Positions 1 to 64,000 of a stretch of DNA of 64,000 nucleotides are shown in pieces. Made by a program: the position numbers and the translations under genes. Source of the DNA: Diphasiastrum complanatum (taxonomy: Eukaryota > Streptophyta > Lycopodiopsida > Lycopodiales > Lycopodiaceae); NCBI GenBank assembly GCA_029204225.1, contig CM055111.1:10923999-10987998 (forward strand), read 5' to 3'. The first letter of the stretch is position 1. Each line of letters starts with the position of its first letter. Under the pieces are notes generated by a model that was not told the origin of the DNA, did not search any database, and saw only the letters and a program-made list of their open reading frames with translations.

Positions 1-270
1 TTAAACCATTCTATCCTTTGTATATGTAATTGGTTGAGGACCAATTGGTCTTGCATAATATAAAGAAAATCCTTCCGGGGGGGTGTCCCCATCTTGACCC
101 CTCATCATGTCTTATGATTGAATGCTTTATGAGTGAATGGAGTTACTTCTTTGATATGTAATGTATTTCCTTTTTTTGAAATGTTTATGAATAATTTGCT
201 AACTTGTTTTTAAAGACCAATTCTTAAGCGAAACTTTAGAATCTTAGGAGACCTTCTCTTCTAGTTCACA
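1..270 (+). repeat. 3' part of a 5' LTR
   Basis: The stretch ends in CA at 270 and is followed after four bases by a tRNA-iMet primer-binding site, so it is read as the tail of an LTR whose beginning lies outside the window. It does not resemble the LTR that follows the copia pol at 1930, so the two LTRs flanking this region are not a pair. Confidence 0.55.
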
Positions 271-274
271 ATTT

Positions 275-287
275 TGGTATCAGAGCC
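275..287 (+). other. primer-binding site, initiator Met tRNA
   Basis: TGGTATCAGAGCC, the standard plant LTR-retrotransposon site complementary to the 3' end of initiator methionine tRNA. It primes minus-strand cDNA synthesis and fixes the element orientation as plus. Positions 288-619 are untranslated leader; the short ORFs there show no recognisable domain. Confidence 0.85.
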
Positions 288-619
288 AAGGTTTAACATT
301 CTCTTTTATTTTTATGTGAACTTGTGGTGAAGGCTTTGTATGTTCATGCATGAACCAAATGCCAACACACAGGACTTTGCATGTTTATTTTCGAATTGAC
401 TTTCCTTCCGCTCGAATCTCCTTCTTTTTGCAAGATCTCTCTAAAACAAGAGCTAATAGACTCCATTTGGGAAGTCCTCAAGAATCAGATCTCCAAATTG
501 GTTTTTATTTTAGAGACAATACTCTGCAAAATCGAGCTTCTATCTTTCTTTTTGGAGAATGGCATTTTTCTGAATTACAAGTCTATTTGTACTTTTGGCC
601 TTGAGTTTGTGTATTTCAG

Positions 620-895
620 GTGAATTCAAAAACTCCAATTAAGATGGATAACTCCTCACGAGGCTCCTCAAGTTCTTCTCCATCCTTGTCGTCATCACCT
701 CATGCTTCCTCCAAGTCAACTTCCTCTTCTCGATCTAGGAAAAGGAGGTTTGCTAAGAGTGACAACAAACTTTCTAAATTCGATGGAGATGCTAGTAATG
801 TAGAGAGTTTGCTTGCTTGGATTCAAAATCTTGATACCATCTTTGAGAAAAGTAGATATTTAAATCATTCAAAGATTCGTTTTGCTACCCTACAT
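620..895 (+). pseudogene. Ty3/gypsy Gag N-terminal fragment
   Basis: The ORF opens with a serine-rich basic tail (about residues 10-45) and then KFDGDASNVESLLAWIQ, typical of the start of the gypsy retrotransposon Gag domain (particle assembly). Homology stops near 895, where the frame runs directly into copia reverse transcriptase. Only about 90 residues of Gag remain; zinc knuckle, protease and gypsy pol are missing. The ORF is open across the junction, so it would encode a Gag/RT chimera if expressed, but no function is likely. Confidence 0.6.
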
Positions 896-1915
896 TTACG
901 TAAGTATACTTCACTAACCAAGGGAGTAGACTTTGATGAAACTTTTGCTCCTGTTGCTAAACTAGTTTCATTTCCCTTGCAACTACTTTCAATTGGCCTC
1001 TATTTCAACTTGATATGCTTGGAAGAGGAGATTTTCATGAGGCAACCCAAAGGCTTCATCAAAGAAGATCAAGATGAAAAAGTGTAGAAATAGAAGTTTC
1101 AAAAAGCAAGATTTGAGTTTTATTTGTCAATCCAAATATGCTTCTTGTATTTCAGAAAAGTTTGAAATGAAAGACTGTAAAGGAGTAAAAACTCCTATGG
1201 AGCAAAATGTAAAAGTTTCTAATAGTGATGATGAAGCATCCTTTGAGGACATCACACTATATAGAAGACTTGTAGGCTCCTTGATCTATCTTACTATAAC
1301 TAGGCCTGATCTAAGTTATAGTGTGGGTAAACTAAGCCAATCTATGCAAAATCCATTGGTTTGTCATTGGAAAAATGCAAAAAGTGTGTTGAGGTACATC
1401 TCGGCCACCAAGAACTTAGGCATTTTGTATGATGGATCTAATCTTGCCTTGAGGGCATATTTGGATGCTGATTTTGCAGGTGATAAAGTGGATAGGAGGT
1501 CCACAAGTGCTTTTGTTACCTTTCTTTGCAATGGCATAGTGTCTTGGCTTTCCAAAAAGCAAGATACTATTTCTCTATCTTCAACCGAGTTGGAATACAA
1601 GGCACTAACATCAACAACAGAGGAGATCTTATGGTTGAAGAGGATTTTGGTGGAGTTGCAAGTCATGGAGGCCGCCAATAATATATTGTGACAACCAATC
1701 AAGCCAAGCATTAGCAACCAATCCCACATTCCATGCAAGGAGTGCAAATAGAGATTGCTCAACATTTTGTGAGGGAAAAGGTTCAAGCAAAGGAGATCAA
1801 GCTACATCATGTGTCTTCTTCAGATTGCCTTCTTGATATACGCACTAAAGCCTTGAAAAAGGCTTCAATTATCAAGTTAAGATCAACTTTAGGAGTAGAT
1901 AGATGTATCATGTAA
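896..1915 (+). pseudogene. Ty1/copia reverse transcriptase / RNase H remnant
   Basis: Copia RT begins with GVDFDETFAPVAKL, jumps to FMRQPKGF and, after a frameshift near 1087, resumes at KFEMKDCKGVKTPMEQ. The catalytic YVDD portion is deleted. The C-terminal part is good: LVGSLIYLTITRPDLSYSVG, the RNase H segment with DADFAG, and SKKQDTISLSSTELEY. A stop near 1691 and another frame to 1915 carry the last residues (HFVREKVQAKEIKLHHVSSS). It ends just before a polypurine tract at 1919-1929. A dead copy: it lacks integrase and half of RT. Confidence 0.85.
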
Positions 1916-1929
1916 AAATTGAGGAGGAG

Positions 1930-2419
1930 TGTTAGAATTTAGCAATTTTTACATGGTTTCTTTGATGTATTTGACATCTACGTGGATCCACACATGTGAG
2001 GACCTATCCACATGTGTGAAATGACACTTGTAATATTCAGATCCATTTTGATTAGCCTTCATTTGAGTCAAATATGACATCTCCTAAATTATAGGAGTTA
2101 GGTCCTAGATCGTAGGAATCTAGAAGGTCAACACAAACCACCAATGGATGATGTGGCAAAATTGATAAATCTTATCCAAAGTGGATATGAATGAGTACAA
2201 CGAGCTATCCCACACGTGCTGGATGCAGCTTAGAGAGAGATTATGGTGATTGTGTACTTGATCCATGATGGATCCATTGTAAACCTAATGATGAGAAACA
2301 TTGGTTTGTGAAGCAATCTTGGTGTTTTCACTCTCTTTAGCACTTTCTTTGTGAATGAATGCTTAGTAGATCATAAGTAAACTATTTCTCTATCAGGCCA
2401 TATAGTAGCTGTACTTCAC
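1930..2419 (+). repeat. truncated 3' LTR, family delta
   Basis: Starts TGTTAGAATTT right after the polypurine tract TTGAGGAGGAG. It is closely similar over its whole length to the reverse complement of 63264-63930, which is a complete LTR of this family. Homology stops at 2419, inside the palindromic module of the complete copy (which continues ACGTGTC), where antisense gypsy sequence takes over. It carries the CACATGTGTG-type motifs near 1990-2015 seen in other LTRs of the window. Confidence 0.85.
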
Positions 2420-2474
2420 TGTTGTGTCATCTTCGTAGTATAGAGGTTCGTCACTGGGAGCGGCAACCTTGCCT

Positions 2475-3665
2475 TCACCTACATAGCAAGAAGAAAGCTT
2501 TGACAGTAGTTTTTGTTGGAATAAACTGCACCATTTTGGTTAGCCTGTCAACTACTACCCAAATAGCATCGTGACCCTTCCTTGACTTGGGAAGTCCGAC
2601 CAGAAAATCCATGGAAATACTTTCCCATTTCTTGTTGGGAATTTCCAATGGATGCAATAGACCGGCTGCTTTGAGTCTTTCCACTTTATTTACTTGGCAT
2701 TGTTCAAACTTTTGAACGTATGCCTCGACATGGCCTTTCATTTTTGGCCAATAAATTTCTCTCTTAACAAGATCAAGTGTCCTCTGTATACCAAGGTTCC
2801 CGCACTGGGGCTATCGTGGCACTCATGCAAGATTTGGGCCCTAATGTCTGTGATATCTAGCACACAAACTTTTCCTCTACGAAAAAGCAAACCATTCCAA
2901 ATGGAATAATCAACAAGTATCTTCTCTTCGTGAGATTTCTTGGAATCTTGCTTTCCAAGATTGTCTCTCATTAAAGAGCTTCCAGCCAAGACATCTTGCC
3001 AAATATGACCAAAAAAGTCATCGGTCCGACAAAGATCTCGTAGAGAAAGATACAACTCGAATTGGAACTCAGCAAAGCATAACTGATTAACTTCACCAAT
3101 CCGGCTCAAAGCATCAGTGACACAATTCGACGTACCTCGACGGTATTTAATGTCAAATTTAAACTCTTGAATAAATTCTGACCAGCGAGCCTTACGACCC
3201 CTAAGGTCCGAGGCAACATAGATATACTTAAGAGACTCATGATTTGTCATAACCACAAATTCGGATCCGTACAAATAATGCTTCCAGATCTTTAACACAT
3301 GGATGATAGCAAAAAGTTCCTTCTCATAAGTAAAATACCTACTTTGAGCTGGGTCCAACTTCTTGTTCTCGAAAGCCACAAGTCTACCATCCTGGTAAAG
3401 GACTACACCTACCGCATAGTCACTAGCGTCTGTTTCCACTAGGCCCAGATCCGCTAGGGTCCACTATGTGTAAGATAGGGGCTGTAGATACCAACATCTT
3501 CAAAGCTTCAAAGCTTTAATTAAGTTCATCAGTCCAAACAACAGGAGGACTGATCTTCAAACGCCTTTCGGCCTTCTTCTTATTACCCTTTTTTGTTTTC
3601 CTTTTGGCTTTCTTCACTCCCTTAAGAAAATTCGTTAGAGGCAATGCAAGTAAGACATAGTCTTT
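2475..3665 (-). pseudogene. Ty3/gypsy RT C-terminus, RNase H and integrase N-terminus
   Basis: Read on the minus strand: the tether after RT (PLTNFLKG near 3640, PPVVWTDELN then a stop near 3520), RNase H with METDASDYAVGVVLYQDG and YFTYEKELFAIIHVLKIWKHYL, the DALSR motif, then the integrase zinc-binding region and the start of the catalytic core (WESISMDFLVGLPKSRKGHDAIWVVVD). In-frame stops occur near 3520 and 2740 and the frame ends near 2475 before the second and third integrase acidic residues. Chromovirus-like in domain order; non-functional. Confidence 0.88.
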
Positions 3666-3872
3666 ATGGAAAAGCTCCGTAAGTTATCACTTACGGTTAT
3701 CAACAAAGGAAGCAAATGATCACCTGCTGAACGAATGACCAGCGGTTGTCCAAATGATTGCGGACAAACTACGACCCATCACGGCCTACATCCTTGCACT
3801 ATGATGCATACGGAAGATACATTACTCTGTACTTCTCCTCCTTCACGACGCTCCAATAACAGATCTATGGAT

Positions 3873-3934
3873 CTTGTTTAAATGGCTGTTAATCATCTTG
3901 TAACTTGTTTAAATGGCTGTTAATCATCTTGTAA
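3873..3934. repeat. 31-bp perfect tandem duplication
   Basis: Two identical 31-bp units, 3873-3903 and 3904-3934, each starting CTTGTTTAAATGG and ending ATCATCTTGTAA. Perfect identity suggests a recent duplication or replication slippage. Confidence 0.95.
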
Positions 3935-4040
3935 ACTATAATTACAATTAATCAAAAGACTCTGACAACTATAAATATGTATCTGAGCGAAGAGAAGAGG
4001 GATAGGAGTTGTTGAGTTGAACAATCTGTAGATACACAAA

Positions 4041-4163
4041 GTGATCAAACAATTAAAATAGTAATGATTGACTTATATAGTGCTTTCTTATTTCGACGGC
4101 ACCACGTGTGCTTAGTTCTAGAGTTATCGGGCCATCTTTCTTTTACGAGCCCTTTGAGTGTTT
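4041..4163 (+). repeat. dispersed repeat, inverted partner at 17310-17432
   Basis: About 123 bp matching the reverse complement of 17310-17432 with few mismatches; it includes CACCACGTGTGC and the run ATCGGGCCATCTTTC. Flanks differ on both sides, so the unit has sharp ends. Confidence 0.85.
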
Positions 4164-4640
4164 TTTAAGGAACTCATCTTTGTACTTACAAAGTAGTCGA
4201 ATATACAGTTTGAAGAGAGCAATTCTGTATTCTTGTTGCACTTGACATTGTGCTGGCAGCGCGAAAGATTCCTCTTCATTTGTTTCGTAATCTCTCGTTT
4301 GCTTTTGTTCTTTTCGTCTCTTTCATAGTTTTTGGTTTTGCGCCCCTTCGCGGTTTGCGGTCTTGGAGGTGTGTTTACAATTCACGAATGATTCGCGAAT
4401 CGTTCGTGCTTCGAGTCAAAGGACGTTGACTGTCGCGAATTGTTCTCGTTCGACCTTCGTTTCTTGTTCGTGTTGCGACAAAGTTGCAGGAGTTCGCCAT
4501 TTCTGACAAAAACTTGCTTCGCTTTATGGTACTCTCTGTACTGTTACACTTTATACAACTGTATTTTTACTTGTTATGCTATAAATTGAAGGGTTTAAAG
4601 GGTCTGGTCTTAACTTGTCAAGAGGGACTATGTGAAATCT

Positions 4641-4642
<2 letters not shown>

Positions 4643-4684
<42 letters not shown>
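4643..4684. repeat. (TC)21 microsatellite
   Basis: 42 bp of pure TC dinucleotides. The ORFs running through it are artefacts of the repeat. Confidence 0.97.
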
Positions 4685-4687
<3 letters not shown>

Positions 4688-5031
4688 GTTTCCGACAAGG
4701 ATGATGTTTGTTTCATTTTTTTGGGTATAAACTATTGCCAATACAGCACTCTTGTGCACATAAAAATTGACGATTACGAACATCAACATGAATGATTGTA
4801 GTGCAGCAACATATGCTTTCCAAAGCTGAAGGAAGCCATTTAGAAATGGATACCTCGCACACCATGCAGCCATGCTATATTTGAGAAAGGATCATTAGTC
4901 CAACACCAAGCGGATGTGAAATGTGGAAAACATTATTAGTGCTGGACTGCTACAGCTAAAGCCAACAGAAATAAAATAATTTTAGTTATTTATTCGTAAC
5001 AATCTAATGTAAAACTCAAGAAAGCCATTCA
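4685..5031. other. no gene seen
   Basis: Unique-looking A+T-rich sequence between the TC array and the 3' end of the peroxidase pseudogene. It may include that gene's 3' flank. No motif recognised. Confidence 0.3.
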
Positions 5032-6030
5032 TCAGTTGGTTATACGCTCGTCTTGAATTTCAAAAGTATCAATGCAAGCAATATATGGCATTCTTCCTCC
5101 TCGTTTTGGCTGTAACCAGAGCTGCAGAGGACCTTGCAACATGATCCACTCAAATTTTAGATGATACCTATTGTGGGTCGAGGGATGGGTCTTGAGGAGT
5201 GGTGTTGTTGAAGTTGTAGAGCCTGTTGATAAAGAAAGAGCACATCGACTAGCCAACGGTATGAGCTCCTGCATTTCATTCTCGTTACAGATTAACATCT
5301 TGAAATAGCTAGACTTTTCAGATATATATGTGTTCAAATGGAACAACCAGACACTGCTGACAAGGTTGAATTTGTAGAATTTGAACAATGTTAGTTGGCT
5401 GAGTAAGGGGAGTAAAAGAAAGAACATGAAAATTTTAAATCAGGACAACACACACAATCAAATTTAAAAACATTAATCGAATGCCTTAATTCTTTGAATT
5501 TCTAGACTAATGATGAAAATTGAAACTAGGCATATCTGAAAGAGTAATCATCTCAGCTTGCGATAGACCTTTTGCGAAGATGGTCCAGGCAAATTGCCAC
5601 CAACGTCAGCCACGGGGGCGTCCGGATTTTATCTACAAGAATGGTCCTCCAAGCTGTGCACACAATATATATGTCAAAATCAGGAATAAGTACAAGCTAC
5701 AACATGAACTATGCGCTTGGCATGACAATGTCCTTCCTGGATTGTAAAAGTGAACAGAAATTTTACTGGGTGGATTAAATTATCAACTGCTGGAAATTTC
5801 TGAAATATTCTCAATATCGTGATAACGTTGAATTTCTTATGAAAAATATGTTGTCGCAGGCTGCAAACGCGAGGATATCTGCGCATGACACCATTCCTGG
5901 ACACTTCGCCTTGGCATTGTCGATAACCTCAAGCACCTACTTCCTTCTCAAATGGGTTCCCTGTAGTCGAATCTATGAGCACAGAGCCATCGCAACCCTT
6001 CATCAATCCATGTGGCACAAACAGAACTGA
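5032..6030 (-). pseudogene. class III (secretory) peroxidase pseudogene
   Basis: Three separated coding blocks on the minus strand match plant class III peroxidases, the haem enzymes that oxidise cell-wall phenolics with H2O2. Block 1 (6030-5853): HGLMKGCDGSVLIDSTTG, then after a frameshift EVIDNAKAKCPGMVSCADIL; the distal HFHDCF motif is damaged. Block 2 (about 5661-5524): QLGGPF, VADVGGNLPGPSSQ and, in another frame, KGLSQAEMITLS. Block 3 (about 5280-5040): GAHTVG with the proximal His, then a stop, INRLYNFNNTTPQDPSLDPQ, another stop. The block boundaries agree with introns (one just before GAHT), so this derives from a genomic copy, not a processed transcript. The signal peptide and N-terminal exon were not found. 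It is the only clear trace of an ordinary host gene here. Confidence 0.88.
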
Positions 6031-6897
6031 CCTGCAATTTATGATGAGGCAGAAAACTTAGGGCTAATAACAATAGTAGTCTATGATTTTTTTTTGGATG
6101 TACAAGTACTTATTGCATACACATTTTGAAACATATATATGATATATGAGGAGGAATGTAGTCTAATATTGAACTCGAGTTAAATTAAAGGTTCGAAATA
6201 CGAGTACTTAACAAGTGATTATCACTACCAGGCATGTGCTATCCCATTTCTAGTGATGTAGTTTTGTATTCAGGTAATTAAGTGAACAAATCATATGCGC
6301 TAACTATGGTAGAAGTTTGAGAAAAACATGCTCATGTGAAATTGTAGTTATCAAGTGAATCTGATTAAGCCTAGGCTTTCTTGAATAATACTCAGTTATT
6401 TGACGTTCAATATTGAAGCTGAAAAAACTCTCTTCAATTATTATTCCTGATAGCATTCTCCAGCTGTGCATATTTTGCATACAATACCTTTCGAAATGCA
6501 GTAACACTTCTGAACACTATAAGAAGGAACGAAATGAACCTCAAAGTAGGTCCACATCCAAATTAGACATCACACAGTCATCTCGATAGGGATACATGAG
6601 CTTGCAATTCAAACCATTTTTTTTAATAATTTATTCTGAAAAATATAGAAAAGACAGCAACCTCTATACAAGTAACATCTTTTACAGCACTGCAAATACT
6701 CGGAATATGATCAAAGCAATGAATGAGCTGAGAAAGAGAAGGAAAATGGATAAACCCTTTTTATCTATGATAATAAAACAATAAGCAATCTTCCCTCTAG
6801 AGATGTTATTCAGTCACTAGACCTATGAGTGGAAAAATGAGTTAAAAGAAAACAAAATGCGAGCAACATCATGACGCAGATGTCTAACAATAAAACC
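6031..6897. other. no gene recognised
   Basis: This lies upstream of the peroxidase pseudogene on the minus strand and could hold its lost first exon and promoter. The ORFs here (for example minus 6304-6507) show no recognisable domain and no signal peptide that I can support. Confidence 0.3.
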
Positions 6898-7440
6898 CAC
6901 GAGCGATCGTACCTGAAAGATCAGGTTTGTTTACCAAGTGTTTAAGTGCATAATGATCTACATGGAAAATGAAGGGATATCCTTAAAGATAATGCCTAAA
7001 TTTCTTAATGGAATAGATCATGCCTAAGGCTTCTCGCTTTATAGCGGAATAATTCTTTTCTGAGGCTACTAGTTGTCTACCAACATAATAGATTGGATAA
7101 TCTATATTCTGACTATCTTTCGGACTAAGCACTACACCTATTGCAAAAATGAAGTGTCTACATATACATGAAACTTCTTTGTCCAATCTGGAGGTCTTAC
7201 TCCAGTTGCTTATGCTAAGGATTGTTTTAATTTTTCAAAGGCCTCTTGGTGTTCACTTGACCAGTGATACTCTGCAGTCTTCTTTAATAGTCCTATAAGC
7301 AGTGTAACTATAATAGCATAATCTTTAATTATTCTTCTATAATATCCTACGTGACCTAAGAATCCTCTAAGCTCCCTTATATTGGTTGGATCTAATAATT
7401 CTAGGATCATTTGAATCTTCTTAATATCGGCTTGTATACC
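6898..7440 (-). pseudogene. Ty3/gypsy RT C-terminus and RNase H remnant
   Basis: Minus-strand reading gives the end of RT (IRELRGFLGHVGYYRRIIKD, WSSEHQEAFEKLKQSL), then the RNase H segment GRQLVASEKNYSAIKREALG and IKKFRHYL, and after a frameshift FHVDHYALKHLVNKPDLSG near 6910-6970. The last motif is nearly identical to one in the plus-strand element at 32.5 kb, so the two belong to one gypsy family. Several stops and frameshifts; no integrase remains. Confidence 0.85.
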
Positions 7441-9141
<1,701 letters not shown>

Positions 9142-9286
9142 AAGAAAGTATGAGGGAAAGCGAATAGGGTTTTGTGATTTCCCTCTTTATAGAACCAGAG
9201 GACACTTAGGTGTACTAAGTGCAAATTGCTACTCGCCGTTAGATTGACTGTCCATAATGTGCATAGATCCTAGCCATTGAAAGACT

Positions 9287-9938
9287 TGTGAAAAGTACAG
9301 TACTAAGGACCATAAATGCATCTTTGAATGATCCACAAGGTTGATTGTACGCTTGTTAAACAATCTATCAGAAACTAGTCATCAGAAAACAAGATCTAGT
9401 TTAGCAGCTTGATAGAAAACAAGTAGAGACAATCAAAGCATTGATCAATAAGTGTAATCCAACTCCACACGGGTGGAAATAAGGCTGTAGTACGACCTGT
9501 AGACAATGTTTACAATGTGACAAAGCTGGGTTTCATTGGAAATCAAGAGCAATCACTATACAATGAGAGGAAACAGGAGTTTCTCCTTGAGGCTCCAAAA
9601 GTTTCTATCTTCTCACTATGAGAGCTTGGAATACATAGCAAATTCGACTTCTTTCTTGAAGTTAGGTGGATTTTCAGCATGTAATAAGGAAGTTAACTCA
9701 CTCTTCTTGCCCTAAAATGAAACCCTAGTCTATTTCCTAGAGTCATGCTTGGTAGATAGCTAGTTGGTCAAATTTTCACCTTAAATCTAGGATTTAGGTC
9801 CTATAAACTAGGAATCACTACCAAAATGACATGACCAACCCTATGGACTTGACCTAACCTACATTAGGAGTGGATTTCCATGTGGAATCTTGGCCTCACA
9901 TGTGTGGAATCCACCTATGTACAAAATTTAAATAATAT
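9287..9938 (-). repeat. 3' LTR of alpha copy A, missing its first ~55 bp
   Basis: Matches the 702-bp alpha LTRs from the segment corresponding to the CACACATGTGAGGCC region through to the end TTTTCACA. The palindromic module is degenerate here (CCACACGGGTGG, GTAGTACGACCTGTAG near 9464-9515). Confidence 0.8.
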
Positions 9939-11088
9939 TACATTCTTGGTGATTGATGGTACATAAAGGACATTTTTTAGATCCATGCATTTTGAGGATT
10001 CTAGACACAAAGAGATGGTGCCAACACCATCTATCCTACACGCTTCATCATTTGTAGTAAAGAAAAACTTTTTAGCAGCATTGAAAAAGTGTAAGGTTGA
10101 GAAAAAGTCCTTTTCACAAGACATGTGGGAGCTAGCCCCACTATCGATCCACCAATTGTCTCTTGAATTGCTATTGCTTGTTGCTGAGGATGCAGATGCC
10201 ATCAAGAATACATCTATTTCATCCTCCTCCTCCTCCTTTGCAAGGTTTCCTTGTTTGTCCTCCTTCACTTGTGCTCTTAGCCTCTTGTAGCATTCAGATG
10301 CATAATGCCCCTTCTTTCCACAAAAGAAGCATTTCTGCTTTGACTTGTCCTTTGAGCTTGATGCATCATCCTCTTCTTTGACCTCTTGGATGCTTCTTCT
10401 TTCCATTGGTCTTCTTTTTGCCCTTGAAATATGAGAAATTGGCTTTCTCATCACCATCCTACAAAGACAAGGAACTCATTTTAGATTTTGCATGGAGCAT
10501 CCTACACTCTTCAGCCACTAATACACTGTGAAGTTTTTTTGTAGTTGGCAAAGTTTCTTGGATGGCAAAACTTTGGACCAAATTTGCAAAGTCATCTCCT
10601 AGACCATTAAGGACAATTTGTACAAGCTCTCCATCATGAATCTTCTCTCCAATGGAAGCCAACTCCCTATTTAGAGACTTGATTCTTAGCACATAATCTT
10701 GTGCACTCTCATCACTCCTCTTCATGCTTTGTAGAATCTGATTCCTAAGCATGAGAACCCTCGAAGTGTTACTAGACTCATAGATAGATTTTAAAGATTC
10801 CCAAGCCTCTTTAGCACTCTTACATGATGATACTTCTCTTAAAAGATCATTGCTTACATTCATCTTAATACAGTGAAGTGCAAGCCTAGACCTCTTCTTG
10901 TATCCCACTAATTCATGTGCACCTAGAGGTTCATCTTCATCATCTATTAGAAACTCATAAAGATCCTGGAGCACCATTAGTGACTCCATACTCACTTTCC
11001 AAATAGCATAATTGGTAGAATTTAACCTCTCACTAGCTTCTAGAAGGTAGGCTCCCACTGATCCCATCTTACTAGTAAGATTCAACAC
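9938..11088 (-). pseudogene. alpha Gag-protease, copy A
   Basis: Gag starts at MGSVGAYLLEASERLNSTNY (a UBN2/copia-type Gag) and runs to SKMSSLSL, where a stop splits the frame at about 10460. The second frame carries the zinc knuckle CFFCGKKGHYASEC (CX2CX4HX4C, RNA binding) and the aspartic protease motif WWIDSGASSHM. It ends at SITKN, where the deletion begins. Without the stop it would be near-identical in layout to the Gag of copies B and C. Particle-forming Gag plus maturation protease only. Confidence 0.88.
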
Positions 11089-11683
11089 ACAAGATATAGA
11101 TTTGTTTGAACCTGAAACTCACAAAGGTTTCTAACTTGTAGTGTTTCACTCAAATGTTGACTTCTAATCCAACAGATGGACCTGTAATCATAGTTCTATC
11201 ACTCCCTCACAAAGCTGGAATGAAGATAAGATGAGGTGAAAACTACTCTCAAGCAAATCTTGCCAATCTTGGCTATTCTTGGACAAAAACTGACTCTATC
11301 TCTCTCATTCACTTTGATGTACTTTCAAGACCTGGTTTCCACTTTAAGAAGGTCTGAAATCAGCCTAGATTAATTAGTTTTCAAGAAACAAATTTGAAAC
11401 TAATCAATGGCAACTGATCTTGGTAGCTTATCCTAGGATTTGCACCAAAAATTACATCAAACTGACACCAGATGAATTTTCTGTGATCCAATGAATATAG
11501 GTTATTAAATGCTGGTTCAGAGATGCCCACACGTGTGAACAGTATGGATTTTGATCATGAAAAAGTTTGGGATCAAATTCCCTCACCAAAGTCTGGATAC
11601 CAGCTCGCCCTTACAATACTAGCCTTTTGCGCCAAAACCTGCTAAAATTGGATTAGATTCAAACACTGATCAATAGCCTTGTA

Positions 11684-11699
11684 CTTGACTCTGATACCA
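11684..11699 (-). other. primer-binding site, alpha copy A
   Basis: The minus strand reads TGGTATCAGAGTCAAG immediately after the LTR end (CA), matching initiator Met tRNA. Confidence 0.85.
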
Positions 11700-11868
11700 T
11701 GTGAAAAGTACAGTGCTAAGGACCATAAATGGATCTTTGAATGATCCACAAGGTTGATTGTATGCTTGTTAAACAATCTATCAGAAACTAGTCATCAGAA
11801 AACAAGATCTAGTTTAGCAGCTTGATGGAAAACAAGTAGAGACAATCAAAGCATTGATCAATAAGTGT
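11700..11868 (-). repeat. 5' LTR remnant of alpha copy A
   Basis: The last 169 bp of the LTR, nearly identical to 9287-9455. Homology stops abruptly at 11868, so the U3 and promoter part of this LTR is gone and no target duplication can be tested. The following 180 bp to the GA array include an (A)n tract at about 11899-11912. Confidence 0.88.
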
Positions 11869-12050
11869 ACACAAGACTCACCACTTTTCCACCATTTAAA
11901 AAAAAAAAAAAACTTTTTCTGTTAAGTGGGGTCTTTTACCATAGTAAGGCATTTTTTTGCCACCACTAGCAACTAAGGTTAGTATGCGACGTTTACATTC
12001 CACAGAGGTTTGCGAAGCGAATAAAGTGATATATGTACATAACAGAGCCC

Positions 12051-12192
<142 letters not shown>

Positions 12193-12288
12193 ATATAGGG
12201 ATTTTTCCCTAGAAGTTTTTCTATAAATTTCCCTGATTGAAATGAACTAGGGAATTTCCATACTGGGAAAAGTGGCACAAACGTTTTT

Positions 12289-12343
12289 CCTATATAGGGA
12301 TAATCATCTAGGGAATTTTTCGTAGATGATTTCCCTATATAGG
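12289..12343. repeat. long hairpin in a foldback-rich stretch
   Basis: Left arm CCTATATAGGGATAATCATC and right arm GATGATTTCCCTATATAGG pair over about 20 bp with one mismatch or bulge, around a loop of about 14 nt (12310-12323). Further inverted words (CTAGGGAA, TTCCCTA, AACTAGGGAA) fill 12190-12450. It could be a MITE-like foldback element; no terminal duplication seen. Confidence 0.75.
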
Positions 12344-12679
12344 TAGAAAGTATGCATTTTTCCTAGATTTGCTTTCTAGAAAAAGAATTACTTTTCCTAG
12401 TATGAAAATTCCCTATATTAGTTCATTTTAAACTAGGGAAACTTCCTTTGTTTCCTATATAGGATCATGTCTTATTTTTCTTGTGGCTTGTGATCTATTA
12501 CAACTCAAAAATATATTCAAACTTCCTAATGCAATCACAAATATTAATGCAAATTTTACAACATTTGGATACAAAGCATGCTACACATGTCGGCCAAATT
12601 TGGAAGGCGGCCATACTAAAAATTTGTTACTAAAAGTGGTATAAAAAAATCATTGAAAATATCTAGTAATTGATCACCC

Positions 12680-13185
12680 TTTTTGAACAAACCAAAGACG
12701 AGCTTGGAGAAGACTAGAAGATGGCCCTTTAATCACACCACCCCCACAAACAGGAGAAACAAATTCGTTTGACCAGTGGATCAAACACCATGATGTAAAT
12801 GGTTCTTGGCATAAGTCAATTGAAAGCATGAAGAGATTATTGATATTTGAATGATTACCCTATTGGAACAATCTCTTAATCAATCAACTCTTGGATCCTA
12901 TGCATGTATGCAAAAATGTGGGTGAATCTATATGGAAACATATTATTGTGAAAAAGACATTGTTGCAGTGCATCAAAATTTTGAGGTGGATTGAAAACGA
13001 TGAAAGTGGGATGACAAGTATACCTAGTGCACAATGGGTTCACCTCATTTCAATGACCTAGGCTATGTCAACACACTTCAACATATTTACGAAGTCAACT
13101 ATGGAAGTAACAAGAAATACTTGATCTTTGATGTGAAATGGTTCAAAGTTAACTATCATGGAAACAATGCCATTATTAGAAAGGA
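12680..13185 (+). pseudogene. CACTA (En/Spm) transposase remnant
   Basis: The plus-strand reading contains LPYWNNLLINQLLDPMHVCK followed by NVGESIWKHIIVKK, the conserved centre of plant En/Spm-type transposases (transposase_21/tnp2), and downstream TLQHIYEVNYGSNKKYLIFD with VKWFKVNYHG, resembling the DUF4216 part of the same proteins. An in-frame stop precedes LPYW, and the middle third of a normal transposase is missing. About 170 codons remain. It joins antisense copia sequence near 13186. No CACTA termini seen. Confidence 0.78.
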
Positions 13186-14400
13186 TGTAGAGCAGCTTAT
13201 TGTTTCTGTCTCTATGGATTTGAATCTCAAGACAATAATGAGCTTCTCCTAAGTTTGTCATTTTGAATTCTTGAGAAAGTATTCTTTTGGTATCCTTCAC
13301 CAATTCGGTATTGTTGTTGAACAATAACGTATCATTCACATAGGGTGTGATGATGATAAAGGATTCAAACGACTTTTAAGTATACATTGTAGTCTGCAAA
13401 GCTTGGTTCGAATCCTTGTTCGATCAGAAAGTTGTTGATTCAATAAAACCAGACTCTAAAAGATTGCCATAGAATGTTTTATGACTTGGTCTTCTTTATT
13501 GTTCAAGACATAGCCTTATGGATGAATCATAGGCAATGCATCCGAAAACTTTTAAATGCTTTAATGAAGGCTTGGATCCTAGAGTTCATAAGGAGTCTTG
13601 CTATTCAATACACTTTTAGTAGTACATTGAATTTACACATAAGCTGTTGTTGAAAACAACATGTTGCCTAAAAAAATTTAGGCAACGAAGCATGAATAAT
13701 TATGCATTTTGTCAGACTTGACTAAGGTTCTATTCTTCCTTTTGACTAAGCCATTCGATTGAGGAGAATATGTAGCAGCATATTGATGTTCAATACCATG
13801 TGTTAAAAAATACTCCTTGAATGCATTTGATATGTATTCACCACCATTGCCGATTTTGATAGCTTTGATTCTTTTTCTGTCTGCAACTCACCATGCTCTT
13901 TAAATATTTTGAAGAATGGAAGGCTTTACATTTGTGTTCATAAAATATACAACAATTCTTTTTGAATAATCATTAATGAATGTAATAAAGAATCTTGCAC
14001 CAAGCAATGATAGTGTTTGCATCAGGCCACATATATATGAGTAAACTATGTACAGCATATCTTTATATATGTGTTCTTGATTCGACTTCAAAGGCCTTCT
14101 AGACTACTTTCCTATGATGCAACTATGACAGAATGGAGGGTCGATAGTTCAATAGTCAAAATCAGGAATTGAAGAATGCTTAGACATATTTGCAATAAAT
14201 ACATGATTAAGGTGCCCAAGTCTATAATGCCAAATTAACTCTTTATTCATCAAAATTGAACTGTTGAAAGCACGATCCATCATAGAGTAACAATGAGTAA
14301 GCCTATAGAGATATCCTTGTCTCTTTCTTCTCTGCATAAACCGACAAACCTACAATTAGAATTCATACAAATAAATAGATAATTTACATGGTGCAAAAAA
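13186..14400 (-). pseudogene. Ty1/copia integrase and reverse transcriptase remnant
   Basis: Minus strand, in element order: the pre-integrase zinc segment (LIWHYRLGHLN, 14149-14337), integrase core with FFITFINDYSKRIVVYFM, IGNGGEYISNAFKEYF and QYAATYSPQSNGLVKRKNRT (the third acidic residue is replaced by Lys), and after a large deletion the RT palm with YVNDTLLFNNNTELVKDTKR and EFKMTNLGEAHYCLEIQIH. YVND stands where functional copies have YVDD. Many stops. RNase H is absent because the copy abuts the CACTA remnant. Confidence 0.85.
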
Positions 14401-14997
14401 ATTAAAATTTGAATTTCATTCAACTTATGAGTAGGAGACTTATGAAATGGGCATGAACATGTCCTTCGTCGCTGCTATCATAATGAAAAGGTGCCATATT
14501 TTCCGCGAGAGATCGTAGGTAGGGGAGATTGTAGAAGAGATAATAGACGAAACCATTAGAGTGCCTCTCGATGTAAGGAGTCCTTATGACAAGACCTACT
14601 AGAAGGATGTGGTAGACTAGAGGCCACCTCAAACACATCATCATTGTCACAACCTCCACAACAAGAGGCACTCTAGTGGCTCCTCTGCTTGAATCAATAA
14701 AATTCCCAAATATGGGTTGTGTACAAATAATATTGTATCTATATTTTGATGATAATATGTACATGTCTATTTACACTTGAAATGTAATAAAAATATTAGG
14801 AGGTTGATAGATCACAATCTCTTGTCCTGTTAGTTGTGCTTCCCCTTCACTGGAAAGGACTTGTATATCTCATTGATCATAAACTATAATATCTGCTTCC
14901 TAAGCAACTTGAAAGGTTGTCAAAGTAGGGGTGGCTTTTTTTGTATCACCTTTGCGGCTATCAATTTTAAGAACAAATGTTTTGTCGTTTGTAATAA
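14401..14997. other. no gene recognised; short repeat related to 25340-25465
   Basis: Positions about 14562-14700 resemble 25340-25465 in the same orientation (shared words CCTTATGACAAG/CCTTACGATGAG, TTCCACAACAAGAG), so a dispersed element lies here. The rest is the 3' flank of the histone/Ulp1 pseudogene. Confidence 0.4.
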
Positions 14998-16735
14998 AAA
15001 CTTTAATCAGCTCTTGTCAAAATCTGTACACTTCATCGAGGTTATGTGGTTCAATACTGAACTATCATTGACATCAAGATGGATACGTAATTTTCAAAAA
15101 ATGACACTAAAAAAATAGAAATTAAAATTAGAATACATCAAATGAAAAAACCTGTCAATGCCAAAAAAAAAAATTAAAATTATCTTATTAAGATCAACAT
15201 CCACTTGAAGATTGTACCACTCAAAAAATAATTTTGTATCATACAAAACGAATAATGCATAACTAAACGAATCCCTCTACTTTACATACTGCATATATTG
15301 AAAGGAAAGTATTAACATTATGACAAATGTTTTCTTAAAAAAAAAATGCAAAACTTAAATCCATAAAATTATCCGAGCTAGTAATGATGTTTACCTTGAT
15401 AGATTTTATTTGTATTTTGCCAATTGAAGTGGTGGTTGTCGGTATATGTCGGATGGCTAAAGGAAGCAAAGCACCAAATTTGCTATGTGTATTGTCGACT
15501 GAATTTATTTTTACACACAAAAAATTTGATACTCCTTTATTCACTTTGATAGAAAGAATGCTTAAGCTCCAATTTCGGCTGCAATATTTAAAAGAAATTA
15601 GAGTCGTTACATAAGAAGATTTAAACATCAAACTAAAAGACATACATTTCTCAGGTAGAAAGACTTACTTATCTTCATAACAAATTAAATAAAATCTGGC
15701 CAAAGGACTGCATTCGACAAAGTATGCAGCTACTTCAAAATTGGCCTCCTTTGTCTTCACTACGACCATGAAAAAGGAGCACACAACAAAAATGTCTCGT
15801 AGGGAATCGAGACTGATGTTTTGCTACAAAAAAATTTGAACAGCTTCAACAATAGCATCCGAAATCTCAGCACATTTATCTCTTCACAAAATTTTGGATC
15901 CAACCCAAAACTTTTTCAGAGTATCTGAAAGAAAAAAATCAAAATAATTGCCGAGACGATCTATCTTATTGGCTTAATAGGTCTCATATTTATTATAATG
16001 ATCAGAATAAAAAAAAAAACTTGCCTAAGATTGTATGGATTCTTACAACAAGAGAATGTATAGGGTTCTGAAGGGAAGAGATAACAATAGCTATAAATTT
16101 TTCGCAATGTTTTCAAGTTCTTCTTGGGTTATCTCTTGCTTAGGAGAAGAAACCTTCTAAGGAGTCTGAATGACAATAGGAGGAGGAGAGGCTATTTTTT
16201 AATCTGATTCAGAGTCAAAAGACTCTGAAGGATTGGAAAGAATGACACAGAAGTGCGTGGCCAGAATCACTCTAGGAGGAGCAGAAGCAACTGGCTTACA
16301 TGATCCTTCTTTAATAGAAAGCGACTACTTAATTTTCCTCCTAAAGGTGGTGGGCAAATCTGTCTTGTCCAGAGGTAGATCCTCTTGGAGGTACTAGCAT
16401 TATCGACATGAAGATTTGAATAATGCACCCAAAGTTGTTTGAGAATTATGAAATCCTTAGGCATGACGGTAACATGTTTACCATGCACGACTAGAATATA
16501 AGAATCCTCAAAGAACTGGACTAAAATAATTCTCTATAGCACCTGCATGGCAGTAGCGGTGAATCTCACCTGCAACCCTAATGAAATTGTGACATTTCTA
16601 ACAGATCGGTTGAAAGGAGATTCATAAATCAATAATTCAGTTGATCTTTGTAATCTCCTTATCTCTCAGCCGGACCTGCTTTCGTTCACGATGACGGCCA
16701 GTACCATGGGGCACACAAGTAGAAGAGGGCTGAAC
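14998..16735 (-). pseudogene. histone-H3-fold / Ulp1 protease fusion gene, decayed copy 1
   Basis: Minus strand. N-terminal module (about 16680-16430): EIRRLQRSTELLIYES, PFNRSVRNVTISLGLQVRF, FFEDSYILVVHGKHVTVMP, which follows histone H3 from helix alphaN to the C-terminal MPKD, with one extra residue in loop 1 and one in-frame stop. A possible tail (GTGRHRERKQVRLR) precedes it in another frame. After a poorly conserved linker come Ulp1/C48-like exons: NWSLSILSIK and FLCVKINSVDNTH (about 15600-15390), LYDTKLFFEWYNLQVDVDL (about 15270-15190) and LDEVYRFXQELIK (about 15050-15000). These align block by block with copy 2 at 58807-60460. The segment that should carry the catalytic Cys is not recognisable. 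Stops and frameshifts make it a pseudogene. Confidence 0.75.
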
Positions 16736-17309
16736 TATTCAAACGTTGGTGGGATGTGGAATTCACACAAGCCATTATCATTAACAACGAAATTAAAAAT
16801 TTTTTTACAAAAAATCGAATATTGCTTTGGAGCGCAAAGGATAAAAACCAAAAAACGAAAACTGAAGTGCATGCTTGAAATCGATATCGACAATAGGATA
16901 TCGTTCTCGAGTGTAGATGAAATGAACAAAAAAGAAGAACATTGGGAGCACGCTCAAAAGCGATATCACTGGGTATCAGTCTCGAGTGCAGGATGTAGAG
17001 TGTACGGGCTCAAGAAGAAAATGTAGCGCTTGAGATCGATATCGGAGGAAGAATTTTTGTTTTCACAACAGAAAATGAGCCTTCGCGATGTTAATATATA
17101 CTCGAGTCTCCACACGTGTGAAAGTCAGTAGATCTGGACACGTGTCATCATCGTAATTTGCCATGTGTACTTTCATACAGACAATTATTGCCCCATTAAT
17201 GGACACGTGTGTGTGCCATGTGTCAGTTTCTCATTTCTGCATGTGTTGATGCATTGTTGGTGGGAGAAGTGTCTGAACACAAATTCACCACGTGTCATGC
17301 AATGAGCAC
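16736..17309 (-). promoter_or_regulatory. upstream region of histone/Ulp1 copy 1 with CACGTG repeats
   Basis: Immediately 5' of the copy-1 gene. It contains at least five CAC(A/G)TGTG-type sites (CCACACGTGTG near 17112, GGACACGTGTC near 17137, GCCATGTGTAC near 17161, GGACACGTGTGTG near 17202, CACGTGTC near 17290) and repeated GATATCG words (16880-17050). The arrangement resembles the better preserved region 57963-58806 upstream of copy 2. CACGTG is the core recognised by plant bHLH and bZIP factors; regulation is inferred. Confidence 0.5.
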
Positions 17310-17432
17310 TCAAAGGGCTCGTAAAAGAAAGATGGCCCGATAATTCTAGAACTGAGCACACGTGGTGCCGTTGAAATTAGAAAGCACTGTATAAGTCGAT
17401 CATTGCTATTTTAACTCTCTATCTCAATGATC
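17310..17432 (-). repeat. dispersed repeat, inverted partner of 4041-4163
   Basis: Reverse-complement match to 4041-4163; contains GCACACGTGGTGCC. It lies between the histone/Ulp1 upstream region and the 3' end of a copia pol, and may be part of that element's LTR. Confidence 0.85.
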
Positions 17433-17507
17433 AACGTCTCTCTTTATTTTAAAATTTACTCTATTCATGGAACATACCTCCATGATAGTATTACAAGCAA
17501 AGGCTTT

Positions 17508-19200
17508 TTACTTAACTAGATCTAAGCCAAGTTTGGCTCTAATAGTTTGAAACTTCTCTTTACTTAAAGCTTTTGTAAATATATCAGCAACTTGTAACAA
17601 CGTGGAACAGTGTACAATACTTATATCTGCAGATTGTAGTTTTTCATACACAAAGTGATATTTTACCTCAATATGTTTTGTCCTCGCATGAAAGACATGA
17701 TTTTAGCCAATTGTATTCCACTCTGGCTGTCACAGAAAATAATAGTAAGATTTACCTGCTTCATGCCAATCTCACATAACAACTTACGTAGCCATGTAGA
17801 GTTCCTGGGTGGCAAAACTTAATGCTTTATATTCGGCTTCTGTAGAAGAAAGAGAAATGGTGTCTTGTTTCTTGCTAGACCATGAAAAACAACTGCTACC
17901 AAAATTGAAGGCATAACTTGTTGTTGACTTTCTATCATCTACATTTTCTGCCCAATCAACGTCAACATAACCCTGCAATTTAGGTAAAGTACTTTGTCTT
18001 TTGTAGATTAGACCAAGGTTAGGTGTACCTTTCACATACCTCAAAATCCTTTTGTTTGCTTTCCAATGGTCCATAGTGGGTGATGACATGAATTGGCTAA
18101 TCAAACTTATAGCATAGCGGATATCAGGACGTGTAGTCGTAAGATATATCAAACTTCCAACTAGCTGACGAAATAAAGTAGCGTCAACATGTGCACTATC
18201 ATCAATACGAGATAATTTCTTACCAGCTTCGCAAGGGGTGATGGAAGGTTTGCACTCTGTCATGAAAAATCTCTCTAATATCTCGCGCACATACTTGTTT
18301 TGACATAACCTAATATCATTGTCATTTTGCCATACTTCGACACCCAATCAATAGTGCATAAGATCTAAATCTGTCATCTCAAATTGCTTGCATAAGTTGG
18401 CTTTGATAGAATGGATGAGATTCTCATCATTACCCGTGATAAGGCCATAAAGTGCTTTGCGTAGCTTGCATAACTTATGTTCTTGTCCTTTTTCCATGAA
18501 GCCCTACGGTTGGACCATGTAAACTTCTTCCTCTAAGTCACCATTCAAAAATGCGGACTTCACATCCATTTGATGGACCTTCCACCCAAAATGAGATGCT
18601 AAGGTAATGATAAGACGTAGCATAGTCCACTTAGCCACTGGAGCAAATGTCTTTTCATAGTCAATTCCTTTATTTTGCTCATAGCCCTTCACTACTAGGC
18701 ATACCTTATGCTTTGCTATCGTGCCATCCGCATGAAACTTTGTTCTAAACACCCATTTGTTGTCAATGGGTTTCTTTCCAAGTGGTAGATCAACCAACTC
18801 CCATGTATCATGCCTGTGGATGGATTCCATCTCCTCTTCCATTGCCCTTTGCCACCCTTTGTGATCCTTTGCTTCATCAAAGATTAATGGCTCTCGACAC
18901 TTCAAAATGTCACCCATTAGGGCATAGTTCACATGATAATGATTGGGAGACTTCCTTTCCCGCATTGATCTTCTCACTTCTCCTTGTGTGCTAGATCCTG
19001 GTTGATTTAGCTTTGGATCTTTCATGATCTTTTCATACCATTTTGGTATCTTAGACTCAGGTAATACACTTCGTGGAGAGTATGTGTCCCAAGGAGTGTC
19101 CAAGTAATGTCTCTTACTTCCAACCGGTTTCTTCTTTATTGCTCCTATTGGCAAGTACCTTCCCCTAGGCTCTTGGATAGGTGGTGTCTTCTCATACTCA
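17508..19200 (-). pseudogene. Ty1/copia reverse transcriptase / RNase H
   Basis: Minus strand. RT N-terminal half: MEEEMESIHRHDTWELVDLP, NKWVFRTKFHADGTIAKHK, GIDYEKTFAPVAKWTMLRL, HQMDVKSAFLNGDLEEEVYM. After a stop and a deletion that removes the YVDD part (18350-18500), the C-terminal half follows: LVGSLIYLTTTRPDIRYAIS, YVDVDWAENVDDRKSTTSYA, SSKKQDTISLSSTEAEYKAL, and after a frameshift HARTKHIEVKYHFV and FTKALSKEKF, ending at a stop at 17508-17510. Integrase is not upstream; a coiled-coil ORF lies there instead. Confidence 0.88.
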
Positions 19201-20790
19201 CCCTCTCGACCTTCGTTTGGCTGGATTAGCTGGTCCTTTCTGCTCTCCTAGAGATTGTTCACTTTCTTGTACTGAGGGATCCACAAAATTATCATCATCA
19301 TTTTCATTATCAGTAGAAGATTCAAACAGTAACATAAATGTCTGAGTTCCTTGATCTTGCATCACTGGCTTTGCCGCAAGTAAGGCCTTCAACTGACCCG
19401 CTTGCTCCTGAAGATATTTAATTTGTTCATGATCAGCTGGATTGGTTCATTCAACGGCATTTTTTAAAAATTTCTACGGCCTTTCACTCGGTTCTCCCTC
19501 GTCCTCATCTGAACTTGATAACTCGTCTTCTTCAACATCTTTAAACAATGTAGTTGACAGAGCTTCATTTTCTTGTTGCAAGGGATTTAAAAATTTATTC
19601 GTTATCAACTCTATGGTATCTATCCTGTATTTTTCGAACTTTGCTCTATTTACAGATACACCCCTTATCATTGGTAATATATATAGAATCCACAAAAGAA
19701 CGTAAGGTCTGATTTTCCAGCTGCAACTAAATCAAATTTGTTTCATACTACAATCTCTCATCCTGAAAAGTTTTAGCAATTTCCATTCTCGGCTTAAGAT
19801 CATCTAATTCTTTCTGCAGCTTCATAGACTTTCCTTGCGCAGCAAAATACTTATTTTGTTCTTCCAGGAATAAATTTTTCTGAGTTGATACCTCAACTCT
19901 AAGCTCTTCTATTTCCTTCTGCATTTGAGCTTCTATTAATTCTTTTTGCAATAATTCTTGCGAACACAGCTCCCGATTAGACAAAGTAGATATGAGATTC
20001 TGCTGAGTCTGGATTTGTAATTGCAAGCGTAGCACGTCATTTTTGTCTTGCTCCCGCTTCCAAGCATTATATGCTCTTGTGCTAACATTTTGCAATAAAG
20101 AATTTACAGTAGAGACTGGAAGATATATCTGCAAAATTTAATTCGAGCCCTTCTTCTGAACTTGGCAGTGGATTCAGCTTTCAGGGCTCGATGATATTGG
20201 CTTCTTCGTTAGCATCTTCCGCTGCTCCCTGTCTTTCAGCTTCAATAGGGCTTGCAGGCCTAGATGCCTCATTAACATTTTCTTCCACCGATCTTTAACT
20301 TCTTCCTCTTGCTCCTCCATCGTATGGTCTATTAGTGATAATGTATCATCTATATGCATTGTTTCAGTCTCAGAGTTCCGCTCATCTTCTACTGGATCTT
20401 CTATCAGATGATCAATCGTTGGAGTCATCGTTTTATTCAGAATTTGTGTTTCATCATCACTTAAGCAGATCGAAATAGAAAACTAGGTGACTCAGCTGAG
20501 CTCCCCACAACTTAATATAGTGTCTTCTTTAATCCTTTCAAAAACATTTGATACTAAATAATAGCCAATCTACTGCTTCTCCGTCATGTATTTGCATGAA
20601 ATACCCAGTATTTGAAGCTGATATTGTAGCATTTTTATCAATATTGTATATCATGTCCCACATCCATTTCACAAAGCCGATAAAAGAAAAATCTTTTAGA
20701 TAACTTAGCTTATATCCCTTCGTCTCTTGATAGATGGACTTTGAGGTGAGAGGCTTAACTAGATTACTGAAAGTTGATGTATGGAAGAAG
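19201..20790 (-). pseudogene. coiled-coil ORF of unknown TE family, copy G1
   Basis: Function not recognised. Minus strand, in order: a block with YKLSYLKDFSFIGFVKWMWD and DGEAVDWLLFSIKCFERIK (20740-20520); an acidic stretch with EEQEEEVKDRWKK (about 20300); a heptad-rich coiled coil of about 110 residues (19748-20134: KNDVLRLQLQIQTQQNLIST, LQKELIEAQMQKEIEELRVE); then ELITNKFLNPLQQENEAL and an acidic tail DEDEGEPSE. Frames change at about 20450, 20150, 19700 and 19450. Related sequence occurs at 37884-40910 (shared YKLSYIRDPKLKSF block) and probably 27900-29570, so this is a repeat-family protein, perhaps a structural Gag-like product. Confidence 0.5.
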
Positions 20791-21250
20791 TTTGACAGTG
20801 TGGTTAAAATTTTAAAGAAAGATATATCTATTGATATTCATAAAAATACAAAAGACTTATGTAGAGTTTGATGATGCAATATCAAAAGCATGAGGAGCAA
20901 ATCACATCACTCATTACATGGTTAGTGAAAATAAATAGACTTTTTTCTTAATGAATTATTTATGTTGATCTAAATATAAGACTGATACTACATTTCTAAC
21001 ATGTGCAACATATACTAAGAGATCATAGAGTACTTTTTGCAAATACATATGGAAGCTTGAATATCTAGTCATTACAAGGGATGGAGAAATCACATTGGCA
21101 AGCACATGCAACATTTCATCGAAACACTCATCATGGAAGAACCAATGAGAAAAGAAACTATATTTGTCAATTATTCCATTAGTTTTACCACAAAGTTCAA
21201 ATTCGAAAATAACAAAACCTACAAAGTACATGAAGTTTAGGAAAGCATGC
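20762..21250 (+). pseudogene. transposase-like gene J, partial copy 1
   Basis: The plus strand matches the C-terminal exons of the gene at 55150-56350: LLKVDVWKKFDSVVKIL, GANHITHYM, then an intron (20921-21007) and HILRDHRVLFANTYGSL, QGMEKSHWQAHATFHRNTHH, NEKRNYICQLFHXFYHKV. The donor GTTAGT is kept but the acceptor AG has become AA (GTGCAACATATAC here, ATGCAGCACATAC in copy 2). Frameshifts and stops are present. The longer minus-strand ORF across the same DNA is a shadow. Confidence 0.6.
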
Positions 21251-21289
21251 AAGTTTATACAGCAAGAGATCATCATATTTATCAGCATC

Positions 21290-21640
21290 TCCAATGGTTG
21301 TGTTATCATGGGGGAATTCTCGACTTCCAAATGAATCTAATATATGTGCATTGTTCCTATTACCACTTAATTCTATATATGTAGCATACAATGAACAACG
21401 GAAGCTTCTTAGAGGAGCATTTTCAGGCCCATATCCTAGAATTTTTCAAACATATGATCTCTTTACAAAAATGATCTAATTAGACTCAAAAACTTAAGTA
21501 GTGCGAGAGTGGCTTAACGGCCATAATCAAGGGTTCACTGATGGGGATAAACTTGGAATGAGCAATGCATATTTCATTATTTTAAGAATGCTCCAAATAG
21601 TAGCCCAATCCACTATCTCTGTGAAACATGTCTGAATGTT
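21290..21640 (-). pseudogene. gene K, partial copy 1
   Basis: Minus strand, convergent with the preceding gene as in the 55-58 kb block. It matches the last exon of K at 56497-57006: FHRDSGLGYYLEHS, NEICIAHSKFIPISEPLIMA, and ATYIELSGNRNNAHILDSFG followed by SREFPHDNTTIGDADK. A stop and a frameshift are present; upstream exons are missing. Function unknown. Confidence 0.6.
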
Positions 21641-22239
21641 GAAATTCAATTCCACTTCAACCATTTGATCCAGTTGCCACTATAATAGCTACCAACTATT
21701 TCCTTCAAGAATACATGACAGATTTCCTGACCTGGTTGTTATCTTGGGAACCTACCACAATTGACGAACTTGCAAATCTACACACAAATTTGAGACATGA
21801 TTCGTAATAGTCAACATCGACAGTCCTTCGACAATCGACAATTTTTCAACCCGACACTGTCACGACTCAATGTCTTAACCAACACCCTGTACTTCTGTTA
21901 CCACTATCAAGACTTCATGCTCCCTCAGTCCAAGGCTGACATATAATAGAGTAATTACAATCGTGTATATATCAGAGTTAGATGCACAACAACGAGAGAG
22001 ATGTAGCCAATGAATGTTTTTGTTATCATATCATTAGACTCTTATGTACTGACCTATCTAATTTGGACCATCAAGCCAGAGACACTCATGTTCTCTAGCC
22101 TAGATTTATTATTCGATTCTATGTTGAAATTCCAGGCATGTAAATTGATAAATAGAGTTCCTTACAACAGTCTTATGTACATTCACAGATTTTAATTAAA
22201 CTATGTGTTCTTCAGGCCAGTGCATAATGTGTGAATGGT
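21641..22239. other. no clear gene; possible copia Gag traces
   Basis: One plus-strand frame near 21685-21800 (YFLQEYMTDFLTWLLSWEPT) is vaguely Gag-like and precedes the pre-integrase fragment at 22240, but the match is too weak to call. Confidence 0.3.
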
Positions 22240-22610
22240 TACTATTGTTTCTATTTTAATGTCGAATTGCTGATCCAGGCCACACTGTCACATTTGATGC
22301 AGATTATTGTATCGTTCAAGACATCAACTTGAACATTCTATTAAAGGATATAGAGAGGGTCATATCTATATATTAAGTCATAAATGTGCACTCACCTCTG
22401 AAGAAAAATTTGTGTCGACACCTTCATCTAACAAGAATAACCTTAGGCACAAATGCCTAGGACATTTGCATAAAAGAACAATAACTTATATGTTCTATGA
22501 CAAACTTGTCGAAGGCCTGGACATTAACAAGTCCTCACCAACATTGACTTGTGAGACTTGTATTCTTGACAAGCATGCATCCTGCTCATTGGAATCAAAC
22601 TAACTCTCGC
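22240..22610 (+). pseudogene. Ty1/copia protease end and pre-integrase domain
   Basis: Plus strand: GHTVTFDADYCIVQDIN (end of the protease region), then HIYILSHKCA, LRHKCLGHLHKRTITYMFYD, LVEGLDINKSS and CETCILDKHASC, the H-H-C-C zinc-binding arrangement of copia integrase. The frame ends before the catalytic core. Isolated fragment. Confidence 0.72.
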
Positions 22611-23290
22611 AGACTCTTCAGTGTCCTGATCTCACAGAGATGGAACTTCAGAATTCTCTGCGAGAGTTCTTGACCACTGGAACTAAAAATTTTAGTGTTT
22701 GCGAGGGTTCTTTGTTGGTACTTTCCCGTCTTTTTTTCACTGGAAACTCTTGCACAGATACTTAAAGTTTGAACTACCTCTCACAAGCTTCACTGTGTCC
22801 TGGTCTCACTAAGATGGAACTTCAGAGGGCTCTACGAGAGTTCTTATGAAGATTTGAATTTTTTTGGCTTTTTACAAGGATTTTTTAAATTTTCATGATT
22901 TTTCCCTAATGTTTGCAATCTGCTAAAAACTAACTCTCGCAGGCTTCTATGCAGGTCTGGGACAGTATCCTGAAGATGCTGCCAGTCATGTGAGGGCTAT
23001 CTCTCACTGGTTTTGGAGAAGACAAAATCTGATTGGAATTTTGGCTCTTTTTCCCTCCAAAATGTAGATTGGTGTATTTTTTGGGTTTTCTCGGGTTTTG
23101 GTTTGGATGTCAAGCCCTTAGAGACTGTTCAGGCTCTCCTCTACCCTCTCGCACCTCCTTCGCTAGCTGTGAACAGTCCAAACACAAAAAAAAAATATAG
23201 AAAACTAACTCTAAACACCCAAAAATCTACCTAAAACTACTCCAAAAAGCAAGAAATAACTAAAATGCAACTATACTAGTTAGTGAAAAC
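22600..23290. repeat. degenerate repeats with CTCGCAG / GATGGAACTTCAG motifs
   Basis: Three related segments start near 22600, 22775 and 22930. They share ACTAACTCTCGCAG-like starts, and the first two share GATGGAACTTCAGA followed by CTC(T/A)(G/A)CGAGAGTTCTT. Spacing is 155-175 bp. The region lies between a PBS (23291-23311, minus) and copia sequence, so it may be the leader of a minus-strand gypsy element. No gene. Confidence 0.5.
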
Positions 23291-23311
23291 CTATCCTCGG
23301 CAACGGCACCA
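23291..23311 (-). other. gypsy-type primer-binding site
   Basis: The minus strand reads TGGTGCCGTTGCCGAGGA..., close to the TGGCGCCGTTGCCGGGGA site common in plant Ty3/gypsy elements. One base separates it from an LTR end (CA at 23313 on the minus strand). The element body would extend towards lower coordinates. Confidence 0.7.
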
Positions 23312-23312
23312 C

Positions 23313-23551
23313 TGTAGGGTCGAAGATCTCGTGTAGTAGTAGCCCTCCCGCCTGTCAACAAGGGTTAAAACACTGGATAGGTGCCTAACTATGAATAGAT
23401 GCTACTTTTAGATAGTTCTCTACTTTTTCTCTAAATCTATCACCACTAACACTGCACACCCCTAACTCTACTCCACTAAACTAACATTCATCATGATTTT
23501 GTGAAGGAGAAGAATAGAATAGAAGAGAGTAAGAGAGTAATAGAGAGAAGG
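23313..23551 (-). repeat. gypsy LTR end, direct repeat with 24951-25187
   Basis: About 240 bp nearly identical to 24951-25187, both beginning exactly at TGTAGGGTCGAAG. Because a PBS adjoins this copy, it is the 3' end of a 5' LTR in a minus-strand element. The two copies diverge after the AGTAATAGAGAGAAGG run. Confidence 0.8.
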
Positions 23552-24102
23552 TGGAGAGAGAGAGAGAGTGAGGGTGGAGGTTAGCTCAAATGCTCCTTGT
23601 GCTTGATAATGCAAAACTTTAACTATGGAAACAAAAAACTTGCAAACTTGAGAGCAAAAGGAAAACACAATCAAGCACATTAGCAAGTAGTGAATAGCAA
23701 GTGAGGATGCTCTCTCCAAAATCTGGTAGAGTTTCCTCCTCCTCATTAAGCATCCAAATAGAGTACATGAGGTGTTTTTTTATAAATGGGAAAGGCCGTT
23801 GCCCCAAAATACTATTGGCTAATATGTACACTGATCCTATCCATTCATCTTGGACCCAACTTGATTCAAAGGTTTTAAAAAAGTACATTGGATTTCACAT
23901 GATTCATGTGAGTCTCCATTTGGACCCAACTTAAAAGAGTTAACACTAAGTTTCTGACTTGACTTTGGGCCTCAAGTTTTATTTTAATTACAAAAGGGCC
24001 CAAATCTATTATTCTATTTACAACTCAACTTGCGTGCTCATTGGGCCATGGGCTTATACGCGCAGGATGTCATGCCCTCGCAACATATTTTATTAGCCGA
24101 TA
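23552..24102. other. LTR continuation or flank, no gene
   Basis: Purine-rich GAGAG tract at 23550-23580, then A+T-rich sequence without coding similarity. The upstream limit of the LTR could not be found. Confidence 0.3.
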
Positions 24103-24950
24103 TTATCTATTTACAATATGTTGGGAACATTTTCTTTTATCTCTAAGAGTTGGCATATTCTTCCTGCTTCTAGTCGTGACTTTATTTAAATCTAAGCCTA
24201 ATTCAAGCCAATCTTGGTCTTGATTTTCTATGGTCTCGGACTCTACTTCTATCCTTTGGGCTATCATGTCAGTGGTAGTTTTAGATGGTCGTGGCTCATC
24301 TTCTCTAGGCATGTTAATAAACTGCGGTTTAGATCGTGGTTGTTGTGGCTGGGGACATTCGGCAGTGACATGTCCTTCGCCTTTGCAATTAGCGCAAAGT
24401 GGCACATATCCTACTGACCTATACGCTGTCTCTTTGGTCATTATATTTACACTGGATCCTGAATCTATGGGCACACTATCTAAAATGCATCCATTAATTA
24501 TCTCTTGGATTTCAGGTGGGCCTTCATCATCATGGTTTATCAGTCCTACGTCGACTAATGGCAACTTAGTTTTCCTTCTTTTTTTCCTTTGCAAAAATTA
24601 TTTAATCTTTTTTTTATAGTATTGATTATTCTCTAATAGCTGTTTAAAGGTTATATTGGGCATCCTAGAGGCAAAATCTTCCACTATGTCATATGAACGA
24701 TGTCTAAGTGGATGGGTCTCTAGGTATCTCTACTTACAACTGGATCTAAAAATGTTACTTTTTTTTAACTTTCTTCGTTTCTTCGTCTAGGAGTTTATTA
24801 GCTTCTAAACTAATATCTAGTTCATGGTATTTCTCGTTAGATCTATCAAAGTCTGAGTCTTTAGGAACTTCTGCAGGTTGCATTTTAGTTGTTGCATTTT
24901 TTTTTTTCGTCGTTTTCAAAATATTCGCATTTTTATCCTTCTTAGTTTTC
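24103..24950 (-). pseudogene. Ty3/gypsy protease and zinc-knuckle fragment, order rearranged
   Basis: Minus strand. A lysine-rich segment (24950-24755), then ILDSVPIDSGSSVNIMTKET, a retropepsin DSGSS active-site motif, followed directly by CANCKGEGHVTAEC, a CCHC knuckle, and an acidic tail ending near 24103. In gypsy polyproteins the knuckle belongs to Gag and precedes the protease, so the order here is inverted, presumably by a deletion or recombination at YRSVGY/VPLCANC. The frame is open through both motifs. Confidence 0.68.
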
Positions 24951-25187
24951 TGTAGGGTCGAAGATCTCATGTAGTAGTAGCCCTCTTGCCTGTCAACAAG
25001 GGTTAGAACACTGGATAGGTGCCTAACTATGAGTAGATCCTACTTTTAGATAGTTCTCTACTTTTTCTCTAACTCTATCACCACTAACACTGCACATCCC
25101 TAACTCTACTCCACTAAACTAACATTCATCATGATTTTGTGAAGGAGAAGAATAGAATAGAAGAGAGGAACAGAGTAATAGAGAGAA
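24951..25187 (-). repeat. gypsy LTR segment, second copy
   Basis: Direct repeat of 23313-23551. It begins at the exact LTR terminus but lacks an adjacent PBS, so it is a 3' or solo LTR end rather than a 5' LTR. The minus-strand ORF 24755-24970 starts inside it. Confidence 0.78.
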
Positions 25188-25684
25188 GGGGAGGAGTCTG
25201 AAGGGGAGAAGGTTAGGGAGGAGTTTGAATGGGAGTATAATCAACAAGAGTCTGAATGAGAGAAAAAATGGGTGGAATGGCTTGGTAAGAGAGACCATGT
25301 TGCCATGGAGTCCCAATAGTCATAGTACCACATGCCACTGCCTCCTAAGTAAGGGGTTTTTGAAGTAAGGAATCCTTACGATGAGGCCTGCTAGAGGAAT
25401 GTGCTAGAATTGAGGCCTCATGAGATGCAACATCATTCGCGACTTCCACAACAAGAGATGTCAAGTGCTGAAAAGTGTTGAAAATTATTTAAATGTGCTA
25501 AAAAGTTGCAACTCGAAGTACTTTTTAAGACCCTTTCTTTGCTTATCTAGTTTCAAAAAGCTTTTATGACCATAGAAACATGTCTATAAAAAAATTTAAA
25601 TTTATTGCGAGGAAAAAATTTAAGTCTTTCGATAAAGCTTGAATCATGTTTGTGAGCAATGTGCTTTATTATAGTTACATAGGT
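25188..25684. other. no gene; repeat related to 14562-14700
   Basis: Purine-rich tail of the LTR segment, then about 120 bp (25340-25465) related to 14562-14700 in the same orientation. No coding assignment. Confidence 0.4.
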
Positions 25685-26777
25685 TACCTTACAAGGGATC
25701 TACATCCAGGTCAAGTAAGCCTTTTCAAATTGTGCATTCGGATATTTATGGTGTTACTACAATTAGCAATGGAGGTGCCAAGATGTATGTGACTTTTATT
25801 GATGATTTTAGTAGATTTTGTTGGGTGTATCTACTAAAGAGAAAAGATGAGGTGTTTGATGTCTTTGTCAAGTTCAAGATTGCAAGGGAGGTCCAATTTT
25901 CTACACAGATCAAGTGCTTGAGGAGCGACAATGGTGGTCAGTACATTTCTACCAAGTTCAAAGCATTTTGTGATACAAATGGGATCAAGAGGGAGTACAA
26001 AAGCCCAAGGACACCACAACAAAATGGAGTGGTCGAGAGTAAATCTTGTGATACACCAATGGAGTCAAATGTAAAGCTCACTGTAAGAGGTAATGAAAGA
26101 TCTTTTGAGGACATTACCCTCTATAGGAACTAGTTGGTTCACTATATCTAACCATCACAAGACCTAATCTTAGCTATTGTGTTGATAGATTAAGTCAATT
26201 TATGCATGATCCTAGTGTGGAGCATTGGAAGCTAGGCAAGAGAGTATTGAGGTACATCTCGGGTTCTAGAGATTTTGGCATTGTTTATGGAGGATCATCA
26301 TCTAACTTGTATGGATTTTCATATTCAGACTTTGTTGGAGATCAAATAGATAGGAAATCCATAAGTGCACATGCTATTTTTATAGTTTATGGAGTTATAT
26401 CATGGATGTCGAAGAAACAATCGACAATCTCATTATCTTCTTGTGAGGCCTGAGTACAAAGCCTTGACTTCATGCACAAAGCAGGTGCTTTGGATCAAAA
26501 GGATGGTAATAGATTTTCACTTGCTGAATTTTTCAGAGAGTCCAATCATCTTTTGTGATAACCTTTCAGCCAAAAGATTGGCAAGCAATCCTATTTTTAA
26601 TGCAAGAGCAAGCATATTGAAGTGGCTTATCATTTTGTGAGATAACAAGTCATGGCAAAGGAGGTGGAGCTTCAACATGTCTTATTAAGGGAGCATTGAA
26701 GAAAGACTTGTTCATGAATCATAGAACATCACTTGGAGTTCTATCTAAATCTATGCTAAAACTAGTTGAAGAGGGAG
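25685..26777 (+). pseudogene. Ty1/copia integrase joined to RT/RNase H end (family gamma)
   Basis: Integrase core: VHSDIYGVTT, FIDDFSRFCWVYLLKRKDEV, CLRSDNGGQYISTKFKAF and PQQNGVVE (D-D-E all present). The frame then passes straight into the far end of RT (SCDTPMESNVKL), deleting the integrase C-terminus and most of RT. After a frameshift near 26130 come the RNase H parts (EHWKLGKRVLRYISGSRDFG, WMSKKQSTISLSS). A polypurine tract (GAAGAGGGAG) lies at 26768-26777, directly before the LTR. Non-functional deletion derivative. Confidence 0.85.
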
Positions 26778-27425
26778 TGTGAAAAATTCAACTAGTTTAG
26801 TTCATCTATTTTGGCAATTTTGAGACCAACATGAAATTTCAAGAGATAGATTTATATTTGTCAATAAAGGCCTAAATAGTGTTTGTACTATTTTTGACAA
26901 GTATATAAGTGGATGAGGTCGGATTTGGACCCATTCTAATTGGCTATTTTTGATTCATTTGCATCTAGAATAGAATTTCTAGGTTTTTTGAGGAAGTACC
27001 AAGAAGGTGACATTTAGGAAAAGTTTAGGACAATTGGCCAAATGACATTTTGGAAGCTATAAATAGTTGTACCAGCATGGAGAAATAATCATCAAAGTTT
27101 CTTTGTTTGTGAAGAATTCATCTCTTGTGTTTCTATGTCCATCTCTTTCATATTTCTCAAGATATCTTGATTTCTAGTGTGTAGAATGTCAATTTTGTGA
27201 TTGATCTTGCTTCCACACGTGTGAAGGACAGTAGGTTACTGATGTTGTACGGAAACAAATAGTAGATTACTGTATTTTTATGCTTATGATCAGATTTTAG
27301 TGATCTATGCAATTCTAGCATGCCAAAATTGATGATTTCTATCTTGTAGCTAATCTAGATGTGTATCCAAATTTGGTCAAGGTCTTGTTGATCCATTAAG
27401 TATGTTTTGGATCTAATTTTTTACA
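26778..27425 (+). repeat. 3' LTR, family gamma
   Basis: 648 bp from TGTGAAAAATT to AATTTTTTACA, imperfect terminal inverted repeats of about 11 bp. TATATAA at 26902-26908 is a likely promoter element. CACACGTGTG lies at 27214-27223, followed by CAGTAGGTTACTG and GTTGTAC, the shared U5-side module. The first 340 bp match 48963-49317. The matching 5' LTR is absent, so no target duplication can be tested. Confidence 0.8.
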
Positions 27426-27439
27426 GGAACGAGTAAAAT

Positions 27440-27770
27440 AACTTTGAAAAACACTTCCCTACTGCTCCTTTGACCTTCCTTGAGTTTTCAGACATTAGCA
27501 AAAATAGATCCAAAGTGCCTTGTATCTCAAGAATAAATTTTCTATTCATCTATCCATCTCCAGATCACCTTGCAGACAGTTTTGAATTTTTGTGCATATT
27601 GAAAATTTGAACAATCCATGTCACTTTTGAGTTGATTCCTGAATCTCATTGAGATATTAGTCTTCGAGTCAACTGCAACAACATTGCAAGACTTATATTT
27701 AAAAAAGAGTGGGAACCCATTCAATAATTGGAGCAAACTAATTTGAATCTGAATTTGATTCAATTTTGGT
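27440..27770 (-). pseudogene. fragment of the beta-family extra region
   Basis: The minus strand reads LDLFLLMSENSRKVKGAVGK, which aligns with DLFLQVIEDSGKVKGASRK in the beta element at 49.6-50.5 kb. The ORF continues without further recognisable domains. It shows that the extra segment of beta elements occurs in several copies. Confidence 0.5.
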
Positions 27771-27899
27771 GGGAGTCCATATTTTATTCATTAACTTGGC
27801 ATTTAGGCTTGTGATATTAAAAGTCCTACAAAAAGGCCTAAAGTTCTTTTATTGACTTTCTAATTATCAAATAACTATGTGATCATCAGGTTGGACTTA

Positions 27900-29570
27900 C
27901 ACAGGTGCCAAATCCGTCTCACTTATTAACTAGGGTCGGGGTTGCCTCGGGATCCGCAAACCCTCCAACAATATCCCCCACCAAAACTGGTCGCTGTCCC
28001 ATGACACCTCACAAGATTATTCATTTCGGGCTTTGAGTAGCCTCACGTTGAACTTTTATTAAATGATGCTGCATCTTATCCATGAAGTCAAGTCGGACAA
28101 TCTTGAAATCCAAATTGTGCGGTACTTTGACATTGTCCAGGCTATATATCTTGATTCCTAGCAGCCACCCGTCATCGCGGCATGAAAGTACAATCTTGCT
28201 AAGGGTAGTTAATCTTTAGCACTGTCAGACGCCATTGGTGTATTTGGATCGAATGCCAACGTAGGAAGGCAATCATCCCATTGAGTAGCAACAGACGCCA
28301 ACATAGTCAAGTCTTTTGCCTAATGGTCAGATAAGGAGAAAACATGTACTCTCGCTGGTATGCTTGTAGTGCTCTGTGGAAATCCACGGAAATCGTCCAA
28401 TTGAAAGACCGACGTGGCATTGGCACATAGCACAGATCCACTCGGATGAGGACTTGCAACATAGCTCCTTATAGAAGCTTTTGCAAAAACCGTAACTCTC
28501 CAGGTCGGTTGCTCGCCCAAAGTTGGTAGCTTATCAATTTCTTTTCCAACCTCAATCTCTGAGGTTTTGAACTTTATAACCCAACCACCATGCAAGGACT
28601 CATGTAGGTGTTGCTGCAAAAAACTTTTGATTTCGTCCTCGACGCTGATGGTCCTTCAAAACAACGGTCTGGTCCTTGATGTGGATGGACCTGTTTGCGT
28701 TACTGGTGGAACTGGTTGGGCCTCCTCAATATCCGGTGCTCCTCCTTGATCCATTCACGAATCCATAGCTGCATCCAATTCTACTTGATCATGTTGTTGA
28801 GGCGAGAATTGTGGCATGACCGGAACTTCAAGTTGTGGATTTGACTGTAAAACCTGGGAGGCTGCCTTCTCATAATGCGTGATGGTCTCTTTGGCCTTTG
28901 TCAACTCTATCGAGGCCATGCCTTTGAATCTGTCGAATCAGCTCTGGAATCCTTGCAAGGCCACTTGATAGGTTTAACTTTTCTGAACAAATAGCTGATT
29001 TCCATCAGTGTGATAGGATGATCAGAAATTTTTGTTTCAAGGTACGTATCATGCTCATGGGTGGTCGCATCCAATTCACCTTGCAGACATGTGCGATCTT
29101 GCTCAACCATCTATAACTGTCCTTGTAGCAGCACTATTTGTTGTTTTGCATCATGCACAACGTCATCTACCTGGTGATCTTGGGTAGTTGTCAATGTGTT
29201 TTGGAGTTGCACCACATAACCCTCTAGGCAATTTGTTGTTTGTTGTGCTTTCTTCTTCTCAGCTTCAGATTTCTCTTCACATTGCTTGGAGATCGTGAGC
29301 TCTCTATCCAGCTAGATGATCTTCTGGTTGATTAAGGTATTTTTAGAACCCAAGTCTAGAATGCGCAGTTCCATTTCTTTTTTCTTATCCAGCATAGACT
29401 GGATCACTTGCGCAAGGTTTGAAACTAAACCAAGAGCATCACTAGAATCTACTGAGGTGGAAGTGGTAGTAGCAAGAGGAATTGGTGATACTGTTCTTGT
29501 TTGGCATGGAGGTAGTGCCGTCAATTATTCTTCTTCAAAAATATCTTCTCCTTCATAGCCATCAGGTATT
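27900..29570 (-). pseudogene. coiled-coil ORF of unknown TE family, probable copy G3
   Basis: The minus strand has several overlapping frames with a Ser/Thr-rich start (29524), QVIQSMLDKKKEMELRILDL, then a hydrophilic heptad-rich stretch continuing to about 28950 (EKSEAEKKKAQQT, LQGELDATTHEHDTYL), and a C-terminal part near 28320-28619. The layout (acidic or Ser-rich start, coiled coil, long tail) resembles G1 and G2, but I could not align a shared motif with certainty. Stops separate the frames. Function unknown. Confidence 0.4.
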
Positions 29571-30049
29571 GTGGCGTTGAACTGCTTCGGAGACAATGTT
29601 TTATATTGTAAAACTTTTTAATTTTTGTACATGAAATATGCTATAGTACCTAAATTCTGTATTTTGTAAATTCATTTATGTAAGAACTTGCAACGTTTTG
29701 TGCGACATTCTATAGCGACACATTAATGAATCCCAACCAACATCTTAACGGTTGGTGAATCAACGCTCAGGCCGGTGTTTGTTCCTATAAGGGCGACACT
29801 TAGCGCCATCATACATATGAATTGAGCTATCAATAGAGAGAAGAGAGCCAGTTCCTATAGTCTGTGCATTCCTTTGCTTTGTTATCTGTTACAGTTGCGC
29901 TTCTTATCAACTATAGCCAATAAGGAAAACACTCACGAGGATAAAGTTAGAATCCTACTAGTTTGTCTACGCAAGCAAGCGAGAATCTAGTATAGCTAGT
30001 TAGTTCCAAAAACGGTTAATACTTGGAATGCTTTAAAGGCAGTGTTCCT
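29571..30049. other. probable LTR or leader of the following gypsy element
   Basis: No coding similarity. Positions 29690-29900 have CCTATAAGGGCGAC and repeats such as TGCGACATTCTATAGCGAC, compatible with a promoter-bearing LTR. A weakly similar stretch near 33010-33060 (TTTTGCGATATTCGGCCA) might be the 3' LTR. No clean TG...CA ends or PBS found. Confidence 0.35.
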
Positions 30050-31065
30050 TAAATAGTTTAGAGAAATAGGTCCTTCCACAAGACTATTAGCACGTCGTAA
30101 TTTGGTAGAGAAAAAGCCGAAGGAATCCCTTAGGAAGTACACTCAAAGAGTTAAGAATTAGATAGGGAAACTAGGAGCACGGTATCCATTAGAGGAGTTT
30201 TGGGCTCCAAAAAGACCCTTTAAGAATTTGTGCAAGATGTAGTTTATATTATTAAAATATTATAACACTAACACCTTTGACTTGCCATAACTTTTTAATC
30301 ATATCTCAAAAGTATGTCACGTAACATATCATTAAGAAGCCCTTGTCAAGGCTTTCCAATGCACCAAACTCTGCTAAATTTGGACTTACCACTAAAAAGT
30401 TATGCCATTTTTAGTGTGGACTCAAAAAGTTACGTTACGTAGATTTCAAATTTGGGTGTTTTGATTGATCCATGTGTAAGAAAAAATTGAAAAAATATAT
30501 AAAAAGAATATTTACAAAGGTCTTTTTTGGATTTAGAACTCCTCTAATGCTATTCCCATGCAAAACGAATGGTCCTTGGGTGGACTACCCAAGAAGATGG
30601 ATAGGTACTATCGTCAAGGATTGATGAACTCATTAGAGGATGTCATAGCATCCGTAGAAAACTATGAAAGAAGAAGAAATGATAGAAAGAGTACTGGTAA
30701 GAAGCATAAACATAAAAGAATAGAAGAATCAGACTCATCTACGGAGTTTGAGTTAGAGTCCAATTCAACAGATGAAGAAAAGTCTTTTGATTCTTCATCT
30801 TATTCTTTGTCGTCTGAAGAAGAAACTAGTTATAGGAATTCTAAGAGGAAAACTCAAATAGGAGGCGAAGAATGAAAAAGTAAGAAAAGACAAATCCATT
30901 AAGGAAAAGTGTAGAGCATTTAGCGAAAGAAATGGGAGACTTAAAAGTCCAGATGTCCGACGTTAAAGCTAAGAAGAAGAAAGCAAACTCAAATGCTAAC
31001 GTTTAGTGTACAGCCTGTGGTAAAGAGGGACATTCTAAAATGAATTGTCCTAATTTACAAAATAG
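30050..31065 (+). pseudogene. Ty3/gypsy Gag, interrupted by a repeat
   Basis: The first part reads LVEKKPKESLRKYTQRVKN and IGKLGARYPLEEFW, the Gag core. It is broken at about 30245-30550 by an inserted dispersed repeat. Gag resumes with YYRQGLMNSLEDVIASVENY and a Lys/Ser/Glu-rich segment to 30875. After a frameshift the zinc knuckle CTACGKEGHSKMNC (CX2CX4HX4C) follows at about 31010-31055. The same family supplies the pol sequences downstream. Confidence 0.75.
30245..30550. repeat. dispersed repeat inside gypsy Gag, one ~167-bp monomer plus tail
   Basis: From 30276 it matches the two tandem units at 51691-52020 (shared TTTGACTTGCCA, AAGTATGTCA, GTCAAG, GCACCAAACTC, GGACTTACCACTAAAAAGTT). The tail 30430-30550 (GTAGATTTCAAAT, TTTACAAAGG, GAACTCCTCTAATG) matches 62350-62475. 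It interrupts the Gag frame, so it arrived after the gypsy element. Confidence 0.8.
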
Positions 31066-31800
31066 CCCACAGGTCACAGTTTACATTGGGGACACAAGTT
31101 TTTGATGAACTTCATTATATTAAAATCCACTATGGAATTATCATATAAAGTCTTATTAGGGAGGCCATGGCTATATCAAGCCGATGTTATTACCCACTTG
31201 AGGAAGAAGGAAATTACCTTCCGAGACCAGATTGCGACATTAGAGGGAAAGAGCCATAAGTGTATTACTGTATCCTGGGAGAAGGACAAATATGAAGGTG
31301 AGATGCCTACATTTTCCTGGAATTTTACTTCAGATAATGAAGGAGTTCACTCTGTAAGGATTGAGGAAGGGGAGAGGTTTGTTACATTATCCATTCTTGC
31401 ATATAGCAATAGAGTAGAATATGTAGATAGAGGAGATTGTGGAGTCCCAGAGATTAGTGCCATTATAGGAGGCCATACTATTAATAAAATACTAGTAGAC
31501 TCAGGATCTAGCATCAACTTAATGACCGAGACAATGGTTAAGGAGTTAGGATTAAAAAACCATATCCAGCCTACTACTCACCATGAAATTCATTTAGCCG
31601 ATGCATCTAGATGCACACTAGTAGGAGAGCTGAGGGGTGTTAATGTAATTATAGAGACAAAGACGTTCGTCATGAATTTCTTTGTCATAAACCCATAAGG
31701 TACGCCACCATTCTCGATATTATTTGGAAGACCATGGTTATATCAGACAAATGCTATTATAAATTGGTCCACCAAACAAATATTTTTTCTAGGCATACTC
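31066..31800 (+). pseudogene. Ty3/gypsy protease region with duplicated downstream motif
   Basis: The ORF 31102-31698 contains LLGRPWLYQADVITHL, a motif that normally follows the protease, then a retropepsin site KILVDSGSSINLMTETMVKE. After a stop at 31698 the same downstream motif appears again as ILFGRPWLYQTNAIIN. So two protease/GRPWL units stand in tandem, the first reduced to its tail. DSGSS is intact, but the flanking stops prevent a polyprotein. Confidence 0.75.
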
Positions 31801-32049
31801 ACAACCAGTCCAATAAGGGGGTCACCTTATGAGATGGGGTGAGGAGATAATAGGACCTATAGAATCCTGGATCAATAGACGAGGAAGAAAAAAGTGAATT
31901 TTCAACATCCGAGTCAAGGGAAGTTCTAGGTGGAACCAAAGCAAGCCTGACTAAAGGAATGGTAGATAAGACTGATTATGTAGAAATAAAAATTAGTAAG
32001 GGTAAATTTATAAATTTATATAACCCCAGTCAAATCAAGAGCGAGAAGA

Positions 32050-32960
32050 GTACATAGTACTTCAAAAATATCAAAATGTATTCGCTTGGTCAATGGAGGA
32101 TTTTACTAGTATACCGGTTAAGTGGGAAGAGCATAGAATAGACTTGATCTAGGGAGCTATATAGGTTAGGCAAAGACAATACAGGTTAAATCCAAAGTAT
32201 TCATTATTAGTGAAAGATGAATTACATAAATGCATAAGAGCGGGTATCATATATCCAGTTCTAAGTAGTGAATGGGTATCACCTATTGTGATAGTTCCCA
32301 AGAGGAAGACGAGTAAAATAAGGGTATGTCAAGATTTTAGAAAGTTAAATGTTGCCACAGCAAAAGACTATCATCCATTACCATATACAGACGTGATCCT
32401 AGACCAAGTAGCTGGACATGAAAGATATAGTTTTTTAGATGGTTTATGCTGGTAGACAATTAGCAGCATCCGAAAAAAATTATTGCTACAGAGTGGGAGG
32501 CATTAGGCATGATCTACTCAGTGAAAAAATTTAGGCATTATCTATTAGGATATCCTTTTGTTTTTCATGTAGACCATTATGCATTGAAGCATCTAGTAAA
32601 TAAACCCGACCTTTCAGGAAAGATAGCTAGATGGGTTCTATTATTAGATGAGTTTGATTATCAAGTAGAGCTAAGAAGGGGGAAGGACCACCAAAATGCT
32701 GATTATGTATCATGGCTTAGAACTAAAGATCAATTTGAGCCAATATTAGATGAATTCCCTGGTGAGCATGTAATGCGCATTCAACTGGAATCATCCATTT
32801 AGGAAGATATTATTAATTTCTTACAGAATCAAATTTATCCTGAGCACTTCAATAAATAGCAGAAGACAGTCTTTCATGCGAAAGTAGGACCCTACACAAT
32901 TGTAGATAAGGTACTATATCAGTTAAAAGTTGATGATAACCTTCACCACTGTTTCAAACC
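32050..32960 (+). pseudogene. Ty3/gypsy RT, RNase H and integrase N-terminus
   Basis: The RT start reads YQNVFAWSMEDFTSIPVKWE, then VKDELHKCIRAGIIYPVLSS, WVSPIVIVPKRKTSKIRVCQ, DFRKLNVATAKDYHPLP and HERYSFLDG. A deletion at about 32445 removes the YxDD half and joins to RNase H: YAGRQLAASEKNYC, EALGMIYSVKKFRHYLLGYP, DHYALKHLVNKPDLSGKIAR, ELRRGKDHQNADYVSW. A stop at 32802 precedes an integrase zinc-binding-like start. Closest relative in the window is 6898-7440. Confidence 0.85.
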
Positions 32961-33300
32961 CACCAAGACCACCACCATAATAAGTGCATTACATTTTGTG
33001 TTAAGTGAAAATTGCGACACATGGTTTTGCGATATTCGGCCATTCTATTTTATTAATACCTTTAGACCTTATTTTCTAAGGATTGTCAATACTAGGAGGA
33101 AATATTTTACTAAATACTGGTCTAATTCACTGACATATCATTAATATGCCGAACACCTCAAACACTTCTGCTTTTTCATTCATTCTCACTCTCTTTCGTT
33201 TGTCCTTAAGCTCTTGTTTCCTTATGATCCAACGTGCTCACAACTACCATCCCTGCTTTGCATGCTATCATCGTTATGGCTATCGTATTCAAAACTCATC
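32961..33300. other. 3' end of gypsy element or LTR; start of target gene for alpha copy B
   Basis: No coding similarity up to about 33230. The last bases (33231-33300) can be read in frame with the ORF that continues at 37889 beyond alpha copy B, so they may be its 5' part. A possible LTR near 33000-33130 is unproven. Confidence 0.35.
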
Positions 33301-33305
33301 CAAAG
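33301..33305. other. target-site duplication CAAAG, left
   Basis: Identical to 37884-37888 across alpha copy B; 5 bp is the usual LTR-retrotransposon length. Confidence 0.92.
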
Positions 33306-34007
33306 TGTGAAGAATTGCCAAAAATTGGCAAATCTAGCTTGATCAAAAACCATGTAGAATAGTGTAAATTGTGTACACAAGTGGGTCCCACACATGTGAG
33401 GCCATGATGCCACGTGGGAAACCCATCCTAATGTAGGCTAGGTCAAGTCCATAGGGTTGGTCATGTTATTTTGGTAGTGATTCCTAGTTTATAGGACCTA
33501 AATCCTAGATTTAAGGTGAAAATTTGACCAACTAGCTATCTACCAAGCATGACTCTAGGAAATAGACTAGGGTTTCATTTTAGGTCAAGGAGAGTGAGTT
33601 AACTTCCTTATTACATGCTGGAAATCCACCTAACTTCAAGAAGGAAGTCGAATTTGCTATGTCTTCCCTCTCTCCATAGTGAGAAGATAGAAAATTTTTG
33701 GAGCTCATTGGCAATCTCAAGCTAGTTCACTATGTACATTGAGTTTTTGTGATCCAAATGAAACCAAATCAATTTCTACTTTTTTCTCAGGTTGAAGGCC
33801 GTACTACAGCCTGTAGTACACATGTGTGGGCTCGTATTTCAATGTTGATCAATGCTTTTGATTGTTAATGCTTGTTGTTTGTCAAACTGCCAATCTAGAT
33901 CAACTTTTTTGTGTCTAGTTTTTTGATAGATTGTTAAGCAAGCATCCAATCACTCTTGTGGATCTTTTGTAGATCCATTTATGGTCCTAAAGTACAGTAC
34001 TTTCACA
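33306..34007 (+). repeat. alpha 5' LTR, copy B
   Basis: TGTGAAGAATTGCC ... GTACTTTCACA. It contains CACACATGTGAGG near 33390, and at 33801-33830 the shared module: a perfect inverted repeat GTACTACAGCCTGTAGTAC overlapping the palindrome ACACATGTGT. The 3' LTR differs at this site (CCTATAG, CACACGTGTG). Confidence 0.95.
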
Positions 34008-34023
34008 TGGTATCAGATCCAAG
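34008..34023 (+). other. primer-binding site, alpha copy B
   Basis: TGGTATCAGATCCAAG follows the LTR directly; an iMet-type site with A-for-G and other changes at its 3' half, also seen in copy C. Positions 34024-34813 are leader, with an internal repeat: 34440-34560 and 34610-34770 share TTCATTCCAGCTTTGTGAGGGA and neighbouring words. Confidence 0.85.
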
Positions 34024-34813
34024 TACAAGAGCATAAGCCATTGATCTAATGCAAATCCATTTTTAGCAAGTTTTGGTGCTAAAAGCTAGTATTGAGAGGG
34101 CAAGCTAGAATCTTGATTTTGGTGAGGAGATTTGATCCCAAACTTGGTAGGGGTCCAAATCCGTACTGTCCACATGTGTGGGCACCTCTGAACCTACATT
34201 TAACGCATGGTATTCATTTGATCCAAAAAAATTCAATTTGTGAGCTATTGGTGTAATTTTTGGTGGAAGATCCTCGAATAATCTACCAAGATCATTTGCC
34301 ATTGATTAGATTTGAATTTGTTTCATGGAATCTAATTAATCTAGGCTAAGTTCAAGTCCTATTAAGGTTAAAAACAGGTCTTGAAAGTACACCAAGAAGG
34401 AAGAAAGAGATTAAGTCATTTTTTTGTCCAAAAATAGCCAAAATTGGCAAGATTTGATTGTAAGTAGATTTCACATCATCTTATCTTCATTCCAGCTTTG
34501 TGAGGGAGTGCTAGAACTGAGATTATAAGTCCATTTTTTGGATTAGAAATCTAATTTGAGTGAAAAACTACAAGAGAGATACCTTAGTGAGTTTCTAGAG
34601 ACAATCAAATCCATTTCTTGGCAAGATTTGTTTGAAAGTAGTTTTCACTTCATCTTATCTTCATTCCAGCTTTGTGAGGGATTGATAGAACTGTGATTAT
34701 AAGTCCATTTGTTGGATTAGAAATCAAATTTGAGTGAAACACTGCAAGTGTGAGACCTTTGTGAGTTTCAAGTCAATCAAATCTATTTCTTGTTTGTAGA
34801 AGTCACTAGTAAG

Positions 34814-36971
34814 ATGGGATCTGCTGGAGCATACCTTCTAGAAGCTAGTGAGAGGTTGAATTCTACAAATTATGCTATTTGGAAGGTAAGAATGGAGTCA
34901 CTCTTGGTGCTCCAAGACCTTTATGAGTTCTTGATTGAAGATGAAGATGAACCTCTAGGTGCACAGGAGTTAGCTAGATACAAGAAGAGATCTAGGCTTG
35001 CACTTCAATGTGTGAAGATGAATGTGAGCAATGATTTGTTGAGAGAAGTATCAGCTTGTACTAATGCTAAAGAGGCTTAGGGAGTCTTTAAAATCAATCT
35101 ATGAGTCTAGCAACACTTCTAGAGTTCTTATGCCTAGAAATCAAATTTTGCAAAGCATGAGGAGAAGTGAGGAGAGTGCACAGGATTATGTACTCAGAAT
35201 CAAGTCTCTAAATAGGGAGTTGGCTTCCATTGGAGAGAGGATTCATGATGGAGAGCTTGTACAAATTGTCCTTAATGGTCTAGGAGATGACTTTGCAAAT
35301 TTGGTCCAAATTTTTGCCATCGAAGACACTTTGCCAACTATAGAAAAACTTCACAGTGTATTAGTGGCTGAAGAGTGTAGGATGCTCCATGCAAAATCTA
35401 GGATGAGTTCCTTGTCTTTGCAGGATGGTGATGAGAAAGCCAATTTCTCAGTCAAGGGCAAAAAGAAGACCAATGGAAAGAAGAAGCATCCAAAGGAGGC
35501 CAAAGAAGAGGATGATGCATCAAGCTCAAAGGACAAGTCAAAGCAAAAATGCTTCTTTTGTGGAAGGAAGGGGCATTATGCATCTGAATGCTACAAGAGG
35601 CTAAGAGCACAAGTGGAGGAGGACAAACAAGGAAACCTTGCAAAGGAGGAGGAGGAGGATGAAGTAGATGTATTCTTGATGGCATCTACATCCTCACCAA
35701 CAAGCAATAGCAATTCAAGAGACAATTGGTGGATCGACAGTGGGGCTAGCTCCCACATGTCTTGTGAAAAGGACTTTTTCTCAACCTTACACTCATTCAA
35801 TGATGCTAAAAAGTTTGTCTTTACTGCAAATGATGAAGAGTGTAGGATAGATGGTGTTGGCACCATTTCTTTGTATCTAGAATCCTCAAAATGCATGGAT
35901 CTAGAAAATGTCCTTTATGTACCATCAATCACCAAGAATATGCTTAGTGTTGGTCTACTCTTAGAGAGTGGTTTGGATGTCCACTTTAAGCATGGTGTTT
36001 GCTTCATCTTGAAGAATGATGTTTGCATTGCAAAGGGATTTAAACATGGAAGATTGTTTAAGTTGGAAGCTAGTGTTGCTTTTGAAAGAATGAGCTTGGC
36101 GAAGGAGGAGATCACTCAAGAGGAGATCTTGGCAAAGTGTGATCTTGCTTGCATTGAGGAGGAGCATCAAAAGGAGGAAGATCTTGAGGATCAGCCTCAA
36201 AGCATGAGAGTTCCAAGGGAGTCCTCAATGACAATGGCCGAGTCATCAAATTGCATGCAAATTGTCCATTCAAGTATGCATCTTGCAAGGGTGGTGAGCA
36301 TTGGAGAGTCTACTATCTTTGAATACTTTTTGGAAAGTATTAGTAGACATGAGGTGACTTGTTTCTTACCTTTAAGATCCATGGTGTTTATTACTTTGTA
36401 TGACAAGACAATGAAATGGGATGCTTTGAAATCTACATTTGTTGTTGATAAAGCGATTTCATTGGATAACTATTTTTGTAATAGTTTGAATAGAGTCATA
36501 AAAGATGAAACATCATTTGCTTTGGAAATCTTTGTGTCCACATGCTTTGTGCATGATCATTCCAATGTAAGGACCAAAGATTATCCTATTTCAATGATAG
36601 GAATAATGGTAGTGTTTTGCTCTTCAAGTAGAGATTGTAGAATCTACTTGTTTTCAACCAAAGAATTCGTCAATGGTGGAAATGTGATCTTTCAAGATTG
36701 GAAGATTTGTAAACTTGAAGAAGCACCTTTGGATCAACACCTTATTCCATTCATTGATGGTTTGGAGTCAAGTCAAGTGGAGGAGCAAGCTCAAGACCTG
36801 AGGACTCCAAGAAGAACCTTTAGTATCAAGATGGAGCCATCTTGGCTCAATCATATGGATCAAGCAAGACAAGTTGTCTTTGGAAACATTATTTATGCAC
36901 TTAATATTTTAATTGATGTATCTTCAAGTGCACAAAATGCCTTGGAATCCATGGCTTGGCATGATGTTTAG
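34814..36971 (+). pseudogene. alpha Gag-protease plus extra region, copy B
   Basis: Gag starts MGSAGAYLLEASERLNSTNY. A single extra A at 35079 turns AWESL into a stop; beyond it the frame is open for over 600 codons. Order: Gag helical domain to about 35410, zinc knuckle CFFCGRKGHYASEC (about 35550), acidic EEEEDE stretch, protease WWIDSGASSHM (about 35725), LENVLYVPSITKNMLSVGLL and the start of the pre-integrase domain (GRLFKLEASVAFERM, 36045), then EEITQEEILAKCDLACIEEE. From about 36240 to the stop at 36971 there are about 240 residues I cannot assign, where integrase and RT would be expected (for example FEYFLESISRHEVTCFLPL, WLNHMDQARQVVFG). One base change from a continuous ORF. Confidence 0.85.
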
Positions 36972-37170
36972 TTTTGAAGTGTGCTACATGTATATAGACA
37001 CATTTATGGAACATCTTGTTAGGGATCCTTTAAGAGGTGGTGAAAGATCCTTCATGGACATCATTCTCTATTGGAGTCTCAAAAGTTCCTTCTTTGTAGC
37101 TGGATTTTTTAGACACTTCTAAAAGCTTTCATTGATCTACCAAAAGAGTTGTAAATAGATCAAGCTAAAT

Positions 37171-37181
37171 TTGAGGAGGAG
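37171..37181 (+). other. polypurine tract, alpha copy B
   Basis: TTGAGGAGGAG immediately before the 3' LTR; primer for plus-strand DNA synthesis. The same tract precedes the delta LTR at 1930. Confidence 0.88.
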
Positions 37182-37883
37182 TGTGAAGAATTGCCAAAAA
37201 TTGGCAAATCTAGCTTGATCAAAAACCATGTAGAATAGTGTAAATTGTGTACACAAGTGGGTCCCACACATGTGAGGCCAAGATGCCACGTGGGAAACCC
37301 ATCCTAATGTAGGCTAGGTCAAGTCCATAGGGTTGGTCATGTCATTTTGGTAGTGATTCCTAGTTTATAGGACCTAAATCCTAGATTTAAGGTGAAAATT
37401 TGACCAACTAGCTATCTACCAAGCATGACTCTAGGAAATAGACTAGGGTTTCATTTTAGGTCAAGGAGAGTGAGTTAACTTCCTTATTACATGCTGGAAA
37501 TCCACCTAACTTCAAGAAGGAAGTCGAATTTGCTATGTATTCCCTCTCTCCATAGTGAGAAGATAGAAAATTTTTGGAGCTCATTGGCAATCTCAAGCTA
37601 GTTCACTATGTACATTGAGTTTTTGTGATCCAAATGAAACCAAATCAATTTCTACTTGTTTCTCAGGTTTAAGGCCGTACTACAGCCTATAGTACACACG
37701 TGTGGGCTCGGATTTCAATGTTGATCAATGCTTTTGATTGTTAATGCTTGTTGTTTGTCAAACTGCCAATCTAGATCAACTTTTTTGTGTCTAGTTTTTT
37801 GATAGATTGTTAAGCAAGCATCCAATCACTCTTGTGGATCTTTTGTAGATCCATTTATGGTCCTAAAGTACAGTACTTTCACA
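37182..37883 (+). repeat. alpha 3' LTR, copy B
   Basis: 702 bp, same length as the 5' LTR. A reading frame starting inside it at 37832 runs on into flanking DNA, which is accidental. Confidence 0.95.
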
Positions 37884-40800
37884 CAAAGCCAGTCTTACCG
37901 ATTTTGCAACCACTTGCTATACAAGCTCGGATTGAAGGACTTTTTCAATTTGATCCATCAGTGATCTTAACAGGTCTGTGTCATGAGTTGATTCAGAATT
38001 TGGGTGAAACAAAAGATGGACATATCTTCACCATTGTCCGTGATCAGGAGATTGTCATCACCGAGGGATTCTACTGTCATGCTTTAGGCTTGCCTATGAA
38101 CGGCAGTATCCCTGTCACCAAGCCTAATTTCATCACGCGAAGCGGAGTCTTTCAAGAGAAACCTTATCTGGATAAGAGGAGATATAAGCTCTCTTATATT
38201 AGAGACCCCAAGCTAAAGAGCTTCGTTTGTTTTGATCTTGCTTACATCTTTTTACAGGAGCAAGAGTACACAATTTTTAATAAAAAAATATGGGATACCT
38301 ACTCAGAGCCGTGAATGGAGCTTCGGATTGATTGCTTTTAAGCAATTTTGTAAATTAGTCAAGAATAAGCTGTTAAAAATTCACAATTCTAGCTTGACTA
38401 GTTTTGGTCATATGACTTGTAAATAGTTAGATGGTCATGATGTGGCTTGTCACACGTGCCAAATAGCATAGGATTCCATTCATAAGGATGTTCTCAAGTA
38501 GACCTAAGTGTTAGAACCTTTGGAATGAGTCCAAATTATGCTTAGATACAAGGGAGAAAAAATAGGAGCTATTTTTGATAATTTTTGCATTGTTGAGGGA
38601 TCTCCAAGATTCCAACCCTAACTTGGTAGGGATGAAAGATCCACCAAAATTAGCATTAGGGATAGGTTTAGGGCTACTCATACCTGCCCAAAACCGTGAT
38701 GGATCATGTATATATAGGTGATGATATCTCACCAAAATCAATCAAGCAATTTCATGTTTTTTCTCTCATAATGGTGCAATTGCTCTCTATGTTCATAATT
38801 GTTTGAGTACTTGTGATTACTAATGATTATAGGATTGAATGTAGGTCTGGTGTACAGTACTCAGACTGTGGGAGGCCGTACTTTCACACGTGTGAAGCCT
38901 TCTTCAAGGATTTGGGCCATTTAGTGAGGTTCAAGCATAGATTTTTGATGAATTTAGATGGTTCAACTTGTGCTAATCTTATGAAATCATAATCTATTGT
39001 TTCCCTCATCATTTCAAGTGTTTTAGGATCCTTATTTGCTGTAATTTTTACATAAGCAATTTTCCAAGCTAGGTCTATAGTTTGGTATACTATGCATGCA
39101 TGCTGAAAACTTGTCTGTGCAAGAGGACATTAGAATCACACCGGTGCTGCTAGAGTTAGCTCCTTCCATCGAGGGCGACTCTTAGATGAGAACATCAAAG
39201 GAGACATCTACTGAGATCACATCAGCATCATCAACACAATAGAATGTGAGTCCAGTAAGGATGTCCTCTCCATCGTCATAGTACAAGCCGCTTTTCAACA
39301 GTGAAAGAATGGGAGATCCAGAAGAAGAGACAGAGGAAGAAACAGAGACTGTTGCTGAGCAAGACCAAATGCAGGATGATATCCAGCAAGAGCCAGCACA
39401 AGAAGACCAAGAGATTTCTGATATCCAACAGGAAGATGATGATGACATTAAGCCAACAGTCTTGGACAAGGAGCTGTATACAAAGACCTTTGAGATATTG
39501 CTAGCAGACAATCAGACATCAATTCAGCATTTTGTGAATCTGGAGAAAGTTTCACAAAAGATGGGAAGTAAACATATCACAGAGTGTGGCAGACCTTATC
39601 CAGAGGGCTGAGGGGCTACAATCAATCAAATTAGAATTGTTCCACAAGACCAAAGAGCTTGAAGAAGCTCAAGCCGAATTGACCAAGAAAGACACAACCC
39701 TAGAGAAGCTCAAGACAGGTCCGACGCCACTCTAGAGGCACTAGAGGCAATGTAGGACCAGTCTAATCAATTTGAGAGTGAGAATTCATTCTCAAACAAC
39801 AACTCCAAACCTTGCAAGCATCACTCCAAGAAGAGCGACATGTTGGCGCGGCCCTCAAAAGCAGTAATAAGGAGCTTCAAAATAAATTGGAGGATGCCGA
39901 GGCGAGCAGTTGAAGGAATTTGTTCTCCAACTACAGAGTTTGATAGAAATGGTGAAGCAGGGGAACCAGATCTACAAGAAGTAGATTGAGAAAGCCATTC
40001 TCTGGCAAATTAGTGTCGAGGTAACCCTGGGAGCCTGTGTTTTCCATGGGAGATACAACATAGACCTTGTAGTATGGAAGGAAATTCAAGAAAAAATTAT
40101 TTAATCCTTCCAGTTGCAATATCTATAGTCCCAAATGGCAGAATATGAAAAGTTGAAGGACAAACTGGAAGAGAAAAAATTCAATGCAAGCCAGATCCAA
40201 GTTTTCGAAGAAGAACCAATCTAATAGCAAGACCAAGCAATGCAACTACATTCATGTTTGTACATATATGTTCTAGAATACCTAAAGGCATTTGAAAACA
40301 TTTTTTTTCTGCTCTGGATGAGTATGTAAATAAGCTAGAAGCAATCAATATTTTTGATGTCAAAGAAATAGTTCCTAGCCTTAATCCCATCTCTTCCAAA
40401 TTTTCTAGTCAATTTCTTTTCCCGGATCTGTGGGCAATCTATATAGATTGGAAGAGTAACTGCTCTCGTTATTTGGAAGAAATAAAAGCAAATAATTTAC
40501 TTCGATCCAATAATCCAATTAACCAAACCATACTACACTTACAACCACGTAAATATTGGTTCTCTCATTTCCTATGCAGTTCTAGCCATCCAACAGTTGT
40601 ACATTAAAGAGAAATTCTCATAATATACATATGCAGCCCTCTCACTAACTGTCCCTTCTTCTCAGATGTCTGAAATCTTGTCTGAGGATAGTTGGTATGC
40701 TCACCTTTTAAATAACACATTGATCGACAACCTCCTTGGACCATTGGGCAATCGCGAAATGGGTGGCTATCCAAATTTATCTTTCCAGAAAGACTACATG

Positions 40801-40910
40801 CAGAGGAACAACTATTTCCTCGCTACCAAAGGGATGACCATCGAATAAGTCAATGAAGAGAATGAAGCCCGAGCGAAAGCCATGGTCCACAGGAAGCCAG
40901 CCAACAGAAA
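37884..40910 (+). pseudogene. coiled-coil ORF of unknown TE family, copy G2
   Basis: Not recognised. Open from the alpha insertion to 38314: LPILQPLAIQARIEGLFQFD, LCHELIQNLGETKDGHIFTI, EGFYCHALGLPMNGSIPVTK and RRYKLSYIRDPKLKSFVCFD, the last matching G1. It is split by a solo LTR (38371-39052). Beyond it come an acidic ORF (39309-39611: DPEEETEEETETVAEQDQ), a coiled-coil stretch (KTKELEEAQAELTKKDTTLE), and a late part with LEAINIFDVKEIVPSLNP and MSEILSEDSWYAHLLNNTLI (40666-40848). Multiple stops. The upstream part lies before the alpha element (33231-33300). G1 and G2 together define a repeat family whose product is a long acidic, coiled-coil protein. Confidence 0.5.
38371..39052 (+). repeat. 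solo LTR with TAAGC target duplication
   Basis: 682 bp from TGTTAAAAATT to AATTTTTACA (10-bp near-perfect terminal inverted repeat), flanked by TAAGC at 38366-38370 and 39053-39057. TATATATA at 38709-38716 marks the plus orientation. TTCACACGTGTGAA, a 14-bp perfect palindrome, is at 38883-38896, preceded by GTACAGTACTCAGACTGTG. A solo LTR forms by recombination between two LTRs of one element. Confidence 0.93.
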
Positions 40911-41146
40911 GTGACAAAGAAAGTTAATCCGTAAATCTTCCATACAAAGATTTGTTAATTCTACAAGTAAATGTCAAACACAATACTTGACCATATGTCG
41001 ACTAGGTTAACCAGGAATACATAGTAGTTAATCATGCACATATGAGAATAATCTCACTATGACCCAGTACATAAACACATATGTTAATATCTGGCAGATT
41101 CCTCCAAAACCCACATATGTTACTCACATATCTCACTTTGGCCATT

Positions 41147-43424
41147 GTCATTGAGGACTCCCTTGGAACTCTCATGCTTTGAGGCTGATCCTCAAGATCT
41201 TCCTCCTTTTGATGCTCCTCCTCAATGCAAGCAAGATCACACTTTGCCAAGATCTCCTCTTGAGTGATCTCCTCCTTTGCCAAGCTCATTCTTTCAAAAG
41301 CAACACTAGCTTCCAACTTAAACAATCTTCCATGTTTAAATCCCTTTGCAATGCAAACATCATTCTTCAAGATGAAGCAAACACCATGCTTAAAGTGGAC
41401 ATCCAAACCACTTTCTAAGAGTAGACCAACACTAAGCATTGTGAAAAATGCAAAAATAAGCTTGGTAGAGGCCAAAAATCTTGTATATAGATAAAAACAC
41501 ATGTGTGGAGCCTGTTCCCATGTGTGAAAATAGTGTACTTGTCATGTACCATAATCATATAGGTTGTACATATGATTTAATTCAAGCTCTAGTGGCTAAA
41601 AAGGCCAAAAACTAGTTTTCTAGACATATGACACATGGCATCAATCATTGCTTGCATGAGCCACATCCTTTGGTTAGGTGTCACATCCCATGTGTACAGG
41701 ACAGCTCACATGTGTGGAATAAGCTGAAGTAGACAAATTTTGACTTCTAGAAGATTTTCAAGTAGATCTCCATATAGAAGGAAAATGGACCAAAAGTGCT
41801 CAAAATAGAAGGTTTTGTCCAAGTGTCAGTTTTGCATGATGAATCATCATATGACAAAGCACCGTCACACATGTGAGATCAAAGGGATGATCAGTACCAT
41901 GAGCTCCCACTTATTGTATATATAGAGCCACATTTGGCCATAATCAGTGTGAGACACCAATCTTGGATTTGGAAGCAATTTTGAGTGATTCTCTCCATTT
42001 GTCTACATTTGTTTTGATTGTTTTGAGGTTCTATCAATGTGTACTTGATTTTCAGGTTGGAGTCCGTACTCAGACAGTGTTTCACACGTGTGAAACCAGA
42101 AAGTACACTTACCTTCAATTAATGATTGTTCTTGTTAGGATTTTGTGTCTAGAATTGATCTAGATTGATCTTAATCTGAAATAGATTGATAGATCAAGTA
42201 ATCTGACAACCAATCCCTCTTGAGGATCAGATTAGGATCCACTCTTGGTCCTTTTTGTACTTTTTGCACAAGCATATTCTTGGTGATTGATGGTACGTAA
42301 AGGACATTTTCTATATCCATGCATTTTGAGGATTCTAGATACAAAGAGATGGTGCCAACACCATCTATCCTACACTCTTCATCATTTGCAGTAAAGAAAA
42401 ACTTTTTAGCATCACTGAAAGAGTTTAAGGTTGAGAAAAAGTCCTTTTCACAAGACACGTGGGAGCTAGCCCCACTGTCGATCCACCAATTGTCTCTTTA
42501 ATTGCTATTGCTTGTTGGTGAGGATGTAGATGCCATCAAGAATACATCTACTTCATCCTCCTCCTCCTCCTTTGCAAGGTTTCCTTGTTTGTCCTCCTCT
42601 ACTTGTGCTCTTAGCCTCTTGTAGCATTCAGATGCATAATGCCCCTTCTTTCCACAAAAGAAGCATTTCTGCTTTGACTTGTCCTTTGAGCTTGATGCAT
42701 CATCCTCTTCTTTGGCCTCCTTTGGATGCTTCTTCTTTCCATTGGTCTTCTTTTTGCCCTTGAATGAGAAATTGGCTTTCTCATCACCATCCTGCAATGA
42801 CAAGGAACTCATCCTAGATTTTGCATGGAGCATCCTACACTCTTCATCCACTAATACACTGTGAAGTTTTTCTATAGTTGGCAAAGTGTCTTGGATGGCA
42901 AAACTTTGGACCAAATTTGCAAATTCGTCTCCTAGACCATTAAGAACAATTTGTACAAGCTCTCCATCATGAATCTTCTCTCCAATGGAAGCCAACTCCC
43001 TATTCAGAGACTTGATTCTGAGTACATAATCTTGTGCACTCTCCTCACTTCTCTTCATGCTTTGCAAAATCTGATTTCTAAACATGAGTACTCTTGAAGT
43101 GTTACTAGATTCATAGACTGATTTTAAAGACTTCCAAGCCTCTTTAGCAATAGTACATGCTGATACTTCTCTCACCAAATTATTGCTCACATTCATCTTC
43201 ACACAATGAAGTGCAAGCCTAGATCTCTTCTTGTATCTAGCTAACTCCTGTGCACCTAGAGGTTCATCTTCATCTTCAATCAAGAACTCATGAAGGTCTT
43301 GGAGCACCAAGAGTGACTCCATCCTAGCCTTACAAATAGCATAATCTGTAGAATTAAATCTCTCACTAGCTTCTAGAAGGTATGCTCCAGCAGATCCCAT
43401 CTTACTAGTGACTTCTACAAACAA
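41147..43424 (-). pseudogene. alpha Gag-protease, copy C
   Basis: Gag is open from MGSAGAYLLEASERFNSTDY through the zinc knuckle CFFCGKKGHYASEC to SPTSNSN, where one nonsense codon (about 42498) precedes RDNWWIDSGASSH. The protease part continues to SITKNML, is split by the solo LTR, and resumes as MLSVGLLLESGLDVHFKHGV through EEITQEEILAKCDLACIEEE. Unlike copy B it has no frameshift in Gag, so the family consensus frame is Gag-protease as one ORF. Confidence 0.85.
41440..42270 (+). repeat. solo LTR with AGCAT target duplication, inside alpha copy C
   Basis: 831 bp from TGTGAAAAATGC to TTTTTGCACA, flanked by AGCAT at 41435-41439 and 42271-42275. TATATATAGA at 41917 indicates plus orientation. 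It carries four or more CACATGTGTG-type sites, and at 42063-42108 GTACTCAGACAGTG followed by the 16-bp perfect palindrome TTTCACACGTGTGAAA (42080-42095). Its family is not otherwise present as a full copy in the window. Confidence 0.94.
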
Positions 43425-44205
43425 GAAATAGATTTGATTGACTTGAAACTCACAAAGGTCTCACACTTGCAGTGTTTCACTCAAATTTGATTTCTAATCC
43501 AACAAATGGACTTATAATCACAGTTCTATCACTCCCTCACAAAGTTGGAATGAAGATAAGATGAAGTGAAAACTACTTTCAAACAAATCTTGCCAAGAAA
43601 TGGATTTGACTGTCTCTAGAAACTCACTAAGGTCTCTCTCTTGTAGTTTTTCACTCAAATTAGATTTCTAATCCAAAAAATGGACTTATAATCTCAGTTC
43701 TAGCACTCCCTCACAAAGTTGGAATGAAGATAAGACGATGTGAAATCTACTTACAATCAAATCTTGCCAATTTTGGCTATTTTTGGACAAAAAAATGACT
43801 TAATCTCTTTCTTCCTTCTTGGTGTACTTTCAAGACCTTTTTTTAACCTTAATAAGACTTGAACTCAGCCTAGATTACTTAGATTCCATGAAACAAATTC
43901 AAATCTAATCAATGGCAAATGATCTTGGTAGATTATTCGAGGATCTCCACCAAAAATTACACCAATAGCTCACAAATTGAATTTTTTTGGATCAAATGAA
44001 TACCATGCATTAGATGCAGGTTCAGAGGTGCCCACACATGTGGACAGTACGGATTTGGACCCCTACCAAGTTTGGTATCAAATCTCCTCACCAAAATGAA
44101 GATTCTAGCTTGTCCTCTCAATACTAGTTTTTAGCACCAAAACTTGCTAAAAATGGATTTGCATTAGATCAATGGCTTATGCTCTTGTACTTGGATCTGA
44201 TACCA

Positions 44206-44904
44206 TGTGAAAGTACTGTACTTTGGGACCATAAATGGATCTACAAAAGATCCACAAGAGTGATTGGATGCTTGCTTAACAATCTATCAAAAAACTAGAC
44301 ACAAAAAAGTTGATCTAGATCGGCAATTTGACAAACAACAAGCATTAACAATCAAAAGCATTGATCAACATTGAAATCCAAGCCCAAACATGTGTACTAC
44401 AGGCTGTAGTACGGCCTTCAACCTGAGAAACAAGTAGAAATTGATTTGGTTTCATTTGGATCACAAAAACTCAATGTACATAGTGAACTAGCTTGAGATT
44501 GCCAATGAGCTCCAAAAATTTTCTATCTTCTCACTATGGGAGCTTGGAATACATAGTAAATTCGACTTCCTTCTTGAAGTTAGGTGGATATCCAGCATGT
44601 AATAAGGAAGCTAACTCACCCTTCTTGCCCTAAAATGAACCTAGCCTAGATCATAGAGTTATGCTTGGTAGGTAGCTAGTTGGTCAAATTTTCACCTTAA
44701 ACTTAGTTGTAGGTCCTATAAAGTAGGGATGACCACCAAATAGACATGACCAGCTCTCTTGAATTGACCTAACCTATATTAGGAGTGGGTTGACACGTGG
44801 CATTTTGGCCATACATGTGTGGAATCCACTTATGTACAAAATTTACATTATACTACATAGTTTTTGATCAAGCTAGATTTGCCAATTTTTGGCAATTCTT
44901 CACA
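44206..44904 (-). repeat. alpha 5' LTR, copy C
   Basis: 699 bp, TGTGAAGAATTGCC at 44904 reading down to TTTCACA at 44206, followed by a PBS (TGGTATCAGATCCAAG, minus). It has the GTACTACAG/CTGTAGTAC inverted repeat near 44395-44415. Confidence 0.93.
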
Positions 44905-46543
44905 TAAATAAGTCATTAGCAACAACCATTTCCAAAGAAGAGTTTTCATCACCTCCATTGATGAAGTTAGCTCTCTTCTTACCTTTTCCATTTTTGCACT
45001 TGCCATGTAGTTCCATTGAAGAGCCACCAAGACTTTGAAATCTATGAGTAGAAGAGTTCAAACATGATACTAATTTAGCACCACATGACTCCATTTGACT
45101 AGTAGGTAGCACTAGTCCATCTTCAAGATCCAATGGATCCAAAACATTGATCATAGATTCACCAAAAGTTGCCAAGTTAGCACAACAATAACTATCTCCA
45201 AGAATCTCATTAGATCTCAACCTAGATCTATCATAAGGAAGTTCTTTAGACTTTGCATAAGATCTACCAATCTTATTGATGCTAGAAATTGACTTTTGAA
45301 AGTTGAGAGAACCACCAACATCCATTTCATTCCTCTTGTTAGATATAACAAATGCATCAAGCTTGTAAGGTCTACCTTGTCTATTGCCTCTAGCAATCAA
45401 GACATCTCCCTTAGTAATGAAGCAAACATCCCCAACAAACTTTGTCCTGTACCCTTTTTTTAACATTTGACCAACACTTAGCAAATTTCTTGAAAGTGAA
45501 GGAATGTAAAGAACACCATCAAGCCTTACATTCCTATTAGTAGAAAGGCAAATAGGAATTGAGCCAATACCTTTGATCATACACTCACCACCATTTGGCA
45601 TGTGAAGCACTTTCTTGGTTCCAACATAAGAGATCAAATAAGTAAAGAACTCCTTGTGACTAGTCATGTGTGAACTAGATCCACTATCTATCCACCATGA
45701 ATCCTTGTCACTTCCACTTGACATTAGACTTGAAGAACACATCATGAGAGAATCACAAGAATCTAGATCCTCATTAGAAGTACCAAAGTTGTTTTGCTTG
45801 CTACCTTCATTACTTTGCTTCTTATGACATTCATTTGCAAAATGACCTTTTATCCCACAATAAAAACACTTGAACTTTGACTTGTCTTTCTTTCTAAAAG
45901 AAGTAGAAGAGGAGGAGAAAGAGTGATCATCATGATCCGAGTTACCACCTTTGGACCATTTCCCTTTGCCTTTGCAACCTATGTTCTTCAACCAATAAAA
46001 TTTCTTGCAAGTCAACCACACTTGGCAAGACTCTTTGAATGGCAAGACTTTGCACAAGGTTAGCATGTTCATCTAGAAAACCATTCAACATAACCTGGAC
46101 TATTTCACCATCTTTTATGCTTTCATCAATGCATGCTAGATCATCACTTAAGGACTTAACCCTCAAGACAAATGCATGAGCACTTTCACCCTCTCTTTGT
46201 CTACTAGAAAATATTTGCCTCCTTAGGGTCAATACCCTAGATGTGGACTTTGATTCAAAGAGCTTCTTCAAGGCATTCCATGCCTCACTTGCACTTTGAC
46301 TATTACCAACTTCCTTGAGAAGTTCACTGGTAACATTCATTTTAATGATATGAAAAGCCCTTTTGGCCTTCTTATCAAACCTTTGTTGCTCTTGAACTGT
46401 GGGTGGTCTCTCTTCAGTTCCTGCAACTATGTCCATGAGTTCATTCAACTCAAGTAAGGATTCCATCCTCATTTCCAGGTAGAGTAGTTTGATGAACTCA
46501 ACCTATCATTAGCTTCTAACATGATCCCACCATTGGAAGCCAT
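44900..46543 (-). pseudogene. beta-family Gag-protease plus extra region (element E)
   Basis: Starts MASNGGIMLEANDRLSSSNY at 46543. One missing base in WKMRMESLL (about 46472) and another shift near 46000 break it. Domains: Gag helical region, zinc knuckle CFYCGIKGHFANEC, protease WWIDSGSSSHMTSHKEFF, GVLYIPSLSRNLLSVGQM and the start of pre-integrase (GRPYKLDAFVISNKRNE). Instead of integrase, about 140 unassigned residues follow (VGGSLNFQKSISSINKIG, NLATFGESMINVLDPLDLED, KGKKRANFINGGDENSS). FGESM and MESCG are shared with the beta element at 49.6 kb, so the segment is a family feature. The frame is cut at 44905 by the LTR of alpha copy C. Confidence 0.82.
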
Positions 46544-47674
46544 GAATATATTGATTTTTCAACTTTTAGGCTCTGTCCTAATGCACTAGCACTCACTTTC
46601 CTCTCAACAAATGATGGATAAGGAGATCTCAAAAGATCTAGGACCCTAAAACACTTCTATCTTGCACCTGGCTAGTTTCCAAGCATAGAAAGGAAGATTG
46701 AAACACATGCAATACTTTGCACACACTAAGAATGGATTACAAACTCAACACACTCTTTCTTAAGCTCTCAAACTTTCCAAAAAGTGACCAAATCAAATTA
46801 TGGTGTGAAGAGTTACTTGCATTCTTAGAAAATACACAAGACTAGGCTGACAAGAATACCTAGAATTGAACAAAATTGATCAACATATAATTAACACACT
46901 AAGATATTGATTCAACCTATAAAACCACATGTAAACCACACTTTTAAGAGTTTATAAACTCCAGCAAATGATAAATACAAGCCTTAGAGGTGAATGAAAG
47001 AGCACACTTAGTGAATCACAAGACTAGCTTCACTAGCTTGTCAAATCTTGGTGTTTAGATGTAGATCTAAGATCACTTCCCATGAGAATGTTCCTCAACC
47101 TATTAAGAACCTGAAAACACATTTGCATAATGGTTAAAATCTTCCAGCAAATGCTCCAATCAAATTACATAAGGAGAGCTACTTACATGCTCAACAAAGT
47201 ACACCAAAATTTATGCAAAAGATTGTTGACAATCTGTTCATCCAAAAGGGGATCTTTCATCCAAGTGGGAGCTTTGCTCAGACTTTTGGAGAAATACAAA
47301 ATCACTCAAAGAGTATTTGTCATCCACTTAAGGAGAAGGGTCATCCAGTTAAGGAGAGTGTTCATCCACAAAGGAGAGTGTTCATCTACAGAAGTGAAGA
47401 TTATCAACAATACATTGAACAGAACATTGTTAGTATTGAATATGCACAAGCCTCACAATCCACAAATGATTAGGTGTTATGATATGATTAAAAATAGCTT
47501 CTTCTCAGTCTCTAATCTTCAATAGACCTGAAATATGCTTTTGATCCACAAGTTCAACTCACAAAACAAAGGTTAGTAAGATTTGATCAACAGTGCAATG
47601 CATAATTATGCTAGAACTTGATCAAACATCCAAATATCACCATAAATGAGAACCTTACTAAAAATAACAGCCAA
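46544..47674 (-). other. leader of beta element E
   Basis: Untranslated sequence between PBS and Gag, related to 50816-51470 of element F. It contains a short minisatellite (47321-47382) of 20-21-bp units with CATCCANTTAAGGAGA. Small ORFs here (for example plus 47130-47525) are not supported as genes. Confidence 0.6.
47321..47382. repeat. 21-bp minisatellite in beta leader (E)
   Basis: Units at 47321-47341, 47342-47362 and 47363-47382, each like CATCCACTTAAGGAGAGTGTT. The same repeat is at 51113-51175 in element F. Confidence 0.88.
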
Positions 47675-47689
47675 CTAGCTCTGATACCA

Positions 47690-48343
47690 TGTAAAAAAAG
47701 TGAATCTTGAATGGATCCAAACTCCCAAAATACTTGGCTAAGATATTTGCACAACAAGCTACAAAAGCTAGAAATGGCAAAGCATCCTAATGCTACCTTT
47801 GATACACATGAACTTGACAAAGCATTCAAGAGACAAAAGAAACTAATAAAAGGTATTGATGGCAGCCAAGAACAACAGCACACCAGCCCTACAACAACAG
47901 ACGACCACTTTTGGAAACCTCTTAAGATCATACACAAAAGCTTGAAGACAATACACAAAGCAATGCTCTCAATGTAGGAAGAAACTGTGACAATAATCTA
48001 TTGATCTCTCTCAACAATACAATAAGTTTCTCCAACCTGTTCTCCACGAATTTCAGCCTAATATAGGTGAGAGAGATAACTCTCTCTCCTCTCTCTAGAA
48101 CTTAGGACCAATTTTAGGGCACTAGTAGCCTAAAATAGCCAATTTTGGCCTATATGTCCAAATAACATGATTTTGGTGTCATTTTGAAGGTCCTGAAGTT
48201 TGAGACTTCTTCAATATGAAATATATACTAAAATAAAAGTATCTAGGCCTCTTTCACATGTGTGAAAGGTTGGATCCAAAACTATATACAAAAACTGCCA
48301 ATTTAGGCCTCAAACTAGCTACGAAATGTTGACAATTTTCACA
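47690..48343 (-). repeat. beta 5' LTR, element E
   Basis: 654 bp. The minus strand starts TGTGAAAATTGTCAACATTTC at 48343 and ends TTTTTTTACA at 47690, followed by the PBS TGGTATCAGAGCTAG (47675-47689). It matches 51486-52616 at both ends. It contains CTTTCACACATGTGAAAG near 48247-48264, a near-perfect palindrome in the U3 side. The 217 bp beyond (48344-48560) have no assignment. Confidence 0.86.
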
Positions 48344-48560
48344 GTCATTCCATCACCTGGGATTTACCATGAGACTCACATGATTTCTAACTGTTGTCCT
48401 AGCAAGTAATTATTGGCTCTCATGCTCAGCCCTCATTTTTCATCATCCTTTTCTTCTTTCAGAGACCTCCTCGATCTAAGGTGAGAGGTACTCTTAGAAT
48501 AGCTTTAGCCTAGCATCTTGGGGATTCTTCAGAATCAGCCAACAATCATTCGGATTCACT

Positions 48561-48962
48561 CGTGGATGTCAAAGAAATGAGCAACAATCTCATTGTCTTC
48601 TAGTGAGGCCAAGTACACAGCCTTGACTTCATGCACAAAGGAGATGCTTTGCATCAAAAAGATGGTAATGGATTTTCACTTGCTAGATTTTTCAGAGAGT
48701 TCAATCATCTTTTGTGATAACCTTTTAGCCCAAATATTGTCAAGCAATCTTATTTTTCATTCAAGGAGCAAGCATATTGAAGTGGCTTATCATTATGCGA
48801 GAGAACAAGTCATGGCAAATGAGGTGGAGCTTCAACATGTCTCCTCAAGGAAGTGTGTGGCTAATATCTTCACCAAAGCATTGGAAAAAGACTTGTTTAT
48901 GAAGCATAGAACATCACTTGGAGTTCTATCTAAATCTATGCTAAAACTAGTTGAAGAGGGAG
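48561..48962 (+). pseudogene. Ty1/copia RNase H C-terminus, family gamma
   Basis: The plus strand reads WMSKK then ISLSSSEAKYTALTSCTKEM, IIFCDNLLAQILSSN, HSRSKHIEVAYHYAREQVMA, VANIFTKALEKDLFMKHRTS and ends LKLVEEGVLKI. It is nearly identical in protein sequence to the end of the gamma element at 26.4-26.8 kb, which reads SWMSKKQSTISLSS. A polypurine tract GAAGAGGGAG precedes the LTR. Everything upstream is missing. Confidence 0.86.
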
Positions 48963-49317
48963 TGTTAAAAATTTAACTAGTTTAGTTGATGTATTTTGAC
49001 AATTTTGAGGCCAACATGAAATTTCAACTTAGAGATAGATTTATATTTGTCAATTAGTGTTTGTAATATTTTTGACAAGTATATAAGTGGATGAGGTCGG
49101 ATTTGGACCCATTCCAATTTATTAGTTTTTATACATTGCATCTAGACTAGAATTTCTAGGTTTTTTGATGAAGAACCAAGAAGTACCATTTAGGGCAATT
49201 TTAGGACAATTGGCCAAATGACATTTTGGAAGCTATAAATAGCTGTACTAGCATGGAGAATTAATCATCAAAGTTTTTTTCTTTGTAGAGAATTAATCTC
49301 TTGTGTTTCTATGTCCA
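48963..49317 (+). repeat. gamma 3' LTR, truncated
   Basis: Begins TGTTAAAAATTTAACTAG and matches the first ~340 bp of 26778-27425, with a 13-15-bp gap in the middle. Homology stops at TATGTCCATC (49317), before the CACACGTGTG module. Confidence 0.85.
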
Positions 49318-49639
49318 TCGAGATAATAGAGAGAGAATGTGTCTCTTCTCACAAGTGTATGACTACATATAACATATCCACGACTGAGTTTGGTTTCCCT
49401 CCATAACAAAACTAGAATTAATGTGGACTAGATTCAATGTCTCCAACATTCAAATTAGAATCTACTAAAACTCGCGTACTACACTTTCCCACACTTTCTA
49501 AAAGTGCTTATTCAAATGCTTTTAGACTAATATAACTTTGAAAACTCAAATTCTAAGCCTAATATGAAAATTGGCCTCAATTGCCAAATATACAAATATG
49601 ACAAAAATAGCAAAGAGTATGTCAATGATGCTAATCCAA
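49318..49639. other. 3' part of beta element F or flank, no gene
   Basis: A+T-rich sequence between the truncated gamma LTR and the beta coding region. No LTR terminus recognised. Confidence 0.3.
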
Positions 49640-50815
49640 CACCGCATGACTCCATATAACTAAGTGATAGTAGTAGTCCTTCTTCAAGATCTACTAACAC
49701 AAGAAAGTGACCATGAATTCACCAAAAATTGACAATCTCCAAGTATTGGCATCAAGTAGCTCAACACTTGAGAACTTAGCCATGGATGAATGATATAATG
49801 AGCCTCCAATAGATTCATTTCCATGAACAAAACTAGCCAAGAATGCTAGTAAAACTCCAACATCAAAATGATGCTCACCAATGTAGCTAGTTTTACCATA
49901 TCTTGACAATTTGCACACATCCACATGAAATTGCTCAAACATGAGATAGAACAAGTGAAGCGAATTTGAACAACACTTCCTTGATGCTCCTTTGACCTTA
50001 CCTGAGTCTTCAATAACCTGCAAAAATAGATCTGTAACATCTTTGCCAATTGACTCTCTTTTGATGCTCTTGACTAGCTCCAAATTGCAAACTTCTCTTT
50101 TGCCTTGTTGAAGCCCTTTGAGTTCAACCTCTTGATCATCAACTTGACCATCAAAGTCATTCAAAAAAACTTGTTTTACATATCCATTACTTGTTGGAAA
50201 ACCATGAGAACGTCCATCCACTTGCATAGCATCATCACAAGAATATTCACCAAAACATGTGAGAAAAGCAAAATGAGTCACTTCCACTTGTTTACCTTTC
50301 TCATCATATGTGAGCCTTGAAGGTGTTTGTCTTTCCCTTGATGTTCTCCTTGGATTTTGACTTGATGAAGGTCCTTCATCATCACTATCTAAAGTAGGAT
50401 CCATGTCATCACCATCATGAATATTAGATCCATCCACAACATCATTACTTGAAGACACCTTTGGAATATTTCCCTCATAAAAAATGACATCTCTACCAAC
50501 AATCACCTTATTAGTAATAGGAATGTAAACTTGTAGGCTTTACTCACCTCACTATATCCAACAAATATACCTTTCTTTGAAGATGGATTCTACTTTGTCC
50601 TATCATCAAGAGTTATATTGACATAGCAACAAGTACATCCAAAAGATTTAAGAAAGACACTTGGCCTCCTCTTGAATAGCATCTCAAAAGGTGTTCTTCC
50701 ATCCGATATAGCACTTGGCCACCTATTGCATATAAAGTTAGCACACGACAAATCTTGATCCCAAAATGGTTTTGGAAGATTAGCACCTAACCTCATGGCT
50801 TTGGCACTTTCACAC
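49640..50815 (-). pseudogene. beta-family integrase C-terminus and extra region (element F)
   Basis: Minus strand. Copia integrase end: GANLPKPFWDQDLSCANFIC, RTPFEMLFKRRPSVFLKSFG, KKGIFVGYSEVSKAYKF, then GRDVIFYEGNIPKVSSS. Normally RT would follow after DDEGPSSSQNPRRTSRERQT. Instead about 180 residues continue that match nothing I know (DLFLQVIEDSGKVKGASRKC, HVDVCKLSRYGKTSYIGEHH, SIGGSLYHSSMAKFSS, FGEFM), and beyond a stop MESCG. Parts recur in element E (GGSL, FGESM, MESCG) and at 27440-27520 (KVKGA). Gag, protease and the integrase core are deleted at about 50815, where the leader begins. Confidence 0.75.
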
Positions 50816-51470
50816 TTCGCAAGCTTGTCAAATCTTGATGTTTAGATGTAGATCTAACATCACTTTACATGAGAATGTTCCTCAACCTATTAAAAACCTG
50901 AAAAACCCACTTTCGTAAGGGTTAAAACCTTTCAACAAATGCTCCAATCAGATTACATAAGGAGAGTTACTTACATGCTCAACAAAGTACACCAAAAATT
51001 TTTTATGCAAAAGATTGTTGACAATCTGTTCACCCAAAAGGTGATCTTTCATCCAAGTGGGAGCTTTGCTCAGCCTTTTGGAGAATTACAAAATCATTTA
51101 AAGAGTATTTGCCATCCACTTAAGGAGAGTGTTCATCCATTTAAAGAGAGTGTTTATCCACTTAAGGAGAGTGTTCATCCGCAAAAGTGAAGATTGTCAA
51201 CAATAGATTGAACAGAACATTGTTGTTAGTATTGAATATGCACAAGCCCCACAATCAACAAATAATTAGGTGTGATGATCTGATCCAAAATAGCTTCTTC
51301 TTAGCCTCTGATCTTCAATAGACCTAAAATATGCTTTTGATCCACAAGTTCAACTCACAAAACAAAGGTTAGTAAGATTTGATCAACAATGCAATGCATA
51401 ATCATGCTAGAACTTGATCAAACATCCAAATATCACCACAAATGGAAACCTTATTAAAAATAACAACCAA
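50816..51470 (-). other. leader of beta element F
   Basis: Closely similar to 46990-47674 of element E, including the minisatellite at 51113-51175. It joins integrase sequence at 50815 through a deletion of Gag and protease. Confidence 0.7.
51113..51175. repeat. 21-bp minisatellite in beta leader (F)
   Basis: Three full 21-bp units (51113-51133, 51134-51154, 51155-51175), each like CATCCACTTAAGGAGAGTGTT, then a partial fourth. Confidence 0.9.
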
Positions 51471-51485
51471 CTAGCTTTGATACCA

Positions 51486-52616
51486 TGTGAAAAAATGTGG
51501 ATCTTGAATGGATCCAGACTCCCAAAATACTTGGCCAAGTCTTTGCACAACAAGCTACAAAAGCTAGAAATGGCAAAGCATCCTAGGCTAAAAGTATGGT
51601 TTGGTGGTACAACATGGACTTTCAAGGACACTAGCTTTTTTGGGTAGAAATACACTTTTGTATTAATATACACTATTTTCAACTAATACCTTTGACTTCC
51701 AATAACTTTATAACCATACCTCGGAAGTATTTCATGTAACATATCATTGGAAAAAGCACTTGTCAAGCGCTCTCTAACACACCATACTCCACTAAAATTG
51801 GATTTATCACTAAAATGTTATGTCATTTTAAAATTATGATTAATAAAATCCCCATGCTTTTGACTTGCCACAACCTTTTAACCATAGCTTGGAAGTATGT
51901 CATGTAAGTGGAAAGCGCTCGTCAAGCGCCTTCTAATGCACCAAACTCCGCTGAAATTGGACTTACCACTAAAAAGTTGTCATTTTTAATGTGGACTCAA
52001 GATAATTATGAGTAATAAAATTCCCAAAAAGTGAAATGTACTACCAAAAGGTACAATGAGAAATGGGTTCTTTTTTTGTATCACCAGACCATGCTTGCAT
52101 TCTTAGAACTCAAGAAACTATTCAAAGTACTGAGGGCAACCAAAAATAACAGTAAAAAGAGTGCCCAACAGCAGCCTACCACTTTTGGAAACCTCTTAAG
52201 ATCATGCACAAAAGCTTGAAAACAATACACAAAACAATGCTCTCAATGGAGGAAGAAACAATGACAATGATCTATTGATCTCAATGAACCATACAATAGG
52301 TTTCTCCAACCTATTCTCCACAAATTTCAGCCTAATATAGGCAAGAGAGATGAATCTCTCTCCTCTCTCTAGAACCTAGGGCCCAATTTTAGGACAGCAG
52401 CCTAAAATAGCCAATTTTGGCCTATATGTCCAAATAACATGATTTTGGTGTCATTTCGAAGGTCCTGAAGTTTGAGACTTCTTCAATATGAAATATAAAC
52501 TAAAATAAAAGTACCTAAGCCTCTTCCACATGTGTGAAAGGTTAGATCCAAAACTATGTGCCAAAAATACCAAATTTGGCCTAAAACTAGTCAAGGAAAT
52601 GTTGACAATTTTCACA
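51486..52616 (-). repeat. beta 5' LTR, element F, with an internal replacement
   Basis: Its ends match the 654-bp LTR at 47690-48343, but the middle (about 51590-52165) is replaced by other DNA, making it 1131 bp. The PBS (minus 51471-51485) follows. On the other side the LTR abuts copia integrase at 52617, where it seems to have inserted. Confidence 0.82.
51691..52020. repeat. two tandem ~167-bp repeat units
   Basis: Units starting at 51691 (TTTGACTTCCAATAACTTTA) and 51858 (TTTGACTTGCCACAACCTTT), 167 bp apart, share AAGTATNTCATGTAA, GCGCT...GTCAAGCGC, CACCAAACTCCGCT and ACTAAAA. A third unit is at 30276-30445. About 170 bp is a common monomer length for plant satellites. Confidence 0.8.
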
Positions 52617-53130
52617 AAAAGGCCTTGAACTTGGTAGATATGTACTCTCCACCATTGTCACTCCTCAAGCACTTGATCTTTGTGGAAAATTGGTTCTCCC
52701 TTGCATTCTTGAACTTCACAAAGACATCATACACCTCACCTTTGCTCTTTAGTAGATAGATCCAACAAAATCTACTATAATCATCAATGAAAGGTACATA
52801 CATCTTAGCTCCACTATTGCTAGTTGTAGTAATTCCATGAATATCCGAATGTAGAACTTGAAAAGAATTTGTAGTATACGGTAGTCTATGTGACTTTGCC
52901 AAAGCACAAGACTCACAAACATGATTGATGCTAGTTAAGAATCTTGGAAGACCAATCACAACTTGATTCTTAGACATTACTTCCAATGACTCGAAGTTGA
53001 GGTGCCCCATCCTTCTATGCCAAACCTCTTGAATAGGTATTTGCTCACTTGCCACACATCCAACTTGGTTAGCAATAACACAAGCATCTAGTTTGAACAA
53101 CTTTCCTTGCCTTTTACCTTTTGCAATCAA
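52617..53130 (-). pseudogene. Ty1/copia pre-integrase and integrase core
   Basis: Minus strand: VWHRRMGHLNFESLEVMSKN with CESCALAKSHRLPY (zinc-binding H-H-C-C), then VLHSDIHGITTTSNSGAKMY, FIDDYSRFCWIYLLKSKGEV and CLRSDNGGEYISTKFKAF. The frame is open over its length and is cut at 52617, before the catalytic Glu, by the LTR of beta element F. Relative of the gamma integrase at 25.7 kb. Confidence 0.88.
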
Positions 53131-53640
53131 GACATGCTTCCTTTTGATTATTTCCTAGTTCACCATTTCACATTCCAAAAATTTGTTCAAAATTCCCATT
53201 CCATCCTCTTTCATTTATCTACCTTACATTTCCAACTTTTTACATTCCCCAATTCCACATTCACAAGTCCTTCCCCAATTCATATCTTTCCATATTTCCA
53301 TCAACCATATTTCCCAATTTCATATTCCCAATTTTAGACTCTGATCTACATTCCCCATCACATGTCTTTCCCAGATCTTACCATAAACCACCCAATATCT
53401 AATTCTCAAGTCTATGATCCATTTCAAAATTTCCCATTTCAAATTCCCCAACCGCTATCCTTTTGGTTTCCCAAGCTAGTTCTCAACCCCATGTTCCCAG
53501 ATCTACATTCCCCACTTCCATCAACCCAAGCTTGTATTCCCTCGTTCCCATTCCCAATCCCAAGGACTTACATCTTGAATTCCCAGATTGGAGTAGCCTT
53601 GTTGCCTTCCCAAACAAGACACTTTCCCAAGTTATAACTT
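53131..53640. other. pyrimidine-rich low-complexity stretch
   Basis: About 500 bp with dozens of TTCCCA/CCCCA words on the plus strand and very few purine runs. Open Pro/Phe/Ser-rich frames result from composition. It may be the leader of the following gypsy element. Confidence 0.6.
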
Positions 53641-55150
53641 AGAAATGATTTTTTGTTTGGATGCAACTAAGATCAGGTTGAAAGACTAGATCTAGGGTCT
53701 CAAAAGAGAAAGAGAATTCGCTTGGAGATCAGGAACCTTCAACTAGCCATCCCCAATCTCGAAATCTCCAAGAGCAATTCGACGTGGCTGCCAATAATCC
53801 AAATCAACCTCAAGAGAATCTAGTACCACTAGAGGCACCAGGATCCCAAACGATCCCCAACCTATTATCTTATGATGTACCAATACCAGGAGCTATCCCA
53901 CATAACCAACGAGCCCCTAGACTCGATCTACCACAATATGATGGTACTATCAACCTTGCACATTATCTTCAAATTTATGAGGAAGCATGTGAAGTCTATG
54001 GATAAACAACTCCAGAAGAGAAACTCAGACTCTTTAGTATGACCCTCACTAATGCCTCACTAATGCAGCACGTGAATGGTATTTCAAGCTTGAGCATCAT
54101 GAACGAAACAAGTGGGAATCCATCAAGGATTCATTCATCAAACGATTGAAATCATCTAGATTCTTTGAAAGCCATTCCTACTACTTAGTAAGATCAAGAT
54201 GAAGAAGGATGAGAGGGTACGTGATGATATTGAATGTCTCAAACATCTTAAAATTGAATGCCCTGCTCACATAGCACCTGCTGATCAGCAGGTCACCGTA
54301 CTGAGTGCCCACAAAATAGGCAACACCAGTCTTATTAGTGCATCAACCTATCCCTCAGATGAACCACCAGATTATTCCAGCAAATTTTGCTACCACAAGT
54401 CAGGATCCTCAATCCTACTTAGAGTTCAGTTTTGAAAATATGCTCTTACCAACAAGGCCTTAACCGCCCTACTATCTAGTCAAGTCACCATACCTTTAGG
54501 TGATGTATTGAAGAGTTCCAAATCCCTACGCCAAGCCTTAACCACATGGTTATGAACAAACGGTACACCTATCAAACCCTCCATGGATGGAGAAAGTGAC
54601 GATGACCAATTTGTGATGGCCATAGGTGCCATTTGGGAGAATGAAAAAAGTAATGTTATCTTACCCGTTCAACACAAGAACCTTCCCTCAGTAGCCATCG
54701 TTATTGATGGTGGTTCAGGAGTAAACATTATGTCTTCACATCTATACCGAGAGTGGGGACTAAGTGTATTAAAGCCCGCAAGTTTTACTATAAGCCTTGT
54801 TGATCAGAGTTGTGTCAAGCCTATGGGAATCTAGAAAATGTACATGTGAAGGTCACAAACCTTCACTTTGTCATTAACTTCATTGTTTTAGATCTTCCAA
54901 AATCAACCTCATCCTATCGACTTCTGTTAATAGGAAGACCCTGGCTAAAGTTAGCCAAAGTACACCATGACTAGGGTATAGATAGAATCACACTTGAGAA
55001 TCAAGGCCGAGCTATGAGAGTTGATCTAAATACTTGGATGATCAAGTCGACTAGCCCACTAGAGGAGACAACTTCATTCGCCATTGATCACACAATCAAT
55101 CGAGACCAAAAGAAGCGACACAAGCCATTGGGAGCCTTGGCATTTTGCGA
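53641..55150 (+). pseudogene. Ty3/gypsy Gag and protease
   Basis: Plus strand. Gag: LPQYDGTINLAHYLQIYEEA, TTPEEKLRLFSMTL and, after a frameshift, AAREWYFKLEHHERNKWESI followed by KDSFIKRL (about 53930-54180). Protease: VAIVIDGGSGVNIMSSHLYR (DGGSG active site, about 54700) and then LLLIGRPWLKLAKVHHD. The frame ends in HTINRDQKKRHKPLGALAFC (about 55150), where a different gene begins. Stops at about 54002, 54433, 54831 and 54970. No RT. Confidence 0.85.
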
Positions 55151-56350
55151 GTAAGTCACCTGCGAGTTTTGCGAGTTTTAGTTTCGACAAGCTACTAAAA
55201 GAGGATCATGATATATTATCATGGATATTCTCAAGGACATTTTATCCTAGGATCATCAAGGACCATATAGATGGAGGACTTCTCAATGTTCCAGGAGTTG
55301 GAGACTTTAATGTTGAATGGCACTTAGTAGGTGATTTGAAAACATTGAAATGTATGTATAATGTCTCTCATGGTGCTACATCAAAACACCCTTGTTTGTA
55401 CTGCATGAAAATGGCAAAACATGTAACTAAGAGTATAGGAATCACTAGAGAATATGCAGATCCAAGCCTGTGTTGCCTATCCCCTTAAAAAATGTGCATG
55501 TTTGCACTCTTTATGCAGAAGTTAGATTAATAGAAAAAATCATTTATCATCATATAGTTTTTGATTGGAATACTAAGCCATCATCATTAGCAAAGGAAGC
55601 TATCTCTCGATTAGAAGATGTTTTATCAAAAGCGGGACTTTATAAAGGACATGTCAAAATTCAAAAAGATGAAAAGCTTTCAGGAAAGAATGGGAACATG
55701 CCAACTAAGCCAAGCATAGGAGGAGCAAAAGCACGTCGTTTCCTATCAAATCATATTGGTAGGGCTTCTAATATTCAACACTCAGTCTGGATAGATATTA
55801 TTGCTGCTACTCAGGACTTCGAGAAAGACGGCAAAACCAGAGTACTAAAAGTTGATGTATGGAAAAACTTGATAGTATGATTGCTATTTTAAGGAAAAAA
55901 ATACTCTGATATTGATAAGAAAGCTGTCCAAAGGACTTGTGTCAAGTTTGTTAATGCAGTATCAAAAGCATGGGGAGATGATCACATCACTCATTACATG
56001 GTTAGTATTAAATTCTTAAAATGCTTTCAAATTTTCATATATATTTAGATCCAAACATAAGACTAACATTATGATTTTGACATATGCAGCACATACTAAG
56101 AGATCATACAACATTTTTTGCAAATACATATGGAAGCTTGAGTGTATGGTCATCACAAGGGATGGAGAAGTCACACTGGCAAGCATGAGCAGCATTTCAT
56201 CGAAATACACAACATGGAGGAACCAATGAAAAACAAAACTACATTTGTCAATTGTTTCAGTGGTTCTACTACAGAGTTCAGATTCGACATATAACAAAGT
56301 CCACACAATACAACAAGTTTAGAAAAGCATGCAAGTTCATACAGGAAGAG
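55150..56350 (+). pseudogene. transposase-like gene J, copy 2
   Basis: Multi-exon, plus strand. Segments: FDKLLKEDHDILSWIFSRTF, VEWHLVGDLKTLKCMYN with SHGATSKHPCLYCMKM (Cys-X2-Cys), KNVHVCTLYAEVRLIEKIIY with HHIVFDW, KPSIGGAKARRFLSNH, KAWGDDHITHYM, an intron 56001-56099 (GTTAGT...GCAG), then HILRDHTTFFANTYGSL, SSQGMEKSHWQA and NEKQNYICQLFQWFYYRVQI. This resembles a class of large eukaryotic TE-encoded proteins, but I cannot name the superfamily with confidence (KDZ-like is one possibility). Some frameshifts (55490, 55890) may be introns. A partial copy lies at 20762. It starts next to a gypsy breakpoint, so its N-terminus may be lost. Confidence 0.55.
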
Positions 56351-56496
56351 AAAATTAGATGATTGTTGAGTAGAAGATCATCATTGTCATCAAATCATGA
56401 CATGTTTAGAATTGCTTTGCAAATTCATTGAACAAGAAAGGAAATATAATCAACGTAAATGTATTGATTATATTATACCAAAATACAAAGTGTCAA

Positions 56497-57962
56497 CTAT
56501 TCATCATCAGATCTTGTGTCAGATTCTATGGCAGTATTGTCATGAAGAAATTCTCTGCTAGCGTATGCATCTAATAGATGTGCATTGTCCTTATTTTCAC
56601 TAATCTCAATATAAGTGGAATACAATGAATAATGAGAGCTCCTTAAAGGAACATTCCCATCAGTAAAGCCTAAAATGTTCAAAACATAAGATCTTTTGAC
56701 AAAAATGATCTTATTTGTCTTTACAAATTTATGTCCTCCTAGGTAAAATGATAAAGCTTTAACCGCCATTATAAGAGTCTCCCCGACTGGGCTCAGCTTG
56801 GAATGGGCAATACAGATCTCATTCTTCAGGAAATGCATAAGATAGTGGCCAAGTCCACTATCCCTCTGGAAAGACAATGTGTGTTGTCTGAAACCACCTC
56901 GTCTCGCAGCAAAATCATCTATTATAAGAGCATCCTGCAATAGAAAATATGTTAGCAAAACACATTCAGTGATTAAAAATATTGTAATGCAAGGAAGTTT
57001 AAACACTTACACATTCTTAATCATCAGCAGCAACCAGATCAGGATGATCAATATAATGACAACGTACTGTACTGGAATCATCCGTGAAATGCAATAATGA
57101 TGGACGAGGGAAGCCCATATGGGATTGAAATGCCATGAATTCTTCATCGGATGGTCTGCCTCACCCATCCTCAGCTGTATTTGATAAAGTCTTAGTCAAG
57201 CATTCTTCACCAGTCATAATTCCCTTCTCATCATCAAAATTAATACCAGCAACAAGGTCATCTGTTTCAAAATCTACAAAGTCGGAGAATTCGAAAATTG
57301 TGCCGGATAATAAACATAGAACCTCGTCTTCACGATAGTCAAAAAAATTACATAAATCAGTAGTAGTAAAATATACATCGTCATTAATATAATATACAGA
57401 CAAATTGAATATACATTTAGAATCCTCTATAGGGTTGGATTCATCAGCAGATGTATTTTGGCCAATAAAAAAATCCTATAGAGAATCAGTATTTATATCA
57501 ATAAAGTCACTTTCTTTATCAAGAGTGTCGATAAGAAAATGACTAATATCCTTAATAGCTGACTGAATGGAGGATGATGCAAAAGGAGGGTCAGCAACAG
57601 AAATTTCATCATCATCTGAGATCTGAACTAACTAAAAAAAGTATGAAACCACTCTGATATTCAACCAATCGACATTTCTTGTTGCAATAAGGACACAGTG
57701 AACTGTTTTTGAAAAGATCAAACAATTTGGTGAACATTCTATCCAGTCTATGCCTGAAAGCTAGGAAGAAATGAACTAGATCAGTATAATGCATGTACTG
57801 GAGTGAACCTATGGAGAAAATAGGCTTACTAAGTATATCTCTGAATCTAACATAATGTTGATAAAAAAATGTCAGAATTCGGTTATGCAGTCCTGAAAAC
57901 ATGTAGATATGGCCTGAATAGGCTGTGGAAGTAGTCCAGGTTTTCAGTAATGCCAAATTCAC
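56497..57962 (-). CDS. gene K, unknown protein, multi-exon
   Basis: Not recognised. Minus strand. First coding block 57962-57612 (LLKTWTTSTAYSGHIYMFSG, LCPYCNKKCRLVEYQSG with a CX2C...C cluster), then an acidic middle (57600-57030: DDEISVADPPFASSSIQS, YREDEVLCLLSGTIFEFSDF), then a last exon 57006-56497 with a long open frame (GGFRQHTLSFQRDSGLGHYL, NEICIAHSKLSPVGETLIMA, YSTYIEISENKDNAHLLDA). A few stops lie in the middle, and it may be decayed. It is convergent with J and divergent from the histone/Ulp1 gene. The K last exon and the J end recur together at 20.8-21.6 kb, which shows the pair travels as a unit. Confidence 0.5.
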
Positions 57963-58806
57963 TAAGAAATGAACTCAAGCCTAAATCTCATGAGGATCCT
58001 GAGGAAGAGGCCATCGAAATAACATGAATATCGGACTTATGCGCGAGGGAGAAGAGAAACAAAACTAACTATCAAGATGGCGCACAAGAGAGATATGTAC
58101 GGCGTGAGATACCGAATATTGCACTTGTGTGCAAGTACGTGTCGTTGAGTGCAAACGGACAACAAAGCGCACGCACAAGAGCGATATGCCGTGAATTTCG
58201 ATAACAAAAAAAGGTAAAAAATTAATCGATTTTTGTGCCATTTATACTAAATTTTTGCACGTGCGGTCAACGATCAATGGACACGTGTCTACTTTCCATT
58301 CGATTACAGCTACTCGCACGTGTGAGGTGACACCTAGACACGTGTGAAATGACAATTGGACACGTGTCACTCTATCATTTGCTTGTACAAATCCCACACA
58401 TGTAAAGTGATAATGTGACACATGTCGCTCTGTCATTAGTTCATACAACTCCCACACGTGTGATAGGACATTCTTTCGCACGTGCGAATCGCGATATAAA
58501 ATCACAAACTTCGATGAATATTTTTTGGTTTTTTTTTTTGCTCCGCATATCGCACTTGTGCGCGTCCTTCACAATCGAATTTCCACCCACCACCTTCCAT
58601 GTGCATAGGTCCGATACATCTGCCTACGTGTCCCCCCGTATCGCACTTGTGCACGTTTCTTCAAAACTAATCTCTTTCTCTTATATTCAGCTCGCACAGG
58701 TCCGATATACTGTACATTTTTTTCCATACATATCAGTCCTCTGTGAGATTTTTATCACCCTTCCCTACTTATCCTCGCCATCCCGCACAAGTTCGCTATT
58801 GCATAG
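57963..58806. promoter_or_regulatory. divergent promoter region with CACGTG array and GATATCGCAC repeats
   Basis: It separates minus-strand K from the plus-strand histone/Ulp1 gene. Between 58279 and 58486 there are eight CAC(A/G)TG-centred palindromes (near 58281, 58315, 58337, 58360, 58395, 58418, 58453, 58477), several as GACACGTGTC or CACACGTGTG. On both sides a second word recurs about seven times: CGCACAAG..CGATAT or its complement ATATCGCACTTGTGCG (58084, 58110, 58171, 58546, 58636, 58692, 58781). CGATATAAAATC near 58490 may be a TATA box. Similar motifs precede copy 1. Binding by bHLH/bZIP factors is an inference from the core. Confidence 0.6.
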
Positions 58807-60460
58807 TACACATCCATAGATAGGAGAAAGCAGACAAGGAGGAACTTCTTCTCTCTTGGCTCATCCTCAGCCCCTACGGTGGCCATTACCCCTCCTGCTA
58901 GTCATAGAACGCGCAACCACAGCATGTGGCTCTCTGAGATACGCAAGTACCAGAGATCAACTGCTTTGTTGATCCCAAGGGTTCCATTCTACCGTGCCGT
59001 CCAAAACATAACAAGAAATGATCTCAGACAGCTGGTCAGATTTACACCTAGTGCTCTTCAGTGCCTTCAAGAGGCTGCTGAAGATTACCTTAGTCTTTTT
59101 TTTGAAGATTCATTTTTGCTTGCCATCCATTTTCAGCTCCTGATGAGAATGAGGGATAGGTTTTGTAAGTTATACGTATCTCAGCCTTCTGCTCCCAGGC
59201 CAACTCCTGTAGATAGGACTGATCTTCCTACGAAGCGTCCTAGGAAGCAGAGAGCCCCCAAGAGAGCTCCAAAGAAAGTAAAGATTGTAGACACCACAGA
59301 TTCTGTGAAACCTGACCCGGAATCAATTGTAGATAACGTTATTGTTGATAATGTTGTAAATATAGCTACAGCTATTTTGGATACCACTTTAATTCCTGTA
59401 GATACCACACATCCACCTCCTCCTTTTATACATATATAGATTCGGATGAGTATCTTAAATTTGAGAAAGACATATCTGATGCTATAGATATAATTGGTAC
59501 TCCTTTTTGTTTTAGACTAGATGAACTTGATTTTAGTATTAATTTTAGAGTTCTAGATTGCTTGGATCTCAAAGACAGACGGACTTCTATCAGTGATCCT
59601 ATGATAGAGTTCGGGCTGACACTCTTGCAATTTGACATTGCAAGAGATTCATCCAATGAGTTAATAGTGCTGAGTAACTTTCTGCTCCAGGCCTTCAAGG
59701 AGAATAATGACACATTGTCACAATGTCTGACAAGTGGATTCACACCAACAACAAAATATCTGCTCATCCCTTATCATACCAAGTAAGATATATTAAATGC
59801 TTCTTGTTGTTTTATGCATTAACATTGGCATTTTCAATTTAAATAGTTCTCAGAATTGCTCTAAAGGACTTTCAATCTTATTTTGCAGTGACCACTAGAG
59901 TTTAAACCTGATCGCTATTAAGAGATCTGTAAATAATATTATCAAAGGTTTTTGTGTCAAGATGAATTCGATGGGAAATACGCATAAGGATGTAGATATA
60001 TATCTGCCATATTTAAGTAAATATATTCCTACAAATGTTTCCCATTCCGTGGACTGGGAGATCGTGAGTTTGGAGGTAAACTCTGTCTTTCTTAATAGCA
60101 TGTTGAAATCAGTATTCTAATGTTATTGTTTCATTCTAATTAATTCTGTTTCATAATTGATTTCTTTTGTGCTGAATTATTTTGCAGTCACCACAACAAA
60201 ATGATTCTCTCGGTTGTGGTTGGTACACATTATACAATGCAAAGCTATTTTTTGAGTGGTTCAACCTTCAGCAAGATGTTGATATTTCTAAGGTAATAAA
60301 TTCTGGGTATTTTCATTTTGGAATCATAATTAGTTTTCTATTTTGTTGATGTTTTTAGCCAATACTAATACATAAATATTCTATTTTGCAGTTTACACTT
60401 CCTAAGTACTCAGCAAGCCAGGTGTACAGATTCAGACAAGAAATCTACTGGCTAGGGTAA
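58807..60460 (+). CDS. histone-H3-fold / Ulp1 (C48) protease fusion gene, copy 2
   Basis: Exon 1 is open from 58807 but has no ATG before the one at 58924. The tail reads RRKQTRRN...ASHRTRNHS, then the H3 fold: EIRKYQRSTALLIPRVPFYR, NITRNDLRQLVRF (one residue longer than H3 in loop 1, as in centromeric H3), SALQCLQEAAEDYL, FFEDSFLLAIH. A Lys/Arg/Pro-rich linker follows (59200-59290). At about 59425 the frame shifts by one base. Then come SDEYLKFEKDISDAIDI and a Ulp1-like domain over four exons: YLLIPYHTNDH-stop-SLNLIA (His of the triad; Trp replaced by TAG), CVKMNSMGNTHKD (Asn where Asp is usual), SPQQNDSLGCGWYTLY (Gln and catalytic Cys), YSASQVYRFRQEIYWLG. Introns 59783-59888, 60076-60187 and 60293-60391 all have GT...AG. 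If active it would cleave SUMO-like conjugates at chromatin; the stop and frameshift suggest recent decay. Confidence 0.72.
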
Positions 60461-60639
60461 GGCTTCAGTTTCCCTTTATTGATGATGGTGCAAAGGATGA
60501 TGTAGTTGTACTAAATTAAGATCAGAACAAATATAGATAGCATAGAAAAAAAATACATGTATAGAATTCATTAAAAAATATACATTTATATATTATATGT
60601 TGTTCCATTTTATGAATTTGGGAGCACAAAATACATGTA

Positions 60640-62060
60640 CTGATGCCCAACTTGGTGATTGTTTTAGGTAGATCTTTGCAGCATGTTATCAGCTCCTATC
60701 TTTTTCGCATCTGTGACATGACAAATATTAGTGAATGTGCAATTGTAAATGATGACATTTTCTATTATTTTGTTCTATTTCGACATGGCAATAAACATAA
60801 AGTACTTACGAGTCTTCCGTTGATGATAAATTTGAAATATGTTGGCAGATTGGTTTGTAATAGCATGAGCTCTGTTCTGATAAAATCAAGCTTCCAATGT
60901 TCTTCCACCTCAACCATAGTCATATATTCCTCATTGTAGATAATGCTTATCTCCATTCGGTTTGTGTGACCATTTAGTTCAAAGTCTTGATCCAGTGGTA
61001 GCCATGTACCTTCAATTTTCTTGTATCTCTAGTAGCTAAATGTGAGTCTGAGCATTTGCTTTTCGATATGATAATGAAAGATCATTGAGGACTTTTTAAT
61101 CATGCATTCTATGTCATTATTTGTTTTACTATCCCAGCCTTGATCCATGAGATCTGACAAAGTCTCATCTGATAAATCCTTGCAAACAAATAAAGTTGGT
61201 GTCCTACGAACACTACCACTCGAGAAAAAATCAACAAATATATGTAATGAGATAAACCAGCTTAGGTGAACAATTTTTGAGCCTGTGCTTATCTTCATGG
61301 CATTTCTAATATCAATTAGTACTTGCATCTCAAGGATTCAGAAACAATGTTGTCAAGAGTAGGCCACTCATCACTTTGAAAACTAGGCAATGGAATTGCT
61401 TCGAGCTTGCCAAAACCTCCATCTGTTTGTGGCATATATAAAGATTCATAAAAATAGATACCACAATCTGCAAGTTTCTTTGGACTTCTTCCTCTGTATT
61501 GCAGCTTTCCAACATCAGAGTGAATCACGTCTAATATTCCTTCAAGTGATTGTGCGGGCTCCCATTCACTTATGCATGATGGATATAAATTTGAAAGAAA
61601 AAAACAATGTTGAAGCATTTAAATCATAATCTAAAGAGCAACAATAAAGAAAATCACCTATGATTGCTGTAGAGTGCATATGTTTTGATATACTTACAAT
61701 TACATTTTCGATGATCATGAGGATTGATATCATGTACTTTGATTTCTGAATGCATATATACATGTTGTACTAAGACTTCTGATATAGATTGACCTCCCAG
61801 GATAGTCTTAAACTCCAAAATTTTTGCTTTCCAATAAGATTTGTAAGTCATTTTTGCTCTTTTCTTTTGTCAAAAATTGCCCTTTGATGATGGATGCAGC
61901 AATACCCATGAGTTCTTCGTATATTTTGTTGGCTTCCAGTTATCAGCTTCATCTTTCTCATTGTAACACAGAATCGATTGTAGATCTGGGTCTCCTTACC
62001 ACTGCTATTTTCAAAGCTTGGGCGCCAAAAATCTCTCTGATATGATACTTAATTTCAATT
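60640..62060 (-). CDS. gene L, unknown protein, multi-exon
   Basis: Not recognised. Minus strand, convergent with the histone/Ulp1 gene. Blocks in order: CYNEKDEADNWKPTKYTKNS and MTYKSYWKAKILEFKTILGG (62010-61700), EWEPAQSLEGILDVIHSDVG and GGFGKLEAIPLPSFQSDEWP (61570-61330), VLIDIRNAMKISTGSKIVHL and FVCKDLSDETLSDLMDQGWD (61320-61030), then EGTWLPLDQDFELNGHTNRM and a last block to 60765 (MVEVEEHWKLDFIRTELMLL). Splice-like sites separate some blocks, and stops occur at about 61335 and 61029. No domain identified; its link to the block is by position only. Confidence 0.4.
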
Positions 62061-62224
62061 TTTCGTATCACATTTAATCTAATGTGAATGCCAACATAGT
62101 CACAGTTACTGCGTATACCATATTTTATGTAACTGTACATACTGTATTTCTATAACTGTAACTAGTATAGTTAGAAAAATTCATTATACTAACCAGCATA
62201 GTCAAGTAAATTTAATTTGAAGTA

Positions 62225-62475
62225 TTGACGTCGGACAGATTAGCACGTGTCGGGGAGGAAGAAGAAACCAATGGGATACGTCCATGTTGCCCGGACACAA
62301 ATTTCAAAGTTTTTTATATTGCATTTTTATTTCTCAGTTAATTTGAACTGCATTATGTAGATTTCAAATCTATGCATTTTGATTGGGCCTGGTGATGGTC
62401 GAAACTAAAAAAAAATAAATAAAAGTATCTTTACAAAGGGTCTTATTGATATTGAGAACTCCTCTAATGTTCCAT
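62225..62475. repeat. dispersed repeat tail inside gypsy sequence
   Basis: Positions 62350-62475 match 30430-30550 (GTAGATTTCAAAT, TTTTGATTG, TTTACAAAGG, GAACTCCTCTAATG). In both places the repeat interrupts a gypsy coding frame and ends at the same word, which suggests a mobile element with a fixed end. Confidence 0.65.
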
Positions 62476-63263
62476 GCAAATACATTCTTGTATTTGCGGA
62501 GTAAGATCTCCAGATCAGAAAGTTGACCTAGCATGAGGTGGGCTCCGACGTGAACAATGCGATCCACATTCTCATCAGGATCTTTTTAGAGTTAGCTCTA
62601 TGGTTTTGGATAGTCCTTCAAAGGATTGGGAAACTTTTGTAGGTTCCCGTTGTGGTTGTGGCAACTGGGTGACCACGTCATCAAGTGTGAAGTCCTTGAA
62701 CTTGCTTGGTAGATCAAATGGAGGTTCCACAAAGTTCTCTAGAACTTTTGGAATCATCTGCGTGGATGTGCTACCAGATCTAGAAGCTTGATTGGAGGGT
62801 TTGTCCTTTGGGTGTTCAGACAATGGCTTGATTGGTTGCTTAAGCTTCTCGCGCATTTGTTTTTTTCACTCGGTTAATTTTGTGTTGCCGAATTTGTGTT
62901 ATTGGAACCGAGGTTTTATGGGTTGTTGGAGAGGCGGTGTGGTTGCCTCGTGAATCAATTCTTCATCTATTGTATCCCAAACTTCATCTGGATACATGTC
63001 CCATTTGTCGATCTTAGGTTTAGGTTGGTAGGTCATTGTGTTTGCACTTTGGATGTGAGTTGCACATGAGCCAAAGGCAATGGCGACTTAATCTCTTTGG
63101 GAATAGATTCTGGAGGATAACGTTTGTGATCCAAATAAAGGAGCACATGTTCGTCAGTCATTACATCATCATCCAATGAAAGAATATTGTCTTCCAAAAC
63201 AATGGCGGCAGAGACACTAAATTCTCCTGGACACCAAGCTATAGGAATTGGGTCGATCATCAT
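62476..63263 (-). pseudogene. Ty3/gypsy polyprotein remnant
   Basis: Minus strand. From high to low coordinates: an open block 63269-63033 (WCPGEFSVSAAIVLEDNILS), a linker with PKVLENFVEPPFDLPSKFKD (62856-62575), then ILLRKYKNVFAWN (62520-62475), the segment just before gypsy RT, matching YQNVFAWSMEDF of the 32-kb element. The frame is then lost in the dispersed repeat. The upstream side is cut by the delta LTR at 63264. RT itself is absent. Confidence 0.6.
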
Positions 63264-63930
63264 TGTCAAATTTCAGAGTTTATGGTCTGAAATTGATCTA
63301 CAAATGATCACAAAGAGTGGTTGGTAGCTTGGGATCTTCATCTATATCAAGACTAGCTTCAAATCTAGCTTCTACTTGACAATCTTTGTGATTCCAAGCA
63401 AGAACAATAAAAAAAGATGATCCACGGCTTGACACGTGTGAAGTACAGCTACTGTATGGCTTGATAACAGAGAAATAGTTTACTTATCATTTACAAAGCA
63501 TTCATCCACAAAGAAAGTGCTTAAGAGAGTCAAAACACAATGATAGCTTCACAAACCAAGATTTCTCATCATTGGCTCAATAATGGATCCATCATGGATC
63601 AAGTACAAATTCACCATAATCTCTCTCTAAGCTACATCCAGCACATGTAGGACAGCTCATTGTACTTATCCATATCCACTTTGGATAAGATCTATCAAGT
63701 TTGCCACATCATCCATTGGTGGTTTGTGTTGACCTTCTAGATTCCTACAATCTAGGACCTAACTCCTATAATTTAGGAGATGTCATATTAGACTGAAATG
63801 GAAGCTAATCAAAATGGATCTGAATATAACAAGTGTCATTTCACACATGTGGACAGGTCCTCACACGTGTGGATCCACATAGATGTCTAATATTCATCAA
63901 AAACCATGTGAAAATTGCTAAATTCTAACA
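63264..63930 (-). repeat. complete 3' LTR, family delta
   Basis: 667 bp on the minus strand, TGTTAGAATTTAGC at 63930 to AATTTGACA at 63264. It matches 1930-2419 until that copy breaks. It contains ACACATGTGGAC and ACACGTGTGGAT (63843-63870), and the U5-side module GACACGTGTGAAGTACAGCT (63431-63450). It is inserted into a gypsy remnant. The other LTR lies beyond the window. Confidence 0.88.
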
Positions 63931-64000
63931 CTCCTCAATTTTTACATGATACAACTATAGTACATCTATCTACAACACCTAAGGCTGATCTTAACTTCAT
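63931..64000 (-). pseudogene. Ty1/copia pol C-terminus, family delta
   Basis: The minus strand reads MKLRSALGVVDRCTIVVS and a stop, then the polypurine tract TTGAGGAG and the LTR. It matches the end of the copia pol at 1870-1915 (KLRSTLGVDRCIM). The rest of the element runs off the window edge. Confidence 0.75.

What the first reader, a model, noticed from the sequence alone, without database searches (positions are those of the whole stretch)
58807..60460. A gene that fuses a histone-H3 fold to a Ulp1/C48 SUMO-protease-like domain
Seen: an H3-like helix series (EIRKYQRST...ALQCLQEAAEDYL...FFEDSFLLAIH) followed by a basic linker and, over four exons with GT-AG introns, a C48-like core with HxSL, NSMG, PQQ and GCGWY motifs. 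Known: Ulp1 proteases process SUMO with a His-Asp-Cys triad and a conserved Gln; plant transposons often capture them. I know of no described H3-Ulp1 fusion. Inference: a TE-borne or TE-captured protein that could place a deSUMOylating activity in nucleosomes. The copy has a one-base frameshift between the modules and a nonsense codon next to the His, so the living version must be sought elsewhere in the genome.
Basis: partly seen in the sequence, partly recalled or inferred. Interest (0 to 1): 0.93.

Follow-up and report, generated by a model that had tools for sequence, protein, structure and literature searches.

The report
Transposon-borne histone fused to protease
A repeated multi-gene element in this genome, likely a DNA transposon, carries a gene that joins a histone H3 fold to a SUMO-protease-like domain; the histone part changes far less than the linker beside it, as expected under selection, and the protein would likely act on the element's own chromatin.

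The parts
58816..59782 (+). Exon 1 of the H3-C48 gene: H3-like tail, histone fold, basic linker, first part of C48; frame broken once in this copy near 59430
   Evidence: GT donor at 59783; start placed by comparison with relatives
58927..59170 (+). Histone H3 fold (about 10 residues of loop 2 missing in this copy)
59171..59429 (+). Basic, Pro-rich linker (RPRKQRAPKRAPKK...)
59889..60075 (+). C48 exon with the His, the adjacent stop, and Asn at the Asp position (KMNS)
60188..60292 (+). C48 exon with PQQ and GCGWY (Gln and Cys)
60392..60460 (+). Last exon, ends in TAA
55182..62469 (+). Element copy A: stretch colinear (91%, 7451 bp) with a copy on contig C11; left end lost against gypsy-like DNA
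55182..56351 (+). Transposase gene (TNP), truncated at its 5' end
56500..57974 (-). Gene(s) G4-G3, opposite strand, no known family, conserved order
60768..62048 (-). Convergent partner gene; its C-terminal part resembles a ubiquitin-like fold by eye only
62429..62469 (-). Right terminal inverted repeat CATTAGAGGAGTTCTC...
15175..16900 (-). Copy B: second, diverged and decayed H3-C48 gene in the same window
20736..21641 (+). Remnant of TNP and G3 from another copy
30187..30549 (+). 363-bp non-autonomous element with both terminal repeats
58024..58720 (+). Upstream stretch with repeated CACTTGTGCG-like and ACACGTGT-like motifs

Best explanation
The gene is a component of a multi-gene repeated element, likely a DNA transposon with a transposase predicted to have a RAG1/Transib-like fold, and in other copies of the genome it joins an H3-type histone fold to a Ulp1/C48-like domain in one reading frame. 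Shown: both domains, one continuous frame in relatives, shared splice borders, shared gene order in diverged copies, terminal repeats, strong constraint on the histone fold of family 1. Inferred: the protein enters nucleosomes, or imitates the H3 tail, on the element's own chromatin; its C48 part removes SUMO from silencing factors there (or binds it, if Asn for Asp has killed catalysis); with lysine 4 kept and lysine 9 and the lysine 27 motif absent, such a histone could not carry the common silencing marks. The effect would be to keep the element expressed.
Against: No transcript or protein data. Asn at the Asp position in 13 of 13 readable copies may mean weak or no catalysis. Fifteen of 30 histone-bearing loci show no C48 within the DNA fetched; 14 of these form one group without an H3-type tail. 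Four of the six long-frame copies carry a stop, a missing exon or a lost Cys further on, and one of them a stop in the tail. In family 2 the contrast is weaker (histone 0.33, linker 0.56), and in family 4 it is not significant (0.46, upper bound 1.30). The transposase model is of middling confidence (pLDDT 68.5, pTM 0.53) with low TM-scores (0.19-0.35 by query length). Anti-silencing itself is not tested.
Confidence: 0.5

Rival explanations
1. The C48 part is a dead protease that binds SUMO or another ubiquitin-like protein, perhaps the product of the convergent partner gene, and the histone part tethers it to chromatin.
For: Asp replaced by Asn in 13 of 13 readable copies; a neighbouring gene with a ubiquitin-like look by eye.
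Against: His kept in 8 of 8 family-1 copies read and 3 of 4 family-2 copies; Cys in 5 of 6 family-1 copies with that exon and 3 of 3 family-2 copies. Papain-type enzymes work with Asn (recalled). Pfam does not call the partner gene ubiquitin-like.
Confidence: 0.25
2. The histone part is a transposition cofactor: it packs or bends element ends, or steers insertion to certain chromatin, and silencing is not its concern.
For: It travels with a transposase in a fixed gene order.
Against: It does not explain a C48 domain or the kept H3 K4 motif.
Confidence: 0.15
3. It is passive cargo: a captured host histone and protease carried along and decaying, as with histone H3 in a fungal hAT element.
For: Window copies A and B are broken; 106 of the 150 scored rows carry stops in the match.
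Against: dN/dS 0.12 on the histone fold at dS 0.39; the element histones in the tree split from host H3 with support 97/96, so this is no recent capture.
Confidence: 0.07
4. Two neighbouring genes merged by a gene-model error.
For: The window copy has a frame break between the modules.
Against: Continuous frames in six of six copies fetched for it and in copies of a diverged family.
Confidence: 0.03

Closest known systems
KIU / VANC genes of Arabidopsis VANDAL elements (Ulp1 domain in an anti-silencing gene; PMC13317346, passages read)
   Same: A plant transposon gene with a Ulp1 domain, one of several element genes; elements of the group escape silencing
   Different: VANDALs are non-TIR MULEs; here there are terminal inverted repeats, no MULE domain in the Pfam scan, a RAG1/Transib-like predicted fold, and a histone fold at the N-terminus
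Histone H3 captured by a hAT element in Pseudocercospora (PMC6710886, abstract and outline)
   Same: H3 sequence multiplied by a DNA transposon
   Different: There all copies but the original were inactivated by RIP; here the fold is under constraint and fused to C48
RAG1 / Transib / CACTA-Mirage-Chapaev transposases
   Same: Predicted fold; invariant acidic residues and nearly invariant CxxC in the TNP family
   Different: Terminal repeat CATTAGAG, not CAC (recalled rule); no Pfam match; target-site duplication not found
P0061, a 549-aa metagenomic protein with PF00125 (9e-42) and PF02902 (6.5e-23)
   Same: H3 joined to C48 in one protein
   Different: Its H3 falls on the host-H3 side of the tree; its C48 keeps a WDS motif; its contig was not examined
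Viral histones (Marseilleviridae, bracovirus H4; recalled)
   Same: A selfish element that brings its own histone
   Different: Viruses, other histones, no C48

Membership tests
Histone H3 | Match to PF00125 above cut-off | tested here: met
   65.1 bits window ORF; 87.9 and 82.2 bits in two relatives; cut-off 26.4
Histone H3 | Complete fold with loop 2 RVTxMPKD and alpha3 | tested here: met
   Relatives yes; the window copy lacks part of loop 2
Histone H3 | N-terminal ARTKQTAR-type tail | tested here: met
   Exact in two family-2 copies, variant in other family-2 copies, families 1 and 4 and copy D; K4 17 of 17, K9 0 of 17; tails of B and L053 not readable in frame; the unfused group shows none
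Histone H3 | Assembly into nucleosomes | not testable with these tools
   Only kept residues such as R83, H113, R116, D123 in intact copies
CENH3 | Longer loop 1 and grouping with CENH3 | tested here: inconclusive
   Loop 1 longer in families 1 and 2, not in D or family 3; host CENH3 was not found; fungal centromeric-type rows fall with host H3
Peptidase C48 / Ulp1 | Match to PF02902 above cut-off | tested here: met
   29.1 bits, cut-off 20.7, spliced and read with X at the stop
Peptidase C48 / Ulp1 | His, Gln and Cys of the active site | tested here: met
   Kept in most copies; counts in full report
Peptidase C48 / Ulp1 | Catalytic Asp | tested here: not met
   Asn in 13 of 13 readable copies; the register of this position is by motif, my inference
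Peptidase C48 / Ulp1 | SUMO cleavage | not testable with these tools
   none
VANDAL / KIU (non-TIR MULE) | MULE transposase, no terminal inverted repeats | tested here: not met
   Terminal repeats present; no MULE domain in the Pfam scan of TNP
RAG1/Transib/CMC-type transposon | RNase H-like transposase of RAG1/Transib fold | tested here: met
RAG1/Transib/CMC-type transposon | CAC termini | tested here: not met
   Termini read CATTAGAG; the CAC rule is recalled
RAG1/Transib/CMC-type transposon | Target-site duplication of fixed length | tested here: inconclusive
   No clear duplication around two short elements

The most novel reading that the evidence does not exclude
A transposon that makes its own nucleosomes: it encodes an H3 variant that keeps lysine 4 but lacks lysine 9 and the lysine 27 motif, so that its chromatin could not take the usual silencing marks, and bolts a deSUMOylase onto that histone to strip the silencing machinery from its own DNA.
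Probability: 0.3. Interest if true: 0.96.

Novelty: categorically new. Interest (0 to 1): 0.9.

Why it matters
Hosts silence transposons by modifying histones. An element that supplies its own altered histone, joined to an enzyme of the SUMO pathway, would fight that silencing at the nucleosome itself. It would also be, as far as my searches show, the first transposon with a constrained histone gene, and it makes the part played by SUMO and H3K9 in transposon control directly testable with one protein.

Tried and rejected
Gene-model error or chance: rejected by six continuous frames and two Pfam matches. Recent capture of host H3: disfavoured by the tree. CENH3 origin: left open; a CENH3-like query brought 13 canonical-looking H3 rows first, then element-type histones. 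Viral origin: two scans of viral contigs, with P0061 and with the transposase alignment, confirmed no relative. A genome search with PF02902 listed three loci, which look like ordinary cellular ULP-type genes (recalled) and not this family, whose C48 is split by introns. Protein searches with the window histone (3 hits) and with the fusion alignment (125 hits, 120 listed) found no close relative of the fused gene in another named plant; P0061 is the one listed protein with both Pfam domains. P0004 and P0005 ranked top but are doubled canonical H3 genes, dropped. Ubiquitin-like partner gene: Pfam gives only sub-threshold hits to families of unknown function; not claimed. Left terminus of the C11 copy: not found.

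Literature searched for such an element; none reports one in what I saw (listings, plus passages of PMC13317346 and abstract and outline of PMC6710886). Most subscription papers are outside that library.

Full report
Observation. The ORF at 58807-59439 (+) matches Pfam Histone at 8.9e-18 and H3 chains of solved nucleosomes. The downstream exons, joined at GT-AG borders and read with X at the stop, match Peptidase_C48 at 1.1e-6, above the curated cut-off. Against solved structures the C48 part reaches only E 0.07 (Ulp1).

More copies. tblastn of the window itself found a second, decayed H3-C48 gene on the minus strand at 16.7-15.2 kb, with histone, linker and C48 in the same order. The 8 kb to the right hold a third copy, C, of which only linker and last exon are left. 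In 100 kb on each side (10,000 of the 272,000 bases in all read N) a fourth copy, D, appeared at about 87 kb in window coordinates. The whole-genome search scored 150 of 6524 candidates, all at E 6.3e-74 or better; rows with identical scores on small contigs are probably duplicates. By my count of that table, 44 of 150 rows, the window included, have no stop in the matched stretch, and 19 have a stop-free open frame of 337 aa or more. I fetched six of the long-frame rows; six of six run from histone fold through linker into the first C48 part in one frame. One (L026) has a stop in the tail and runs out of frame near the end of that exon. Four of six have a stop, a missing exon or a lost Cys further downstream; two show no defect in the exons read.

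Diverged families. Of 30 H3-bearing loci examined, 15 have C48 pieces by tblastn and 15 do not. Six of the 15 positives were chosen for open frames; the other 24 loci were taken from the list, with an eye on frame length. The positives are family 1 (window type: L025-L030, L054), family 2 (L037, L038, L040, L055, L056), family 4 (L044, L058; only the first C48 part lies in the DNA fetched) and L053. L048, a family-4 relative, shows none. The other 14 negatives are one group with an unfused H3, mostly with a proline-rich start (not L051) and without an H3-type tail. In a tree of 36 rows, holding 28 of the 30 loci (L038, L056 and the window copies were not caught by my pattern), all 28 and one metagenomic protein, P0006, split from host H3 and the other rows with support 97/96; 88 columns, many weak inner branches, bootstrap not settled, midpoint root.

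Selection. In seven family-1 copies, dN/dS (Nei-Gojobori, my script) is 0.12 on the histone fold (95% bootstrap over codons 0.07-0.23), 0.60 on the linker (0.38-0.98), 0.29 on the first C48 part (0.17-0.50); with the window as an eighth copy, 0.33 (0.10-0.99) and 0.24 (0.08-0.64) on two pieces of the next exon. Family 2: histone 0.33 (0.16-0.71, n=5), linker 0.56 (n=4), C48 piece 0.44 without a usable bound. Family 4: histone 0.46 (0.17-1.30, n=3). An earlier run with six copies gave 0.15 (histone), 0.48 (tail), 0.68 (linker) and 0.40 (C48, with an out-of-frame end included). The pairs are not independent and the copies were chosen for open frames.

Residues. In 17 of 17 loci with a readable tail the residue at H3 K4 is Lys, and at K9 it is Asp, Asn, Gly, Ala, Leu or Thr, never Lys (two copies have Lys one place earlier); no tail holds ARKS. 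Copy D is offset by one residue; the tails of copy B and L053 are not readable in frame. Intact copies keep R83, H113, K115, R116, T118, D123, L126 (roles of these residues recalled). C48: His 8 of 8 in family 1, 3 of 4 in family 2, 1 of 1 in L053, lost in B; Cys 5 of 6 in family 1, 3 of 3 in family 2, lost in B; Asn at the Asp position in 13 of 13 readable. The register of that position rests on the motif pattern.

The element. A copy on contig C11 is colinear with window 55182-62469 at 91% over 7451 bp. Gene order is the same in A, in the C11 copy and, up to a copia-like insertion in the histone, in D: transposase (+), G4-G3 (-), H3-C48 (+); a convergent (-) gene follows in A, C and the C11 and C23 copies; the C23 stretch shows no transposase match. 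The right end reads CATTAGAG on the minus strand in A, the C11 copy and, as a variant, C; the left end is seen in D; two elements of 363 and 365 bp carry both ends. The left end of A is lost, that of the C11 copy was not found. The transposase has no Pfam match. Its 32 hits in the protein search include a gene model of the fern Adiantum nelumboides and otherwise unnamed or hypothetical proteins. The model of one relative (25 sequences, pLDDT 68.5, pTM 0.53) matches RAG1 and HzTransib above all else, with low TM-scores and 11-15% identity. No CACTA-type structure appears in the rows shown, so I do not assign it to Transib.

Host. That the genome is a plant rests on its retroelements and ULP-type genes as I recall them, and on the fern hit; it was not tested further.

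Function. Inferred only. SUMO supports silent chromatin in yeast, plants and animals (PMC8131101, start of abstract). Ulp1-bearing VANDAL elements induce hypomethylation of related elements, though the role of their Ulp1 domain is said to be unknown (PMC13317346, passages). A histone that keeps K4, lacks K9 and the K27 motif, and carries a C48 domain fits an anti-silencing role. The Asn for Asp, the many unfused relatives and the lack of any expression data speak for caution.

A second H3-C48 protein, P0061 (549 aa, ENA contig), has both Pfam domains at high scores and a WDS-type C48 motif; its H3 falls with host H3. This suggests, without proving it, that the pairing arose more than once.

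Noticed in passing
window 60768-62048 (-) and L004 2206-3540 (-): Convergent partner gene of the element; its C-terminal part resembles a ubiquitin-like fold by eye, Pfam does not confirm.
   Followed up: partly
L035, L036, L039, L041, L042, L045-L047, L049-L052, L057, L059: A second multi-copy histone: mostly proline-rich start, H3 fold ending near ARRLRRERN, no C48 in the DNA fetched. Its carrier is unknown.
   Followed up: partly
P0061: Metagenomic protein with canonical-type H3 and a classical C48 domain, perhaps an independent fusion.
   Followed up: partly
window 58024-58720; about 17100-17150: CACTTGTGCG-like and ACACGTGT-like motifs upstream of the H3-C48 genes; could be binding sites of an element protein.
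   Followed up: no
window 56500-57974 (-): Conserved element gene G4-G3 without any Pfam family above cut-off.
   Followed up: no
G000: Size 1.74 Gb and about 23 large contigs recall the clubmoss Diphasiastrum complanatum; not verified.
   Followed up: no
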